DNA of 35,168 nt from Reyranella massiliensis 521 (lineage in GTDB: Bacteria; Pseudomonadota; Alphaproteobacteria; Reyranellales; Reyranellaceae), in the NCBI GenBank assembly GCA_945862125.1, contig CAMAYC010000043.1, positions 1-35,168 on the forward strand. The letters are read 5' to 3'. The position numbers were made by a program, and so were the translations under genes. Position 1 is the first letter of the stretch. Each line of letters begins with the position of its first letter. Under the pieces are notes generated by a model, which was given only the letters and a program-made list of their open reading frames with translations, did not search any database and had not been told where the DNA came from. Shown here piece after piece: positions 1 to 35,168 of this stretch.

Positions 1-924
1 TGCGTCTATTGCATGGCCGAGGACATGACCTTCCTGCCCAAGGCGGAAGTGCTGTCGCTGGAGGAGCTGGAGCGTCTGTGCAGCGCCTTCGTGCGCCGCG
101 GCGTCAAGAAGCTGCGCCTGACCGGCGGCGAGCCGCTGGTGCGCAAGAACGTGATGTCGCTGTTCCGCGGCCTGGGCCGCCACCTCGACAGCGGCGCCCT
201 GGAGGAACTGACGCTCACCACCAACGGCAGCCAGCTCGCCAAGCATGCCAAGGAACTGGCGTCGATCGGCGTGCGCCGCGTCAACGTCTCGATGGACACG
301 CTCGATCCGGACAAATTCCGCGAACTGACGCGCTGGGGCGACCTCGACCAGGTCATGCGCGGCCTCGATGCCGCCCAGCAGGCCGGACTGCACATCAAGA
401 TCAACGCCGTGGCCTTGCGCGGCGTGAACGACATGGAGTTCGACGAGCTGATCCGATTCAGCCACGGCCGCGGCATGGACTTGGTCCTGATCGAGGTCAT
501 GCCGATGGGCGAGATCGGCGCCGATGCCCGGATCGACCAGTATCTGCCGCTGTCGCTTGCCCGCAGCGAGATTGCCAAGCACTTCACGCTCACCGAGACC
601 GATTATCAAACGGGCGGACCTGCTCGGTACTTCAAGGTCGAAGAGACCGGCGGCCGGCTGGGCTTCATCACGCCCCTCACCCACAATTTCTGCGAAAGCT
701 GCAACCGCGTTCGCCTCACCTGCACCGGCACGCTCTACATGTGCCTCGGCCAGGAAGACGCTGCCGACCTGCGCGGGCCCTTGCGGGCCTCCGAAAGCGA
801 CGAGATCCTCGACCAGGCGATCACCGCGGCGATCGCGCGCAAGCCCAAGGGCCACGACTTCATCATCGACCGCCGCCACACCGGCCCCGCCGTCCCCCGC
901 CACATGAGCGTGACCGGCGGCTAA
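1..924 (+). CDS. moaA: GTP 3',8-cyclase MoaA (molybdenum cofactor), 5'-truncated by window edge
   Basis: Radical SAM enzyme for the first step of molybdopterin synthesis, converting GTP to 3',8-cyclo-7,8-dihydro-GTP in the cytoplasm. The window opens inside the N-terminal cluster motif: the first residues read CVYC, i.e. the second and third cysteines of CxxxCxYC, so the first Cys and the N-terminus lie upstream. [13 protein letters not shown] (the SAM-binding GGEP) follows at about residue 40. The C-terminal cluster is intact as [11 protein letters not shown] followed seven residues later by another Cys, i.e. CxxC-x13-C. The protein ends in the Gly-Gly tail typical of MoaA. The reading frame starts at base 1; any Met inside the window would be an internal codon. 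It converges on the EamA gene with 17 bp between stops. Identification is secure; only the missing 5' end limits it. Confidence 0.95.
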
Positions 925-941
925 TTGGGTCGGCTGATCTT

Positions 942-1862
942 TTAGGGTGCCGGGTCGGTCGGCGCGCTCTTGATCGAGGCCCGCCTCACGGCCTCGCGGT
1001 GCGAGATGTAGAGCGCGCTTGCGAAGATCACCGCCGCGCCCACGAAGGTCCAGACGTCGGGCTGCTGGAAGAACAGGAAATAGCCCAGCAGCGTGTTCCA
1101 GATCAGCGACAGGAAGCCGATGGGCTGCAGCAGCGTGATGTCGGCGAGCTGATAGCCGCGCTGCTGGCAGACATGGCCCAGCGTGCCGGCGAGGCCCGCC
1201 GCCACGAACCACAGCAGGTCGACCCAACTCGGCGTCTGCCAGAACCATAGGGCAATGGGAAAGGCGCAGATCACGATCACGATGTTCTGCCAGATCACGA
1301 TCGTGTTGGCCGAGTCGGTGCGGGCCAGCGCCTTTGAGATCAGGTTCGAGGCCGAGAAGATCGGCGTCGAGACCAGGATGCAGATCACGCCGAGATGGAT
1401 CTCGCCGAAGCCTGGCCGGATGATGATCATGGCGCCGGCGAAACCCACGATGACGGCGATCCAGCGCCGGAGCCGGACATCCTCGGCCAGGAAAAGGGCT
1501 GCGCCGATGGTGACGAAGATCGGCCCCGTGAAACCGAGCGCCGTGATCTCGGCCAGGGTCGTGAGCGGCAGCGCCACGAACCACAGCATCATGCCAGCGG
1601 TATGGATGGCGCCGCGCGAAACATGGAGGCCGAGGCGATTGGTGTGAAGCGAGCGGTAGAGGCCCAGCTGGATGACGACGGGCACCAGGATCAGCGCGCC
1701 GAACAGGTAGCGCAGGAACGCCATCACGAAGGGATTGAGGTGCTGCGCCGGAATCAGCGTGAAGACGTTCAGCGCCGCAAACAGGAGCCCCGACAGGGCG
1801 ACCCAGAGGATGCCGCGCAGATTGGGCGGCAGCGCGAGCCAACGGGTAACGAGAGCGGACAC
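942..1862 (-). CDS. EamA/DMT-family transporter
   Basis: Inner-membrane drug/metabolite transporter of 306 residues, matching the usual ten-helix EamA duplication. Hydrophobic segments run through the whole chain, for example GILWVALSGLLFAALNVF near the N-terminus and TFVGAAVIFASALYI near the C-terminus. The substrate cannot be read from sequence; family members export amino acids or nucleobases or take up small metabolites. The start is a GTG at 1860-1862 giving MSALVTRW; no convincing Shine-Dalgarno precedes it, so the start is uncertain, but the next Met is far inside a helix. It lies 40 bp downstream of the ChaC-like gene on the same strand and could be co-transcribed with it. Confidence 0.85.
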   Translation of the reverse strand: MSALVTRWLALPPNLRGILWVALSGLLFAALNVFTLIPAQHLNPFVMAFLRYLFGALILVPVVIQLGLYRSLHTNRLGLHVSRGAIHTAGMMLWFVALPLTTLAEITALGFTGPIFVTIGAALFLAEDVRLRRWIAVIVGFAGAMIIIRPGFGEIHLGVICILVSTPIFSASNLISKALARTDSANTIVIWQNIVIVICAFPIALWFWQTPSWVDLLWFVAAGLAGTLGHVCQQRGYQLADITLLQPIGFLSLIWNTLLGYFLFFQQPDVWTFVGAAVIFASALYISHREAVRRASIKSAPTDPAP

Positions 1863-1865
1863 GCC

Positions 1866-1878
1866 GTGACTATGTCAC
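1866..1878. promoter_or_regulatory. Inverted repeat just upstream of the EamA gene
   Basis: GTGAC-TAT-GTCAC, a perfect 5-bp inverted repeat with a 3-bp centre, lies 3 bp upstream of the GTG start of the EamA transporter. It could be an operator or a small hairpin over the ribosome-binding region, which otherwise lacks a Shine-Dalgarno. A chance palindrome of this size is possible. Confidence 0.25.
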
Positions 1879-1902
1879 ACGGCCTGCAACGAATCACCCG
1901 GT

Positions 1903-2619
1903 CTAGGCCTCGCCGACCGCCTCGCTGTCGAGCGGCACCGTGTGGATGACGGGCTCGCCGCGCAGGTCCGCGACCCGCTGCACCAGGTCTTCGATGTAGG
2001 GGTCGTGGATGCCGAGCGAACGGGCATGCTCGGCGGTATTGGTGAGGTAGTCGCGACAGGCGCCGCGCCTTCCCTCGGCGAAGGCGATGTGATGGGCCGC
2101 GCGTTCCATCGGCAGGTCGCCGCAATACTGGCAGTGGGCGGTGTCGACCACAAAGGTGACCGCCGTCACGGTGCGCCCGTCGCGCAGCCTGGTCGGCACC
2201 CAGCGCGCCTGGTAGATGCCCGACAGCATCTCGCGGTTCCACAGGATCGCCAGTTCGCTGCGAACCTGGTCCGGCGCGAGGCGATAGGCGATGCCCTCGC
2301 AGGAGCCGCCGCCTTCGAGCGCCAGCATCAGCCCGGGCAATTCAGGTGTGCCGCGGCCGAGCGGTGTCCAGAAGCAGAAGGACCGGCGCCAGCCCTCGAC
2401 GCTGGACGGCTGGGCTTCGGCGAATTCGAAGGCAGGATTCCACATCAGGGAGCCGTAGGCGAAAACCCACACGTCCTCGCCCGGCTGGCAGCGGGCGAGC
2501 GCCTTGTTCAGGCTCGCCTCGCGCTCTTCCGAACTCAGGAAGAAGTCGTAGCCGGCCTTGCGGGCATCGGCGACGATCTGGTCGATGCGATCGGAGCTCA
2601 GTTCCTCGCGTGTCAGCAA
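1903..2619 (-). CDS. ChaC-like gamma-glutamylcyclotransferase
   Basis: 238-residue protein of the ChaC family, which in characterised members cleaves glutathione to 5-oxoproline and Cys-Gly in the cytosol. The diagnostic glycine-rich loop is VFAYGSLMWNP at residues 53-62. It is followed by the family block VEGWRRSFCFWTPLGRGTPE and by CEGIAYRL. The start is a TTG at 2617-2619 (MLTREELSSD). It is supported by a strong GGGGGAG about six bases upstream and by the absence of a nearby in-frame ATG. The gene is 39 bp downstream of the NodN-like MaoC gene and may share its transcript. The original ChaC name comes from proximity to a cation antiporter; no such antiporter is present here, so glutathione turnover is the better guess. 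Confidence 0.88.
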   Translation of the reverse strand: MLTREELSSDRIDQIVADARKAGYDFFLSSEEREASLNKALARCQPGEDVWVFAYGSLMWNPAFEFAEAQPSSVEGWRRSFCFWTPLGRGTPELPGLMLALEGGGSCEGIAYRLAPDQVRSELAILWNREMLSGIYQARWVPTRLRDGRTVTAVTFVVDTAHCQYCGDLPMERAAHHIAFAEGRRGACRDYLTNTAEHARSLGIHDPYIEDLVQRVADLRGEPVIHTVPLDSEAVGEA

Positions 2620-2658
2620 GTCAGCTCCCCCTACGCCCGGCTACCAAACGCGACATGT

Positions 2659-3126
2659 TCAGGTGCCGTACACGATGGACATCGTCTCAGCGACGCAGGC
2701 CGGCCGTTCCTGGCCTTCGATCTCGATGGTGACCTGGTTGGTGAGGCGCACCCCGCCCCTGTCCATCGGATCAGCCGCGATCAGCTTGGCCCGCGCGCGC
2801 ACGCGCGATCCCGCCGGCACCGGGCTGGTGAAGCGCACCTTGTTGCAGCCGTAGTTGATGCCGTTGCGGACGTTGTTGATGTGCGAAATCTGATGATTGA
2901 GCATCGGGATCAGCGACAGCGTCAGGAAGCCATGGGCAATGGTCTTGCCGCCCGGCATGTCCTTCTTGGCCCGCTCGACGTCGACGTGGATCCACTGATG
3001 GTCGCCGGTGGCCTCCGCGAACTGGTTGATCCGCTCCTGCGAGACTTCAACCCAGTCGCTCACCCCGATTTCCTGCCCGACGTATTTCGCCATCTCGTTG
3101 GGGTGGGCGAATTCTCTTTTGGCCAT
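2659..3126 (-). CDS. MaoC/NodN-like hot-dog dehydratase
   Basis: 155-residue single hot-dog protein of the MaoC family, close to NodN-type members. The hydratase active-site motif is present as ATGDHQWIHVD at about residues 40-50, in which the Asp-His dyad acts on (R)-3-hydroxyacyl-CoA or a related thioester. It is followed by KTIAHGFLTLSLIPML. The length is normal for a one-domain MaoC protein. The ATG at 3124-3126 is preceded by AGGTAGGAA, an acceptable Shine-Dalgarno. A 254-bp gap separates it from the divergent crotonase gene, consistent with both acting on CoA thioesters. The acyl substrate is unknown. Confidence 0.88.
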   Translation of the reverse strand: MAKREFAHPNEMAKYVGQEIGVSDWVEVSQERINQFAEATGDHQWIHVDVERAKKDMPGGKTIAHGFLTLSLIPMLNHQISHINNVRNGINYGCNKVRFTSPVPAGSRVRARAKLIAADPMDRGGVRLTNQVTIEIEGQERPACVAETMSIVYGT

Positions 3127-3269
3127 TTCCTACCTCGACGACAGGTTCTTCTCAGCTACTGCAAGGATACCACGAAATCGTCTGCTTGCGGTCAAGCATC
3201 CTGTCTGGGGAGAATGCCGAACCACACCGCGATCCTAATGGAAGGCGCTGCGTAGCGGCCGTCCAATCG

Positions 3270-3301
3270 GGTGCCATTTGTTGCAGGCTGGTGCCATTTG
3301 T
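3270..3301. repeat. Tandem direct repeat in the promoter region of the crotonase gene
   Basis: The 12-mer GGTGCCATTTGT occurs at 3270-3281 and again at 3290-3301, a spacing of 20 bp or about two helical turns. It lies 79-111 bp upstream of the crotonase start at 3381, inside the only non-coding gap longer than 250 bp in this part of the window. Such phasing suits a dimeric regulator binding one DNA face, but no regulator gene is adjacent. The rest of the 3127-3380 gap shows no gene. Confidence 0.45.
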
Positions 3302-3380
3302 AGCGGTTTGTCGCGTTTGTATCGTCGCCGAGTTTTGCCCATCATGCGAGCAACAAAAACGCACAGGAGGAGACCCGGCG

Positions 3381-4202
3381 ATGGCCTACGAAACCGTTCT
3401 CTATGACGTCGCCGACCGCGTCTGCACGGTGACGCTGAACCGGCCGGACCGGCTGAATGCCTGGACCCGCCAGATGCATCTCGACCTCAAGGACGCCATG
3501 CATACGGCCGGCGCCGACCCCGACGTCCGGGCCATCATCCTGACCGGCGCGGGCCGCGGCTTCTGCGCCGGCGCCGACATGGGCGGCCTGCAGGCGATCG
3601 GCGCGGGAGCCGCCACCGACCGTTCGAGCAAGGCCCTGGAGGGCCTGCCCGGCGGCAGTACGCTGGCCGAGTTCAAGATGAACTACTCGTACTTCCCGTC
3701 GATCCCGAAGTTCATCATCGCCGCGATCAACGGCCCGTGCGCCGGCCTCGGCCTCGTCATCCCGCTCTACGCCGACCTGCGCTTCGCCGCCGAATCGGCG
3801 GTGTTCACCACCGCCTTCGCCCAGCGCGGCCTGATCGCCGAGCACGGCGTGAGCTGGCTGCTGCCGCGGCTGATCGGCCTGCCGGCCGCGATGGATCTCC
3901 TCTGCTCGGCCCGCAAGTTCCGCGCCCCCGAGGCGCTGGCGCTGGGTCTGGTGAGCCGCGTCATCGCCGACGACAAACTGCTCGCCGAGGCGCGGGCCTA
4001 TGCCACGCTGCTCGCCAACACGGTCTCGCCGCGCTCCGTCGCGGTGATGAAGCGCCAGCTCTGGGAGGCCGAGTTCCAGACCCTGGCCGAGGCCACGGTG
4101 CAGGCCAACCACGAGATGGATCTCTCCTTCCAGACCGCCGACTTCAAGGAAGGCGTCGCCCACTATCTGGAAAAGCGCGCGGCGCGGTTCACGGGCAGAT
4201 AG
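3381..4202 (+). CDS. Enoyl-CoA hydratase/isomerase (crotonase) family protein
   Basis: 273-residue crotonase-fold protein acting on acyl-CoA thioesters in the cytoplasm. The first oxyanion-hole strand is AGRGFCAGADM and the second is INGPCAGLGLVI. The two glutamates of mitochondrial enoyl-CoA hydratase appear not to be conserved: GGCEL is replaced by AGLGLV and PEI by QRGL. Instead there is IAEHGVSWLLPRLIG, a block shared with the second crotonase in this window. The reaction may therefore be isomerisation or another crotonase chemistry rather than simple hydration. I chose the ATG at 3381 rather than the longer open frame from 3186, because AGGAGG sits 10 bp upstream and the 65 extra residues look non-crotonase. 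Its stop directly abuts the stop of the convergent ABC permease. Confidence 0.9.
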   Translation: MAYETVLYDVADRVCTVTLNRPDRLNAWTRQMHLDLKDAMHTAGADPDVRAIILTGAGRGFCAGADMGGLQAIGAGAATDRSSKALEGLPGGSTLAEFKMNYSYFPSIPKFIIAAINGPCAGLGLVIPLYADLRFAAESAVFTTAFAQRGLIAEHGVSWLLPRLIGLPAAMDLLCSARKFRAPEALALGLVSRVIADDKLLAEARAYATLLANTVSPRSVAVMKRQLWEAEFQTLAEATVQANHEMDLSFQTADFKEGVAHYLEKRAARFTGR

Positions 4203-5000
4203 CTAGACCTTCTCGGTCTCGCCGGCGCGGGGCTGCCAGGTCATCAGGCGGCGCTCGACGGCGCCGACGGCGGTGTCGAGCGCCAGCGCGAAGGCCGTCA
4301 GCACCAGGATGCCCGCGAAAACGGTGTTGATGTCGAACGTGCCCTCGGCCTGCAGGATGAGATAGCCGACGCCGCGCGAGGAGCCCAGATACTCGCCGAC
4401 CACAGCGCCGACGAAAGCGAGGCCCACGGCGTTGTGCAGGCTGGCAAAGACCCAGCTCATGGCGGCCGGCAGGTAGATCGCGCGCAGCAGCTGGCGGCGC
4501 GAGGCGCCCAGCATGCGGGCGCTGGCGATAAGGTTGGGACTGACCTCGCGCACGCCCTGGTAGACGTTGAAGAACACCACGAAGAACACCAGCGTGACGC
4601 CCAGTGCCACCTTCGACCAGATGCCGAGGCCGAACCACACCGCGAAGATCGGCGCCAGCACGACGCGCGGCATCGAATTGAAGCCCTTGATGTAGGGGTC
4701 CATCACCGCCGACGCGGTCGGCGACAGCGCCAGCCATAGGCCTATGCCCAGGCCGAAGGCCGAGCCGATGGCGAAGCCCAGCGCGGTCTCCAGCAGCGTG
4801 ATACCGAGATGGGGGAAGATCTCGCCGGTCGCGAACCATTCGACGATCACCCAGAAGACCTTCTGCGGCTCGCCGAAGAAGAAGGCGGCGCGGTTGGCCT
4901 GCTCGAAATAGAACGGCGGCACCAGGCCGGGCGCCGTCAGCACGTACCAGGCGGCGATCAGCAGAACGAGCACCAGTATCTGCAGGATGCGAAGGCGCAT
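4203..5000 (-). CDS. ABC transporter permease, nitrate/sulfonate/taurine type
   Basis: 265-residue inner-membrane permease of the BPD_transp_1/SsuC-TauC type. The N-terminal helix is ILQILVLVLLIAAWYVLTAPG. The cytoplasmic EAA-like loop that contacts the ATPase is VSPNLIASARMLGASRRQLLRAI, with the conserved Gly in MLGAS. The start was set at the ATG 4998-5000 because the upstream ATPase gene stops at 5002-5004, giving TGA-C-ATG and probable translational coupling; a longer reading from 5024 would overlap the ATPase. It is the third gene of a binding protein-ATPase-permease operon. The substrate is not determined: these importers carry aliphatic sulfonates, nitrate, pyrimidine precursors or aromatic acids. 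Confidence 0.92.
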   Translation of the reverse strand: MRLRILQILVLVLLIAAWYVLTAPGLVPPFYFEQANRAAFFFGEPQKVFWVIVEWFATGEIFPHLGITLLETALGFAIGSAFGLGIGLWLALSPTASAVMDPYIKGFNSMPRVVLAPIFAVWFGLGIWSKVALGVTLVFFVVFFNVYQGVREVSPNLIASARMLGASRRQLLRAIYLPAAMSWVFASLHNAVGLAFVGAVVGEYLGSSRGVGYLILQAEGTFDINTVFAGILVLTAFALALDTAVGAVERRLMTWQPRAGETEKV

Positions 5001-5001
5001 G

Positions 5002-5829
5002 TCAGGCGACCTTCTGCGCGGCATAGGCTTTCAGCACTTCTTCCTTCATCGCCGCCCAGATCTCGCGATGGAGCTTGGCGAAGGCCGGCGTCATGCGGAT
5101 CTCCGACACATCGCGCGGACGCGGCAGGTCGACCTTGAAGTCGCCGATCGGCCGCGTCGCCGGCCCCGCCGACAGCACCACGACACGATCGGAGAGCGCG
5201 ATCGCCTCCTCGAGATCGTGGGTGATGAACAGCACCGACTTGCGGTCCACGGCCCACAGCGCCAGCAGCTCGTTCTCCATGAGCTGGCGGGTCTGCACGT
5301 CGAGCGCCGAGAAGGGTTCGTCCATCAGCAGGATGTCGGGGCTCAGGATCAGCGTCTGCGCCAGCGCCAGGCGCTTGCGCATGCCGCCCGACATCTGGTG
5401 CGGATAGCGGTCGCCGAAGCCCGCGAGGCCGACGCGGCGCAGCCACTCTTCACCTTGTATCACCGCCTCGCCGCGCGCCACGCCGCGGAACTCGAGGCCC
5501 GCGATCACATTGTCGATGCCGCTGCGCCACGGCATCAGCGCATCGGCCTGGAACATGTAGCCGGCGCGCCGGTTGACTCCGTCGGCCGCCAGCAGCCGCT
5601 CGCCGAACACTTCTACGGTTCCCGCCGAAGGTTCGAGCAGGCCGGCCGCGACATTCAGCAACGTCGACTTGCCGCAACCGGTCGGTCCGACCACCGAGAC
5701 GAACTCGCCCTTGGCCACGTTCAGCGTGGCGTTGGCCACGGCCGTGTAGGGTTCGCCCACGCCGCCACGCGCGGCGAAGCGGCAAGTGATGTCGGCCAGC
5801 GCCAGCGCCGGCACCTCGCCCGTCTGCAT
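5002..5829 (-). CDS. ABC transporter ATP-binding protein, nitrate/sulfonate/taurine type
   Basis: 275-residue cytoplasmic ATPase of the SsuB/TauB class. Walker A is GPTGCGKST near residue 50, the signature is MSGGMRKRLALAQ, Walker B is ILLMDEPFSALD, and the H-loop is in VLFITHDLEEAI. The last roughly 40 residues form a short extension after the nucleotide-binding domain. The ATG at 5827-5829 lies only six bases after the stop of the binding-protein gene, and the stop is one base before the permease start, so the three genes form one coupled operon. It powers import through the permease at 4203-5000. Confidence 0.95.
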   Translation of the reverse strand: MQTGEVPALALADITCRFAARGGVGEPYTAVANATLNVAKGEFVSVVGPTGCGKSTLLNVAAGLLEPSAGTVEVFGERLLAADGVNRRAGYMFQADALMPWRSGIDNVIAGLEFRGVARGEAVIQGEEWLRRVGLAGFGDRYPHQMSGGMRKRLALAQTLILSPDILLMDEPFSALDVQTRQLMENELLALWAVDRKSVLFITHDLEEAIALSDRVVVLSAGPATRPIGDFKVDLPRPRDVSEIRMTPAFAKLHREIWAAMKEEVLKAYAAQKVA

Positions 5830-5835
5830 GCCGAA

Positions 5836-6879
5836 CTAGCTGCGCTTGCCGGCGCGCTGCGCGAACTCGTTGGTCCAGGTGTCCGCGAGCTTGATCTTGC
5901 CGGCGTCGGCCGCGATCTTGGGATCGCCGTCGACGAGGAACTTCAGGGCATTCTCCATGGCGCCTGCCGGCATCAGGCCGTCCGGCGAAATCGTCTCGCG
6001 CACGCCGACGAACGATTTCTCGTAGACCGCGCGATCGCCCAGCAGGTAGCCCTCGGGCACCGAACCCGCGACGTCGGCCGGCGTCGCCTTCTGCAGCCAT
6101 TCGTTGGCACGCACGATCCCCGTCGCCAGCGCCTGCGCCGTGTTGGGGGTCTTCTTGAGAAGATCGGGTTGCGCATAAAGGCAGGCAGCCGGAAAGGCAC
6201 CGCCGAACAGCTCCTGGTTGCCCTTCATGGTGCGCGTGTCGAGCATGATCTTGATGAGCTTCTTTTCCTGGAGGATGGTGAGCGCCGGATCGGCCTGCGA
6301 GATGCCATCGACCTCGCCCTTCTCGACGGCCGCCACCACCGATGCGCCTGCGCCGACGCCGATCGCCACGATATCGGTGGCCTTCAGGCCGCCCTTCGCA
6401 GCCCAGTAGTTGACCAGCATGTTGGTCTGCGAGCCCGGTGCCGTGACGCCGAACTTCATGCCCTTGATGTCAGCCGGTCCCTTGACCTTGGCGGCGACGT
6501 CCGTGCGCAGGCCGATGGCGAGTTGCATGCCACGGCCGATCAGGGCGAAGCCGATGATCGGTTGGCCACGCTGCTGCATGCGGATGGTGTGCTCATAGGC
6601 GCCGGCGACGACATCGGCGCTGCCGCCCATCAGGGCCTGCAGCGACTTGGCGCCGCCCTGGAAATCGTTGATCTCGACGTCGAGGCCGGCTTCCTTGAAG
6701 AAGCCCCTCCGTTCCGCGATCGTGAGCGACAGGTAGTAGAGGGCGGACTTGCCGCCGACCGCCAGCACGACCTTCGTCTTCTCGGGCTTGCTGCCTTGCG
6801 CCCGCACCACGTAAGGCGCGGCCACCAGCATCGGGGCTGCCGCCAGGATCGTCCGTCGCGGTATCTGAAACTTGTTCAT
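5836..6879 (-). CDS. ABC transporter substrate-binding protein (SsuA/THI5/NMT1 type) with Tat-like signal
   Basis: 347-residue periplasmic binding protein delivering substrate to the following ATPase-permease pair. The start is the ATG at 6877-6879 (MNKFQIPRRTIL), preceded by GGAGGG at good spacing; the longer open frame from 6969 adds 30 unlikely residues. Residues 1-27 form an export signal with a twin arginine (PRRTILAAAP) and a probable cleavage after VRA, suggesting Tat export. The mature part has the family pattern: VVLAVGGKSALYYLSLTIAERRGFFKEAGLDVEI, then GGSADVVAGAYEH and an internal FGVTAPGSQTNM. The ligand cannot be assigned. It is the first gene of the operon and the likely promoter-proximal one. 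Confidence 0.92.
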   Translation of the reverse strand: MNKFQIPRRTILAAAPMLVAAPYVVRAQGSKPEKTKVVLAVGGKSALYYLSLTIAERRGFFKEAGLDVEINDFQGGAKSLQALMGGSADVVAGAYEHTIRMQQRGQPIIGFALIGRGMQLAIGLRTDVAAKVKGPADIKGMKFGVTAPGSQTNMLVNYWAAKGGLKATDIVAIGVGAGASVVAAVEKGEVDGISQADPALTILQEKKLIKIMLDTRTMKGNQELFGGAFPAACLYAQPDLLKKTPNTAQALATGIVRANEWLQKATPADVAGSVPEGYLLGDRAVYEKSFVGVRETISPDGLMPAGAMENALKFLVDGDPKIAADAGKIKLADTWTNEFAQRAGKRS

Positions 6880-7200
6880 TGTTCCCTCCAAGGAAGCGCT
6901 GTTTTTTTGCAGACTGACGGAAGCAGCCGAAACGGGCAACCGAACCGAGTCAATTGGACAGGGGTTCACGTCGCCGCGCCCTTAGGCTGTTCCAGTCAAG
7001 CTGTTGATATTACTGGAAAAATCAGGCGTTCTAAAGATTGGCCATTGGACACCAAATGGCTTGTTTTACGTCGCCGTCCCTTCCGGACGAGCCGGTAGCG
7101 GACCCAATACAGGCGCAGTTGGTCCCGCGCCCTCCCTGCCGTCGGCAACAGGAATATCAGGAAAATAGGATAAGTCAATAGGCCTATCTGGCCACAGACC
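6880..7200. other. Non-coding gap of about 320 bp upstream of the ABC operon
   Basis: No convincing gene is present; a 60-codon open frame at 6996-7178 on the minus strand has no family resemblance or ribosome-binding site. The stretch is visibly richer in A and T than its surroundings, especially 6990-7080. It contains a near-palindrome around 7041-7060 (GCCATTGG-ACA-CCAAATGGC, one base unmatched). It should hold the promoter of the minus-strand ABC operon, but I could not identify convincing -35 and -10 boxes. Confidence 0.5.
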
Positions 7201-8067
7201 CTATTTGCCGAACTGCCGCTCCCCCCACCACGGGAAGTACGACGGCATGCCGTCGCTCACCTTCATGGGGAACCTGGCCGGACGCTTTTCCAGGAACGCG
7301 GTCACGCCCTCCTTCACGTCGGCCGACTTGCCGCGGGCGTAGATGCCTTTGGAGTCGACCTTGTGCGCTTCCATCGGATGGTCGGCGCCCAGCATCTTCC
7401 AGATCATGTGCCGGTTGAGCGCGACTGAAACCGGCGCGGTGTTGTCGGCGATCTCGCGCGCCAGCGCATAGGCCGCCGGCAGCAGCGCATCGGGCTTGTG
7501 GATCGAGCGCACGAGGCGGCCGGACAACGCTTCCTCGGCACCGAAAACCCGGCCGGTCATGACCCACTCCAGCGCCTGTTGCGGCCCGACCAGGCGCGGC
7601 AGGAACCAGCTCGAGCAGGCTTCCATGACGATGGCGCGGCGAGTGAACACGAAGCCGTAGCGCGCCGCCTCGGAGGCGAGGCGAATGTCCATCGCGAGCT
7701 GCATGGTGATGCCGACGCCGACCGCCGGGCCGTTGCAGGCGGCGATGGTGGGCTTCAGCGATTCGTAGGCGCGGAGTGTGAACAGCCCGCCGCCGTCGCG
7801 ATGACCGTCGAGGCCGGGATCGACCGGTCCGCGATTCTCGGCGTTGAAGGTGTTGGCGCCGCCCGACAGATCGGCGCCGGCACAGAATCCGCGGCCGGCG
7901 CCGGTGAAGACTACCGCACGCACGTCGTCGTCGCGGTCGGAGCGGTCCATGGCGTCCAGAAGCTCCGACAGCATCCTGCCGGTGAAGGCATTGAGCTTGT
8001 CCGGCCGGTTGAGCGTGATGGTGAGGATGCCGTCCCTGGTCTCGTACTTGATCTGCTCGTAGTCCAC
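7201..8067 (-). CDS. Enoyl-CoA hydratase/isomerase (crotonase) family protein, second paralogue
   Basis: 288-residue crotonase with the oxyanion-hole segments AGRGFCAGADLSGG and CNGPAVGVGITMQLAMD. Like the 3381-4202 paralogue it lacks the two hydratase glutamates and carries RRAIVMEACSSWFLPRLVG, aligning with the EHGVSWLLPRLIG block there. I set the start at the GTG 8065-8067 (VDYEQIKYETRDG) because the upstream SMR gene ends at 8078-8080 and that stop codon is part of TGAGGG, which forms a Shine-Dalgarno seven bases from the GTG. The longer frame from 8106 would overlap the SMR gene. It is the last gene of a three-gene minus-strand unit with the glycosyltransferase and the SMR protein; the functional link to those is unclear. 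Confidence 0.88.
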   Translation of the reverse strand: MDYEQIKYETRDGILTITLNRPDKLNAFTGRMLSELLDAMDRSDRDDDVRAVVFTGAGRGFCAGADLSGGANTFNAENRGPVDPGLDGHRDGGGLFTLRAYESLKPTIAACNGPAVGVGITMQLAMDIRLASEAARYGFVFTRRAIVMEACSSWFLPRLVGPQQALEWVMTGRVFGAEEALSGRLVRSIHKPDALLPAAYALAREIADNTAPVSVALNRHMIWKMLGADHPMEAHKVDSKGIYARGKSADVKEGVTAFLEKRPARFPMKVSDGMPSYFPWWGERQFGK

Positions 8068-8077
8068 GGAATGACCC

Positions 8078-8410
8078 TCACGCCTGATTGATGAGAACGA
8101 CGCCACCCATGATCAGCGCGATACCGCCGACCTGTTTCAGGCCGAACGGCTCGCCGAACAGGAAGTGGCCGAGAACGGCGACCAGCGCGTAGGACACCGA
8201 CACGCTGGGGAAAGCAACCGACACCGGGATCTTGCGCAAGGCGATGATGTAGAGGAACGCCGCCGAGCCATAGAGCGCCAGGCCCGCGATCGTCGACGGC
8301 CGCATGAGCTGGCTGACGAAATCGGGCGCGTCGGCGCCCGCCTTTAGCAGCATCTGGCCGCCTATGCCCGTCAGGATGCCGATACCGAGCGCCACGTAAT
8401 AGACTGTCAT
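8078..8410 (-). CDS. Small four-helix membrane protein of SMR/EamA type (ArnE/ArnF-like)
   Basis: 110-residue protein with four predicted membrane helices: YYVALGIGILTGIGGQMLL, IAGLALYGSAAFLYIIAL, VSYALVAVLGHFLFG and VGGIALIMGGVVLINQA. Size and layout match small-multidrug-resistance-like proteins. This includes the ArnE/ArnF heterodimer thought to flip undecaprenyl-phosphate-linked aminoarabinose. The gene starts three bases after the stop of a polyprenyl-phosphate glycosyltransferase gene (TGA-ACG-ATG), so the two are probably translationally coupled. That context favours a lipid-linked sugar flippase subunit over a drug efflux pump. This assignment is inference from context; EmrE-type efflux remains possible. 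Confidence 0.8.
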   Translation of the reverse strand: MTVYYVALGIGILTGIGGQMLLKAGADAPDFVSQLMRPSTIAGLALYGSAAFLYIIALRKIPVSVAFPSVSVSYALVAVLGHFLFGEPFGLKQVGGIALIMGGVVLINQA

Positions 8411-8413
8411 CGT

Positions 8414-9454
8414 TCAGGTCTCCGGTTCGGAAGGCTCGCGGTGGGGCTGGCCGCCGGCCCGCGTATCGGCCCTCGGGCGCTCGACGTCGAGCCCTCCACC
8501 CGATCCGCCTGGGCCCCGGCGGAAGACCTCGCGCACGAGATACTGCGGCTTGCGGTTCACCGCCAGGAACATGCGCCCGAGATACTCGCCGATCATGCCG
8601 ATCACGACGAGCTGCACGCCGGCCAGGACCAGCACCGCCACCATCATCGAGGCCCAGCCTTGCGGCGGCTTGTCGGAGACGAATGCCTCGACGGTGGTGA
8701 TGACCGCACCGACGGCCCCCAGGGCGCCGAACGCCAGGCCGGCCAAGGTGGCGAGCCTGAGCGGCATCACCGAGAAGTTGAGGAACATCGCCAGCCACAG
8801 CCGGATCAGCCGACGCAGCGTGTAGTTCGATTGTCCCTCGTTGCGCGGCAGGTGATGGACCTGCACGCGGCCGACGTTCTGAGTGACCTGGAACACCAGC
8901 CCGTCGACATACGGAAAGGGACCTTCGTAGCCCGCCACGATGCGCTCGCGCACGAAGGCAGAGATACAGCGAAAGCTCGACAGATAGAGGCCGGGCGGCT
9001 TGTCGATCAGCCGGTCGGCGCACCAGTTGGTGAACTTGCTGCCGAGGTTGCGCCAGGGCGCATGCTTCTTCTCGGCATAATAGGTGTAGACCGCGTCATA
9101 GCCGCCGTCGCGCGCATGCTCGAACAGGCGCCGGACCTCGGCGGGCGGATTCTGCAGGTCGTCGTCCATGGTGATGGCATAGGCCCCGCGCGCCCGGGCG
9201 AAGCCCGCCATCACTGCGTTGTGCTCGCCGAAATTGCGGCTCAGGCTGAGCAGGGTGATCGGAGCGCCCGGTTCGGCAGCAAGCTGCTTGCAGACATCGA
9301 GGCTGTTGTCCGGACTGCCGTCGACGACCAGCACGATCTCCAGTCCGCCTTCGATCTCGAGCGCGCGCAGCGCGCCAACCAGTTCGCCGATCGTTGCCGC
9401 CCCGAGATAGACCGGGATCACAACGGACAGGGCCGGTGCAGGAGTCTCAATCAT
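8414..9454 (-). CDS. Family 2 glycosyltransferase, polyprenyl-phosphate sugar synthase (ArnC/GtrB/DPM1-like)
   Basis: 346-residue membrane-anchored glycosyltransferase. The GT-A domain begins LSVVIPVYLGAATIGELV, with the nucleotide-binding block VLVVDGSPDNSLD and the metal-binding DxD in TMDDDLQNPP. The C-terminal third carries two helices (LAGLAFGALGAVGAVITTV and MMVAVLVLAGVQLVVIGMIGEYLG), the standard layout of enzymes that move a sugar from a nucleotide donor to undecaprenyl or dolichyl phosphate. I prefer the ATG at 9452-9454 (MIETPAPALSVV) over the TTG at 9490. It heads a unit with the SMR-like flippase and is divergent from a GT-C-like membrane protein, suggesting a complete lipid-linked sugar transfer path. 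The sugar is unknown. Confidence 0.9.
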   Translation of the reverse strand: MIETPAPALSVVIPVYLGAATIGELVGALRALEIEGGLEIVLVVDGSPDNSLDVCKQLAAEPGAPITLLSLSRNFGEHNAVMAGFARARGAYAITMDDDLQNPPAEVRRLFEHARDGGYDAVYTYYAEKKHAPWRNLGSKFTNWCADRLIDKPPGLYLSSFRCISAFVRERIVAGYEGPFPYVDGLVFQVTQNVGRVQVHHLPRNEGQSNYTLRRLIRLWLAMFLNFSVMPLRLATLAGLAFGALGAVGAVITTVEAFVSDKPPQGWASMMVAVLVLAGVQLVVIGMIGEYLGRMFLAVNRKPQYLVREVFRRGPGGSGGGLDVERPRADTRAGGQPHREPSEPET

Positions 9455-9504
9455 TGTGCATGCCGCTTTCGGCGTCAGGGGAGAGGGCAATGTGCATTGT
9501 GCAC
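9453..9504. repeat. TGTGCA repeats between divergent glycosylation genes
   Basis: ATTGTGCA occurs at 9453-9460 and 9496-9503, and AATGTGCA at 9489-9496, directly adjacent to the last copy, giving CAATGTGCATTGTGCAC. The sites lie at the 5' end of the glycosyltransferase gene and in the 198-bp spacer to the divergent GT-C-like gene. They could be binding sites for a shared regulator. No regulator gene is adjacent. Confidence 0.3.
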
Positions 9505-9652
9505 GCGTCCGTCGGGCGCAGACAACCGTCAGCCATGGAACGGCCGCCTTTGATCCCCGAGTCCCTGAACATGCTCATATTTGGCCCGGCACACGTCTCT
9601 TTCACCAAGGCAGTCTCGTCTTCCCGCCTGCTTATGATATCTTCACCCCGTC

Positions 9653-11230
9653 TTGCCAACAGTCCCGATCAAACCTCCCAAGATTTCTCCGCGCGTCGAG
9701 CGGCTGCTGCTGGTGCCGCTGTTCGCGCTGCCGATCCTGTGGCTCGCCGGCTACTTCTTCCCGCCGATCAACCATGACGTGGCGGCCATCCTCGACGTTT
9801 CGGCACGCTGGGTTGGCGGCGAAAAGCTCTATGTCGAGGTGATCGACGAGAACCTGCCGCTCAGCTTCATCGTGCATTCCCTGCCGGTGCTGACCGCCAG
9901 GCTGCTGCCGGGCAGCGTGACGTTCTGGTTCACCGCCTGGGTGGTGGCCGGCATCTTCGCCTCGTTCGTGGCCTGCCGGCGGCTGGTCCGCCTCGTGCCA
10001 TCGGCCGACCATGCGCTGACCGAGGCGTTGCTGCCGCCGGTCCTGCTGTTCCTGTTCTCGGTTCTGCCCAACGAGCACTTCGGGCAGCGCGAGCACATCA
10101 TGTTCGTGGCCTGCGCGCCCTACCTGATCGCCTCGATGGCCCGCGCCGAGGCCGTGGTGCTGGGCCGCGCCGCCGCCATCGCGATCGGCCTGGTCGCCGG
10201 CGTGGCGCTGGCGATGAAGCCGCACTATCTGGCCATTCCGGCCGCGGTCGAACTCTACCTCCTGTTCCGCCGGGGCTGGCGCGCAACGCTCCTCGATCCC
10301 ATTCCGTGGGCGATCGGCCTGATGGCGCTTGCCCATCTGGCGGCGATGTACACGATCTTCGCTGACTTCGGTCTCATCATCATGCCGCTCGCCGTCGAGG
10401 CCTACGCCCCAATCGGCGACTCGAGCTGGCGTGACGTGCTCGGCAGCAACGTCCTCGCCCCGACCCTGATTGCGTTGCTGATCTTCGGCATCATCGCCAT
10501 CGTCTTCACCAAGACCATCTCGGCCCGCGTCCTTGTCGCGTTCGGCATCGGCGCGGCGCTCTCGGCCGTCGCCCAGGCCAAGGGCTGGCCCTATCACGTA
10601 CTGCCGGCGCTCTCCGCCGCGATCCTGCTGGCGGCCCTCACCGTCTCTCAAACCGTGGACCGCTACCTGCCGATCAGCCGCAGCGGCCATCACCTGCCGG
10701 TGGCCGTCATCTCGGCCACGCTGATGGTCCTGCTCTACTTCCAGGCCGCGCTCTACACGCCGCCCTTCTACAAGCAGCGCCAGTTCGAGGATTCGATCGG
10801 CGGGCGCCTGCAGCACATCATCGAGCAGAACGCCCCGAACCGTACGATCCTGGCGCTGTCGCCCGGCATCTACCCGCTGTGGCCGATGATCAACTACATC
10901 GACGGCCGCATGGCCATGCGGTTCCTGACCCTGTGGGTGCTGCAGGGCGTCTATGCGACCTGCGACGACTTCCCGGCGCTCTACAATCCGCCCGACACGA
11001 TGGGCGAGTCGGAAAAGTTCGTGTTCGACGCCGTCAGCGACGATTTCGCCCGCGAGCATCCCGACCTGCTGATCGTCGACCGCATCGCCGGCATCCCGCG
11101 CTGCCAGGGCAAGGAATTCGACTACCTCGAATACTTCCTGCAGAACCGCACCTTCGCCGACGCTTTCGAGGGCTACGACCACCTCATGGACTTCGACCGC
11201 TACAGGATTTACCGGCGGAAGAAGAAGTAG
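9653..11230 (+). CDS. Polytopic membrane protein, probable GT-C-type glycosyltransferase
   Basis: 525-residue protein with about eleven membrane helices in the first 370 residues and a soluble C-terminal part of roughly 150 residues. The first loop after helix 1 reads FPPINHDVAAILDVSARWVGGEKLYVEVIDENLP. An acidic residue in the first periplasmic loop is the usual catalytic feature of GT-C enzymes such as ArnT or PMT, and the GGEKLY-DENLP pattern is typical of uncharacterised GT-C-like proteins. It would use a polyprenyl-phosphate sugar, which fits the divergent ArnC-like synthase and SMR protein. The start is uncertain: the first usable codon is TTG at 9653, with an in-frame TGA upstream at 9635, no clear Shine-Dalgarno, and no ATG until far inside. 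The exact family and acceptor are unknown. Confidence 0.75.
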   Translation: MPTVPIKPPKISPRVERLLLVPLFALPILWLAGYFFPPINHDVAAILDVSARWVGGEKLYVEVIDENLPLSFIVHSLPVLTARLLPGSVTFWFTAWVVAGIFASFVACRRLVRLVPSADHALTEALLPPVLLFLFSVLPNEHFGQREHIMFVACAPYLIASMARAEAVVLGRAAAIAIGLVAGVALAMKPHYLAIPAAVELYLLFRRGWRATLLDPIPWAIGLMALAHLAAMYTIFADFGLIIMPLAVEAYAPIGDSSWRDVLGSNVLAPTLIALLIFGIIAIVFTKTISARVLVAFGIGAALSAVAQAKGWPYHVLPALSAAILLAALTVSQTVDRYLPISRSGHHLPVAVISATLMVLLYFQAALYTPPFYKQRQFEDSIGGRLQHIIEQNAPNRTILALSPGIYPLWPMINYIDGRMAMRFLTLWVLQGVYATCDDFPALYNPPDTMGESEKFVFDAVSDDFAREHPDLLIVDRIAGIPRCQGKEFDYLEYFLQNRTFADAFEGYDHLMDFDRYRIYRRKKK

Positions 11231-11248
11231 CCAGCGTTTTCCGCTTCT

Positions 11249-11361
11249 CCTCCCCCGTCACCGGGGGAGGTGTCGGCGTCTTGCGCCGACGGAGGGGTCA
11301 TGACCCCATCGCCCTCGTAAGACGAGGGCACTTCCCCTTCGCGGAATCCGCGAAGGGGAAG
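11249..11361. repeat. Cluster of five consecutive perfect inverted repeats (REP-like/bidirectional terminator)
   Basis: Between two convergent genes lie five hairpins in 113 bp. They are: (1) 11249-11257 with 11262-11270, CCTCCCCCG/CGGGGGAGG, loop TCAC; (2) 11272-11278 with 11284-11290, GTCGGCG/CGCCGAC; (3) the perfect 14-mer GGGGTCATGACCCC at 11294-11307; (4) 11311-11318 with 11322-11329, GCCCTCGT/ACGAGGGC; (5) 11331-11345 with 11347-11361, a 15-bp arm around one base. No T-run follows, so it is not a canonical intrinsic terminator. The combination resembles repetitive extragenic palindromic elements scattered in GC-rich alphaproteobacterial genomes. Confidence 0.85.
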
Positions 11362-11382
11362 GGAATGATCCCACCTCGGAGT

Positions 11383-11862
11383 TTACGCCTTCCAGGACGG
11401 GGCCAGTGCGGCCTTCCGCATCGCCTCGGGGATCTTGTCGACGTCGGGGACCTTGAATACGCCCGTCGCCACCAGGACGATCTCGCCGCCGCAGACGAGA
11501 TCGCAGCTTGCGAAGCAGAAATTGACGGTGCGGCGTGCAATCCGTGCCGTTCCCTCGAGCCATTGGCCAAGCCTGGCGCCGCGCACGAATTCGGTGCTGA
11601 GCGAGACCGTCGGATGCGGCCAGCGGATGCCGGTGGCATGGCCCGAGCCCACGCCCATCACCATGTCGGCCACCGTCACCAGCAGGCCGCCATGAGCCCA
11701 GCCCATCGGATTGCCATGGCGCTGCTCGAGCGGCAGGCCGATGCGCATCTTCTCTCCCTCGACCTTGTACCAGAGAGGCCCGACCAGGCCGACGAAGTCG
11801 TCGGTAATGTCGAGCTTGCGGAAGCCATCAGGAACCAGTGGGGGAATCGGCGTATCGGTCAT
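11383..11862 (-). CDS. PaaI-type hot-dog thioesterase
   Basis: 159-residue single hot-dog protein of the PaaI/YiiD-like group, hydrolysing acyl- or aryl-CoA thioesters in the cytoplasm. The family motif is GNPMGWAHGGLLVTVADM, with the Asn, the HGG turn and the downstream Asp of the active site. The start MTDTPIPPLVPDG is at 11860-11862, where ATG overlaps the TGA of the upstream thioesterase by four bases, indicating translational coupling. It is the last gene of the MaoC-VOC-thioesterase-thioesterase operon and ends next to the palindrome cluster. The substrate is unknown. Confidence 0.9.
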   Translation of the reverse strand: MTDTPIPPLVPDGFRKLDITDDFVGLVGPLWYKVEGEKMRIGLPLEQRHGNPMGWAHGGLLVTVADMVMGVGSGHATGIRWPHPTVSLSTEFVRGARLGQWLEGTARIARRTVNFCFASCDLVCGGEIVLVATGVFKVPDVDKIPEAMRKAALAPSWKA

Positions 11863-12302
11863 GTCTGCAATCCATCCTGGGATTCGGCGAGGCGACCCAG
11901 CATGGCGCGCACCTCCGGATCGAAGGGCGTGCTGCGATGGGTCTCCTCGTTCAGCGACACCATGATGACCCGCTGCACGGCGGTGCAATTGCCGTCACCA
12001 TCGAACAGGCCCTGTCCGATGACGCACTTGCGCTCGTGCGCCTCGATCAGCCTGGCGCAGGCCGTGGCAGTGCCGGGATAAAACATCTGGCGCTTGAAGT
12101 CGGCTTCGATGCGGCCGATGACCAGGCGAAAGCGCGGCAATCCTGTACGCACGATCTGGCGCAGGTAGGAAACACGCGCATTCTCCAGCAGTTCGATGAA
12201 GGCGCCGTTGTTGATGTGGCCGTTGGCATCGACATCGGCGAAGCGGAGATTTTCAGAGGTCGAGAAACCGTAGATGCCGCGCGCGGCAAGATCGTACGCC
12301 AT
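11859..12302 (-). CDS. 4-hydroxybenzoyl-CoA thioesterase-type hot-dog protein
   Basis: 147-residue hot-dog thioesterase of the 4HBT/YbgC/FadM class. The catalytic block is LRFADVDANGHINNGAFIELLENAR near residues 20-43, in which the Asp of DANGHINN is the expected nucleophile or base. The remaining part, including FKRQMFYPGTATACARL, also follows the family. The ATG is at 12300-12302. It starts five bases after the VOC gene stop and overlaps the next thioesterase by four bases. Two thioesterases of different subfamilies in tandem suggest sequential release or a hetero-oligomer acting on the pathway served by the MaoC and VOC genes. Confidence 0.9.
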   Translation of the reverse strand: MAYDLAARGIYGFSTSENLRFADVDANGHINNGAFIELLENARVSYLRQIVRTGLPRFRLVIGRIEADFKRQMFYPGTATACARLIEAHERKCVIGQGLFDGDGNCTAVQRVIMVSLNEETHRSTPFDPEVRAMLGRLAESQDGLQT

Positions 12303-12307
12303 GAAGT

Positions 12308-13153
12308 CTAACGCTCCGCAAATTCCAGGGTGAGGTGGGCGGCCTCCGAGGGCGGCACGATCAGCCGGCCGGGATCGGGCTTAACGATCCTGACGCCGTT
12401 CCGGACCAGCAGCGCCTCGCAGGCGGCGAGACTGTCGACGCGAACAGAGAGGAGCGCCGGGTGATCGCCCGGCCGCACCGGCGCCACGCCGGGATAGCGC
12501 GCCGCGTAATCCTTGCGGTTCAAATAGCGAACCGGCTGTGTGCCGGTATCCACGACCAGGCCCTCGCCTTCCTGCCTGGTCGAGCCCGGGCCGAAGTATT
12601 TCTCGAGTTCGCCGATCCACTTTGCCGGCTGCTCCGCAATCACGGTGACGCCCGCGATGCCGCGCGCGCCGTTGGGATGCTTGGCCCACTCGGCCCGATA
12701 GACGAACTCCGGCGTCTGGTGCTCGCAGACGAAGAAGCCGACCACCGGCATGTGCGTCTTGGGAATGCGCACGGTCCTGAATTTGGCGTGCTCGGTCTTG
12801 CCCGCGACCTCAACGGCACGGTCGAAGAACAGCGGCGCATCGGGCTGCAGCCCTGCTTTCCTGAAAGCATCGAAGGCCAGGTCCGCGCCATCGGTGGCGA
12901 GCGCCACGTTGGCGAGACCGCCGCCGTTCTTCAGCCAGGCGCGGCGCTCGGCGTTGAACTCGGTGTCCTCGACGATGCCCAGGATCTCGAAATAATCCTT
13001 GTCGAAGATCATCAGGTGATTGGCGGTGCCGAGCTTCCTGTGGAAGCCGCGCGGTTGCACCTGGAAACCGAGGCGCCGGTAGGCCGCCTCCGCCGCATCG
13101 ATACCGTCGACCATGACTACGACGTGATCGAGGCCCTTCACCGCGCGCGTCAT
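12308..13153 (-). CDS. VOC/glyoxalase-like domain protein
   Basis: 281-residue protein of the vicinal oxygen chelate superfamily. The N-terminal module opens GLDHVVVMVDGIDAAEAAYRRLGFQV, followed by GTANHLMIFDKDYFEIL with His and Glu at the usual metal positions. A second half with GIAGVTVIAEQPAKW and HPALLSVRVDSLAACEALL looks like another VOC module, so the protein is likely a fused two-module form. Possible roles are dioxygenase, epimerase or glyoxalase chemistry; which one cannot be read. It is flanked by MaoC (10-bp gap) and a thioesterase (5-bp gap) in one operon, pointing to CoA-ester or aromatic catabolism. Confidence 0.85.
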   Translation of the reverse strand: MTRAVKGLDHVVVMVDGIDAAEAAYRRLGFQVQPRGFHRKLGTANHLMIFDKDYFEILGIVEDTEFNAERRAWLKNGGGLANVALATDGADLAFDAFRKAGLQPDAPLFFDRAVEVAGKTEHAKFRTVRIPKTHMPVVGFFVCEHQTPEFVYRAEWAKHPNGARGIAGVTVIAEQPAKWIGELEKYFGPGSTRQEGEGLVVDTGTQPVRYLNRKDYAARYPGVAPVRPGDHPALLSVRVDSLAACEALLVRNGVRIVKPDPGRLIVPPSEAAHLTLEFAER

Positions 13154-13163
13154 GCCGGCTTCC

Positions 13164-13622
13164 TCATGCTGGCTTCCGGCGGACCATGTTGATGCCCTTC
13201 ACCGTCACCACCAGCTCGCCCTTCTGGTTGGTGGCGCCCCAATGTTCGTGGATGACGCCGATATCCGGCTTGCTCTTCGAAGGCACCTTCGCAGCGCATT
13301 CGACCCAGGCGGTCAGCGTGTCGCCCGGCCGCACAGGTTTCAGCCAGCGGATCTCGTCGAGGCCGGGCGATCCTAGCGCCGTGCGCTTGTCGATGTAATT
13401 GTCGACGAACAGCCGCATCAGCTTGGACGTGACCTGCCAGCCCGAGGCGATCAGGCCGCCGAACAGCGAGGCCCGGGCGGCCTCGGCATCGACGTGGAAA
13501 CTCTGCGGGTCGTAAAGCCGCGCGAACTCGACGATTTCCTGCTCGGTGAAGCTCGTCGACCCCAGCCGGTACTTCTTCCCGATTTCATAGTCTTCCCAGT
13601 ATCGCGGAGCGTCGGTCGGCAT
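13164..13622 (-). CDS. MaoC-family dehydratase (hot-dog)
   Basis: 152-residue MaoC protein beginning MPTDAPRYWEDYEIGKKY at the ATG 13620-13622. The active-site block is FARLYDPQSFHVDAEAARASLFGGLIASGWQV (Asp, His and the FGGLIASG loop), typical of (R)-specific enoyl-CoA hydratases and mesaconyl-type relatives. It is the first gene of a four-gene minus-strand operon and is divergent from the adenylate cyclase gene 108 bp away. The open frame continues upstream to 15845, but that part is antisense to the cyclase and has no family content. Confidence 0.9.
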   Translation of the reverse strand: MPTDAPRYWEDYEIGKKYRLGSTSFTEQEIVEFARLYDPQSFHVDAEAARASLFGGLIASGWQVTSKLMRLFVDNYIDKRTALGSPGLDEIRWLKPVRPGDTLTAWVECAAKVPSKSKPDIGVIHEHWGATNQKGELVVTVKGINMVRRKPA

Positions 13623-13662
13623 GGTTGCGGTCTTCGCAGAGCAGGACCGGACACGCAAGCCC

Positions 13663-13696
13663 GGCCGCCGGCCCTCCCGCTGGTCAGCCGGCGGCC
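13663..13696. repeat. GC-rich inverted repeat between divergent MaoC and cyclase genes
   Basis: GGCCGCCGG at 13663-13671 pairs perfectly with CCGGCGGCC at 13688-13696 across a 16-base loop. It lies 35 bp upstream of the cyclase start, in the 108-bp divergent spacer. It may be an operator or an mRNA leader hairpin for the cyclase; GC-rich DNA makes such repeats common, so the function is uncertain. Confidence 0.4.
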
Positions 13697-13730
13697 CCTC
13701 GGCTAGCCTCTCGGGCAGGGGGAGCGACCG

Positions 13731-15332
13731 ATGAACGAGCCCAGCCCGGTTCGGCGTCTGACGACGATCTTGGCGATCGACGTGATCGGCTTCAGCACGC
13801 TGACGGCACGCAACGAGGAGCATGCGCTCCGCCTGCTTGCGGCCCGCCTGTCCCTCGCCGAGACCTACATCAAGCAGCACCGCGGCCGCGTCTTCAAGAT
13901 GACCGGCGACGGCCTGCTCGCCGAATTCGCGAGTCCGGTAGAGGCTGTCCGGACGGCGGTCGAGATCCAGGAGGCGATGCGCACGACCAACGCGCTGGCT
14001 TCCGCCGAGGACCGCCTCAGCCTGCGCATCGGCGCCAACCTCGGCGATGTCGTCGAAAGCGGCAACGACCTGATGGGCGATGCCGTCAACGTCGCGGTGC
14101 GCCTCGAGTCGATCGCGCCGGCCGGCGGCATCTGCGTCTCGGCCGCGATCTACGAACAGATCGTGGGCAAGCTGACGCTCGGCGCCGAGGACATGGGCGA
14201 GCAGCAAGTGAAGAACATCCCGCGGCCCATCCACGCGTATCGCCTCACGGCGGAGGGCGTGTCGCCCGTGCCGCCGCCCGGCGGATTGGCCGTCAAGCCA
14301 GGCGCAAGCGCCGCCCGGCCGCGCCTTCTCCTGGTGGGCGGCGCACTCGTTGCCGTGGCGGCAGCCGCCGTCGCAGGCGCGATGCTGCTGCGCGACCCGC
14401 CGGTGCCGACGCAACCGCCGTCGCAGCTTGCACAATCCGCGGTGCCGCCGGCGGTGACGCCCGGGGCATCGCCGCCGATCCCAGCAGCGCCTACAGCCGC
14501 GCCACGCACCTTCGTCGCCGCCGATGTTCCGTTTGCGACCAACCGGCGCCGGCGCGAGCTCGACGCCTATGCACAAGCCGAGGGTGCCAAGGCGTTGGCC
14601 ATCAACGTCCGCGGCTGGGTCGAGTTCGCGACCCGGCGGGTCGACGACCGGACGGCGCGCAGCGCTGCGCTGGAAGCCTGCAACGCCACCGTGCAGAGGC
14701 AGGTCCGCACTACCCGGGAGTACGACCGCTGCATGATCTATGCCGTCGGCAACGACGTGGTGTGGACGTTCAAGGCGCCCGCCATGCCGCCGCAGCCGCT
14801 TGTCGCCACCACCCGGCCTTCTCCGCCGATCGCCCTCGACCCGGCCACCGTACCGCTGACCAACGAGCCCGCGCGCAAGCAGCTTGCCGACGACTACGCC
14901 AAGGTCACCCGCAGCAAGGCGGTCGCTCTCGGCCGCAACCGGCAGGACTGGTGGGCGCCCGGCGACAACGATTCCGAAGCCATTCGCCGTGCCCTGCAGT
15001 CCTGCGGCCACGTCACCGGCCGGCCCTGCTTCGTCTATGCAATCGGCGACCAGGTGGCGGTGCAGACGCCGCGGAAATTTCGCCTCGTCGAGGTCTTCAC
15101 GCCGCAGGATCTGCCGGGTCTCGATCCCCCTCAGCAGGAAGCGGTCGAGCGTTACCTGGTGGCCGACGACTGGCGGGCCATCGCCGTCGCCCGAAACGGC
15201 CGCATCGGCATCGCGAGCGGCAGCGCCAGCGAGGATGCTGCCGTCGAAATCGCGTTGCGCGAATGTGCCCGGGCCGGCGGCAGCGAATGCGCCGTATCGG
15301 CGGTCGGGCCCTTCCTCGTCACGCGCAACTGA
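13731..15332 (+). CDS. Class III adenylate cyclase with membrane helix and three C-terminal Cys-pair (DUF4189-like) repeats
   Basis: 533-residue protein. Residues 8-175 form a class III cyclase domain: metal Asp17 (AIDVIGFS) and Asp60 (KMTGDG), Lys56 and Asp113 at adenine-selecting positions, and Asn120 and Arg124 in DAVNVAVR for the transition state. All key residues are present, so ATP cyclisation to cAMP is expected. A Pro/Ala linker and one helix at about 198-220 (LLLVGGALVAVAAAAVAGAML) follow, then a Pro-rich stretch to about 260. The C-terminal half contains three related units with Cys317/Cys334, Cys425/Cys433 and Cys512/Cys520. Each has an aliphatic KALAI/KAVAL/RAIAV strand and an AL-x-x-C helix, resembling DUF4189. 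These units should be periplasmic. The ATG follows a GGGGGAG. The ligand sensed is unknown. Confidence 0.85.
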   Translation: MNEPSPVRRLTTILAIDVIGFSTLTARNEEHALRLLAARLSLAETYIKQHRGRVFKMTGDGLLAEFASPVEAVRTAVEIQEAMRTTNALASAEDRLSLRIGANLGDVVESGNDLMGDAVNVAVRLESIAPAGGICVSAAIYEQIVGKLTLGAEDMGEQQVKNIPRPIHAYRLTAEGVSPVPPPGGLAVKPGASAARPRLLLVGGALVAVAAAAVAGAMLLRDPPVPTQPPSQLAQSAVPPAVTPGASPPIPAAPTAAPRTFVAADVPFATNRRRRELDAYAQAEGAKALAINVRGWVEFATRRVDDRTARSAALEACNATVQRQVRTTREYDRCMIYAVGNDVVWTFKAPAMPPQPLVATTRPSPPIALDPATVPLTNEPARKQLADDYAKVTRSKAVALGRNRQDWWAPGDNDSEAIRRALQSCGHVTGRPCFVYAIGDQVAVQTPRKFRLVEVFTPQDLPGLDPPQQEAVERYLVADDWRAIAVARNGRIGIASGSASEDAAVEIALRECARAGGSECAVSAVGPFLVTRN

Positions 15333-15340
15333 ACTGAAGT

Positions 15341-16501
15341 CTAGCCGGCGATCGCCGGGCCGAAGCGCTTGGCGATCTCTTCCAGCATGACTTCGGACGC
15401 GCCGCCGCCGATCGCCTGGACCCTGGCATCGCGCGACATGCGCTCCACCGCCGTCTCGCGCACGAAGCCGGCGCCGCCGTGGAATTGTACGCAGTCGTAG
15501 AGGACCTCGTTCACGAGATCGCCGGCCAGCGCCTTCACCATGGAAACCTGGGCCACGCAGTCGGTGCCCTGGGCGTCGAGCCAGGCCGTGTGATGCACGA
15601 GCTGGCGTGCCGCCTCGACCTCGGCCAGCCGCTTCGAGAGGCGCTGGCGGATCGCCTGCTTGTCCCACAGCGGCGCGCCAAAGGCTGTGCGCTGGTTGAC
15701 GTATTCGAAGGTGAGACGAAGCGCCTCGCGTGCCTCGGCCATCGCCATGGCGCCGATCACCAGCCGCTCGGTCTGGAAATTGGCCATGATCGAATAGAAG
15801 CCGCGGTTCTCCTCGCCCAGCACGTTCTCGGCCGGCACGCGGCAATCCTCGAAGACGAGTTCGGCGGTGTCGGACGAGCGCCAGCCGGTCTTGTCGAGGG
15901 CACGGCCGACCCGGAAGCCCGGCGTGCCCTTCTCGACGATGAACATGGTGATGGCGCGACTGCCCTTGGCGTCGGGATCGGTGCGGGCGGCGATGAAGTA
16001 GAGATCGCCGTGCACACCGTTGGTGATGAACATCTTGGCGCCATTCAGCACATAGGCGTTGCCGTCGCGCACCGCGCGGGTGCGGATGCCGGCGACGTCG
16101 GAGCCGGCACCGGGCTCGGTGACGCCGACCGCGGTGATGAGCTTTCCCGCCATGATTCCCGGCAGGTATTTCTCGAGCTGGCGCTTGGTGCCGAAGCGCA
16201 CGAGATGCGGGCTGGCCATGTCAGTGTGCACCAGCACAGTGATGGCGAAGCCGCCATGGGTGGAGCGGCCAACCTCTTCAGCCAGCACCACCGAGGCGCG
16301 GGCATCGAGGCCGGCGCCGCCCAGCGCCTCGGGCACGCGCAGCGAGAAGAAGCCGAGCTCGCCCATCTCGCGCAGGGTCTCGCGCGGCACGAAGCCGGCC
16401 TCCTCCCATTTCGGGCCGTGCGGACGCACCCGCTCGTCGACGAAGCGGCGGAGCTGGGCGCGGATGAGGTCGTGGTCTTCTGAGAAGATGGGATGTGACA
16501 T
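15341..16501 (-). CDS. Acyl-CoA dehydrogenase, isovaleryl-type catalytic base
   Basis: 386-residue FAD enzyme that introduces the alpha-beta double bond into acyl-CoA, passing electrons to ETF. Family blocks are present: VGVTEPGAGSDVAGIRT at about 125-141, LNGAKMFITNG, and RDARVQAIGGGASEVM near the C-terminus. The position of the catalytic Glu in medium-chain enzymes (YEGT) is Gly366 here. By contrast, Glu245 in NFQTERLVIG aligns with the base of isovaleryl-CoA and long-chain dehydrogenases (LERL). A branched or long acyl substrate is therefore more likely. The ATG is at 16499-16501. It converges with the cyclase (8 bp between stops) and is divergent from bfd. Confidence 0.93.
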   Translation of the reverse strand: MSHPIFSEDHDLIRAQLRRFVDERVRPHGPKWEEAGFVPRETLREMGELGFFSLRVPEALGGAGLDARASVVLAEEVGRSTHGGFAITVLVHTDMASPHLVRFGTKRQLEKYLPGIMAGKLITAVGVTEPGAGSDVAGIRTRAVRDGNAYVLNGAKMFITNGVHGDLYFIAARTDPDAKGSRAITMFIVEKGTPGFRVGRALDKTGWRSSDTAELVFEDCRVPAENVLGEENRGFYSIMANFQTERLVIGAMAMAEAREALRLTFEYVNQRTAFGAPLWDKQAIRQRLSKRLAEVEAARQLVHHTAWLDAQGTDCVAQVSMVKALAGDLVNEVLYDCVQFHGGAGFVRETAVERMSRDARVQAIGGGASEVMLEEIAKRFGPAIAG

Positions 16502-16573
16502 GGCGGCAAAGTACCCCTTGGAGGGGCTTTTAGCCCGCTTGACCCGATCGGGGCGCGGCCGTATCTTTGCGGC

Positions 16574-16588
16574 TGCGAGTAAGTCGCA
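16574..16588. promoter_or_regulatory. Fur-box-like 7-1-7 palindrome upstream of bfd
   Basis: TGCGAGT-A-AGTCGCA is a 7-1-7 inverted repeat with one mismatched pair, 26 bp upstream of the bfd start. The architecture and the TGCGA...TCGCA ends resemble Fur boxes of alphaproteobacteria. bfd is classically iron-repressed, which fits. Recognition is from memory of the motif, not a matrix score. Confidence 0.5.
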
Positions 16589-16614
16589 ACTGCATGGAAG
16601 CGGGCTGGAAGTTC

Positions 16615-16818
16615 ATGTATCTCTGCATCTGTCGGGCCATTCGGGAACGCGATGTCGACGCCGCCGTCCGGGCGGGCGCACGGCGTCCCGCCGACGTGTT
16701 CCGGGCCTGCGGCACCAGCCCGCAATGCGGGACCTGCGCCTGCGACCTGCGCGAACGCATCGCGCAGGCCAATGCGGCTGAAGAGGCCCGTCAGCCCGTC
16801 TTGATGGCGGCTGACTAG
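16615..16818 (+). CDS. bfd: Bacterioferritin-associated ferredoxin
   Basis: 67-residue [2Fe-2S] protein that docks on bacterioferritin and delivers electrons for iron release. The four cluster cysteines are in the Bfd arrangement: CIC at residues 4-6 and CGTC near residue 41, with PADVFRACGTSPQCGTCACDL between. The start MYLCICRAI at 16615 matches the usual Bfd N-terminus, and GGAAG lies just upstream; an in-frame ATG at 16594 would add seven residues. Its stop TAG shares the sequence CTAG with the stop of the convergent bfr gene. A Fur-like palindrome lies upstream. Confidence 0.93.
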   Translation: MYLCICRAIRERDVDAAVRAGARRPADVFRACGTSPQCGTCACDLRERIAQANAAEEARQPVLMAAD

Positions 16819-17300
16819 CTCGAGGCCTCGCCCTCGCCGATCTGGCTCTGCAGGTAGTTCTGCTCGCCGACTTTCTCCAGCAGTCCGATCTCCGTCTCGA
16901 GAAAATCGATGTGCTCTTCGGCGTCTTCGAGGATGTCGACCACGATCTCGCGGCTGACATAGTCCTTTGCCGTCTCGCAATGCGTCACGGCCGCGACCAG
17001 GGCGGTGCGGGCCGCGGTCTCGAGCTTGAGGTCGGCGGCGAGGCATTCGGGCACCGTCTCGCCGATCACCAGCTTGCCGAGGTCCTGCAGGTTGGGCAGC
17101 CCATCGAGCAGCAGGATGCGCTTTATCAGCTTGTCGGCGTGCTTCATCTCGCCGATCGATTCCTCGTAGATCTTCTTGCCGAGGCGGTCGAAGCCCCAGT
17201 GGTTCATCATCCGGGCGTGCAGGAAGTACTGGTTGATGGCCGTCAGTTCGTTCTTCAGGAGCTTGTTGAGCTCGGCGATGATCTGTGGGTTGCCCTTCAT
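16815..17300 (-). CDS. bfr: Bacterioferritin
   Basis: 161-residue heme-containing ferritin forming a 24-mer iron store. Ferroxidase and heme residues by direct count: Glu18, Tyr25, Glu51, Met52 (heme ligand), His54, Glu94 and His130. Position 127, a glutamate ligand in E. coli-type Bfr (ExxH), is Ala here (ILEDAEEHIDFLE), with glutamates at 128 and 129; the codon is GCC and the base sequence is unambiguous. One iron-site ligand is therefore altered or supplied by a neighbour. The ATG at 17298-17300 follows GGAGG. It converges with bfd (4-bp overlap at CTAG) and is divergent from sodB. Confidence 0.95.
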   Translation of the reverse strand: MKGNPQIIAELNKLLKNELTAINQYFLHARMMNHWGFDRLGKKIYEESIGEMKHADKLIKRILLLDGLPNLQDLGKLVIGETVPECLAADLKLETAARTALVAAVTHCETAKDYVSREIVVDILEDAEEHIDFLETEIGLLEKVGEQNYLQSQIGEGEASS

Positions 17301-17374
17301 GGCGAACCTCCTGCGTAAAAGTGTTCGCTACAGATAGCCTCGAAAAAACCATACGCAACATCTGAGTACGCGAG

Positions 17375-17394
17375 TGAGAACCGTTCGCTGCGAA
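17375..17394. promoter_or_regulatory. Fur-like half-site array between bfr and sodB
   Basis: TGAGAAC-C-GTTCGCT at 17375-17389 matches in five of seven pairs. It overlaps the perfect palindrome TTCGC-T-GCGAA at 17384-17394. Overlapping hexamer-like half-sites of this type are typical of Fur-bound regions. The position suits control of both divergent genes. A related GTTCGCT also occurs near 17324, close to the bfr start. The assignment is tentative. Confidence 0.35.
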
Positions 17395-17497
17395 TTGTGT
17401 GCGCGCTTGTTTTTGGCTGTGAAAATGAGGCGCAACAAAAGCTTGGCGCATGCGTTGCATAGTGTCGGTGAACGTCAACACCACAGGAGTACCGATC

Positions 17498-18118
17498 ATG
17501 CCGTCCGACCAAGCCAAGGCCACCATTGCCCTGCCCAAGCTTCCCTATGCCGAAGATGCGCTGGCGCCGGTGATCTCAGCCAACACGATTTCCTTTCACT
17601 ACGGCAAACACCACGCGACCTACGTGAAGACGCTCAACGAGCTGATCGCCGGCACGCCCTACGAGGGCAAATCGCTGGAAGAGATCGTGGTGGCGTCGGC
17701 CGCGGCCAAGGATGCGGCCGCCAAGAAGATCTTCAACAACGCGGCCCAGGCGTGGAACCACGATTTCTACTGGCACAGCATGACGCCGAAAGGCGGCGCG
17801 CCCACGGGCAAGATCAAGGACGCGCTGGAGAAGAGCTTCGGCGACCTCGCCGCCTTCAAGAAGGCATTTGGCTTGGCGGCGGTCGGCCAGTTCGGCAGCG
17901 GCTGGGCCTGGCTGGTGAAGGGCAAGGACGGCACGCTCAAGATCGAGACGACATCGAACGCCGACACGCCGATCGCGCACGGCGGCACGCCGCTGCTGGT
18001 CGCCGACGTGTGGGAGCACGCCTACTACCTCGATTACCAGAACCGCCGGCCCGATCATGTCACGGCCTGGCTCGACAAGCTCGTGAACTGGTCGTTCGCC
18101 GAGAAGAACCTCACCTAA
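17498..18118 (+). CDS. sodB: Superoxide dismutase [Fe]
   Basis: 206-residue superoxide dismutase of the Fe/Mn family. Metal ligands by count are His34 (SFHYGKHH), His88 (WNHDFYW), Asp170 and His174 (DVWEHAYY). The segment [13 protein letters not shown] has the Gln typical of the iron type, where manganese enzymes have NNAGGHANH. The start MPSDQAKAT at 17498 is preceded by AGGAG eight bases upstream; the open frame extends further 5' without support. There is no signal peptide, so it is cytoplasmic. It is divergent from bfr, and a DUF3309 gene follows 15 bp downstream, probably on the same transcript. Confidence 0.96.
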
Positions 18119-18133
18119 CCACGGAGACACACC

Positions 18134-18289
18134 ATGCTGGGCACCATTCTGCTGATCGTCCTGATACTGATCCTGGTCGGTGCCTTGCCGCACTGGGGCT
18201 ACAGCAGCGGCTGGGGCTACTATCCCAGTGGCGGCGCGGGCCTCGTGCTGTTGATCGTGGTGGTCCTTCTGCTGATGGGACGAATATAG
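18134..18289 (+). CDS. DUF3309-family small membrane protein
   Basis: 51-residue protein: two hydrophobic segments (GTILLIVLILILVGALP and GLVLLIVVVLLLMG) separated by a short Gly/Tyr/Trp-rich loop, PHWGYSSGWGYYPSGG. This is the characteristic DUF3309 layout, common in alpha- and betaproteobacteria, with unknown function. The ATG is at 18134, with GGAG eight bases upstream, and the stop is TAG at 18287-18289. It lies 15 bp after sodB, so it may be co-expressed with oxidative-stress genes, and it converges with the LpxR-like gene. Confidence 0.9.
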   Translation: MLGTILLIVLILILVGALPHWGYSSGWGYYPSGGAGLVLLIVVVLLLMGRI

Positions 18290-18292
18290 GTC

Positions 18293-19381
18293 TCAGTAGC
18301 GGAAGGTGATGTTCACCGAACCGAACTGGGTGAACCGATCCTGCTGGTAGAACTCGGGCGTGCGCAGCACCTGCGTGTAGGTGAAGCGCACGCCGCCATA
18401 GAGAAGCGCGAAGCCCACCTGGGCCTCGCCGACGAAGGGCCGATGCCCGACGCTCTGGCTGAAACCGTCGGTGTTGCCGTCGAGGAAGATGTTCCGCGCG
18501 ACCGCCTGCGCGTCGAGGCCGGCGAACAGGTACCAGCCGAAGCTGCCGTCGCCGATGAAGGCCTCCGAGCCGGGCAGCGCCGGTCGGGCGCGCGTCGGGC
18601 CGAAATCGTCGCGCAGGTTCTTGCCTATGCGCCCCGTGGCGCCGACGCTGGCATAGGTCGCGACGTTGCCGAGTGCTGCGCCCATGCGCGGGATGAAGTC
18701 GACCTCCAGCTTCGGATCCTCGATCAGCGTGGACCGCCCGGTACGCCAGCGCCGTTCGAAGGAAAGCCCCAGGGTCGGTTCGTTGTGCAACTGGTTGGCC
18801 CAGCCATTGGCGGAGGCCACGCCGATCAGTGAGTGGAAATTGTTCTGCACGAACTCGCCGCCGGCCGCCGGGCCGATCACGCCGAGGTCGAGCTGCATCG
18901 TGTCGAGCCGCATCGGGTCGTTCGTGCCCGTCTTCTCGTCGAAGCGCTTATAGGTGTACTGCAGGGCGAAGCTGCCATAGAGCCACGCCGCATAGGGCCG
19001 GTCGTTGTAGATCGGCTGCGCGACCCAGGTGTCGGCCGGCGTATAGATGTTCTGGCCGAACGAGACGGCGATGCGCCGGATGACGGAGGTCGACGGCGGC
19101 TCGCCGAAGAAGGTGGGGACGGTGGTGGCCGCCACCATGCCGGTCGGCAGCTCCGTCAGCGCGGGCGACAGCCAGCCCACGCGAACGCCGCTGGTATAGT
19201 CGCGATCGGAGCGCGCGATGCGGTTGAACACGTCGTTCTCGACCTGGAAAGTGTAGATGCTGCGCTGCTCGTCTGCGGTGGCCGAGGGCGGCGGCGGCGC
19301 TGTCTGCGCCCGGGCACTGCACGCGCCCGCCAAATGCGCGGCCATCGCCAAGGCGATTGTCGTGGCGACTCTGAATTCCAT
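18293..19381 (-). CDS. LpxR-family lipid A deacylase-like outer-membrane protein (DUF2219)
   Basis: 362-residue exported beta-barrel protein. The N-terminal signal runs to about residue 25 (LAGACSARA, then QTAPPPP). The mature part begins SIYTFQVENDVFNRIARSDRDYTSGVRVGWLSP, the family signature in which the N-D pair and the following D-Y-T-S/N-G belong to the active site of Salmonella LpxR, a 3'-O-deacylase of lipid A. Barrel strands with alternating aromatic residues continue to the end, which terminates VNITFRY with the final aromatic typical of outer-membrane proteins. The actual enzyme activity is inferred. It is convergent with the sodB-DUF3309 unit and 37 bp downstream of the MFS gene. 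Confidence 0.87.
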   Translation of the reverse strand: MEFRVATTIALAMAAHLAGACSARAQTAPPPPSATADEQRSIYTFQVENDVFNRIARSDRDYTSGVRVGWLSPALTELPTGMVAATTVPTFFGEPPSTSVIRRIAVSFGQNIYTPADTWVAQPIYNDRPYAAWLYGSFALQYTYKRFDEKTGTNDPMRLDTMQLDLGVIGPAAGGEFVQNNFHSLIGVASANGWANQLHNEPTLGLSFERRWRTGRSTLIEDPKLEVDFIPRMGAALGNVATYASVGATGRIGKNLRDDFGPTRARPALPGSEAFIGDGSFGWYLFAGLDAQAVARNIFLDGNTDGFSQSVGHRPFVGEAQVGFALLYGGVRFTYTQVLRTPEFYQQDRFTQFGSVNITFRY

Positions 19382-19418
19382 GACATCGGTAACGCGGCGC
19401 GCGCCCGCGGGTTGCGCC

Positions 19419-20669
19419 CTACTTCAGATTGGCCGGCGCCGTCGCATGCCAGAGTTCTTGCCGCCAGCGCACGGCGATCAGCAGCGTGAAGCCGATCCCC
19501 ACCAGGCTGTAGAGCGAGCCGGTCGCGGCGAAGCCGGCATAGGCGACCAGCGGCCCCGACAGCAGCAGCCCGAGCGGCAGCCCGTATACCGCCAGCATGC
19601 GCACGCCCATCACCCGACCACGGAAGGCAGGGGCGGTGACGCGCAGGATGATGACGGCCATCGGCACCATGCAAAAGCTCTGCACCAGGCCTGCCGCAAA
19701 CAGGACCGCCTCGCCCAGCAGCGGATGCTCGACCCAGGAAAAGACGAGATTGAAGGTGAACCATGCCAGCGTGCAGGCGACCATGGTGCGCGCGGGCCTG
19801 ATCCGCGCGCCGTGGGTCGACACCACGATCGACCCGAGGAGCGCGCCGCTCGCAAAGCAGGCGATGAGCCAGCCCAGGCCGGTCTGGTCGAGGCCGTAGA
19901 TATTGCGCGCGACATAGGCGAGGAGCGAGCCCACCAGCGGGTAGGCCGCGAAGTTCACGAGGAAGGCCAGCAGCATCACCGCGCGCACCACCGGCGTCGA
20001 CCAGACGTAGAGGAAGCCCTCCTTGAGGGACTGCAGCGGCGCGCCGTGCATCGGCACTTCGCCCAGCACCCTGACGCGCCTGGTGCCGACGCCGAACGTC
20101 AGCGCGAGGCTCGTGGCATAGACGGCGCACACCGCGACATAGGCCATGCCCGAACCGAGGGCCGCGACCAGCGCCGCGCCCGACAGGGCCCCCACGATGC
20201 GCGCCGAGTCGGCGGTGGTGCGCGACACGCCCATGGCCCGCATCAGATAGTCGGAGGGCATGGTCTCGCCGACCAGCAGGTTGCGCATCGTGATGTCGGA
20301 CGGCCGCACCAGGCCGATCACGGTGGCGAGCACGAACACCGGCACCGGGGATGCGAGGCCGGTCAGGAAGAGCACCATCAGCGCCAGGGCCACCATGACG
20401 TAGGTGGCGCGCATCAGGCAGAGCAGGTTGCGGTTGCCGAAGCGGTCGCCCGCCATCCCGAACAGAGGCGATATCAGCGTTCCCAGGAACTGCAGCGACC
20501 CGAACAGCGCCAGTGCCAGGACCGATTCGGTCGCGACCAGCACGAACCAGCCCAGGATCACGCCTTCCATCTCGAACGCCCAGGACGCAAGCAGGTCGGC
20601 CGGCCACTGGAACCGGAAACTCCTGATGCGAAACGGCGCCAAGGCCGGCACGCGCTCGATGAGACTCAC
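19419..20669 (-). CDS. MFS exporter (MFS_3/EntS-like)
   Basis: 416-residue twelve-helix major facilitator. The opening ALAPFRIRSFRFQWPADLLASWAFEMEGVILGWFVL is the pattern of the EntS-type group, in which the N-terminal LRxxxFRxL segment precedes helix 1. The loop 2-3 signature is FGMAGDRFGNRNLL. The group includes siderophore and macrolide exporters; no siderophore genes are present here. The start is uncertain: I chose GTG at 20667-20669 (VSLIERVPALAPF), preceded by GGGAGGGG at slightly long spacing; a GTG at 20738 gives 23 more residues that look non-homologous. It lies upstream of the LpxR-like gene on the same strand. Confidence 0.87.
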   Translation of the reverse strand: MSLIERVPALAPFRIRSFRFQWPADLLASWAFEMEGVILGWFVLVATESVLALALFGSLQFLGTLISPLFGMAGDRFGNRNLLCLMRATYVMVALALMVLFLTGLASPVPVFVLATVIGLVRPSDITMRNLLVGETMPSDYLMRAMGVSRTTADSARIVGALSGAALVAALGSGMAYVAVCAVYATSLALTFGVGTRRVRVLGEVPMHGAPLQSLKEGFLYVWSTPVVRAVMLLAFLVNFAAYPLVGSLLAYVARNIYGLDQTGLGWLIACFASGALLGSIVVSTHGARIRPARTMVACTLAWFTFNLVFSWVEHPLLGEAVLFAAGLVQSFCMVPMAVIILRVTAPAFRGRVMGVRMLAVYGLPLGLLLSGPLVAYAGFAATGSLYSLVGIGFTLLIAVRWRQELWHATAPANLK

Positions 20670-20969
20670 GTCTTGGTCGTTCCCCTCCCCGCTCAGGCGT
20701 CTTGTAATGCGCCGCCGGGGACAGGAACCTGCGCCCACAGGGCAGGGTCGGCAATGAACTCCTGTTCATACCGGCCCCAACCAAAAGCGGGGCTGGCCCG
20801 TCCAAGCCCCTACTAGCTGTGGCGTTTTGACATTCCCACATTGTGAATATGCCTTTGCCGCACTTGCGTTGGCAGGCCGCTCAGAGCAGTGTGAGTTGGG
20901 AATGCCTTCTGGCGGTGGAAAGCAAAAATTGGGACCGCACGCGGGTTTAATGTGTTGGAGAAATCCGTG
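20670..20969. other. 300-bp divergent spacer between MFS and radical SAM genes
   Basis: No gene is visible. A TTGACA hexamer at 20827-20832 on the plus strand could be a -35 for the radical SAM gene, but the -10 at suitable spacing is weak (TATGCC at 20848). The segment 20836-20860 is AT-richer than its surroundings. The near-palindrome CACATTGTG lies at 20838-20846. Confidence 0.4.
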
Positions 20970-22781
20970 ATGGCCAGTGCGGCAAATCGAACGCCTTTCC
21001 ACTTGGTACTGATCAAGCCGACTCACTACGATGACGACGGCTATCCGATCACGTGGTTCAGGTCCCACATCCCGTCCAATACGCTCGCCGCCCTCTATGG
21101 CCTGGGCGAGGACTGCCGCCAGCGCCAGGTGCTGGGCGCCGATGTGGATATCCTCATCAAGCCGTTCGACGAGACCAACTCCCGCGTCCGGCCGGACAAG
21201 ATCATCGCCGACATCAAGCGCAAGGGCGGCAAGGCCCTGATCTGTCTGGTCGGCGTCCAGTCCAACCAGTTCCCGCACGCCATCGACCTCGCCCGCCATT
21301 TCCTCAAGGCCGGCCTCCAGGTCGCCATGGGCGGCTTCCATGCCGCCGGCTGCCTGTCGATGCTGCCGGTCGTGCCGCCGGAGATCCAGGCGGCCATGGA
21401 CATGGGCATCTCGATCTATGCCGGCGAGGCTGAGGAAAACCGACTCGACGAGGTGCTGCTCGACGCCTGGCACCACAGGCTGAAGCCTCTCTACAACTAC
21501 ATGGACGACCTGCCGGGCATCGAGGGCGCACCGACGCCGCATCTCCCGCCGGCGGCGCTCGCCCGCAACGAAGGCCGCAAGTCGAGCTTCGATCTCGGCC
21601 GTGGCTGCCCGTTTCAGTGCTCGTTCTGCACCATCATCAACGTACAGGGCCGCAAGAGCCGCTTCCGCAATACTGACGACCTCGAAGCGATCATCCGCGA
21701 GAACCACAAGCAGGGCATCACGTCGTTTTTCATCACCGACGACAACATGGCCCGCAACAAGCACTGGGAAGAGTTCTTCGACCGGCTGATCGAACTCAAG
21801 GAGAACGAGGGTATCTCCGTGTCCCTGATCATCCAGGTCGACACGCAGTGCCACCGCATCCCGAACTTCATCAACAAGTCGCGCTGGGCCGGCGTCTACC
21901 GCGTGTTCATCGGACTCGAGAACGTCAACCCGGACAATCTCCTGGCCGCCAAGAAGCGCCAGAACAAGATCACCGAATACCGCAAGATGCTGCAGGCGTG
22001 GCACGTCAGCGGCGCGTCGACCTGGGCCGGCTACATTCTCGGCTTCCCCGGCGACACGCGCGAGTCGATCATGCGCGACCTCGAGATCATCAAGAAGGAA
22101 CTCCCGCTCGACATCCTCGAGTTCTTCATGCTGACGCCCCTGCCGGGCTCGGAGGACCACCAGAAGCTCTGGAAGCAGGGCGTGTGGATGGACCCGGATC
22201 TCAACAAGTACGACCTCAATCATCGCGTCGTCCATCATCCCAAGATGAGCGACGCCGAATTCGAGCAGACCTATCGCGACGCCTGGCGCACCTATTACAC
22301 GCCCGAGCACATCGAGACGGTGGCGCGCCGTCACGGCTCGATCCCCGGGCGCAACCCGGCCGAGCCGGCCCAGTTCATGACCATGTTCAAGATCATGTTC
22401 GAGGCCGAAAAGATTCATCCGCTGGAAGGCGGAGTCGTGCGCCTGAAGTACCGCCGCGACCGGCGCTATGGCATGCCGATCGAGCCGATTGGCGTGTTCC
22501 ACTGGAAGCTGGCGCTGGAAACCTGGCACAAGCTCAAGATTTACGGGCGCCTCGCCTGGCAGGGCTGGCGCATCGGCCAGAAGGTGCGCTTCGATCCCAA
22601 GCGCCACGAGTATACCGACCTGGCGCTGGAACCCGTGCGCGACGACGACATGGAGAAGCTGTCGCTGTTCGTCGACACCGCCGGCGGCGGTGCTGCCGTC
22701 AACAAGAAGCGCGGCGAGGATGTCGCCCGCGCCAAGGTCGCCGCAGCCCAGAACCTGCAGCGCCTCGAAGCGGCGGAATAG
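20970..22781 (+). CDS. B12-binding-type radical SAM protein, function unknown
   Basis: 603-residue protein. Residues 10-150 form a Rossmann-like N-terminal domain in the place of the cobalamin-binding domain of this class (VLIKPTHYDDDGYPITWF, LICLVGVQSNQ, AMGGFHAAGC, GEAEENRLDEVLLDA). The canonical DxHxxG cobalamin loop is not evident. The radical SAM core starts with RGCPFQCSFC (Cys213, Cys217, Cys220), then FFITDDNMARNKHWEEFFDRL, FIGLENV and ILGFPGDTRESI. The last 150 residues are a family-specific domain. The ATG at 20970 is nine bases after GGAG. Relatives include BchE- and hopanoid-type enzymes, but no such pathway is adjacent, so the substrate is open. A hairpin terminator follows. Confidence 0.88.
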   Translation: MASAANRTPFHLVLIKPTHYDDDGYPITWFRSHIPSNTLAALYGLGEDCRQRQVLGADVDILIKPFDETNSRVRPDKIIADIKRKGGKALICLVGVQSNQFPHAIDLARHFLKAGLQVAMGGFHAAGCLSMLPVVPPEIQAAMDMGISIYAGEAEENRLDEVLLDAWHHRLKPLYNYMDDLPGIEGAPTPHLPPAALARNEGRKSSFDLGRGCPFQCSFCTIINVQGRKSRFRNTDDLEAIIRENHKQGITSFFITDDNMARNKHWEEFFDRLIELKENEGISVSLIIQVDTQCHRIPNFINKSRWAGVYRVFIGLENVNPDNLLAAKKRQNKITEYRKMLQAWHVSGASTWAGYILGFPGDTRESIMRDLEIIKKELPLDILEFFMLTPLPGSEDHQKLWKQGVWMDPDLNKYDLNHRVVHHPKMSDAEFEQTYRDAWRTYYTPEHIETVARRHGSIPGRNPAEPAQFMTMFKIMFEAEKIHPLEGGVVRLKYRRDRRYGMPIEPIGVFHWKLALETWHKLKIYGRLAWQGWRIGQKVRFDPKRHEYTDLALEPVRDDDMEKLSLFVDTAGGGAAVNKKRGEDVARAKVAAAQNLQRLEAAE

Positions 22782-22792
22782 TCGTACTCATT

Positions 22793-22814
22793 GGCTGGGG
22801 GTGAGCCCTCAGCC
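22793..22814. terminator. Hairpin between convergent radical SAM and TauD-family genes
   Basis: GGCTGGGGG at 22793-22801 pairs with CCCTCAGCC at 22806-22814 across loop TGAG; eight Watson-Crick pairs plus one G-U on the plus-strand transcript. It sits 12 bp after the radical SAM stop and touches the stop codon of the dioxygenase. No T-run follows, so it is probably a bidirectional stabilising hairpin or a weak terminator. Confidence 0.6.
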
Positions 22815-23692
22815 TAATGAACGACGGGCGGCTTAACCTCGTTCAGGCCGTCGGCCACGGTGGCGGAAATCGTCGTCCGCACCATCGAGCGTTCCTTCGC
22901 ATAGTCCCACGGCCGGCCGCGGTGGAGCATGGCACGGTTGTCCCACATCACCGCGTCGCCCGTGCGCCACTTGTGCGTATAGACGAACTCGCGCCGCGTC
23001 GCCTCGTCGAGCAATTGAGCCAGCATCTGGCGCGCATCGCGGTCGTCCATGCCGTCGATCGCATAGGCATGGCTCGCGACATAGAGCGCGCGGCGATCGT
23101 TCGCCGGGTTGCGCCAGTTGAGCCGCCAGCGCACCGGCGGCAGCGCCTTGCGCTCCTCGGCATTGGCGAGGTCGGGATGAATCTGGTCCCGGCTGTTGGC
23201 GTAGGAATGGGTCGCCACGGCGGTCTTGAGGCGCTCCTGTACGTCGGCCGGCAGGCGTTCCCAGGCGAGCCGCGTCGAGGTGAATTCGGTGTCGCCGTCC
23301 TCGCCCGGCAGCACGCGCGCGGTCAGCACGGAGGCCAGTGCCGGCGTCTTCTTGAACGACGAATCGGTGTGCCAGAGCGCATTGGCCTGGGCGACCAGCA
23401 CCTGGCGGTCGGTCGGCGGCACGATCTCGCCGTTCCGTCCGACATTGGTCAGGCGCGAATAGAAGCTGTTCTCGCCCAGCGACGCCGCCTTGGTGAGTTC
23501 CAGCGGTCCGAAGGCGCGGCTGAAGGCGACCTGGATGTCGTCGGCGATCGGTTGGTCGCGGAACACCAGCAATGAATGGGTCTCGAAGGCCTCGCGCACG
23601 GCCTTGTAGGCCTCGGCGTCGGTGGCGACATCGAGCATGGTGACGCCCTTCACTTGGACGCCAAACCCAGGTCCCAGCGGAACCAGTTCCAT
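22814..23692 (-). CDS. TauD/TfdA-family Fe(II)/2-oxoglutarate dioxygenase
   Basis: 292-residue non-heme iron dioxygenase. The facial triad is His108-x-Asp110 in LWHTDSSF and His257 in AMLHRGRPW; Arg272 in SMVRTTI is placed to bind the 2-oxoglutarate carboxylate. The N-terminus (PLGPGFGVQVKGVTML, LLVFRDQPI, FSRAFGPLE) follows the TauD/TfdA pattern. Members hydroxylate taurine, phenoxyacetates or similar acids; the substrate cannot be fixed here. The ATG at 23690-23692 follows GGAGG. It is divergent from nadK and convergent with the radical SAM gene. A sulfonate link to the distant ABC importer at 4.2-6.9 kb is possible but only a guess. Confidence 0.92.
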   Translation of the reverse strand: MELVPLGPGFGVQVKGVTMLDVATDAEAYKAVREAFETHSLLVFRDQPIADDIQVAFSRAFGPLELTKAASLGENSFYSRLTNVGRNGEIVPPTDRQVLVAQANALWHTDSSFKKTPALASVLTARVLPGEDGDTEFTSTRLAWERLPADVQERLKTAVATHSYANSRDQIHPDLANAEERKALPPVRWRLNWRNPANDRRALYVASHAYAIDGMDDRDARQMLAQLLDEATRREFVYTHKWRTGDAVMWDNRAMLHRGRPWDYAKERSMVRTTISATVADGLNEVKPPVVH

Positions 23693-23753
23693 CGCGTTCC
23701 TCCTTACGGTTCTTATTTGGTGGGGATTTTATCGCAAGGCGGCACCATCCGGC

Positions 23754-23759
23754 TATAGT
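23754..23759 (+). promoter_or_regulatory. Possible -10 element (TATAGT) of nadK
   Basis: TATAGT lies 34 bp upstream of the nadK start, in the 101-bp divergent spacer, with only a weak TTATCG-like -35 at about 19-bp spacing. It would give a leader of roughly 28 bases. Confidence 0.3.
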
Positions 23760-23793
23760 GTGATTCTTGCATAGAGGGCATTGCAGCATCCCG

Positions 23794-24570
23794 ATGGCCG
23801 ACTCCAACACGCCTAAGCTCGCATTCGTCGCGGCCGCCACGCCGACGGCACGGGCCGCGCGCGCGCGCCTGGAGAAGCGCTACGGCGCGGTGAAGCCGGC
23901 CGAAGCCGACATCATCGTGGCCCTGGGCGGCGACGGGTTGATGCTGCAGACGCTGCACCGCCACATGAGACGCCAGACTCCGATCTACGGCATGAACCTC
24001 GGCACCGTCGGCTTCCTGCTGAACACTTTCAGGGAAACCGGCCTGCTGCAGCGGCTCAAGCGTGCCCGCAAGGTGAGCCTGACGCCGCTGCGCATGATCG
24101 CCACCAACACGAGGGGCCAGACCTTCGAGGTCATGGCGATCAACGAGGTATCACTGCTGCGGTCGAGCCGGCAGACCGCCCGCCTCACCGTCTCGGTCGA
24201 CGGCCAGAAGCGGCTTGCCGAGCTCTCCTGCGATGGCGCCCTGGTCGCCACGCCGGCCGGCTCCACCGCCTACAACCTCTCCGCCCATGGCCCGATCCTC
24301 CCGCTGGGCGCTGGCCTCCTGGCGCTGACGCCGATCAACGCCTTCCGGCCCCGGCGCTGGCGCGGCGCCCTGCTGCCGCGGGCGTCCCGTGTCGATTTCA
24401 CCATCCTCGACCCGCGCAAGCGGCCGGTGGCGGCGGCGGCCGACTCGGTCGAGATCCCCAACGTGGCAAAGGTGACGGTGACCGAAGCCAACGACGTGGA
24501 ACTCACGCTGCTGTTCGATCCCGAGCACGACCTCGAGGAGCGCATCCTCAAGGAGCAGTTCGCGCCTTGA
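23794..24570 (+). CDS. nadK: NAD kinase
   Basis: 258-residue cytoplasmic enzyme phosphorylating NAD to NADP. The diagnostic GGDG is at residues 44-47 ([10 protein letters not shown]), followed by [12 protein letters not shown], the Asn-Glu pair at 116-117 (AINEVSLLR) and [19 protein letters not shown] with the conserved PAGSTAY loop. The length is typical of short alphaproteobacterial NadK proteins. The ATG 23794 ([11 protein letters not shown]) is preferred over an upstream TTG. The stop TGA overlaps the TTG start of the next gene (TTGA), suggesting coupling. Confidence 0.95.
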
Positions 24571-25655
24571 GCGGCAAAGCGGCCCCTCTCAAGATCGAGA
24601 AAAAGCGCATCATCGGTTACGACGGCTGGGGCCCGCTCGCCCTGGCGCTGCTGATCGGCACGATCGGCGGATTCGTCTTCAACTGGCTCCGCATGCCGCT
24701 GGCCTGGATGCTGGGCGCCTGCGTCTTCTCAACGGCGGCCGCCTTCCTGGGCCTGCGCATCGGCATGAGGATACGCCTGCGCCAGGGCATGATCATCATT
24801 CTGGGCGTGCTTCTTGGGTCGGGCTTCACGCCGGACCTCGTGCAGCGGCTCGGCGAATGGGCCGTCAGCCTCTGCGTGCTGACCGGCATGACCATGACGG
24901 GCGCCAGCCTCTGCTACGTCTGGCTGCGCGTGTTCACGGGCTGGGACCGCGTCACCTGCTACTTCGCCTCCATGCCGGGCGGGCTGAACGACATGACCAT
25001 CATGGGCGGCGCGCTGGGCGGCGACGAGCGGTCCATCGCGCTCGCCCATGCGTTGCGCATCCTCACCGTCGTACTCACGATTCCCATCTGGTACCGGCTG
25101 GTGAACGGCGCCCAGACCAGCGTCCTCACAATGGTCCATGGACCCACGGGCAACGACTGGAAGGATTACGCCGTCCTCATCGCCTGCGGCATCGTCGGTG
25201 CCGCCGTCGGTCGCCTGCTCCGGCTGCCCGCGGCCTTCATGATGGGACCGATGATTGCCAGCGCCATCGTCCATCTCGGCGGCTTCACCGATTCCCAACC
25301 GCCGGGCGTGCTGGTCGCCGCCGCCCAGGTCGTGGTCGGCACCGGCATCGGCTGCCGATTCGTGGGCACGAACTTCGACCGGCTGCACAAGGAGATGGCG
25401 GCCTCGATCGGGGCCGCCTTCCTGCTGATCGGCTGCGCCGTGGGCTTCGCCGTGATCACGGTCAAGCTGACCGGCCTCAACCTCGATGCCACCGTACTGA
25501 GCTACGCCCCCGGCGGCTTCGCCGAGATGAGCCTGATCGGCCTGGCGCTGGGCATCGAGATCGCCATGGTGGCGACCCACCATCTCTTCCGGCTGTTTCT
25601 GATCGTCCTCACCGGCCCGCTGGTCTTCCGCGCCTTCCTCCAGCGCGCGCCCTAG
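24567..25655 (+). CDS. AbrB-family (PF05145-type) membrane protein
   Basis: 362-residue polytopic inner-membrane protein made of two similar halves. Each half has a motif of the type [12 protein letters not shown] (first, about 40-50) and [12 protein letters not shown] (second). The central [14 protein letters not shown] and the C-terminal [14 protein letters not shown] are also repeated, the APGG-x-x-EM pattern characteristic of this family. The family was named AbrB (AidB regulator) but is better described as an uncharacterised transporter, some members being linked to ammonia monooxygenase annotations. The start is TTG at 24567-24569, overlapping the nadK stop, with AAGGAG 11 bases upstream; no earlier ATG exists. 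Confidence 0.88.
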
Positions 25656-25664
25656 TTCCGCGCT

Positions 25665-26480
25665 TTAGGCCCTCACCGTGATGCCGCCGTCGACGACGAG
25701 CAGGTGGCCGTTGACGTAGGCCGCCTCGTCCGAGGCCAGGAACAGCGCGGCGTTCGCCGTATCCCAGCCCGTGCCCATCTTGCCGGTCGGCGAGGCCTTG
25801 TCGCGGAGCGCAATCATCTTGTCGTAGGCCTGGTTGTGGTCCTTCTCGCCCTTGGCGTACTGCTCCGCCAGGAAATCGATCATCGGCGTGTGCATCAGGC
25901 CGGGCAGGATGGCGTTGCAGCGGATGCCCTTCTCCGCGTACTGCGAGGCGATGGCGAGCGTCAGCGAATTCACCGCGCCCTTGCTCGCATTGTAGGCGAG
26001 GTAGGAGATGCCCTTGGGGCTGCGGATCGAGGCGATCGAGCTCACGTTCACGATCGAGCCCTTGCCCTGCTTCTCCATCACCGGAATGACGTGCTTGGCG
26101 GTCAGGAAGAAGCTCTTCACGTTGACGTCGAAGACCTTGTCCCACTCGTCCTCGCTGAGATCGACCGGCCCGCCCTGCGAACCGATGCCGACATTGTTGT
26201 CGAGCACGTCGATCCGGCCCCATTTGGCGAGACAGGTGTCGACCATCGACTTCACATCGGAATTCCTGGACGCATCGGCCTCGAAAGCGACGGCCGTGCC
26301 GCCCTCCTTCTCGATCAGGCCGACGGTTTCCTCGGCCGCGGCGCGCTTGCGGTCGACGCAGAACACACGGGCGCCCTGGCGCGCGAAGGTGAGCGCGGTG
26401 CACTTGCCGTTGCCCCAGCCCGGACCACTCGAGCCCGCACCCACCACGATCGCCACCCTGTCCTTCAGTCTGCCGGTCAT
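25665..26480 (-). CDS. Short-chain dehydrogenase/reductase (SDR)
   Basis: 271-residue NAD(P)-dependent oxidoreductase. The Rossmann glycine motif is unusual, GAGSSGPGWGNG at residues 13-24, with an insertion compared with TGxxxGIG. The rest is classical: DNNVG at 93-97, catalytic Ser in NVSSIAS (146/147), Tyr162 and Lys166 in YNASK, and a C-terminal VNGHLLVVDGG. The start MTGRLKDRVAI at 26478-26480 overlaps the stop of the DUF1801 gene by four bases and has GGGAG nine bases upstream; the longer open frame is not supported. The substrate is unknown. Confidence 0.93.
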   Translation of the reverse strand: MTGRLKDRVAIVVGAGSSGPGWGNGKCTALTFARQGARVFCVDRKRAAAEETVGLIEKEGGTAVAFEADASRNSDVKSMVDTCLAKWGRIDVLDNNVGIGSQGGPVDLSEDEWDKVFDVNVKSFFLTAKHVIPVMEKQGKGSIVNVSSIASIRSPKGISYLAYNASKGAVNSLTLAIASQYAEKGIRCNAILPGLMHTPMIDFLAEQYAKGEKDHNQAYDKMIALRDKASPTGKMGTGWDTANAALFLASDEAAYVNGHLLVVDGGITVRA

Positions 26481-26920
26481 GTCTTTTTGCTCCCAGTCCT
26501 TTTGCGTAGAGTCTTCTTGCGAAGATGATGCGTGAGCGCGAGGCCGATGCAGTGTCCGAGCGGACGTACCGGCAATCGATCCTTCGCATCGAACACGATG
26601 GCACGGTTGCCCTCGTAGGTGAATGTGTCGGGATAGAGCTCGCGGAACTGATCGACCAGGCCGCTCTGGCAATGGAAGTAGATCGCGTAGCCGTCATCGC
26701 CGTTCTTCAGGCGATCGATGCGCACGGTCGTGCCGCTGCCGCTCTCGGTCGTGAGATAGCTCGGCTGCCCCCATTTCAGCGCCTCGCTGAGACGACCGAC
26801 GCCCTCCGTCCGGCTGGCCGTGTCGAACACCAGCTCGCGGAGCGCCACGAGGCGAGCCCTGAGGCCGGGCGGATAGGCCTTGAACACCGCCGCCACCCCG
26901 GCGTCGTCGAACCGTTTCAT
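26477..26920 (-). CDS. DUF1801 domain protein
   Basis: 147-residue protein whose core EALKWGQPSYLTTESGSGTTVRID is typical of DUF1801 (YdhG-like), a small alpha-beta domain of unknown biochemical function. It ends in a basic tail, HHLRKKTLRKRTGSKKT. The ATG is at 26918-26920. Its TGA overlaps the ATG of the SDR gene, so the two are translationally coupled, although no functional relation is obvious. It is divergent from the TctC-type gene. Confidence 0.85.
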   Translation of the reverse strand: MKRFDDAGVAAVFKAYPPGLRARLVALRELVFDTASRTEGVGRLSEALKWGQPSYLTTESGSGTTVRIDRLKNGDDGYAIYFHCQSGLVDQFRELYPDTFTYEGNRAIVFDAKDRLPVRPLGHCIGLALTHHLRKKTLRKRTGSKKT

Positions 26921-27014
26921 GCGCGGACCCTAACACACGGCTGGCGGCCGGGGGCGAGCCATGGAATGCTCGCGGGCAACGAACGCAGAAACGAACCCAG
27001 GGAGGGTCGCAGGA

Positions 27015-27989
27015 ATGCTTCGACGCACGTTCACAGGCGCGCTGGCGTTGGGTGCGGCCGCTTCGATTCGCCCGGCCACGGCTCAAACCCAAGCCCAGGC
27101 GTGGCCCACCAAGCCGCTGCACATCGTCATCCCCTATCCGCCGGGCGGTCCCTCCGATGTCTCGACGCGCATCGTCATGGAACGCGCCGGCCAGATCCTC
27201 GGCCAGAGCGTGTTGTTCGACAACAAGGCCGGCGCCTCGGGCATGATCGGCGCCGAGTATGTTAAAAACCAGCCGGTCGATACCCACACGTTCCTCACCA
27301 CCACCACGGCGATGGTGTGCATCACCCGCCACCTGCAGCCGATTCCGTTCGTGCCTGAAAAGGACTTCATTCCGGTGGCGCGGATGACGACCTCATGGGG
27401 CGCCTTTGCCGTGCATCCCTCTGTGCCGGCCAAGACGGTTGCGGAGTTCGTGGCCTATGCCAAGGCCAACCCGGGCAAGATCAACTTCGGCTCGGCCGGC
27501 CTCGCCACCATCACCCACCTGTTCGGCGAGATGCTCAATCTGGAAGCCGGTATCCAGATGGTGCACGTGCCCTATCGCGGCAGTGCGCCGGCGACCAACG
27601 CGCTGCTGGCCGGCGAAGTCCAGGCCCAGTTCGACCAGACGACGCTGCCGCACATCAAGGCGGGCAAGCTGCGCGGCCTCGCCATGCTGGCCGAGGTGCG
27701 CCATCCCGATTTTCCCGACATTCCGACGCTGCGCGAGCAGGGCTACGGCAAGGAAGGCGGCGATTCCTGGTTCGGCGTGCTCGCGCCCGCCGGCACACCG
27801 CTGGCCGTCGTGGCCAGGCTCGACCAGGCAATTGCCGCAGCCCTTCGTGCGCCCGACATCATGGCGAAGGTCCACAACGGCGGCATGCGCGTGACCTATC
27901 TTGGGCCCGCCGATTTCAATGCGCGCATCGGGGTCGAGACCGCGATGTTCGGCGACATCATCAAACGGGGCAACATCAAGCTCACCTGA
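27015..27989 (+). CDS. Tripartite tricarboxylate transporter substrate-binding protein (Bug/TctC family), orphan
   Basis: 324-residue periplasmic binding protein. The signal peptide MLRRTFTGALALGAAASIRPATAQ has a twin arginine. The mature part starts AWPTKPLHIVIPYPPGGPSDVSTRI, the Bug signature, followed by FGSAGLATITHLFGEML and VPYRGSAPATNALLAGEVQAQFD. No TctA or TctB membrane genes are nearby, so it is one of the orphan Bug proteins that are often numerous in such genomes. The ATG 27015 has GGAGGG eight bases upstream; the frame from 26961 is not supported. Ligands of the family are small carboxylates or amides; none can be chosen here. Confidence 0.92.
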   Translation: MLRRTFTGALALGAAASIRPATAQTQAQAWPTKPLHIVIPYPPGGPSDVSTRIVMERAGQILGQSVLFDNKAGASGMIGAEYVKNQPVDTHTFLTTTTAMVCITRHLQPIPFVPEKDFIPVARMTTSWGAFAVHPSVPAKTVAEFVAYAKANPGKINFGSAGLATITHLFGEMLNLEAGIQMVHVPYRGSAPATNALLAGEVQAQFDQTTLPHIKAGKLRGLAMLAEVRHPDFPDIPTLREQGYGKEGGDSWFGVLAPAGTPLAVVARLDQAIAAALRAPDIMAKVHNGGMRVTYLGPADFNARIGVETAMFGDIIKRGNIKLT

Positions 27990-28199
27990 TCTGCTGCGCG
28001 GCGCGGCACCGGTTCGGTCCTGGGCATCGACCTGTCGAGCGCCTTGATGGAACTGGCGCGGGCCATCGAAAGGAAGGACGGACTGGGCCTTTCGTATCGG
28101 GCCGGCGACGCCGCCGCCGCTCCCACGGCCAGCGACGACTGGAGTGACTTCCTCCGCGACTGTCCGGTCACCGGGCTCGAGGCGCGCCGGGAGGTGTAA
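27990..28199 (+). pseudogene. Probable remnant of a class I SAM-dependent methyltransferase
   Basis: Directly after the TctC stop, the same frame stays open for 69 codons to a TAA at 28197-28199. Part of it, GSVLGIDLSSALMELARA followed by GLGLSYRAGDAA, resembles the second and third strands of class I methyltransferases (Val-Leu-Gly-Ile-Asp, acidic strand end, then Gly-Asp-Ala). The glycine-rich strand 1 and the C-terminal half are missing, and the last 20 codons resemble nothing I know. The 3' end overlaps the MFS gene on the other strand by 32 bp. No start with a Shine-Dalgarno is seen. A chance resemblance cannot be excluded. Confidence 0.45.
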
Positions 28200-29559
28200 G
28201 GGGCCGGCTGGACCACAGGCCGGGCCACAGGAGCGACAGCAGCAGCACGGCGAGCAGGCCGCCGCCTGCCGTCACGAAGGCGAAGCGGTAGCCGGCGAGA
28301 AATCCCGCCATGTTCCAGATGCCCTCGGCGCCGCGCGCATGCAGGGCCGTCAGCACGGAGGCGCCGGCCACGATGCCGATGGTGCGCGTGAGCAGCGACA
28401 GGCTGCCGGCGACGCCGCGATCGCGCGGCGGCAGGGTGGCGGTCACGATGTCGGTGTAGGCCACCGTCAGCAGCCCCTGCCCGATCCCCTCCAGCACCAG
28501 CAGTGCCGCAACCACGAGGACCGGCGTCTGGAGATCGGTGAAGCCGAGCGGCAGCAGGCCGAGGCCGACGCAGGCGACGCCCGCGAACACGGTCGGCCGC
28601 TGGCCGATGCGCTTCACCAAAAAGGCCGAGAGCGGTGCGCCCATGAGACTGCCGGCGAAGGCCATGGCCAGCACGATCCCGGTGCCCAGCGCCGTGAGCT
28701 TCAGCACGTTCACCAGATAGTAGGGCGTGAGCAGCAGGATCGAGAAGCCCGCGAGGTTGGCCAAGGCATTCAGGACATTGGGGATGGTGAAGCGTGGGTC
28801 GGCGAACAGCGCGGGCCGGATGATCGGCTCGGCGACGCGGTTGGCGCGTCGCACGTAGGCGAGCAGCAACCCGAGCGACACGGCGAACAGGAGCAACGCC
28901 CAGAGGCCCGGAACCTCGCGGCGCTGCGAGAAGACCAGCGACAGCAGCAGCGAACTCATCGTGGCGGCGAGCAGGAGCGCGCCCGGCGCATCGAACGGCC
29001 GCGCCTCGAGCTTCGGCGACGGCAGCAGGACCGAGAGCGCCAACGCCGTGAGGGCGATAGGCACGCGGACCCAGTAAACCGCGGGCCAGCCCCACAGCTC
29101 GACCAGGATGCCGCCCAGGAATGGGCCGACGGCGGCCGCCAGCGCCATCGAACTGGCAAAGCCCGCCAGCGCCTTGGTGCGCTCGCTCTCAGGAAACAAC
29201 GAGGTGGCAAGCGCCGGCGTGCAGGCCAGCGCCAGCGCCGTGCCGACCCCCTGCACCGCCCGTGCCCACAGGAAGAGCGGCCAGTCGGGCGCGGCGGCGC
29301 AGGCCGCACAGCCCACGGCGGAGATCGCGAGACCGATCTGGAAGACGAGGCGATGGCCGAACAGGTCGCCCAGCTTGCCGGCGACCAGCATCAGCGAGCC
29401 GTAGACCAGCACGTAGCAGATCACCAGCCACTGCACGTCGGCCAGTGCCAACCTGAAGTGACCGGTGATCGCCGGCAGCGCCACGTTAACGGCGATGTCG
29501 AGCGGCGCCAGCGAGGCGCCCAGCCCGACGATGACGAGACCGAGCGCCGGCCTCGTCAT
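28168..29559 (-). CDS. MFS transporter, 14-helix DHA2-type
   Basis: 463-residue major facilitator with about fourteen helices. The opening ALGLVIVGLGASLAPLDIAVNVALPAITGHF has the LDxxIVNVALP-like motif of the DHA2 drug/H+ family. Motif A is GKLGDLFGHRLVF, and motif C is likely within FASSMALAAAVGPFLGGIL. The start is the ATG at 29557-29559, 14 bases downstream of the dienelactone hydrolase stop; its ribosome-binding site is poor. It is the distal gene of the acyl-CoA synthetase-hydrolase-transporter unit, so it might export or import a metabolite of that pathway. Drug efflux is equally possible. Confidence 0.88.
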   Translation of the reverse strand: MTRPALGLVIVGLGASLAPLDIAVNVALPAITGHFRLALADVQWLVICYVLVYGSLMLVAGKLGDLFGHRLVFQIGLAISAVGCAACAAAPDWPLFLWARAVQGVGTALALACTPALATSLFPESERTKALAGFASSMALAAAVGPFLGGILVELWGWPAVYWVRVPIALTALALSVLLPSPKLEARPFDAPGALLLAATMSSLLLSLVFSQRREVPGLWALLLFAVSLGLLLAYVRRANRVAEPIIRPALFADPRFTIPNVLNALANLAGFSILLLTPYYLVNVLKLTALGTGIVLAMAFAGSLMGAPLSAFLVKRIGQRPTVFAGVACVGLGLLPLGFTDLQTPVLVVAALLVLEGIGQGLLTVAYTDIVTATLPPRDRGVAGSLSLLTRTIGIVAGASVLTALHARGAEGIWNMAGFLAGYRFAFVTAGGGLLAVLLLSLLWPGLWSSRPLTPPGAPRAR

Positions 29560-29573
29560 CGGAGACTTGTCGG

Positions 29574-30245
29574 TCAGAGGTGCTTGCCCAGGAAGGCCAG
29601 CATGCGCTCCCACGCGGCATTGGCCGACTTCACATGGTAGGCCTCGCTGCGCTCGCTGGCGAAGGCGTGGGCCGCGTCGTAGCGGTAGATTTCCGGCTTC
29701 TGTCCGCCGGCGATCATCGCCTTCTCGAACGCATCGACGACGGCCGGCGTGCACCAGTCGTCGGTGTTGGCGAAGTGACCCTGGATCGGCACCTTGATCC
29801 TGGCCGGGTCGGCGAGCTGGCCGGGCGGAACGCCGTAGAACGGCACGCCGGCGGCAATCCCCGGGACGCGCGCGCAGGCAGCAATGGTGAGCGCGCCGCC
29901 CATGCAGAAGCCCATGACGCCCACCTTGCCGCCAATGCCTGCGAGATGCTTCACGGCACCCGCAATGTCCTGATCCGAGGCACCGACGAAGTCGAGGCCG
30001 CTCATCATGTGGTTGGCTTCGTCCGACTTCTGCGTCACGCGGCCCTTGTACAGGTCGGGCGCCAGCGCGTTGTAGCCAGCGCGCGCGAAGCGATCGGCGA
30101 CGCCGCAGATCTGGTCGTTCAGTCCCCACCATTCCTGGATCACGACGATGCCCGGCTTGCCCCCCGACTTACCTGGGCCGGCTTCGGCGAAATAGCCTTT
30201 GCAGGTGCTGCCGTCGGGACGCTTGAAATCGATCATGCTGCCCAT
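29574..30245 (-). CDS. Dienelactone hydrolase family protein
   Basis: 223-residue alpha/beta hydrolase. The catalytic Cys114 lies in GFCMGG, the Asp in TDDWCTP (162/163) and His193 in DAAHAF; Glu38 in IQEWWGLN is the additional residue conserved in dienelactone hydrolases. The length is normal. The family opens dienelactones in chlorocatechol degradation, but many members have other ester or lactone substrates, and no chlorocatechol genes occur here. The ATG at 30243-30245 follows GGAGG at a five-base spacing. It lies nine bases after the acyl-CoA synthetase stop, in an operon. Confidence 0.92.
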   Translation of the reverse strand: MGSMIDFKRPDGSTCKGYFAEAGPGKSGGKPGIVVIQEWWGLNDQICGVADRFARAGYNALAPDLYKGRVTQKSDEANHMMSGLDFVGASDQDIAGAVKHLAGIGGKVGVMGFCMGGALTIAACARVPGIAAGVPFYGVPPGQLADPARIKVPIQGHFANTDDWCTPAVVDAFEKAMIAGGQKPEIYRYDAAHAFASERSEAYHVKSANAAWERMLAFLGKHL

Positions 30246-30254
30246 GCGTTCCTC

Positions 30255-31775
30255 CTAAAGCTTCGTTCTGAGTTCGGTCTTGAGAATCTTGCCGTAGTTG
30301 TTCTTCGGCAAGGCATCCACGAACTTGTAATCCTTTGGCCGCTTGAAGCGCGCGATGTTGTCGAGGCAAAGGCGGTCGAGCTCGGCGGGCTTCACGCTCG
30401 CGCCCTGTCGGGGCACGATGAAAGCCACCACTTCCTCGCCCCACTCCGGATGCGGGCGGCCGACCACCGAACATTCGGCGACGGCGGGATGGAGGTTCAG
30501 CACGTCCTCGATCTCGCGCGGATAAATGTTGGAGCCACCCGAGATGATCATGTCCTTGGAGCGGTCCTTCAGCGTCAGGAAACCCTCCTCGTCGAAGGCG
30601 CCGACGTCGCCCGTCCACAGCCAGCCATTGCGCAACGAGCGTGCCGTGGCTTCGGGGTTGTTCCAGTAGCCCGACATCACCGTGTCGCCTTTGCAGATGA
30701 TCTCGCCGACTTCGCCGGTGGGGACTTGGCGTCCGTCCTCGTCGACGACGCGGACCTCCATGCAGGTGTCGGCGATGCCGGCCGAGGCGAGCCTCGCCTC
30801 CCAGCGCGGATGATCGCGCTCGGCGTGAAACTCCCGGCTGAGATGGGTGATCGTCATCGGGCTCTCGCCCTGGCCGTAGAGCTGCGTCAGCACGTTGCCG
30901 AGCAGGTCCATGGCGCGCTTGAGGTCGCTCACATACATCGGCGCACCGCCGTAGGTGATCAGCCGGAGCGCGCCGGGCTGCAGGTCCGCGGCACTGCTGT
31001 GCTCGACCAGGCGCTTCACCATGGTGGGCGCGAGAAAAATGCTGCAGTCGGGCCAGCGGTTCATGAGCTCGACCGTCTCAGGTACGTCGTAGTGGCCACT
31101 TTCGGGAAAGACCTGGACGACGCCGCGCGCCAGCATCGGGAAGTTCCACAGGCCGGAGCCATGGCTGATCGGGGCGGCATGCACGATCGAGCCGCCCGGC
31201 GGCGGCCGGTCGACGTCGGCATAGTAGTTGAGCGTCATCGCCAGCAGGTTGCGGTGCGTGAGCGTGGCGCCCTTGGGCCGGCCGGTCGTGCCCGACGTGT
31301 AGAACAGCCAGGCTGGGTCGGTGGGCTCGGCGTCGGCCATCGGGCCGGGATCGCCCACCGCCATGAAGCCATAGGCGCGCGTCGTGGTATCGACGATCTC
31401 CTTCAACGCAGATGCCTCGCGCGCCGCCTCGGCGATGGTGCCGGCGAGATCCGGGGTGACGAAGCAGAGCTTCGCGCCGGAATTCTCCAAGATGAAAGCG
31501 AACTCCTTGGCGTGAAGCTTGGCGTTCATCGGCACGGCGCAAAGGCCGGCATGCCAGATGGCGTACATGATCTCGATCGATTCGACGCAATTGGTCATGG
31601 CGAAGGCAACACGGTCGCCCTGAAGCAGGCCGAAGCGGCCGCGCAGGTGCGTGCTCATGACGGCAACCTTGCGCCAGAGATCGCGGTAACTGAGATGCGG
31701 CGAGGCCCCGCGCGCCAGGGCGGGCAGATCGCGGAACTCCCGGGAAGAACCGAGCAGCAGGTGGGCGATATTCAT
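30255..31775 (-). CDS. AMP-dependent acyl-CoA synthetase/ligase
   Basis: 506-residue adenylate-forming enzyme activating a carboxylic acid to its CoA ester. The AMP-binding P-loop is YTSGTTGRPKGATLTHRN. The core continues with GGAPM and YGQGESPMTIT, then the hinge region LWTGDVGAFDEEGFLTLKDRSKDMIISGGSNIYP. The C-terminal catalytic Lys is in NNYGKILKTELR. The start MNIAHLLLGSSREF at 31773-31775 is the first family-like Met; the frame from 31862 would overlap the divergent FAD gene. It is the first gene of an operon with the hydrolase and the DHA2 transporter. The acyl chain is undetermined. Confidence 0.93.
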   Translation of the reverse strand: MNIAHLLLGSSREFRDLPALARGASPHLSYRDLWRKVAVMSTHLRGRFGLLQGDRVAFAMTNCVESIEIMYAIWHAGLCAVPMNAKLHAKEFAFILENSGAKLCFVTPDLAGTIAEAAREASALKEIVDTTTRAYGFMAVGDPGPMADAEPTDPAWLFYTSGTTGRPKGATLTHRNLLAMTLNYYADVDRPPPGGSIVHAAPISHGSGLWNFPMLARGVVQVFPESGHYDVPETVELMNRWPDCSIFLAPTMVKRLVEHSSAADLQPGALRLITYGGAPMYVSDLKRAMDLLGNVLTQLYGQGESPMTITHLSREFHAERDHPRWEARLASAGIADTCMEVRVVDEDGRQVPTGEVGEIICKGDTVMSGYWNNPEATARSLRNGWLWTGDVGAFDEEGFLTLKDRSKDMIISGGSNIYPREIEDVLNLHPAVAECSVVGRPHPEWGEEVVAFIVPRQGASVKPAELDRLCLDNIARFKRPKDYKFVDALPKNNYGKILKTELRTKL

Positions 31776-31824
31776 GGCCGCCCGACTATTGCAGGCATGG
31801 CATCGACCTTGCAATGTGCGGCCC

Positions 31825-32973
31825 ATGCAGGATTTCGATTTCGCCATCATCGGCGCCGGCATTGCCGGGGTTTCCGCCGCCTATCATCTCGCCCCCCAGC
31901 TCGCATCGGGGGCCAAGGTGGTCGTCCTCGAGCGCGAGCATGTGCCGGCCTATCACACCACCGGCCGCTCGGCGGCACTGCATTCGGAGACCTATGGCAA
32001 CGCCTCGATCCGCGCCATCACCGTGGCCTCGGGCCGCTTCTACCGCCAGCCGCCACCGGGATTCACCGACCATCCGCTGCTCACCCCGCGCGGCGCGCTG
32101 ATCGCTGGCCACGCCGGGCAGGAGGCCGACCTCAAGAAGGCGGCTGCCGAGTATGCCCGCCTGGTGCCCAGCGTGCGCTGGCTCGACCCGGAGGAAACGC
32201 TGCGCCTACAGCCGCTGCTCAAACCCGAGGCAGCGGCGGGCGGGGCAATCTTCGAGCCCGAGGCCGACGACATGGACGTGGCCGCCATCCACGGCGGGTT
32301 CCTCAAGGGCGCGCGCGCGGCCGGCGGTGTGCTGCGCCTCAACGCCGAAGTCGTGGCGCTCGATCGCAAGGACGGGCGCTGGACCGTGAAGCTGCGCGAC
32401 GGCGAGTCGATCACGGCCGCCAACCTGATCAATGCCTCGGGCGCCTGGGCCGACGTGATCGGCGAGATGGCCGGCTGCGCGCCGATCGGCCTCGTGCCGA
32501 AGCGGCGCACCGCCTTCACCTTCGATGCACCTGAAGGTCTTGATCTGACCGATCTGCCGATGGTGATCGACTTCGACGAGAGCTTCTACTTCAAGCCCGA
32601 GGTCGGGCAGTTCCTGGGATCGCTGGCCGACGAGACGCCCTCGCCGCCCTGCGACGCCCAGCCCGAGGAGATCGACGTCGCCACCGCCGTCGACCGCATC
32701 GAGACCGCGAGCACGCTCACCATCCGCCGCATCAAGAACAAATGGGCCGGGCTGCGAAGCTTCGTCGCCGACAAGAGCCTCGTCGCCGGCTACGACCCCA
32801 GGGTGGAAGGCTTCTTCTGGCTGGCCGGCCAGGGCGGCTACGGCATCCAGACCGCTGCGGCGGCCGGACGGCTGGCCGCCGCGCTGGCGCTGGGCAAGGA
32901 GCTGCCGGCGGAAGTCGCCGAGCTCGGCGTCACCGAGGCCGCACTCTCCCCCGCCCGCTTCACGCGGCGGTGA
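31825..32973 (+). CDS. FAD-dependent amino acid/amine oxidoreductase (DAO/DadA family)
   Basis: 382-residue flavoprotein of the D-amino-acid oxidase fold. The FAD dinucleotide-binding motif is at the N-terminus (DFAIIGAGIAGVSAAYHLA), followed by VVVLEREHVPAYHTTGRSAA. The C-terminal FAD motif is FFWLAGQGGYGIQTAAAAGRLAAALAL. It resembles glycine oxidase and D-amino-acid dehydrogenase relatives; the substrate is not evident. The ATG 31825 (MQDFDFAIIG) is chosen because earlier in-frame codons lie in the 49-bp divergent spacer. The stop TGA lies within an inverted repeat just upstream of the bufferin-type operon. Confidence 0.88.
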   Translation: MQDFDFAIIGAGIAGVSAAYHLAPQLASGAKVVVLEREHVPAYHTTGRSAALHSETYGNASIRAITVASGRFYRQPPPGFTDHPLLTPRGALIAGHAGQEADLKKAAAEYARLVPSVRWLDPEETLRLQPLLKPEAAAGGAIFEPEADDMDVAAIHGGFLKGARAAGGVLRLNAEVVALDRKDGRWTVKLRDGESITAANLINASGAWADVIGEMAGCAPIGLVPKRRTAFTFDAPEGLDLTDLPMVIDFDESFYFKPEVGQFLGSLADETPSPPCDAQPEEIDVATAVDRIETASTLTIRRIKNKWAGLRSFVADKSLVAGYDPRVEGFFWLAGQGGYGIQTAAAAGRLAAALALGKELPAEVAELGVTEAALSPARFTRR

Positions 32974-33060
32974 TCGAACGATCACGGGGCATCGCCAAGC
33001 CCTGACTTCCCGGTGAGGACGCCTCGGCGCATGGTTGCGCCGTGGAGACGCCCCCGCGTC
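32970..33060. promoter_or_regulatory. Structured leader/operator region of the bufferin-type operon
   Basis: Three inverted repeats occur in 91 bp before the precursor gene. They are GTGATCG-AA-CGATCAC (32970-32985), CGGCGCA-TGGT-TGCGCCG (33025-33042), and GACGC-CCCC-GCGTC (33047-33060). The first, with a two-base centre, looks like an operator; the other two are short-loop hairpins likely in the mRNA leader. No canonical promoter boxes were recognised. Confidence 0.45.
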
Positions 33061-33092
33061 CTCCGCGACGGATCTCAACAAGGGAGCGAGAC

Positions 33093-33329
33093 ATGACCAG
33101 GAAGACCCTCATCGCCACCGCGACCGCCATCTTCGCCGCCGGCGCCTTCGCCACGTCGGCCGGCGCCCAGACGACCGTGAAGTGCGGTGGCACCAATTCG
33201 TGCAAGGGCACGAGCGCCTGCAAGTCCGGCGCGTCGGCCTGCAAGGGCCAGAATGCCTGCAAGGGCCAGGGCTGGACCGACGCCGCAAACGCCGGCGAAT
33301 GCACGGGCAAGGGCGGCAAGGTTCTCTAG
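33093..33329 (+). CDS. Secreted Cys-rich precursor peptide, BufA2-like bufferin
   Basis: 78-residue protein. Residues 1-25 are a Sec signal (MTRKTLIATATAIFAAGAF, cleavage after SAGA). The mature part has six cysteines at 31, 37, 43, 50, 56 and 70, mostly six residues apart, in CKG-x-x-A units: SCKGTSACK, SACKGQNACKGQGW. This matches the periplasmic bufferin-type metallophores, RiPPs in which a DUF692/MNIO enzyme converts cysteines into thiooxazole-type heterocycles for copper binding. DUF692 and DUF2063 genes follow directly, supporting the assignment. The ATG 33093 has GGGAG shortly upstream; the longer frame from 33042 is unsupported. Which cysteines are modified cannot be read from sequence. 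Confidence 0.88.
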   Translation: MTRKTLIATATAIFAAGAFATSAGAQTTVKCGGTNSCKGTSACKSGASACKGQNACKGQGWTDAANAGECTGKGGKVL

Positions 33330-33351
33330 GCTTCTCAGCCCCCTGAGAAGC
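33330..33351. terminator. Hairpin immediately after the bufferin precursor gene
   Basis: GCTTCTCAG-CCCC-CTGAGAAGC, a perfect 9-bp stem with a four-base loop starting at the first base after the stop codon. No T-run follows, so it is probably a partial attenuator or an mRNA 3' stabiliser that raises precursor over enzyme expression. Confidence 0.75.
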
Positions 33352-33353
33352 TC

Positions 33354-33381
33354 GGGCGTCCGGGAGAAATCGCGGACGCCC
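33354..33381. terminator. Second tandem hairpin between precursor and MNIO genes
   Basis: GGGCGTCCG (33354-33362) pairs perfectly with CGGACGCCC (33373-33381) across a 10-base loop, two bases after the first hairpin. It is followed by GTCCCCTTC and then the bufB ribosome-binding site, so it could also control access to that site. Confidence 0.7.
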
Positions 33382-33409
33382 GTCCCCTTCGAGGAGTAGA
33401 GTCGACCGC

Positions 33410-34243
33410 ATGTGCGCCGCCGCCGTGGATTTCGGCCTGGGCCTCCGGCCTGAGCATTACGAGGAGATCGCCGCCAGCCCCGGCCGGGTGAGCTGGTTCG
33501 AGGCGCTGTCGGAAAACTACATGGTCCCGGGCGGCAGCCCGCTCTACTGGCTCGACCTGATCCGCCGCGACTATCCGGTGGCGCTGCACGGTGTGTCGAT
33601 GTCGATCGGCTCGATCGATCCGCTCGACCTCGGCTATCTCGACGGCCTGAAAGCGCTCGCCGACCGCGTCCAGCCGATGTGGATCTCCGACCATCTCTGC
33701 TTCACCGGCCTGCGCGGTCTCAACATGCACGACCTGCTGCCGCTGCCCTACACCGGGGAAGCGCTTGACCATGTCGCCGAGCGCGTGAAGCGCGTGCAGG
33801 ACCACCTCGGCCGCCGCCTCGTGCTCGAGAACGTGTCGAGCTACGTCACCTATGCTGCCTCCGAGCTCAGCGAATGGGAGTTCATCGCCGAACTCGCCCG
33901 CCGCGCCGACTGCGATATCCTGCTCGACATCAACAACGTCTATGTCAGCGCCTTCAACCATGAATTCGACGCAAGCGAGTTCCTGCGCGCCATGCCGCGC
34001 GAGCGGGTGCGGCAGTTCCACCTCGCCGGCCACACCAACAAGGGCAGCCACATCATCGATACCCACGACCATCCCGTCGTGCCCGACGTCTGGGCGCTCT
34101 ATGCCGAAGCGGTAAAGCTCTTCCCCGGCGTGCCGACCATGATCGAGCGCGACGCCGATATTCCGCCCTACGAGGAGCTTCTGGCCGAGCTCGACGTCGC
34201 GCGCGGCATCGCCGCCGGCATCCCGCGTGAGGTTGCCGCATGA
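33410..34243 (+). CDS. bufB: DUF692/MNIO-family iron oxidative enzyme (BufB-like)
   Basis: 277-residue TIM-barrel enzyme of the multinuclear non-heme iron oxidative (MNIO, MbnB/TglH/ChrH) family, which modifies cysteines in peptide substrates using several iron ions. Likely metal ligands are His60 in LHGVSMSIGS, Asp94 and His95 in SDHLCF, His107, Glu140 in LEN, Asp173 in LDINN, His204 and His208 in FHLAGH, His219 and His221 in DTHDH, and Glu246 in IERD. All conserved blocks are present, so it should be active. The ATG 33410 lies 13 bases after GAGGAG, a rather long spacing. The 3' end overlaps the partner gene by ATGA. It is the maturation enzyme of the upstream Cys-rich peptide by context. 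Confidence 0.93.
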   Translation: MCAAAVDFGLGLRPEHYEEIAASPGRVSWFEALSENYMVPGGSPLYWLDLIRRDYPVALHGVSMSIGSIDPLDLGYLDGLKALADRVQPMWISDHLCFTGLRGLNMHDLLPLPYTGEALDHVAERVKRVQDHLGRRLVLENVSSYVTYAASELSEWEFIAELARRADCDILLDINNVYVSAFNHEFDASEFLRAMPRERVRQFHLAGHTNKGSHIIDTHDHPVVPDVWALYAEAVKLFPGVPTMIERDADIPPYEELLAELDVARGIAAGIPREVAA

Positions 34244-35037
34244 GCAGGGCAAATGCCGGCTCCCTGGGTGACCTGCAACGAGCCTTCCAGGATTACCTGG
34301 TCCGCGACAGCGAGGCCTTCGAGGCGGCAGTGCGCGACAGCAAAAAGGCCGACCGCGTCACGCTGCTCGACGTCTACCGCGACGGCTATGCGCTCCGCCT
34401 GATCGAGGTGCTGACCAACGACTATCCCGGCCTGATGGCGATGGCGGGCCCCGCCGATTTCGACCATGTGGCGCGGGCCTATATCGCGGCCCATCCCTCG
34501 CGCCATCCCTCGGTGCGCTGGTTCGGCGCAGGCCTGGCGGATTTCATGGACAGGACCGCGCCCTACAACAAGGCGCCGGCCGCCATCGAGATGGCGCGTT
34601 TCGAATGGGCATTGGGCGAGGCCTTCGATTCGGCCGACGTTGCCCCCATCGCCGCCGACGGGCTGCTGGCCCTGCCGCCGGAGGCCTGGGAGACGCTCAC
34701 TTTCACGGCCCTGCCCTCGCTGCATCGCTGCACCTTCGCCTTCGAGGTGGCGCAGGCCTGGCAGCGCCGCGACGAGGTCGAGCCCGGCAATCTCGAGGTC
34801 GCCCGCTCGGACGAGCCGGTCACCTGGGCGATCTGGCGGCCCGAGCGCATTTCCAGCTTCCGCTCGCTCGAGCCCGACGAAGCCGCGATGCTCGACGCGC
34901 TGGTCGCCGGCCGTACCTTTCCCGCACTCTGCGAGACGGTGGCCGCCTTCACCGGCGACGATCAGGCGCCCGCCCGCGCCGCCTGGCTGCTGCGCACCTG
35001 GGTCGAGGGCGGCATGATCGCGTCGTTCAAACACTGA
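34240..35037 (+). CDS. bufC: DUF2063 protein, MNIO partner (BufC-like)
   Basis: 265-residue protein with the DUF2063 N-terminal helical domain: LGDLQRAFQDYLVRD, LLDVYRDGYALRLIEVLTNDYPGLMAMAG and RAYIAAHPSRHPSVRWFGAGLADFM. A C-terminal alpha-beta domain beginning near residue 140 follows the pattern of MNIO partner proteins that recognise the precursor peptide. The ATG overlaps the bufB stop by four bases, so the two are made in a coupled manner. Its function as a peptide-recognition and complex partner is inferred from characterised MNIO systems. It is the last gene of the operon. Confidence 0.92.
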   Translation: MSRANAGSLGDLQRAFQDYLVRDSEAFEAAVRDSKKADRVTLLDVYRDGYALRLIEVLTNDYPGLMAMAGPADFDHVARAYIAAHPSRHPSVRWFGAGLADFMDRTAPYNKAPAAIEMARFEWALGEAFDSADVAPIAADGLLALPPEAWETLTFTALPSLHRCTFAFEVAQAWQRRDEVEPGNLEVARSDEPVTWAIWRPERISSFRSLEPDEAAMLDALVAGRTFPALCETVAAFTGDDQAPARAAWLLRTWVEGGMIASFKH

Positions 35038-35081
35038 TGCTTTCATTTGGCGTTGGCCGCCCGTAAGGTCCCGCGCGGCGC

Positions 35082-35168
35082 GCCCGCTTGATGGAATTGG
35101 TAGACATACGAGACTTAAAATCTCGAGGCCGTAAGGCCGTGCTGGTTCGAGTCCAGCAGCGGGCACCA
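35082..35168 (+). tRNA. tRNA-Leu (anticodon UAA)
   Basis: The 87-base gene folds as a class II tRNA. The acceptor GCCCGCT pairs with AGCGGGC, with discriminator A and genome-encoded CCA at the last base of the window. The anticodon stem CGAGA/TCTCG (35109-35113, 35121-35125) encloses the loop CTTAAAA with anticodon TAA at 35116-35118. A long variable arm GGCC-GTAA-GGCC is present, and the T arm is GCTGG-TTCGAGT-CCAGC. The gene is complete. tRNA 3' ends are common integration sites; whether an element follows cannot be seen. Confidence 0.97.

Follow-up and report, generated by a model that had tools for sequence, protein, structure and literature searches.

The right end of a 35,168-nucleotide stretch of Reyranella massiliensis 521 DNA (contig CAMAYC010000043.1; the whole stretch is called the window here) carries a gene for a small cysteine-rich peptide, followed by genes for a multinuclear iron enzyme (MNIO) and a DUF2063 protein. 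Is this a special minimal form of bufferin operon, as an initial annotation of the sequence suggested because no DoxX or sigma factor gene accompanies it, or an ordinary member of a known family? We consider it very probable that it is a canonical Buf2 operon of Reyranella, with a copper-buffering peptide and an RNA hairpin, and the probable maturase-bearing half of a split system.

The bufA2-bufB-bufC operon

The three-gene coding span is 33093-35037, and all features discussed here lie on the + strand. The operon had been drawn from 32970, which lies at the end of the upstream gene; the operon genes themselves begin at 33093. That upstream gene (31774..32973) encodes a FAD-dependent DAO-type oxidoreductase (PF01266, 179 bits), and a tRNA-Leu(taa) gene (35082..35168; ARAGORN, Rfam RF00005) lies on the other side; we claim neither neighbour as part of the operon. 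The MNIO and DUF2063 genes, bufB (33410..34243) and bufC (34240..35037), do overlap by ATGA as described (34243 versus 34240), but bufB does not follow bufA2 (33093..33329) directly, as had been thought, because an 80-base gap with two hairpins intervenes. In profile searches the three proteins score above the cut-offs of BufA2 (NF050166), DUF692 (PF05114) and DUF2063 (PF09836), in agreement with the families originally named.

The 78-amino-acid BufA2 precursor with its six cysteines stands as annotated; it matches NF050166 of NCBIfam with 72.8 bits (cut-off 60) over positions 3–78 of 79. Its cysteines are residues 31, 37, 43, 50, 56 and 70 (spacing 6, 6, 7, 6 and 14), so their description as evenly spaced CKGxxA units holds only roughly: the first is in CGG, the third in CKS and the last in CTG. 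All six occupy family-standard positions, which gives no support to the suggestion of a different modification pattern. The N-terminus, read by eye, is signal-like, with an n-region TRK, a hydrophobic stretch and AGA before Q26. The open reading frame and its six cysteines are conserved among relatives, and in comparison with locus L042 pN is below pS (0.057 and 0.174; 10 non-synonymous and 10 synonymous changes), so this small frame is not a chance one. Length and cysteine number agree with the description of Buf2 precursors in the available text of PMC12452194 (six conserved cysteines in 90% of members, 51–367 amino acids). A Pfam search of the peptide with E values up to 1 gave no match, including none to PF10048 (Buf1/DUF2282), and its sequence has no EGKCG motif of the oxazolin group.

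BufB scores 375.5 bits against NCBIfam NF050167 (cut-off 310) and 361 bits against PF05114 (cut-off 25). Residues H60, H95, E140, D173, H204, D217, H219 and E246 are invariant in 18 aligned rows and common to MbnB, and the His/Asp/Glu metal-site positions are shared with 3BWW and MbnB and in part with TglH; we take these residues to include the iron ligands, in line with the original reading of the enzyme. At the level of sequence, these matches establish the family identity of BufA2 and BufB.

Upstream sequence and regulation

Absence of DoxX and sigma genes does not mark an unusual minimal form, and we reject that idea. DoxX has no match in the flanks examined at 67 of the 80 related MNIO loci, the available text of PMC12452194 reports Buf2 clusters without sigma/NrsF genes, and a three-gene DUF2282-DUF692-DUF2063 operon, CC2907-CC2906-CC2905, is known in Caulobacter (PMC3511200, in part). 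The accompanying suggestion that the operon may be regulated differently has fared better, since it has no upstream SigF box, unlike 18 of the 19 sigma-linked bufA2-doxX loci described below. A search of the 250 bases preceding the window bufA2 gave no SigF promoter (GTAACC-N16-CGAA), and with up to two mismatches none lies wholly within 32787-33092; SigF control of this operon was therefore rejected. Across the R. massiliensis 521 genome the pattern occurs at seven sites and its reversed-pattern control at 13, which makes a match alone uninformative genome-wide; what gives the pattern weight is that it recurs at an almost constant position ahead of the sigma-linked genes. With loci of identical sequence around the start codon merged, GTAAC-N16-CGAA is found upstream in 18/19 bufA2 loci that have sigma and doxX genes but no MNIO, in both loci with sigma and MNIO genes (2/2), in 3/126 other MNIO-linked precursors, in 0/28 precursors that are alone or cut, and in 0/1 with doxX only.

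A different candidate regulatory site, the operator-like box TCAC-N6-GTGA-N8-TCAC (32960..32985), overlaps the end of the oxidoreductase gene. A genome search with the full box returned only the window's own site, and the reversed-pattern control also returned one; a wider TCAC-box regulon was rejected. The shorter TCAC-N6-GTKA, a motif picked after inspection, precedes 54 of the 90 distinct precursor genes compared (related rows, identical upstream regions removed), where mononucleotide shuffles give an expectation of 0.25.

A second bufA2 locus

The same genome has a second bufA2, on contig C123, with doxX, beside a sigma-F (ecf)/NrsF gene pair. Two places in this genome were found to hold an MNIO gene, namely the window operon and a Buf1 operon, and PF10048 matches lie on contigs C94 and C253. 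Nineteen separate Reyranella loci, including the one on C123, combine bufA2-doxX with sigma-F/NrsF genes (the 40 additional loci studied were hand-picked among the BufA2 matches listed, not taken at random), and no maturase gene was seen in the flanks examined of any of the 19. Contig C123 stops directly behind doxX, and a maturase gene may lie beyond its end in this genome. Among the matches listed, the single-contig genome G051 has one MNIO for three BufA2 matches, the latter spread over two sites, and the drafts G049, G065 and G039 have one MNIO each and at least five, seven and three BufA2 places above the cut-off, respectively. Relatives of this genome often have extra bufA2 copies elsewhere, with their own stress switch.

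Sigma-linked bufA2 loci without a visible maturase predict maturation in trans. The Buf2 system of Reyranella looks split into a maturase locus without a SigF box, as in the window, and sigma-linked bufA2-doxX loci elsewhere; the window locus is probably the maturase-bearing half, and its BufBC pair probably matures the C123 peptide in trans, for which the Buf1 enzyme (on C94) could be an alternative maturase. The 19 loci qualify the statement in the available text of PMC12452194 that Buf2 clusters lack sigma/NrsF genes: contrary to that summary, such genes here stand beside Buf2 genes. We give roughly even chances to the broader proposal that one BufBC pair serves unlinked Buf2 precursors, including that of the conserved nrsF-ecf/bufA2-doxX cassette, with an RNA hairpin setting the ratio of precursor to enzyme. 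The cassette arrangement would therefore let the sigma-F switch pick the peptide, with maturase supply under another promoter.

Function of the peptide

From characterised members of the family, BufC would bind the precursor and offer it to BufB. In the cytoplasm this iron enzyme would turn central cysteines into 5-thiooxazoles by oxidation; Sec would then export the modified peptide, which would buffer excess periplasmic copper. Bufferins and captophorins are linked to thiooxazole and copper in the available parts of PMC12452194 and PMC13097082. The former describes the Buf2 modification itself as not identified, with preliminary evidence of a mass loss per cysteine and a UV band as in Buf1. 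By analogy, the window peptide most likely carries 5-thiooxazole rings that trap periplasmic copper. No paper in the literature searched contained the two whole words "bufferins" and "Reyranella" together.

It is unlikely that the main role of the operon lies elsewhere, in gold, cadmium, chromate or redox stress. Caulobacter SigF operons do respond to chromate and cadmium (PMC3511200, in part), gold-induced "gig" operons and MerC-bufferin fusions exist (PMC12452194, in part), and the window promoter is outside the SigF class. However, copper binding has been reported for fontiphorin, oxazolin and a Buf1 bufferin (PMC13097082 and PMC12452194), and in the available text of PMC8224329 the Caulobacter SigF regulon is copper-induced, SigF inactivation makes the cells copper-sensitive and severely affects growth in copper, and the chromate and cadmium sensitivity profile of the sigF mutant is similar.

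The hairpins and the missing second precursor

The gap between bufA2 and bufB holds a first hairpin (33330..33351, GCTTCTCAG/CTGAGAAGC), found by computed folding and like an element after the first precursor copy of L041, and a second, conserved one (33353..33382, CGGGCGTCC/GGACGCCCG), found by pattern search and a 25-row alignment. That alignment took in 25 of 31 loci; L063, L065, L066 and L074 had no clearly homologous hairpin that we could see, and L064 and L067 were also omitted although they have plausible ones. The hairpins of L044, L048, L055 and L062 were placed by hand because the automatic choice fell on another stem, and the ends of several others were trimmed by a few bases. Paired cells make up 92.4% of the alignment, and four of the ten pairs show double changes, against three in one slid control; the further pair types number ten, a value reached by 78 of 500 shuffles. 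The hairpin is conserved, with some compensatory changes.

A genome-wide repeat was rejected, since the 5.2 Mb genome has the pattern at only three places and two of these follow bufA2 genes. Also rejected were a plain intrinsic terminator (none was returned by the terminator scan, and the hairpin lacks a strong T tract) and a known RNA family (Rfam at gathering scores finds only the tRNA in the window). T runs do come after the first-copy hairpins of L041, L042, L047 and L049. We propose that the second hairpin is a leaky terminator or mRNA stabiliser, which would probably yield more bufA2 than bufBC message through partial termination or 3'-end protection.

The same upstream gene is present at 24 of the 80 related loci, 21 of which have two to four tandem precursors, some degenerate. 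The second precursor of the window's nearest relatives is absent from the window, most likely lost, to judge from the sequences, through a deletion between two hairpins; the junction is the second hairpin (33353..33382). This loss, the degeneration of the second copy in L044, L048 and L050, a four-cysteine second copy in L069 and the damaged hairpins of L044 and L048 might suggest a decaying locus whose remaining genes are poorly used. We regard that as very improbable, given that all three window genes and the hairpin are intact and that bufB differs from that of L041 by 11 non-synonymous and 41 synonymous changes (pN 0.017, pS 0.205). It appears that precursor copies are quickly gained and lost in this genus next to a well conserved enzyme.

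The partner protein

BufC, a DUF2063 plus RRE-type protein, scores 73.1 bits against PF09836 (cut-off 27.2) but only 33 bits with the HvfC model of NCBIfam (cut-off 142), and a PDB search by sequence gave no match. Its AlphaFold model (mean pLDDT 93.5) has as top Foldseek matches TglI (8hci_A, 4.8e-7; 8hi7_A, 5.0e-7) and then 3dee (1.1e-5); weak matches to known RREs follow TglI and NGO1945. The predicted fold is like that of TglI and NGO1945, a known type of MNIO partner. The PF09836 title "Putative DNA-binding domain" and the description of NGO1945 in transcriptional regulation of msrAB (PMC3511200, in part) might suggest that BufC binds DNA and regulates the operon. We regard this alternative as very improbable, since TglI is the enzyme partner in TglHI crystals, the next folds are NGO1945 and weakly matching RREs, and a duf2063 match adjoins the MNIO in 79 of 80 related loci (the exception, L075, is near its contig end).

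Comparison with known systems

The operon adds one more member to a large, recently described family of copper-defence peptides, and its surroundings are a natural setting in which to test whether a single MNIO/DUF2063 pair can mature precursors in trans. The captophorins fontiphorin, oxazolin and gonophorin have the MNIO and DUF2063 pair in common with the window, and there the pair makes copper-related, cysteine-derived 5-thiooxazoles (PMC13097082, in part). Captophorins are Lys-Cys (EGKCG) peptides, whereas the window peptide is of the Cys-Lys type (ACKG), and in the available text of the same paper FonBC left an NACKG-containing substrate unprocessed. The Buf2 clusters (NF050166; Buf_6/12Cys in PMC12452194, in part) share with the window operon a six-cysteine precursor of similar length and signal-like start, a BufB-family MNIO, a DUF2063-RRE partner and the same gene order; the window differs in its conserved hairpin before bufB and, from the Buf2 loci of close relatives, in having one precursor instead of two to four.

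A parallel in overall arrangement is the Caulobacter SigF regulon, in which the full operon CC3254-CC3257 (with DoxX) lies by sigF/nrsF and CC2907-CC2905 is separate, and whose promoter GTAACC-N16-CGAA matches the box found at the Reyranella sigma-linked bufA2 genes. As described in the available text of PMC3511200 and PMC8224329, the two Caulobacter operons each have a maturase and SigF promoters, and their precursors carry the annotation DUF2282. Reyranella has a BufA2 precursor instead; no SigF box precedes its three-gene operon, and no maturase is visible at its sigma-linked locus. In both genomes one locus stands beside sigma-F/NrsF genes and another, a three-gene operon, stands apart.

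A Buf2 bufferin operon of the usual form

The operon near the 3' end of the window is a real and ordinary Buf2 operon. Its precursor gene, bufA2 (33093–33329, forward strand), encodes a 78-residue peptide with six cysteines and a signal-like N-terminus, and is followed by bufB (33410–34243), which encodes the MNIO (DUF692) protein, and bufC (34240–35037), which encodes the DUF2063 protein; the latter two genes overlap by ATGA. The initial annotation had read these genes as a secreted six-Cys precursor, an MNIO enzyme and a DUF2063 partner, and the HMM searches it proposed bear this out: the NCBIfam models BufA2 and BufB match the peptide and the MNIO protein at 72.8 and 375.5 bits (cut-offs 60 and 310), and the DUF2063 domain scores 73.1 bits (the NCBIfam HvfC model gives this last protein only 33 bits, cut-off 142). 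The MNIO protein can be aligned with 3BWW, TglH and MbnB, and its metal-site His, Asp and Glu positions, which presumably include the iron ligands, are invariant in an 18-row alignment. The solved structures closest to the BufC model (mean pLDDT 93.5) are TglI (8hci_A, E = 4.8e-7; 8hi7_A, 5.0e-7) and NGO1945 (3dee, 1.1e-5), the only ones with E up to 0.001; RiPP recognition elements are the next, weak matches (E ≥ 0.1). Together the BufA2 and BufB scores, the DUF2063 domain, the MNIO alignment and the BufC fold matches make the Buf2 identification firm.

We compared 80 related MNIO-centred loci, of which 78 have a bufA2 match 5' of the MNIO gene (L080, which begins near a contig end, and L098 show no upstream match). 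A profile started from the two DoxX proteins of the window's own genome found DoxX adjoining the Buf2 operon in five loci (L057, L062, L103, L108 and, partially, L112), about 2–3 kb upstream in three and inside a neighbouring Buf1 cluster in five; in the other 67 the fetched flanks, some truncated by contig ends, gave no match. Caulobacter CC2907–CC2905 is also a three-gene operon, under SigF (available text of PMC3511200), and therefore the "minimal" form that had been thought unusual is the usual one among these relatives.

Eight related loci encode MNIO proteins at least 90% identical to that of the window; five of the eight are in Reyranella-named records, as are both of the nearest two (97% and 94%). 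Reyranella-like buf loci are also present in records titled Rhizobium, Omnitrophota and Asaia (L043, L048 and L065), titles that may be wrong. A FAD-dependent DAO-type oxidoreductase gene (31774–32973) lies upstream of the operon and is kept 5' of the buf locus in 24 of the 80 loci; a tRNA-Leu(taa) gene lies 3' of the operon.

Probable loss of a second precursor

A single precursor gene is found in only three of the 24 oxidoreductase-linked loci (L054, L067 and L074), and the other 21 carry two to four in tandem; the second copy is degenerate in L044, L048 and L050 and four-Cys in L069. In the MNIO tree the window forms one group (100/99) with L041 and L042, each of which has two copies. Window positions 33250–33480 align with L041 in two overlapping pieces, 2028–2157 (80%) and 2517–2644 (94.5%), whose overlap falls in a hairpin between bufA2 and bufB (33353–33382), and L041 2158–2516, which holds the second precursor, is without a counterpart in the window. 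The simplest reading of this alignment is that the second precursor was lost through a deletion between two hairpins. An assembly fault could also leave a copy missing, but is unlikely because the two hairpins differ in sequence. The probable precursor loss is lineage-specific and worth following.

In L051, L053, L059 and L034 one maturase gene is preceded by a tandem array of four bufA2 genes, which fall into two kinds (77–81 aa with a C-terminal GGK segment, and 74–75 aa with a short basic tail end), and the peptides of L019, L027 and L020 are nearly the same as or identical to theirs. BufA2-like five-Cys peptides, with the fourth Cys replaced (SPAKG or SPGKG type), are encoded in L057 (59.2 bits, just below the BufA2 cut-off of 60), L060, L061, L062 and L167; such relatives offer a naturally occurring way to see which of the cysteines are important. 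A different modification pattern on the six cysteines had been proposed for the window peptide, and nothing in our analysis suggests one.

The intergenic hairpin

The 5.2-Mb genome contains three matches to the pattern GGGCGTCC-N4..20-GGACGCCC, one following the window bufA2, one following a second bufA2 on contig C123 and one on contig C87; the reversed-pattern control had no match. The fold of window 33320–33420 has z = -3.43. In an alignment of 25 sequences, 92.4% of the cells in the stem are paired (39–50% when slid); four of ten stem pairs have changes on both sides (shuffle mean 1.2, matched by 6 of 500 shuffles; slid versions 0–3), and there are 10 further pair types, a number reached by 78 of 500 shuffles. 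By these counts the stem is clearly conserved, with moderate covariation support. L044 and L048, both with a degenerate second precursor, also have a damaged hairpin, and these two cases suggest that the hairpin serves the precursor message; it might do so by partial termination or 3'-end protection. A scan for intrinsic terminators found none. Stand-alone bufA2 genes, with no maturase gene in the fetched 5 kb, are present in L132, L134–L138, L141, L142, L145, L146 and others, and several of them have a G+C-rich hairpin, of the GGGCGTCC type or another, 3' of the gene.

Promoter classes and a possible split system

The second bufA2 of this genome (C123; L008 1–2129) has GTAACG-N16-CGAA at -86, a divergent ECF sigma-F/NrsF pair on one side and doxX following on the other; the contig ends at doxX and holds no maturase gene up to that point. 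Among the loci fetched, 18 in relatives are similar. GTAAC-N16-CGAA is the Caulobacter SigF site (PMC3511200, in the text available), and lies 69–86 bases 5' of the start of 18 of 19 bufA2 genes (all except L156) that stand opposite ecf/nrsF and before doxX, a class with no MNIO match downstream in the fetched sequence; in the examples searched with Pfam, the NrsF, sigma and DoxX assignments were confirmed. The box is also present at both sigma+MNIO loci (L057 and L061), at 3 of 126 other MNIO-linked precursors (L060, L062 and L103), and at none of 28 precursors that are alone or cut or the one doxX-only precursor; none was found upstream of the window operon with two mismatches allowed.

A different motif, TCAC-N6-GTGA-N8-TCAC, lies at window 32960–32985, partly overlapping the 3' end of the preceding coding sequence; it is the sole such site in the genome, and the reversed control also has one. 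The shorter TCAC-N6-GTKA, chosen after seeing the data, is found 5' of 54 of 90 distinct, mutually related precursor genes (0.25 expected from mononucleotide shuffling). In the precursors sorted by class, it is upstream of 59/126 MNIO-linked, 7/28 alone or cut, 1/2 sigma+MNIO and 0/19 sigma+doxX.

MNIO genes were found at only two places in this genome, which also has a Buf1 operon on C94 and a Buf1-DoxX fragment on C253 (L009 3065–3832). In the latter the contig end truncates a Buf1 (DUF2282) gene that is followed by doxX with no MNIO gene between, so Buf1 may have a split like the one proposed for Buf2. All 75 family genomes have an MNIO match; 74 have a BufA2-model match, over the cut-off in 53, and some of the weaker matches are probably Buf1 cross-matches like the one at C94. 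The single-contig genome G051 has one MNIO gene, and its three BufA2 matches are spread over two sites; drafts G049, G065 and G039 have one MNIO gene each and 5, 7 and 3 over-cut-off BufA2 places, with one sigma-linked BufA2 place apiece. The window maturase may thus act in trans on precursors from other loci. The conserved hairpin and the split regulatory layout in the genus are worth following.

Comparison with known systems

By analogy with the family, as described in the available parts of PMC12452194 and PMC13097082, BufC would present the precursor, BufB would make 5-thiooxazoles, and the peptide would be exported and hold copper. According to PMC13097082, a substrate carrying the NACKG motif was left unprocessed by FonBC, so peptides of the Cys-Lys type probably depend on enzymes of their own. 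A Buf2 bufferin of Caulobacter vibrioides is mentioned in the part of PMC12452194 available; the BufA2 model had no match in our C. vibrioides control genome, which the DUF2282 model did match. In Caulobacter, copper induces the SigF regulon, and strains with a disrupted sigF are copper-sensitive (PMC8224329).
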